12,275 nt of DNA from an uncultured Gemmatimonadota bacterium (GTDB lineage: Bacteria; Gemmatimonadota; Gemmatimonadetes; Gemmatimonadales; GWC2-71-9): the NCBI GenBank assembly GCA_946887295.1, contig CAMPKP010000106.1:1-12275 (forward strand). The letters run 5' to 3'. The notes beneath the pieces are model-generated. The model was not told where the DNA came from, searched no databases, and was given only the letters and a program-made list of their open reading frames with translations. A program made the translations under genes and the position numbers. Positions within the stretch are counted from its first letter, which is position 1. Each line of letters begins with the position of its first letter. Of the stretch, positions 1 through 12,275 are shown piece by piece.

Positions 1-2
1 AG

Positions 3-1034
3 TGGAAGCGGGGCGGCGGCACCACCTGGGGCTGGTACTCCTACGACCCCGAGCTGAACCTCTTCTACTACAGCACCGGCAACCCGGGCAGCTGGAACCC
101 CGATCAGCGCCCGGGCGACAACAAGTGGTCGATGACCATCTTCGCCCGCAACCCGGAGACCGGGATGGCGAAGTGGGCCTATCAGATGACGCCGCACGAC
201 GAGTGGGACTACGATGGCGTCAACGAGAACGTCCTCTTCGAGAGCGGCGGGAAGAAGCTGCTGGCGCACTTCGATCGTAACGGCTTCGGCTATACGCTCG
301 ACCGCACCAACGGCAAGCTGGTCGTGGCCGAGCCCTACGGTCCGGTCAACTGGGCCAAGCGGGTCGATCTGACCACCGGCGTGCCGGAGAAGGATCCCCG
401 GTACGGCACCACCTCGAAGAAGAACACCGAGGGCATCTGCCCCGCGGCGATCGGCTTCAAGGACCAGCAGCCGGCGGCCTACTCGCCGATCACCGGCTAC
501 TTCTACGTGCCGGCGAACCACATCTGCATGGACTACGAGGGTGTGGAAGTGAAGTACACCGCCGGTCAGCCGTACGTCGGCGCGATCGTGCGGATGTTCC
601 CGGGCCCGGGCGGCCACCGCGGCCGGTTCATCGCCTGGGATCCGATGAAGGGCAAGGTCGTCTGGGAGGCCAAGGAGCAGCTGGCGGCCTACGGCGGCGC
701 GCTCACCACGGCCACGGGCCTGGTGTTCTACGGCACCATGGAGGGCTGGCTCAAGGCTCTCGACCAGAAGACCGGCAAGACGCTGTGGCAGTACAAGACC
801 CCGTCGGGCATCATCGGTAACCCGATGACCTACAACGGGCCGGACGGCCAGCAGTACGTCTCCGTCCTCTCCGGCATCGGCGGCTGGGCCGGCATCGGCG
901 TGGCCGCGGGTATCGGCGCTGAGGATCCGACCGCCGGTCTCGGCGCGCTCGGCGCCTTCGGCGACGCCGGCAACTTCAGCACCCAGGGCGGCGTTCTCAC
1001 GGTGTTCGCTCTGAAGAACCTGCCCGTCAAGTAA
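3..1034 (+). CDS. xoxF: XoxF-type lanthanide-dependent PQQ methanol dehydrogenase, C-terminal part
   Basis: Periplasmic quinoprotein that oxidises methanol (and often other short alcohols or formaldehyde), passing electrons from PQQ to a cytochrome c. The 5' end lies outside the window: 343 codons remain of a family usually near 600 residues. Visible residues include the [13 protein letters not shown] segment, STGNP (residues 24-28 of the fragment; its Asn is a metal ligand in the family), RPGDNKW, and [13 protein letters not shown]. In the last, Asp69 (207-209) is the catalytic base and Asp71 (213-215) is the extra Asp that marks lanthanide XoxF; calcium MxaF has Ala there (DFAG). Beta-propeller Trp-docking repeats ([29 protein letters not shown]) and the terminal GGVLTVFAL are typical. 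xoxJ and a xoxG-type cytochrome follow. XoxF identity is near certain; the exact clade cannot be read from this fragment. Confidence 0.95.
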
Positions 1035-1049
1035 GCTGGACACCACGGG

Positions 1050-1072
1050 GGCCGGAGGGATTTCCTCCGGCT
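1050..1072 (+). terminator. Hairpin just after xoxF (no U-tract)
   Basis: Perfect 8-bp stem GCCGGAGG (1051-1058) / CCTCCGGC (1064-1071), loop GATTT, with a possible extra G-U closing pair. It starts 16 nt after the xoxF stop. No T-run follows, so it is not a classical intrinsic terminator. It may protect the 3' end of xoxF mRNA or attenuate readthrough into xoxJ, which would fit the need for far more dehydrogenase than accessory protein. The function is inferred; the stem is seen directly. Confidence 0.5.
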
Positions 1073-1100
1073 CCAGTGGGGGTAGATTACGAGAAGTGCA

Positions 1101-1148
1101 CGGCGCCGATGGTGGGGGCGCGCAGATGCGCCCCCGCCGTCGGCGCCG
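1101..1148 (+). terminator. Very strong 21-bp hairpin between xoxF and xoxJ
   Basis: Arm 1101-1121 pairs with 1128-1148 around a 6-nt loop (GCAGAT). All 21 positions pair in the + strand RNA, two of them as U-G wobbles (1110/1139 and 1113/1136). On the minus strand those would be A-C mismatches, so the fold suits a transcript read in the xox direction. Only CGTTT follows at 1151-1155, so it is a weak candidate for intrinsic termination. It could be an attenuator or an mRNA processing or stability element that splits xoxF from xoxJ-xoxG. It lies in the 187-nt gap, downstream of the smaller hairpin at 1050-1072. Confidence 0.6.
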
Positions 1149-1221
1149 GTCGTTTCACGGAGCTCCGCCTCCCGGGACGGGCCCGGCCGGCGGCTCCCAA
1201 GCTGGATTGGATGGTACCGCT

Positions 1222-2103
1222 ATGCTCCGCTCAAGCGCCGGGCGCGTGGCCCTCGCTTTGCTCGCTGTTTCGGTCCTTCCGGGAAGCCGGGCGGCCGCCC
1301 AGCAGCTGCATACCAACCAGCTGACCCCGGGCGTCCTCAGGATCTGTGCCGATCCCGACGCCATGCCCCTCTCCAGTCAGAAGGCCGAAGGGTACGAGCA
1401 GAAGATCGCGGAGCTGATCGGCAAGGAGTGGAATACCAAAGTGGAATACGCCTGGTGGCCGGTGCGGCGCGGGTACTTCAGCCGCGCGCTGAACGGCCGC
1501 TACTGCGACGTGGCGATCGAGGCGCCCTCCGGGCTCGACATGGCCGGCGTGACCAAGCCCTACTTCCGCTCCGGCTACGTCTTCCTCACCCGGAAGGACA
1601 GCGGCCTCGACATCAAGTCGCTCGCCGACCCGCGGCTCAAGAAGCTGAAGATCGGCGTCAACCTCCTCCACTCGGACGCCGAGAACACCCCGCCCGCCAT
1701 GGCGCTCAGCCGCTACGGCGTGGTCGGCAACCTGACCGGCTACAGCACCTTCTACACCGACGAGGATCGGCCCGAGGACATCGTCGAAGCGGTGGCGAAC
1801 AAGGACGTGGACGTCGCGATCGTGTGGGGCCCGGTGGCCGGGTACTTCGCCAAGAAGTCCCAGGTGCCCCTGGTGCTCACGCCGCTTCCCGAGCGCGACT
1901 CGCTGAGCGACTTCCCGTTCCGGTTCAACATCGCGATGGGTGTGCGCCGGCGGGACCGGGAGCTCCGCGACAGCCTGAACCATTTTCTCGAGCGCAGGCA
2001 GCCCGAGATCCAGGCGATCCTCAAGGAATACAACATCCCGGTGTTCCCGGTCGTCGAGGAAGGCAAGGACGACGACGCTCCGCCGCCCAAGCCCACCGGC
2101 TGA
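1222..2103 (+). CDS. xoxJ: XoxJ: quinoprotein-dehydrogenase-associated periplasmic substrate-binding protein
   Basis: 293-residue periplasmic binding-protein-fold protein of the family found beside PQQ alcohol dehydrogenases (the MxaJ/XoxJ group). It is thought to help mature or activate XoxF rather than feed a transporter. The ATG at 1222 gives a clean signal peptide (MLRSSAGRVALALLAVSVL, cleavage near AAA-QQ). ATGs further upstream in the frame (1096, 1126) would add an Arg-rich leader encoded by the intergenic hairpin and are unlikely. Family features seen: LRICADPDAMPLS near residue 40, the YAWWPVRRGYF block, YCDVAIEAPSGLDM, TKPYFRSGYVFLTRKDSGL, LKIGVNLL, ENTPPAMALSRYG, and DVAIVWGPVAGYFAKKS. 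Cys42 and Cys95 could form a disulfide. No permease or ATPase gene is nearby, which supports an accessory role. Family assignment is secure; the exact function of XoxJ is less settled. Confidence 0.93.
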   Translation: MLRSSAGRVALALLAVSVLPGSRAAAQQLHTNQLTPGVLRICADPDAMPLSSQKAEGYEQKIAELIGKEWNTKVEYAWWPVRRGYFSRALNGRYCDVAIEAPSGLDMAGVTKPYFRSGYVFLTRKDSGLDIKSLADPRLKKLKIGVNLLHSDAENTPPAMALSRYGVVGNLTGYSTFYTDEDRPEDIVEAVANKDVDVAIVWGPVAGYFAKKSQVPLVLTPLPERDSLSDFPFRFNIAMGVRRRDRELRDSLNHFLERRQPEIQAILKEYNIPVFPVVEEGKDDDAPPPKPTG

Positions 2104-2187
2104 CCCGGCCATATCGAATCTGCACCCCACCGCCGGCGCCGCGCTGGCGGATCCCGATCCTTAGGTATGAAAGGACCGTCTGAGAGC

Positions 2188-2628
2188 ATGCGCACACCAC
2201 TCTCCGCCACGCTGCGCCGGCTGGCCGCGGGTGCCGGCGTCCTGATCGCCGCCCTCATGGTCGGCACCCGTGCCGAGGCGCAGGACCTTCGCGACCAGTA
2301 CCATCAGGCGCCGCGCGACACGGTGTCCCAGGAGGTTTACGACGGCTGGAAGCAGTTCAATCTGAATTGTGCCCGCTGCCACGGCGAAGACGTGCTGGGG
2401 ACGACCATCGCTCCCCACCTCATTCTTTCCCTGAAGCCGGACGGCCCCATCAATACCAAGGAGGCGTTTCTCCAGGTGGTCTGTGCCGGCCGGCCTGAGA
2501 AGGGGATGCCTTCCTGGTGCGCGCTCGGCATGGATCCCGGCACCATCGAGAAGATCTACACCTACGTGAAGGCCCGAAGCGACGCCAAGATGTCGCCTGG
2601 GCGCCCGGCCCGAAAAGCCGAGGGCTGA
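2188..2628 (+). CDS. xoxG: XoxG-type cytochrome c, electron acceptor of XoxF
   Basis: Small exported class I cytochrome c, presumably the periplasmic acceptor for electrons from XoxF. The ATG at 2188 gives a 146-residue product with a signal peptide ending near AEAQ (residue 32). An in-frame ATG at 2167 would add MKGPSES; neither start has an ideal ribosome site (AAAGGA lies 13 nt before 2188). Heme attachment is CARCH at residues 61-65, and the likely axial Met is Met107 in the KGMPSW stretch. Two further cysteines, Cys99 and Cys111, flank that Met and could form a disulfide; four-Cys cytochromes of this kind occur in methanol-oxidation clusters. It lies 84 nt after xoxJ and ends 6 nt before a strong terminator, so it closes the first operon. 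Assignment to XoxG rests on context plus this pattern; sequence divergence from proteobacterial XoxG is likely. Confidence 0.85.
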   Translation: MRTPLSATLRRLAAGAGVLIAALMVGTRAEAQDLRDQYHQAPRDTVSQEVYDGWKQFNLNCARCHGEDVLGTTIAPHLILSLKPDGPINTKEAFLQVVCAGRPEKGMPSWCALGMDPGTIEKIYTYVKARSDAKMSPGRPARKAEG

Positions 2629-2634
2629 AGACAA

Positions 2635-2666
2635 GGGGGGCCGCGGGTCGGCCCCCCTTTCTCTTT
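2635..2666 (+). terminator. Rho-independent terminator after the xoxG-type gene
   Basis: Perfect 8-bp stem GGGGGGCC (2635-2642) / GGCCCCCC (2650-2657), 7-nt loop, then a pyrimidine tail TTTCTCTTT (2658-2666). It begins 6 nt after the cytochrome stop codon and separates the xox core from the pentapeptide/propeller gene run. Confidence 0.88.
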
Positions 2667-2817
2667 GCCCCGCCGGTCCGACGCCGGGGTGACACCGAGC
2701 TTCCACGGCCGTATTGGATCGCATGGCCAAGCGGCCGGAGGGCGGATATGTTCCCAAAACGACCCCGCCACGTCTCGGCGGGAGTAGTGTGTGTACGCCG
2801 CCACCGGTGAGGGCACG

Positions 2818-3624
2818 ATGGGGACTGGAATCATCGCGGGGCTCTGGATGGTCGGGATCCTTCGCTCGATCGCGCCGATGGCCGCGGACACCCCAGGCGT
2901 CCGACTCGATGCGGCCGGGTTGGCCCGGCGCCTGGCCGCCGCCCCCGAGGCCGATCTGTCCGGAGTGGACCTCAGTGGCCTGGACCTGACGGGAGTGGAC
3001 TTCAAGCGGGCGAATCTCACCGGGGCGAAGCTCGCGGGAGCCCGGCTGGGGGGTGCCAACCTCTTCAGCTGTGACCTCACCGACGCGGTGGCGACCGACG
3101 CGGTGCTCACCAAGGCGAACATGGACGGCACCGTGCTGCGCCGCGCCGACTTCCGGCGGGCCGACATGGAGGGCGCCAGCCTCTTTGCCACCATCCTCGA
3201 GAAGGCCAATCTGGCCGGCGCGAACCTCGCGGGTATCCGTCTCATCGGGTACCTCAGGAGCGCCAATCTCGGGGGCGCCAGCCTCAGGAACGCCAACGCC
3301 GGCGCCGATCCGGGCAACCAATCCATGGGCGTCATGCGCGCGACCTTCGTCGGCGCGGACCTCACCGGAGCGGACCTGAGTGGCGCCAACCTCTACAAGG
3401 CCGATTTCTCACATGCGACCCTGGCCGGCGCGAAGCTTCAGGGGGCGAATCTCGAGAACGCCGACCTGGTGCAGACCGACTTCACCAGGGCCGACCTCAC
3501 CGGTGCCCGCCTGGCGAAGGCGAACATCGAGGGGGCCATCTTCGTCGGCGCCACGGGTATCGCGCGTATTCAGGGCCTCGACCAGGCCCGTAACAGGGAC
3601 AAGGCGATCTTCGATGACAAATGA
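2818..3624 (+). CDS. Exported pentapeptide-repeat protein
   Basis: 268 residues. The ATG at 2818 is preceded by GGTGAGGG five nt upstream and gives a signal peptide (hydrophobic MGTGIIAGLWMVGIL, cleavage near PMAA-D, residue 23); a GTG at 2791 is in frame but less likely. From about residue 45 nearly the whole chain is built of A(D/N)LxG-type pentapeptides (ADLSG, VDLSG, ANLTG, AKLAG, ADFRR, ANLAG and so on), predicted to fold as a right-handed quadrilateral beta-helix. The run breaks once at about residues 150-185 (a Gly/Asn-rich stretch with NAGADPGNQSMG). No catalytic domain is visible; such proteins are usually binding or structural scaffolds. It overlaps the propeller gene by 11 nt, so the two are probably made together. 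A role in methanol oxidation is suggested only by position. Confidence 0.88.
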   Translation: MGTGIIAGLWMVGILRSIAPMAADTPGVRLDAAGLARRLAAAPEADLSGVDLSGLDLTGVDFKRANLTGAKLAGARLGGANLFSCDLTDAVATDAVLTKANMDGTVLRRADFRRADMEGASLFATILEKANLAGANLAGIRLIGYLRSANLGGASLRNANAGADPGNQSMGVMRATFVGADLTGADLSGANLYKADFSHATLAGAKLQGANLENADLVQTDFTRADLTGARLAKANIEGAIFVGATGIARIQGLDQARNRDKAIFDDK

Positions 3625-4714
3625 CCACGCACGATCGGCGTTGACCGTTCTTCTCGCCCTGCTGAGCGGCGCGGGCCTCACCGCATGCGGAGGGGACACG
3701 GGCCGCTCCGGGGGCGCTGCCGGGGATTCCGCGTCCGCCGCCTCCGACACCCCGGCGGGCGAGCTCGCGTACGTGAGCAACGAGGGGTCGGGCGAGGTCA
3801 CCATCCTCGACACCTCGACCGATAGCGTGGTCGGGAGCATCCCCGTCGGCACCCGCCCCCGGGGCATCCGGCTCAGCGACGATGGACGAACGGTGTTCGT
3901 GGCGCTCAGCGGCTCGCCCCGCTGCCCACCCACGATGCCCGACGAGGAATGCGAGAAGCTCAAGGCCGACAAGAGCAAGGACGGCATCGGGGTGATCGAC
4001 GTCGCCAGCCGGAAGGTGACCAAGGTGCTGCCGGGCGGCTCCGATCCGGAAACGTTCGACATCAGCAAGGACGGCACCCGGCTCTTCGTCTCCAACGAGG
4101 ACGCCAACACCGCCACCATCGTGGACATCGAGAGCGGGAAGATCCTGAAGACCGTACCGGTGGGTCGGGAGCCGGAGGGCGTGGAGCTCCACCCGAGCGG
4201 CGAGACCGTGTGGGTGACCGGCGAGACCGATCACGACGTCACCGTGCTCGACACCGACAGCGGGACGGTGATCACCAGGATCACGGTCGGCGACCGGCCC
4301 CGGGACCTGGCGTTCACCGCCGATGGCAGCCGCGCCTACGTCAGCTCGGAGACCGGCGGTACCGTTTCGGTGGTGGACGCGAAGGGCTACAAGGTCCTCA
4401 GGACCTTGAAGATGCCGGAGGGCTCGAAGCCGATGGGGGTGGAGCTGTCGCCGGACCAGAAGCGGCTGTACGTGGCGAACGGGCGCGGCGGAACGGTGTC
4501 GGTGGTGGACGTCGCCAACGATTCGATCATCGCCAGCGTGGAGGTGGGCGTCCGTCCCTGGGGCATCGCGCTCACCAGCGACGGCCGGAAGCTCTACACC
4601 GCCAACGGCCCGTCGAACGACGTCACCGTGGTGGATACCGAGTCCATGAAAGTGCTCAAGAAGATCCCCGTGGGCGAGCTCCCCTGGGGAGTCGTGGTCG
4701 GCCGGGCTCCGTGA
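3614..4714 (+). CDS. Seven-bladed YVTN beta-propeller lipoprotein
   Basis: 366 residues. The ATG at 3614 lies inside the end of the pentapeptide gene, with AAGGCGA seven nt upstream. The N-terminus is a lipoprotein signal ending in the lipobox LTAC (Cys25), so the protein is likely membrane-anchored and periplasmic. Seven YVTN-type blades can be counted (from YVSNEGSGEVTILDT through LYTANGPSNDVTVVDT), each with a D-x-VP(V)G-x-x-P-x-G(I/V) edge. This matches the beta-propeller family linked to PQQ-dependent catabolism. Blade 2 holds a charged insertion with two cysteines (Cys104, Cys113) that could close a small loop. The stop codon overlaps the GTG of the next gene (GTGA). A scaffold or binding role around the dehydrogenase is plausible; no enzymatic residues are visible. 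Confidence 0.9.
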   Translation: MTNDHARSALTVLLALLSGAGLTACGGDTGRSGGAAGDSASAASDTPAGELAYVSNEGSGEVTILDTSTDSVVGSIPVGTRPRGIRLSDDGRTVFVALSGSPRCPPTMPDEECEKLKADKSKDGIGVIDVASRKVTKVLPGGSDPETFDISKDGTRLFVSNEDANTATIVDIESGKILKTVPVGREPEGVELHPSGETVWVTGETDHDVTVLDTDSGTVITRITVGDRPRDLAFTADGSRAYVSSETGGTVSVVDAKGYKVLRTLKMPEGSKPMGVELSPDQKRLYVANGRGGTVSVVDVANDSIIASVEVGVRPWGIALTSDGRKLYTANGPSNDVTVVDTESMKVLKKIPVGELPWGVVVGRAP

Positions 4715-5190
4715 TCCGGTCCCTGGCGCTCGCGGTGGCGCTCCTGGCCGCTGGGGCGAGCCGGGCACCACTGGCCTTCCGCTTCGAGCCCGATGCCCAG
4801 GCCGAGCTCCGCCGGCTCTGGGTCACGAGCAGCGACGCCAAGGCCGAGCGGGTGGCCTGCCTGGCGGGCCAGATCCGCGGCGACACGGTCAGCGTCACAC
4901 GCATCCTTCCACTCACGGGCTGGGCGGACTCGCTCACCGCCTCGGCGCGGCAGTCGCTGGAAGCCTGCGCCCCGCCTCGCTGGCAGGGCACGGTGCACAC
5001 CCACGTCGCGCTGCGCGACGGGGCCCGCCCCTACGCCCGGTTCTCGGGGGCGGACCGCGGGGTGAACCAGATATGGTGGCGCCGCTGGAAGGCCGATGGC
5101 ATGTTCTGCGTCCTGTTCTCCGCGACCGACGCCTACTGCGAGATCGACGGCCCGAAGGGCGTGGCGATCTTCCCCCGCTCCGCCTACTGA
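4711..5190 (+). CDS. Exported JAMM/MPN-like putative metalloprotease, copy 1
   Basis: 159 residues from a GTG start that overlaps the propeller stop (GTGA), implying coupled translation. A short signal peptide (IRSLALAVALLAAGAS) indicates export. The body reads like a compact JAB/MPN domain: Glu46 in AERVACLAG, a strand-turn-strand with GDTVSVTRILPL, then His96-Thr-His98 in GTVHTHVAL, and Ser112-Gly-Ala-Asp115. This is the JAMM order Glu ... His-x-His ... Ser-x-x-Asp, with 50 residues from Glu to the first His as in known members. The His-to-Ser loop is about six residues longer than usual, and the Pro normally after the second His is Val. Cys50, Cys86, Cys133 and Cys143 are all kept in the next gene, fitting two disulfides in the periplasm. 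The metal-protease reading is inferred from the motif; the protein could be an inactive relative. Confidence 0.68.
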   Translation: MIRSLALAVALLAAGASRAPLAFRFEPDAQAELRRLWVTSSDAKAERVACLAGQIRGDTVSVTRILPLTGWADSLTASARQSLEACAPPRWQGTVHTHVALRDGARPYARFSGADRGVNQIWWRRWKADGMFCVLFSATDAYCEIDGPKGVAIFPRSAY

Positions 5191-5198
5191 TCCGCGGC

Positions 5199-5702
5199 GT
5201 GCGCGCGGCTCTCGCCGGATGGCTCGCCCCCGTTGCGCTCTGCGCCACGGCCGGTGCCCAGAGCGCCGGGCCGGGGGCCGGCTTCCGGTTCAGCCCCGAC
5301 GCGGGCGCGAGCCTGCAGCTGCTGTGGAAGGAGAGCGTCGCGGCACGGCAGGAGCGGGTGGCCTGCCTCGAGGCGGACATCCGGGGCGACACGGTCTTCG
5401 TGAACCGGATTCTTCCGCTGCGGCCCGATGCAGCCGACTCGATGGGGATCTCCGCCACCGCGTCGATCGAGCGGTGCGGCCCGCCCGAATGGGATGGCAC
5501 CGTACACACCCACGTCGCGCTCTACACCGACGACAGCCCTTCGCGGCGCTTCTCGGGACAGGATCGCACCGTGATGCGGATGTGGTACGATCGATGGCGT
5601 TCCGACGGAGTATTCTGCATCGCCTACAGCGAGCGGAGCGCGCACTGTGAGGCCGACGGGGTCGTCGGCGGCATGCGCTCGCGACCCCGCATCGTTCGCT
5701 GA
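5199..5702 (+). CDS. Exported JAMM/MPN-like putative metalloprotease, copy 2
   Basis: 167 residues, a tandem paralogue of the gene before it. The GTG at 5199 gives a signal peptide with cleavage near AGAQ (residue 21); CTG (5187) is an alternative just upstream, and the gap to the previous stop is 8 nt. Shared blocks include ERVACL, RGDTV, RILPL, GTVHTHVAL, FSGxDR, the Trp-rich helix before DGxFC, and a final Cys-Glu. The proposed metal and catalytic residues are Glu52, His103, His105, Ser119 and Asp122, with the same His-to-Ser-to-Asp spacing as copy 1. Cys56, Cys93, Cys140 and Cys150 match the four cysteines of copy 1. Retention of every motif residue in two clearly diverged copies argues for a working site. 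Substrate unknown. Confidence 0.68.
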   Translation: MRAALAGWLAPVALCATAGAQSAGPGAGFRFSPDAGASLQLLWKESVAARQERVACLEADIRGDTVFVNRILPLRPDAADSMGISATASIERCGPPEWDGTVHTHVALYTDDSPSRRFSGQDRTVMRMWYDRWRSDGVFCIAYSERSAHCEADGVVGGMRSRPRIVR

Positions 5703-5725
5703 CCGCCCAGACCCGGACCGACTTC

Positions 5726-7729
5726 ATGCCGCTTCGCTACCTGGCTCTCGCCGCCACGCTCGCCGCTCCGCTCGATCCCCCCGACACCGAGAACGCGCCG
5801 TTCTGGACCGGCCACCCGGACGCCGCGGCGTTCGAGCGCGCGCTGGAGGGCCGGCTGGCGCGGGCGCGGATGATCATCGAGCGGCTGGTGACGGTGGCCG
5901 GACAGCGGACGGTGGCGAACACCCTGGCCCCCTACGATCACCTCATGCGGGAGCTGGACCGGGCGGGGAGCGAGGCCGAGCTCATCCGGAGCGTCCACCC
6001 CGATTCCACCCTGCGGCAGGCGGCGGAGCGGGGCGGCCGGAAGGTTTCGGCGCTCGCGACGGAGATCTCGCTCGACCGGCGGGTCTTCGAGGCCATCGAG
6101 GCGCTGGACGTGAAGGAGGCGGATCCCGTCACCCGACACTACGTGAGCCGCATCCTGCGCGACTTCCGGCTCTCCGGCGTGGACCGGGACCCGGCGACCC
6201 GTGCGCGGATCCGCGCACTGCGCGACGAGCTGGTGCTGATCGGCCAGGAGTTCGACCGCAACATCCGTGAGGACGTCCGCCGGATCGACGCCGCCTCGGC
6301 GGCCGAGCTCGACGGACTGCCCCCGGACTTCGTCGCGGCGCATCCGCCGGGCCCCGATGGGCAGGTTCAGCTCACGACCGACTACACGGATGTCATCCCG
6401 GTGCTCACCTACGCCCGCAGCGACGACCTGCGCCGGCGGGTTCGCGCCGAGTTCGACAACCGGGCGTATCCCCGGAACATGGCGGTGCTGGACCGGATGA
6501 TCGCCAGACGCGACGAGCTGGCCCGCCTGCTCGGCTTCGCATCCTGGGCCGACTACGCGCTCGCCGACAAGATGGTGGGCTCGGCGGCCAACGCGTCCGC
6601 CTTCATCGACCGGATCGTGGAGGCGTCGAAGGACGCGGCGGAGCGGGAGTATCAGACCCTCCTGCGGCGAAAGCAGCAGGATCACCCGGGCGCCACCGGG
6701 ATCGACCGGTGGGAGACGGCATACCTCCGGGAGCTGGTCCGCCGCTCGGAGTACGATTTCGACTCGCAGCAGGTGCGGCCCTACTTCCCCTACGAGCAGG
6801 TGAAGCAGGGTGTCCTCGACGTCGCGGCACGGCTCTTCGGGGTGACCTTCCGGCAGATGCAGGACGCGCCGGTCTGGCATCCCTCCGTCGAGGGCTGGGA
6901 GATGCTGGAGGGCGACCGCCTGGTCGGCCGCTTCTACCTCGACATGCACCCCCGGCCCGGGAAGTACGGCCATGCGGCGCACTTCCGGGTCCGCACCGGC
7001 ACCACCGACGGCGCGCTTCCCGAGTCGGCGCTGGTCTGCAACTTTCCCGGCGGCACGCCGGGCGAGCCGGGTCTCATGGATCACGGCGACGTCGAGACCT
7101 TCCTCCACGAATTCGGCCACCTGATGCACTCGCTCCTGGCGCGCCAGCGCTGGAGCGGGGTCAGCGGCGTCCGGACCGAGTGGGACTTCGTGGAGGCCCC
7201 GTCGCAGATGCTGGAGGAGTGGGGCTGGGATCCCGAGGTGCTGGCGACCTTCGCGCGGCACCACGAAACGGGCGAGCGGATTCCGGCCGCGCTGGTCCGC
7301 CGCCTCAGGCGGGCGACCGAGTTCGGCCGGGCACTCGACATGCGCACCCAGATGACGTACGCCAGGATCTCGCTGTCGCTCTACGATCGCCCGCCGGCGC
7401 AGGTGGACACGGACTCGATCGTCTCCGCGGTGACCCGCGCCTACACGCCCGTGCCGCCGATGGCGGGCACGCACATGCAGGCGTCGTTTACCCATCTCAA
7501 CGGGTATTCGGCGTACTACTACACCTACATGTGGTCGCTGGTGATCGCGAAGGACCTGTTCAGCCGGTTCGACCGTTCGGACCTGCTGGCCCCGGAGCCC
7601 GCCCGCCGCTACCGGGAGCTGATCCTGGAGCGGGGCGGCTCGGCGCCGGCGGCGATGCTTGTGGAGGACTTTCTGGGGCGGCCCTTCAGCTTCGACGCCT
7701 GGCGGAGCTGGCTGGAGACGGGGAGCTGA
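5726..7729 (+). CDS. M3-family zinc oligopeptidase, probably exported
   Basis: 667 residues, the normal size for thimet oligopeptidase / oligopeptidase A-type enzymes, which cut short peptides inside a deep closed channel. The zinc site is complete: His461-Glu462-Phe-Gly-His465 (HEFGHLMH) and the third ligand Glu490 in DFVEAPSQMLEEW, 29 residues after His461 as in thimet oligopeptidase. The C-terminal YYYTYMWSLVIAKDLF block, which shapes the substrate pocket in M3A enzymes, is present. The ATG at 5726 opens with MPLRYLALAATLAAP, which looks like a short signal peptide, so a periplasmic location is likely; most characterised M3A enzymes are cytosolic. It lies 23 nt after the second JAMM-like gene and may be the last member of that run, giving three neighbouring metallopeptidase genes. 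The family call is firm. Confidence 0.93.
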   Translation: MPLRYLALAATLAAPLDPPDTENAPFWTGHPDAAAFERALEGRLARARMIIERLVTVAGQRTVANTLAPYDHLMRELDRAGSEAELIRSVHPDSTLRQAAERGGRKVSALATEISLDRRVFEAIEALDVKEADPVTRHYVSRILRDFRLSGVDRDPATRARIRALRDELVLIGQEFDRNIREDVRRIDAASAAELDGLPPDFVAAHPPGPDGQVQLTTDYTDVIPVLTYARSDDLRRRVRAEFDNRAYPRNMAVLDRMIARRDELARLLGFASWADYALADKMVGSAANASAFIDRIVEASKDAAEREYQTLLRRKQQDHPGATGIDRWETAYLRELVRRSEYDFDSQQVRPYFPYEQVKQGVLDVAARLFGVTFRQMQDAPVWHPSVEGWEMLEGDRLVGRFYLDMHPRPGKYGHAAHFRVRTGTTDGALPESALVCNFPGGTPGEPGLMDHGDVETFLHEFGHLMHSLLARQRWSGVSGVRTEWDFVEAPSQMLEEWGWDPEVLATFARHHETGERIPAALVRRLRRATEFGRALDMRTQMTYARISLSLYDRPPAQVDTDSIVSAVTRAYTPVPPMAGTHMQASFTHLNGYSAYYYTYMWSLVIAKDLFSRFDRSDLLAPEPARRYRELILERGGSAPAAMLVEDFLGRPFSFDAWRSWLETGS

Positions 7730-7746
7730 GCGGCGGCGCTCAGCTC
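7723..7746. terminator. Perfect inverted repeat shared by two converging gene ends
   Basis: GAGCTGAGC (7723-7731) and GCTCAGCTC (7738-7746) form a perfect 9-bp stem with a 6-nt GC loop. The TGA stop of the M3 peptidase (7727-7729) lies in the left arm, and the stop of the DoxX gene (7740-7742, minus strand) lies in the right arm. It could act in both directions; no T-run follows on either strand, so intrinsic termination is uncertain. Confidence 0.5.
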
Positions 7747-8318
7747 AGGGGGCGGCGTGCGAGCGCGGAGCCCGGTCTTCGGGCCGCGATGCGCCGGTCG
7801 AGGCCCCAGACCCGTCCGGCCCGTGCCATGAAGAACGCCAGCATGAGTGCGAAGAGCACCAGGTGGAACCCCTGCTGCCCGGGCGACATCCACTGCGTGG
7901 CCAGACCGTAGTTGGTGACCAGCACCAGTCCGATTGCCGAGGCGACCCCCGTCAGCAGCCCCAGCGTCAGTCCGATCCCCACCGCGGTTTCCCCCCAGGC
8001 TGTGAGCTGGGCGAACAACTCGGGATGGGTGAGCACCGTGCCCTCGAGAAACTGCTTGTAGGCGGAGATCGGGTTCTCGGACGCCTGCTTGGCCACGATG
8101 TTCGGCATCACGTTCACCCAGCGCTCCGAGACCGCCGGCAGCGGCAGGAACCCGCCCACGAAGACGACGCTCATCTTCGTGATGAGCGACTTCACGAAGT
8201 AGAGTCCCACCACGATGCGCAGGAAGGCCAGCCATCGGTCCGGGTGCACCATGGTGATCGAGGAGCGGTTGCCAGCGGCCATGAGACTGTCTCCGTAGTT
8301 GTCGGCGGCTCGAGTCAT
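7740..8318 (-). CDS. DoxX-family integral membrane protein
   Basis: 192 residues with four predicted membrane helices at about 29-47, 101-121, 124-141 and 150-166, and a larger polar stretch (about 55-98) between the first two. The HPDRWLAFLRIVVGLYF opening and the WGETAVGIGLTLGLLT segment with its buried Glu are typical of DoxX/DoxD-like proteins. Some of these serve thiosulfate:quinone oxidoreductases or redox and oxidative-stress complexes, while most have no known role. The ATG at 8318 has GGAGG nine nt upstream and lies 4 nt after the prolyl oligopeptidase stop, so it is the last gene of the minus-strand operon. The first selenoprotein gene of the same operon also suggests redox work, but this is only context. 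Confidence 0.85.
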   Translation of the reverse strand: MTRAADNYGDSLMAAGNRSSITMVHPDRWLAFLRIVVGLYFVKSLITKMSVVFVGGFLPLPAVSERWVNVMPNIVAKQASENPISAYKQFLEGTVLTHPELFAQLTAWGETAVGIGLTLGLLTGVASAIGLVLVTNYGLATQWMSPGQQGFHLVLFALMLAFFMARAGRVWGLDRRIAARRPGSALARRPLS

Positions 8319-8322
8319 GGGG

Positions 8323-10362
8323 TCAAACCTCCACCCCTAACTCCGAAAACACAAACGCCCACGTATCGGTCAGCTCCTCGAGCACCTTGTTGAGCGGCTT
8401 GCCGGCTCCGTGCCCCGCGCGGGACTCGAGCCGGAGCAGGATCGGGCGGGAAGAGGACGTCGCCGCCTGAAGCCGGGCCGTCATCTTCCGGGCGTGCATC
8501 GGATCCACCCTCGTGTCGCTCTCCGCGGTCGCCAGGAGGACGGCGGGATAGGCCACGCCGTCGCGCACGTGATGGTAGGGACTGTACGCCCTGAGCCACG
8601 GGAACTGGGCGGGGTCCTCGGCCGAGCCGTACTCCGGAATCCAGAGTCGCGCGATGAGAAAGCGGTGGTAGCGCAGCATGTCGAGCAGCGGCACCTGAAT
8701 CACGACGGCGCGGAACAACTCGGGACGCTGGGTCAGCACCGCGCCCATCAGGAGTCCGCCGTTGGACCCGCCCGCCGCCGCGAGCCGGGCCGGGCCGGTG
8801 TATCGGTTCTCGATCAGCCATTCCGCCGCGGCGATGAAGTCGTCGAAGCTGTTCTGCTTCCGGCCGAGCATTCCCTCCTGGTGCCAGCCCTCCCCGTACT
8901 CGCCGCCGCCCCGAATGTTCGGGACGGCGACCACCCCGCCCCGTTCCAGCCACAGCAGCAGCGAGCGCGAGAACGCCGGAGTCATGCTGATGTTGAAGCC
9001 GCCGTACGCCGTCAGGTAGACCGGGTTGTTCCCGTCCAGCGCGAGGCCGGCGCGGTGCACCAGGAACATCGACACCTGGGTTCCGTCCTTCGACCGGACC
9101 GACACCTGGTTCACCTCGAAGCGCGACGGGTCCACGTCGGTCTCCACCTGGCGCCACAGCTCTTCGGCGCCGGTGTCGAGGTCGATCCGGTGCACACCGG
9201 GCGGGACCGTGTACGACGAGAATCCGTAGAACAGCTCCCGGCCGTCCCACTCCGCCCCGGCGCCGAAGAGGCTGCCCAACGTGGGCAGCCGGATCTCGCG
9301 CGGGTTCCGCCCCTCGTGATCGGTCAGCCGCAGTCTGGACGAGGCCCGCTCCAGGTAGCTCAGCGCGAGATGATCGGCCGTGACACGCACCCCCTCGAGC
9401 ACCGCGTCGGGCCGGGGCGGCACGATCTCCCGCCATTCCTCCCTGGCGGGGCGCTCCGGATCCACCGCGTACAGCCGGTAGGTCGGGGCGTCCAGGTTGG
9501 TGCGCATGAAGAGACGCCCGTGCGCCACCTCGCCCTCGAACGAGGCGGGCAGGTCCTTGGCGACCGGCACCAGCGGCGCTCCGGTCCGCAGGTCCTGGAG
9601 GTAGAGGTCGGTCTGGTCGAAGGTGCGGGCCACGCCGATCACCAGCCAGCGCCCGTCGGGAGAGATGCCGACGCTGGGCCAGTGCTCCTTCTCGGCGGGC
9701 TGGAAGACCAGCGGGTCTTCCGAGGAATCCGTTCCCAGGCGATGGAACCGTATCGCGCGGTGATAGTGCTCCTCGCCGGGAGGCGTGTCGCCCGGAGCCG
9801 GGTAGCGGGTGTAGTAGAATCCCGATCCATCGGGGAGCCACGCGAGATCGGCCGCCCGGGTGTGAGGAATGCGATCGGCCAGGTTACTGCCCGTGTCCAC
9901 CTCGAGCACCTGGAGCACGCTCTGCTCGCTGCCGTTCTCCGAGAGGCCGTATGCCAGCAGGCGGCCGTCGTCGCTCGGATAGTACCAGTCGAGGGCGATC
10001 GTGCCGGACGGATCGAGCAGGTTGGGGTCGACGAGCGCACGGTCCTCGCCGTGCACGCCCTCGCGCACGTAGAGTACCGGCTGGTTCTGCCGGCCGTCCC
10101 GGCGCTGGTAGAAGTAGCGGCCCCGCGCCGGGGTCGGGACGCTGATCGCCCCGATGGCGAGCAGCTCGTCGAGCCGCCGGTGGATCTCGGCACGGCCGGG
10201 CGCCGCGTCGAGGTACGCCCGGGTGAGGGCGTTCTGAGCCTCGGTCCACTCCCGTGTGGCGGCGCGCTCCCCATCCTCGAGCCAGCGGTAGGGGTCCGGG
10301 ATGGTCTCGCCGTGAAGCGTCTCGGCGTCGTCTGAGACGGGGGTGGGAGGGTACTTGAGCAT
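8323..10362 (-). CDS. Prolyl oligopeptidase, S9A family
   Basis: 679-residue serine peptidase that cuts short peptides after proline. The N-terminal block (YPPTPVSDDAETLHG ... DPYRWLED) and a beta-propeller middle region precede a C-terminal alpha/beta-hydrolase domain. The triad can be placed: Ser533 in GGSNGG, Asp616 in ESDTRVDP, His651 in RAGHGAGKP. Spacing is close to that of the pig enzyme (Ser554, Asp641, His680). No signal peptide is visible with the ATG at 10362, so it is probably cytosolic. It lies 30 nt after phosphofructokinase without a clear ribosome site and 4 nt before doxX. All active-site residues are present and the length is normal for the family. Confidence 0.95.
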   Translation of the reverse strand: MLKYPPTPVSDDAETLHGETIPDPYRWLEDGERAATREWTEAQNALTRAYLDAAPGRAEIHRRLDELLAIGAISVPTPARGRYFYQRRDGRQNQPVLYVREGVHGEDRALVDPNLLDPSGTIALDWYYPSDDGRLLAYGLSENGSEQSVLQVLEVDTGSNLADRIPHTRAADLAWLPDGSGFYYTRYPAPGDTPPGEEHYHRAIRFHRLGTDSSEDPLVFQPAEKEHWPSVGISPDGRWLVIGVARTFDQTDLYLQDLRTGAPLVPVAKDLPASFEGEVAHGRLFMRTNLDAPTYRLYAVDPERPAREEWREIVPPRPDAVLEGVRVTADHLALSYLERASSRLRLTDHEGRNPREIRLPTLGSLFGAGAEWDGRELFYGFSSYTVPPGVHRIDLDTGAEELWRQVETDVDPSRFEVNQVSVRSKDGTQVSMFLVHRAGLALDGNNPVYLTAYGGFNISMTPAFSRSLLLWLERGGVVAVPNIRGGGEYGEGWHQEGMLGRKQNSFDDFIAAAEWLIENRYTGPARLAAAGGSNGGLLMGAVLTQRPELFRAVVIQVPLLDMLRYHRFLIARLWIPEYGSAEDPAQFPWLRAYSPYHHVRDGVAYPAVLLATAESDTRVDPMHARKMTARLQAATSSSRPILLRLESRAGHGAGKPLNKVLEELTDTWAFVFSELGVEV

Positions 10363-10392
10363 TGGGGAATGTACAGCGGGCGCGGGACCGAC

Positions 10393-11475
10393 TCAGTCTC
10401 CCAGGGCGATCCCCAGCTCCCGCGCGGTCGCGACGATGTCGCCGTCCAGCGGGACGTTCTTGGCCCGGCCGACCACGTCCGCCAGCGGGACCCGGGTGAT
10501 GTCCGGCCCGTTGAGCCCCACCATGGTGCCGAAGGCACGGTCGGCGATGGCCCGCACCGCGGCGCCGCCGAACCGGAGCGCCAGCAGCCGGTCGTAGGTG
10601 GTCGGCGAGCCGCCGCGTTGCAGATGGCCGAGGACCAGCGTGCGGGTCTCCTTGCCGGTCCTCAGCTCGATGGCGCGTGCCACCTTGCTCGCGATGCCGC
10701 CGAGCCGGTCCACCGTGCCGACGCCGCGCCGCTCGACCAGCTCGATCGCCCCGTCGCGCGGACGGGCGCCTTCCGCGACGACGACGATGCTGAAGCGTCG
10801 CCCCGCGGCCTCGCGGGCCCGGATCTTCTCGCACACCTTCTCGATGTCGAAGGGGATCTCCGGCAGGAGGATGACGTCGGCGCTGCCCGAGAGGCCGCTG
10901 TAGAGCGCGATCCATCCGGCGTACCGCCCCATCACCTCGACCACCATCACCCGGTCGTGGCTCTCCGCGGTGGAGTGCACCTTGTCGAGCGCCTCGGTCG
11001 CCGTGCTGACCGCGGTGTCGAACCCGAACGTGCGCTGGGTGCCGCTCACGTCGTTGTCGATGGTCTTGGGCACGCAGACGACCGGCAGGCCCTTGCACCA
11101 GAGCTGGTGGGAGATCTGGAGGCTTCCGTCGCCGCCGATCGAGATCAGCGCGTCGAAGCCGCTCGCCTGGAAGGCGGCCACGAGGTCGTCGGAGCGATCG
11201 ATCTCGGACTCGTTCCCATCGGCGTCCCGCATCACGTAGCGGAAGGGGTTTCCGCGATTGGTGGTCCCCAGGATCGTGCCGCCGAGGTGGGTGATGCCGC
11301 GCACTTCCGGGGGCCCGAGCGGAACCACGCCGTTGAACGACAGCAGCCCCTCGTAGCCCCGCTGGATTCCGTACGACTTCCAGCCGCGGTGGTGGGCCGA
11401 CAGGACGACCGCGCGGATCACGGCATTCAGACCCGGCGCGTCGCCCCCGCCGGTCGAGATGGCGATTCTCAGCAC
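10393..11475 (-). CDS. pfkA: 6-phosphofructokinase
   Basis: 360-residue glycolytic enzyme that phosphorylates fructose 6-phosphate at C1. Motifs run in the expected order: STGGGDAPGLNA (residues 7-18), GGTILGTTNRGNPF, IGGDGS (113-118), PKTIDNDVSGT (136-146, catalytic Asp140), MGRYAGWIA, PEIPFD, VLGHLQRGGSPTTYDR. Gly117 matches E. coli Gly104, which favours ATP over pyrophosphate, while Lys137 matches position 124, where pyrophosphate enzymes have Lys and E. coli has Gly. The Gly/Lys mixture is known among ATP-using members of the non-E. coli branches, so ATP is the better guess. The start is GTG at 11475, and it overlaps the stop of the upstream selenoprotein gene (GTGCTGA), so translation is coupled. 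Confidence 0.95.
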   Translation of the reverse strand: MLRIAISTGGGDAPGLNAVIRAVVLSAHHRGWKSYGIQRGYEGLLSFNGVVPLGPPEVRGITHLGGTILGTTNRGNPFRYVMRDADGNESEIDRSDDLVAAFQASGFDALISIGGDGSLQISHQLWCKGLPVVCVPKTIDNDVSGTQRTFGFDTAVSTATEALDKVHSTAESHDRVMVVEVMGRYAGWIALYSGLSGSADVILLPEIPFDIEKVCEKIRAREAAGRRFSIVVVAEGARPRDGAIELVERRGVGTVDRLGGIASKVARAIELRTGKETRTLVLGHLQRGGSPTTYDRLLALRFGGAAVRAIADRAFGTMVGLNGPDITRVPLADVVGRAKNVPLDGDIVATARELGIALGD

Positions 11476-11699
11476 CCTGCCTCGCGTATCAGTCTCACGA
11501 CCTCCCCCGGCGCAGCATGCCTTCGCAGCTCCTTCTTGGAGAAGACGAGGTCACCATCCACCTTCACCTCGAAGACCCCGCCGGAGGATGGGAGGAGACG
11601 GATCTCCGCGTCCGGAAATGCTTCCTTCAGCTCGGCCGCCAGACCGGTGGCCCGTGGCTCGTAGTTTCAGACGACGCAGTACTGGATCGAGATGCGCAT
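11469..11699 (-). CDS. selW: SelW/Rdx-family selenoprotein with in-frame TGA (Sec)
   Basis: 76 residues if the TGA at 11667-11669 is read as selenocysteine. The protein opens MRISIQYCVV, then Sec11, then NYEPRATGLAAELKEAF, and ends at TGA 11469-11471. The Cys8-x-x-Sec11 pair lies exactly at the thioredoxin-like CxxC/CxxU site of the SelW/SelT/SelH (Rdx) family, and the rest of the family pattern follows in the same frame: a LLPSSGGVFEVKVDG strand, LVFSKKE, and APGEVVRLIREAG. Size and fold order match SelW. The ATG at 11699 has AAGGAAG about five nt upstream and a promoter-like element further up. The stop overlaps the phosphofructokinase GTG. A thiol/selenol redox role is inferred from the family. 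A nonsense mutation is the alternative, but its exact placement at the redox residue makes that unlikely. The selenocysteine machinery (selA, selB, selC) is not in the window. Confidence 0.85.
11633..11669 (-). promoter_or_regulatory. Sec codon and candidate bacterial SECIS hairpin
   Basis: After the UGA (11667-11669) there are 19 nt before a 6-nt apical loop CCGGUC (11642-11647). The loop is closed by GCCA/UGGC (11648-11651 with 11638-11641) and, past a 2-nt bulge, by CGG/CCG (11652-11654 with 11633-11635). A short stem about this far from UGA with GGUC in the loop resembles the E. coli fdhF element, whose loop is AGGUCU. The pairings are seen; the SECIS function is inferred. Alternative weaker folds with a 3-nt loop also exist. 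Confidence 0.55.
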
Positions 11700-11734
11700 G
11701 TCGCTTCCTTCGCGTTCGGGAGGTGCCGCCGCGA

Positions 11735-11763
11735 ATCGTAGCGGTCCCGGGGGGTGAAGCCAA
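11735..11763 (-). promoter_or_regulatory. Candidate sigma70-type promoter of the selW-pfk-prolyl oligopeptidase-doxX operon
   Basis: On the minus strand, TTGGCT (11758-11763) and TACGAT (11735-11740) are separated by exactly 17 nt. Transcription would begin near 11727, leaving about 28 nt of leader containing the AAGGAAG ribosome site of the selenoprotein gene. This is the only convincing start signal upstream of the four minus-strand genes. Base matches are moderate. Confidence 0.45.
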
Positions 11764-11791
11764 GAGGGACGGACCGTTGTGACGAGGCTCC

Positions 11792-11820
11792 TTGTCAGTC
11801 CCCACCTGGCGGCGTATCTA
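11792..11820 (+). promoter_or_regulatory. Candidate promoter of the outer-membrane protein gene, possibly leaderless
   Basis: TTGTCA (11792-11797) and TATCTA (11815-11820) with a 17-nt spacer. A start about seven nt beyond would fall at 11827-11828, directly before the ATG at 11829, and no purine-rich ribosome site lies between. The mRNA may therefore be leaderless. The -10 match is only partial. It is divergent to the selenoprotein operon promoter. Confidence 0.4.
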
Positions 11821-11828
11821 TTTGATCC

Positions 11829-12275
11829 ATGCGAACCTACCGGCATAACTCCCGCGGCCTGCCCCGGGGGCTTCGGCCCCTGTGTGCTCTGGCCTTGCTC
11901 CTCACGACCGGGTCGGCGCTCGAGGCGCAGCAGCGCCGGTTCCTGGTCGAGCTCAGTGCCGCTCCCGCCTACCAGTCGTTCGACGAGGCGACGAAGCTGA
12001 AGGGCGCCGTCGGAGGCGTCGGACGCATCGGAGTATGGCTTCCCTACCATTTCTCGGTCGAGGCGGAAGGCCTGTTCACCAGCTCCGACACCAAGGACAC
12101 CGGGGTCGGGGTCGGCACCAGAACGTTCGCCGCTTCGGTCCTGTACAACATTCCCGTGGGAGGCGACAGCTGGGCGCACCTGAGACTGGGGGGTGGATCG
12201 AGCAAGTTCGGCGATCCCTGTCCGACCAACGTCTCGTCGACCGTCATCTGCGGCAGCAGCGGGGCGCTGGTGGGC
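11829..12275 (+). CDS. Secreted, probable outer-membrane beta-barrel protein (N-terminal part)
   Basis: 149 codons are visible and the frame stays open to the window edge. The ATG at 11829 gives a signal peptide with a long basic start (MRTYRHNSRGLPRGLRPL), a hydrophobic core (CALALLLTTGSA) and cleavage near LEAQ-Q. The mature part alternates polar and hydrophobic residues as in barrel strands: FLVELSAAPAYQSF, GVGRIGVWLPYHFSVEAEGLF, TRTFAASVLYNIPV, AHLRLGGGSSKFG. This resembles the N-terminal barrel of OmpA-like proteins. Two cysteines (in DPCPTN and VICGSS) probably pair in an outer loop. Whether a C-terminal peptidoglycan-binding OmpA domain follows cannot be seen. Confidence 0.75.
   Translation, partial: MRTYRHNSRGLPRGLRPLCALALLLTTGSALEAQQRRFLVELSAAPAYQSFDEATKLKGAVGGVGRIGVWLPYHFSVEAEGLFTSSDTKDTGVGVGTRTFAASVLYNIPVGGDSWAHLRLGGGSSKFGDPCPTNVSSTVICGSSGALVG

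Follow-up and report, generated by a model that had tools for sequence, protein, structure and literature searches.

SelW-like (SELENOW-like) proteins are a predicted family of prokaryotic selenoproteins, and the main text of PMC13188914 describes the functions of these and similar bacterial selenoproteins as largely uncharacterized and aerobic bacteria as rarely keeping selenoproteins (PMC13188914). A table in PMC1794560 gives 10 for the family, and few or no Cys homologs are noted there for users of selenocysteine (Sec). Clustering of a SelW-like gene with another gene has been described, in the same main text, for peroxiredoxin/SELENOW-like operons in metagenomes, the partner there being another selenoprotein oxidoreductase (PMC13188914). 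The DNA analyzed here (the window, a stretch of 12,275 nucleotides from an uncultured Gemmatimonadota bacterium) likewise carries a SelW-like gene (selW) beside another gene, but the partner codes for a phosphofructokinase (pfk). The window gene shares with the described SelW-like bacterial selenoproteins the PF10262 family, the CxxU motif and a putative SECIS after the UGA, and adds to this known family. A term search of the main texts of PMC13188914 and PMC1794560 gave 0 occurrences of Gemmatimonad* and of phosphofructokinase, and a literature search by title and start of abstract, mostly outside subscription journals, returned no Gemmatimonadota selenoprotein set, selW-pfk pair or phage selenoprotein. 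The interest of the locus is carried by the selW-pfk gene pair and by copies of selW in phages.

A SelW-like gene with an in-frame TGA

The features of the locus, all on the minus strand, are the following.

11469..11699, minus strand: selW/Rdx coding sequence, 76 residues plus stop, with the putative Sec as residue 11
11676..11678, minus strand: Cys8, first redox position of CxxU
11667..11669, minus strand: in-frame TGA, presumed selenocysteine codon, second redox position of CVVU (Cys-Val-Val-Sec)
11634..11652, minus strand: putative bacterial SECIS hairpin, loop GGUCU at 11645-11641, stem of seven positions with one A.C mismatch
10393..11475, minus strand: phosphofructokinase gene, GTG start at 11475-11473 (Pfam PFK, E=2.3e-103; NCBIfam TIGR02483), its start overlapping the selW stop by 7 nt
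8323..10362, minus strand: prolyl oligopeptidase (S9), 30 nt after pfk, likely in the same operon
7740..8318, minus strand: DoxX/DoxD-family membrane protein, 4 nt after the S9 peptidase, likely in the same operon

The standard code reads only a stub here, with an ATG at 11699-11697, ten codons and the TGA at 11669-11667, as the sequence-only reading had reported. It had also claimed that read-through gives a full SelW/Rdx protein with the TGA at the second redox position and an open frame up to a stop overlapping the pfk start, and both claims held. Beyond the TGA, 65 open codons lead to the stop TGA at 11471-11469, inside the 7-nt overlap. With TGA written as U, the translation is MRISIQYCVVUNYEPRATGLAAELKEAFPDAEIRLLPSSGGVFEVKVDGDLVFSKKELRRHAAPGEVVRLIREAGC, with the CxxU/CxxC motif near the N terminus as CVVU at residues 8 to 11. 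A purine-rich AAGGAAG (11704..11710, minus strand), 4 nt upstream of the ATG, is what we take to be a possible ribosome-binding site.

The protein aligns end to end with Pfam Rdx PF10262 (79 bits, E=3.2e-22, profile positions 1-74 of 74) and also passes NCBIfam TIGR02174 and NF041051, “SelT/SelW/SelH family (seleno)protein” (102.6 bits against a cut-off of 88); this family match is not due to chance. The label of the latter model, SelTWH_Campy, presumably points to Campylobacterota, but the host of the window gene is a member of the Gemmatimonadota. Among solved Rdx proteins, 2fa8 (Atu0228; E=3.4e-11), 3dex and 2npb (selenoprotein W; a weak match, E=0.0055) are sequence relatives, and 2fa8 has C where the window protein would have Sec. 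Cys8 and residue 11 (Sec written as C) are invariant across a 22-row alignment. Altogether, we regard it as very likely that 11469..11699 is a bacterial SelW-like selenoprotein gene with UGA decoded as selenocysteine.

Conservation of the TGA and the selenocysteine machinery

Two sets of genomes, with some members in common, were used for comparison. A scan with one genome per species gave at least 403 confirmed relatives, and the best 80 were taken as genome loci, 68 of them from genomes titled Gemmatimonad*. The second set (the phylum sample) consisted of 200 Gemmatimonadota genomes drawn around G002. The sequence-only reading had suggested looking for Cys or Sec at residue 11, and this is what the relatives have: TGA stands at the CxxU position in all of the best 80 of the at least 403 relatives, and neither TAA nor TAG occurs there. 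In the phylum sample, a SelW match was found in 101 of the 200 genomes, with TGA in 98 of the best copies and TGC in three. Counting two second copies as well (103 loci), there are 98 TGA, four TGC (G158, G087, G219 and the second copy of G106) and one second copy with an unassigned motif.

Searches for selA, selB, selD and tRNA-Sec had likewise been proposed, and among relatives the four occur together, in G002 and in G039, a metagenome-assembled Gemmatimonadota genome whose record is a single 5.5-Mb chromosome. G001 and G002 (loci L001 and L002) are the two nearest relatives of the window by pfk (94% identical). ARAGORN calls the tRNA-Sec of G002 with anticodon tca; in G001, selA and selB are over the cut-off and tRNA-Sec and selD below it, which may reflect draft gaps. 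No tRNA was found in the window itself, and we infer the Sec machinery of its organism from these relatives. Among the 40 genomes of L001 to L040 (40 of the 80 best loci), selB was over the cut-off in 35, tRNA-Sec in 31 (all scores at least 66 bits, the cut-off being 47), selA in 33 and selD in 38; the corresponding figures for 14 well-known control genomes were two, five, one and two. As a separate observation, of the 38 genomes with selD over the cut-off, 27 have a single TGA in frame within that gene. Among the 11 genomes without it, four are partial matches; G002, G004, G005 and G011, the nearest to the window (pfk 88 to 94% identical), have no such TGA.

Across the phylum sample, selA was over the cut-off in 151 and selB in 150 of the 200 genomes (149 for selB when rebuilt from E-values). 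The patchy distribution assumed in the sequence-only reading is thus not what we see, the Sec trait being that of the majority. The mostly uncultured Gemmatimonadota appear as a strong Sec user, with about three quarters of 200 genomes having selA or selB over the cut-off. Nearly all genomes with a TGA-containing selW (97/98) have selA or selB; 86 have both and 11 a single one (five without selA, six without selB). Conversely, 42 of the 200 have neither gene, and only one of these, G150, carries a TGA-containing selW (Fisher p=2e-13); a weak selA match (E=2.7e-14) is present in G150. Since another 61 genomes have selA or selB and no TGA-containing selW, this protein is not the sole reason to keep the Sec trait. 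Two genomes without selA and selB carry selW with a Cys codon. In one of them, G158 (locus L185), the Cys-codon gene is in the usual place and overlaps pfk by 4 nt. Such a natural Cys variant in a genome lacking the machinery is the strongest single reason to read the TGA as Sec. The third TGC best copy, in G219, belongs to a distant family member in a genome with both selA and selB.

A covarying hairpin downstream of the UGA

The SECIS of Escherichia coli fdhF is a hairpin located soon after the UGA with a GGUCU-type loop, and the window has a similar element. We counted the stem as seven pairs beginning 14 nt after the UGA in 84 sequences (80 genome loci, three phage contigs and the window), 81 of them distinct. 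Over the distinct rows, 92.6% of the cells are paired, and two-sided changes are seen in 39 cells versus 8.9 in shuffles, a value reached by none of 500. These changes involve five of the seven pairs (matched by 3/500 shuffles), and for four of five covariation measures no shuffle out of 500 was as high, in a test whose shuffles ignore relatedness among rows. When the partner was slid by one to three columns as a control, pairing went down to 20-59%. Part of the conservation of the hairpin is protein-driven, since it shares the coding frame.

The sequence-only reading had called for a SECIS prediction, and the outcome is divided, with a hairpin that covaries across relatives and an imperfect copy in the window. 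According to the main text of PMC13188914, bacterial SECIS elements have a loop of 3-9 nt with a G in the first two loop positions, lie 16-37 nt from the UGA and have a minimum free energy (MFE) of at most -7.5, with an upper stem of 4-16 bp as a further constraint (PMC13188914). Folded alone, the window hairpin has a 5-nt GGUCU loop at 21 nt from the UGA and -9.5 kcal/mol, inside the ranges for loop size, loop G, distance and MFE. Its upper stem consists of 2 bp, an A.C mismatch (third pair below the loop) and 4 bp. At the position of this mismatch, 17 of the 81 rows are unpaired. Counted over the stem, rows that fail to pair number 17 each at 22-32 and at 18-36, and seven at 19-35. The mismatch seems to be tolerated, because it is common to close relatives of the window, and L023, L044 and L045 have A-U at that pair. 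In a 54-nt fold of the window, a competing structure is 2.9 kcal/mol better, and the hairpin has a pairing probability of about 6%. An Rfam search of 11450-11850 gave no match at E up to 5.

The mechanism that we propose is that the hairpin just downstream of UGA 11669-11667 would recruit SelB carrying Sec-tRNA-Sec, so that selenocysteine would be inserted and termination avoided. The product would be a thioredoxin-fold protein, as predicted from the family, with a Cys-Val-Val-Sec redox center that presumably acts as a redox-active selenol/thiol pair.

Association of selW with phosphofructokinase

In the window, selW probably heads an operon in which pfk comes next. The pair is widespread: pfk lies directly downstream of and co-directional with selW for 73 of the 101 best copies in the phylum sample (73 of 103 loci). 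No pfk match was found in the other 30 loci, 28 of which have 1.5-3.0 kb of downstream sequence, the remaining two being second copies. Among the best 80 of the at least 403 loci, pfk follows selW in 59 (in L029, one of these, as an in-frame run-on) and is divergent in L049. The other 20 lack pfk; all 11 loci from other phyla are among them, and for three of these 11 there is little sequence downstream. The order pfk, S9 peptidase and DoxX is retained in L001, L002, L004, L005, L016 and L044. No SelW remnant was found around pfk in 40 genomes without SelW. Conservation of the pair suggests that the two genes are regulated together or have a joint function, and it is a genetic lead to a possible function of bacterial SelW. 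Because selW is probably first in an operon with pfk, its product most likely serves thiol/selenol redox chemistry tied to central carbon metabolism, and we would expect a thiol reductase or a peroxide-sensing role.

A more direct link, in which SelW acts on a dedicated cysteine of the phosphofructokinase, found no support when 103 distinct enzymes from SelW loci were compared with 40 from SelW-less genomes. Cys215 (window numbering) is present in 96 of the former and is not SelW-specific, since 34 of the 40 latter also have it. Other sites differ in frequency (SelW loci versus SelW-less): residue 34, 29 versus 2; residue 277, 25 versus 4; residue 134, 21 versus 3; and residue 317, 3 versus 10. 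In L029 (6001-7167), the selW frame continues in frame into a pfk without about its first 49 residues, likely by a deletion or an assembly join and not as a true fusion.

The spacing between the two genes varies. Among the 73 linked loci, 31 overlap (by exactly 7 nt in 18 of them), 11 are separated by 0-20 nt, 30 by 21-100 nt and one by more than 100 nt. Translational coupling as a universal rule was therefore rejected, 42 of the 73 having no overlap. Where the pfk start does overlap the selW stop, one can imagine a selenium-gated glycolytic operon in which ribosomes would get to pfk and re-initiate there efficiently only after Sec insertion at UGA 11, phosphofructokinase output would track selenium supply, and SelW might in turn adjust the enzyme or its redox state. 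We consider this gating unlikely, because of the 42 nonoverlapping loci and because a possible ribosome-binding site for pfk itself, judged from the sequence, lies inside selW. Much less probable still is that the UGA is a regulatory or leaky stop that mostly terminates, with the short peptide or the fate of the ribosome regulating pfk and a main product made without selenium. The overlap with pfk in the window and the partial inefficiency of Sec insertion in general would suit such a stop, but the protein after the UGA is strongly constrained, the SECIS covaries and a Cys form appears where selA and selB are missing, all of which speak against it.

Integrity of the frame among relatives

Database entries agree with the sequence-only reading that the TGA hides this gene. 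The protein search found 409 relatives, and 111 of the 120 listed (within P0011-P0121) are pieces of 53-67 amino acids starting after the TGA position; these clipped entries fit gene callers being halted by the TGA, and annotation often clips selW. Among the nine full-length listed relatives, residue 11 is C in four, W in four (P0002, P0004, P0005 and P0006) and R in one (P0003).

It is highly improbable that the gene is dead and its TGA the product of a nonsense mutation or a sequencing error. A dead gene would account for the 10-codon stub of the standard code, and damage is indeed visible in individual relatives: of the 98 copies with TGA, two fall short of an intact family member, G063 going off frame after about residue 50 and G052 lacking about 25 residues. 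However, the TGA is at the same place in the 80 best loci and in 98 of the 103 of the phylum sample (sets that partly share genomes), a frame of 71-90 codons, with the Sec codon as sense, is kept in 101 of these 103 loci, and changes after the TGA in 73 relatives number 929, 639 and 1785 at codon positions 1, 2 and 3, a clear third-position excess. The random spread of stops and frameshifts that the sequence-only reading had named as evidence against itself was not seen, the extra stops counted in the selW of G018, G079 and G078 being terminal ones. Two copies deserve a separate mention. In L200 (G052), the middle of the protein (about 25 residues) is gone, and the TGA and a 7-nt pfk overlap are retained. 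The second copy of G032, at about nt 641 of L198, is distantly SelW-like and has two TGAs in frame (UxxU, in YUAEUEY); it may be a variant with two Sec residues or a copy in decay.

A genome-wide reading of TGA as tryptophan (code 4 or 25), to which the four W entries would point, is the least credible alternative: these are best explained by gene callers using such a code, whereas TGA is a normal stop in the window, since 11 of its 12 listed frames, selW among them, end in TGA, the position has TGC in the four loci named above, and TGA-containing selW co-occurs with selA/selB.

selW in phage contigs

Selenocysteine decoding of selW may extend to viruses. Searches of IMG/VR viral contigs returned three and then 11 contigs with selW (L241-L251, the first three included), for example at L244:8001-8231 and L241:8001-8231. 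These contigs of uncultured phages code for seven distinct proteins, and all 11 have the TGA at the same place. Neighboring genes, annotated with PHROGs, include an endolysin (L082), PhoH, ThyX and Hsp20 (L083), a DnaB helicase (L248) and a baseplate wedge protein (L244). The SECIS-like stem is rebuilt in A+T-richer letters, with a mismatch in L244 and L245, and in five of the 11 the 54-nt fold does not reach the -7.5 kcal/mol limit. One phage-type SelW query at E up to 1e-3 found no match in 50,697 phage records, and no tRNA-Sec was over the cut-off in three of the contigs, which are fragments. Phage selW is a candidate phage-encoded selenoprotein that, if expressed, would be a selenoprotein of a virus made via the recoding system of its host.

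Other genes of the window

Two adjacent frames, 4699-5190 and 5184-5702, are similar in sequence and have no Pfam match; they are possibly a tandem duplicate of an uncharacterized protein. Pfam matches within positions 1-7729 comprise the end of a PQQ dehydrogenase, a solute-binding protein, a cytochrome c, pentapeptide repeats, a beta-propeller and an M3 peptidase.
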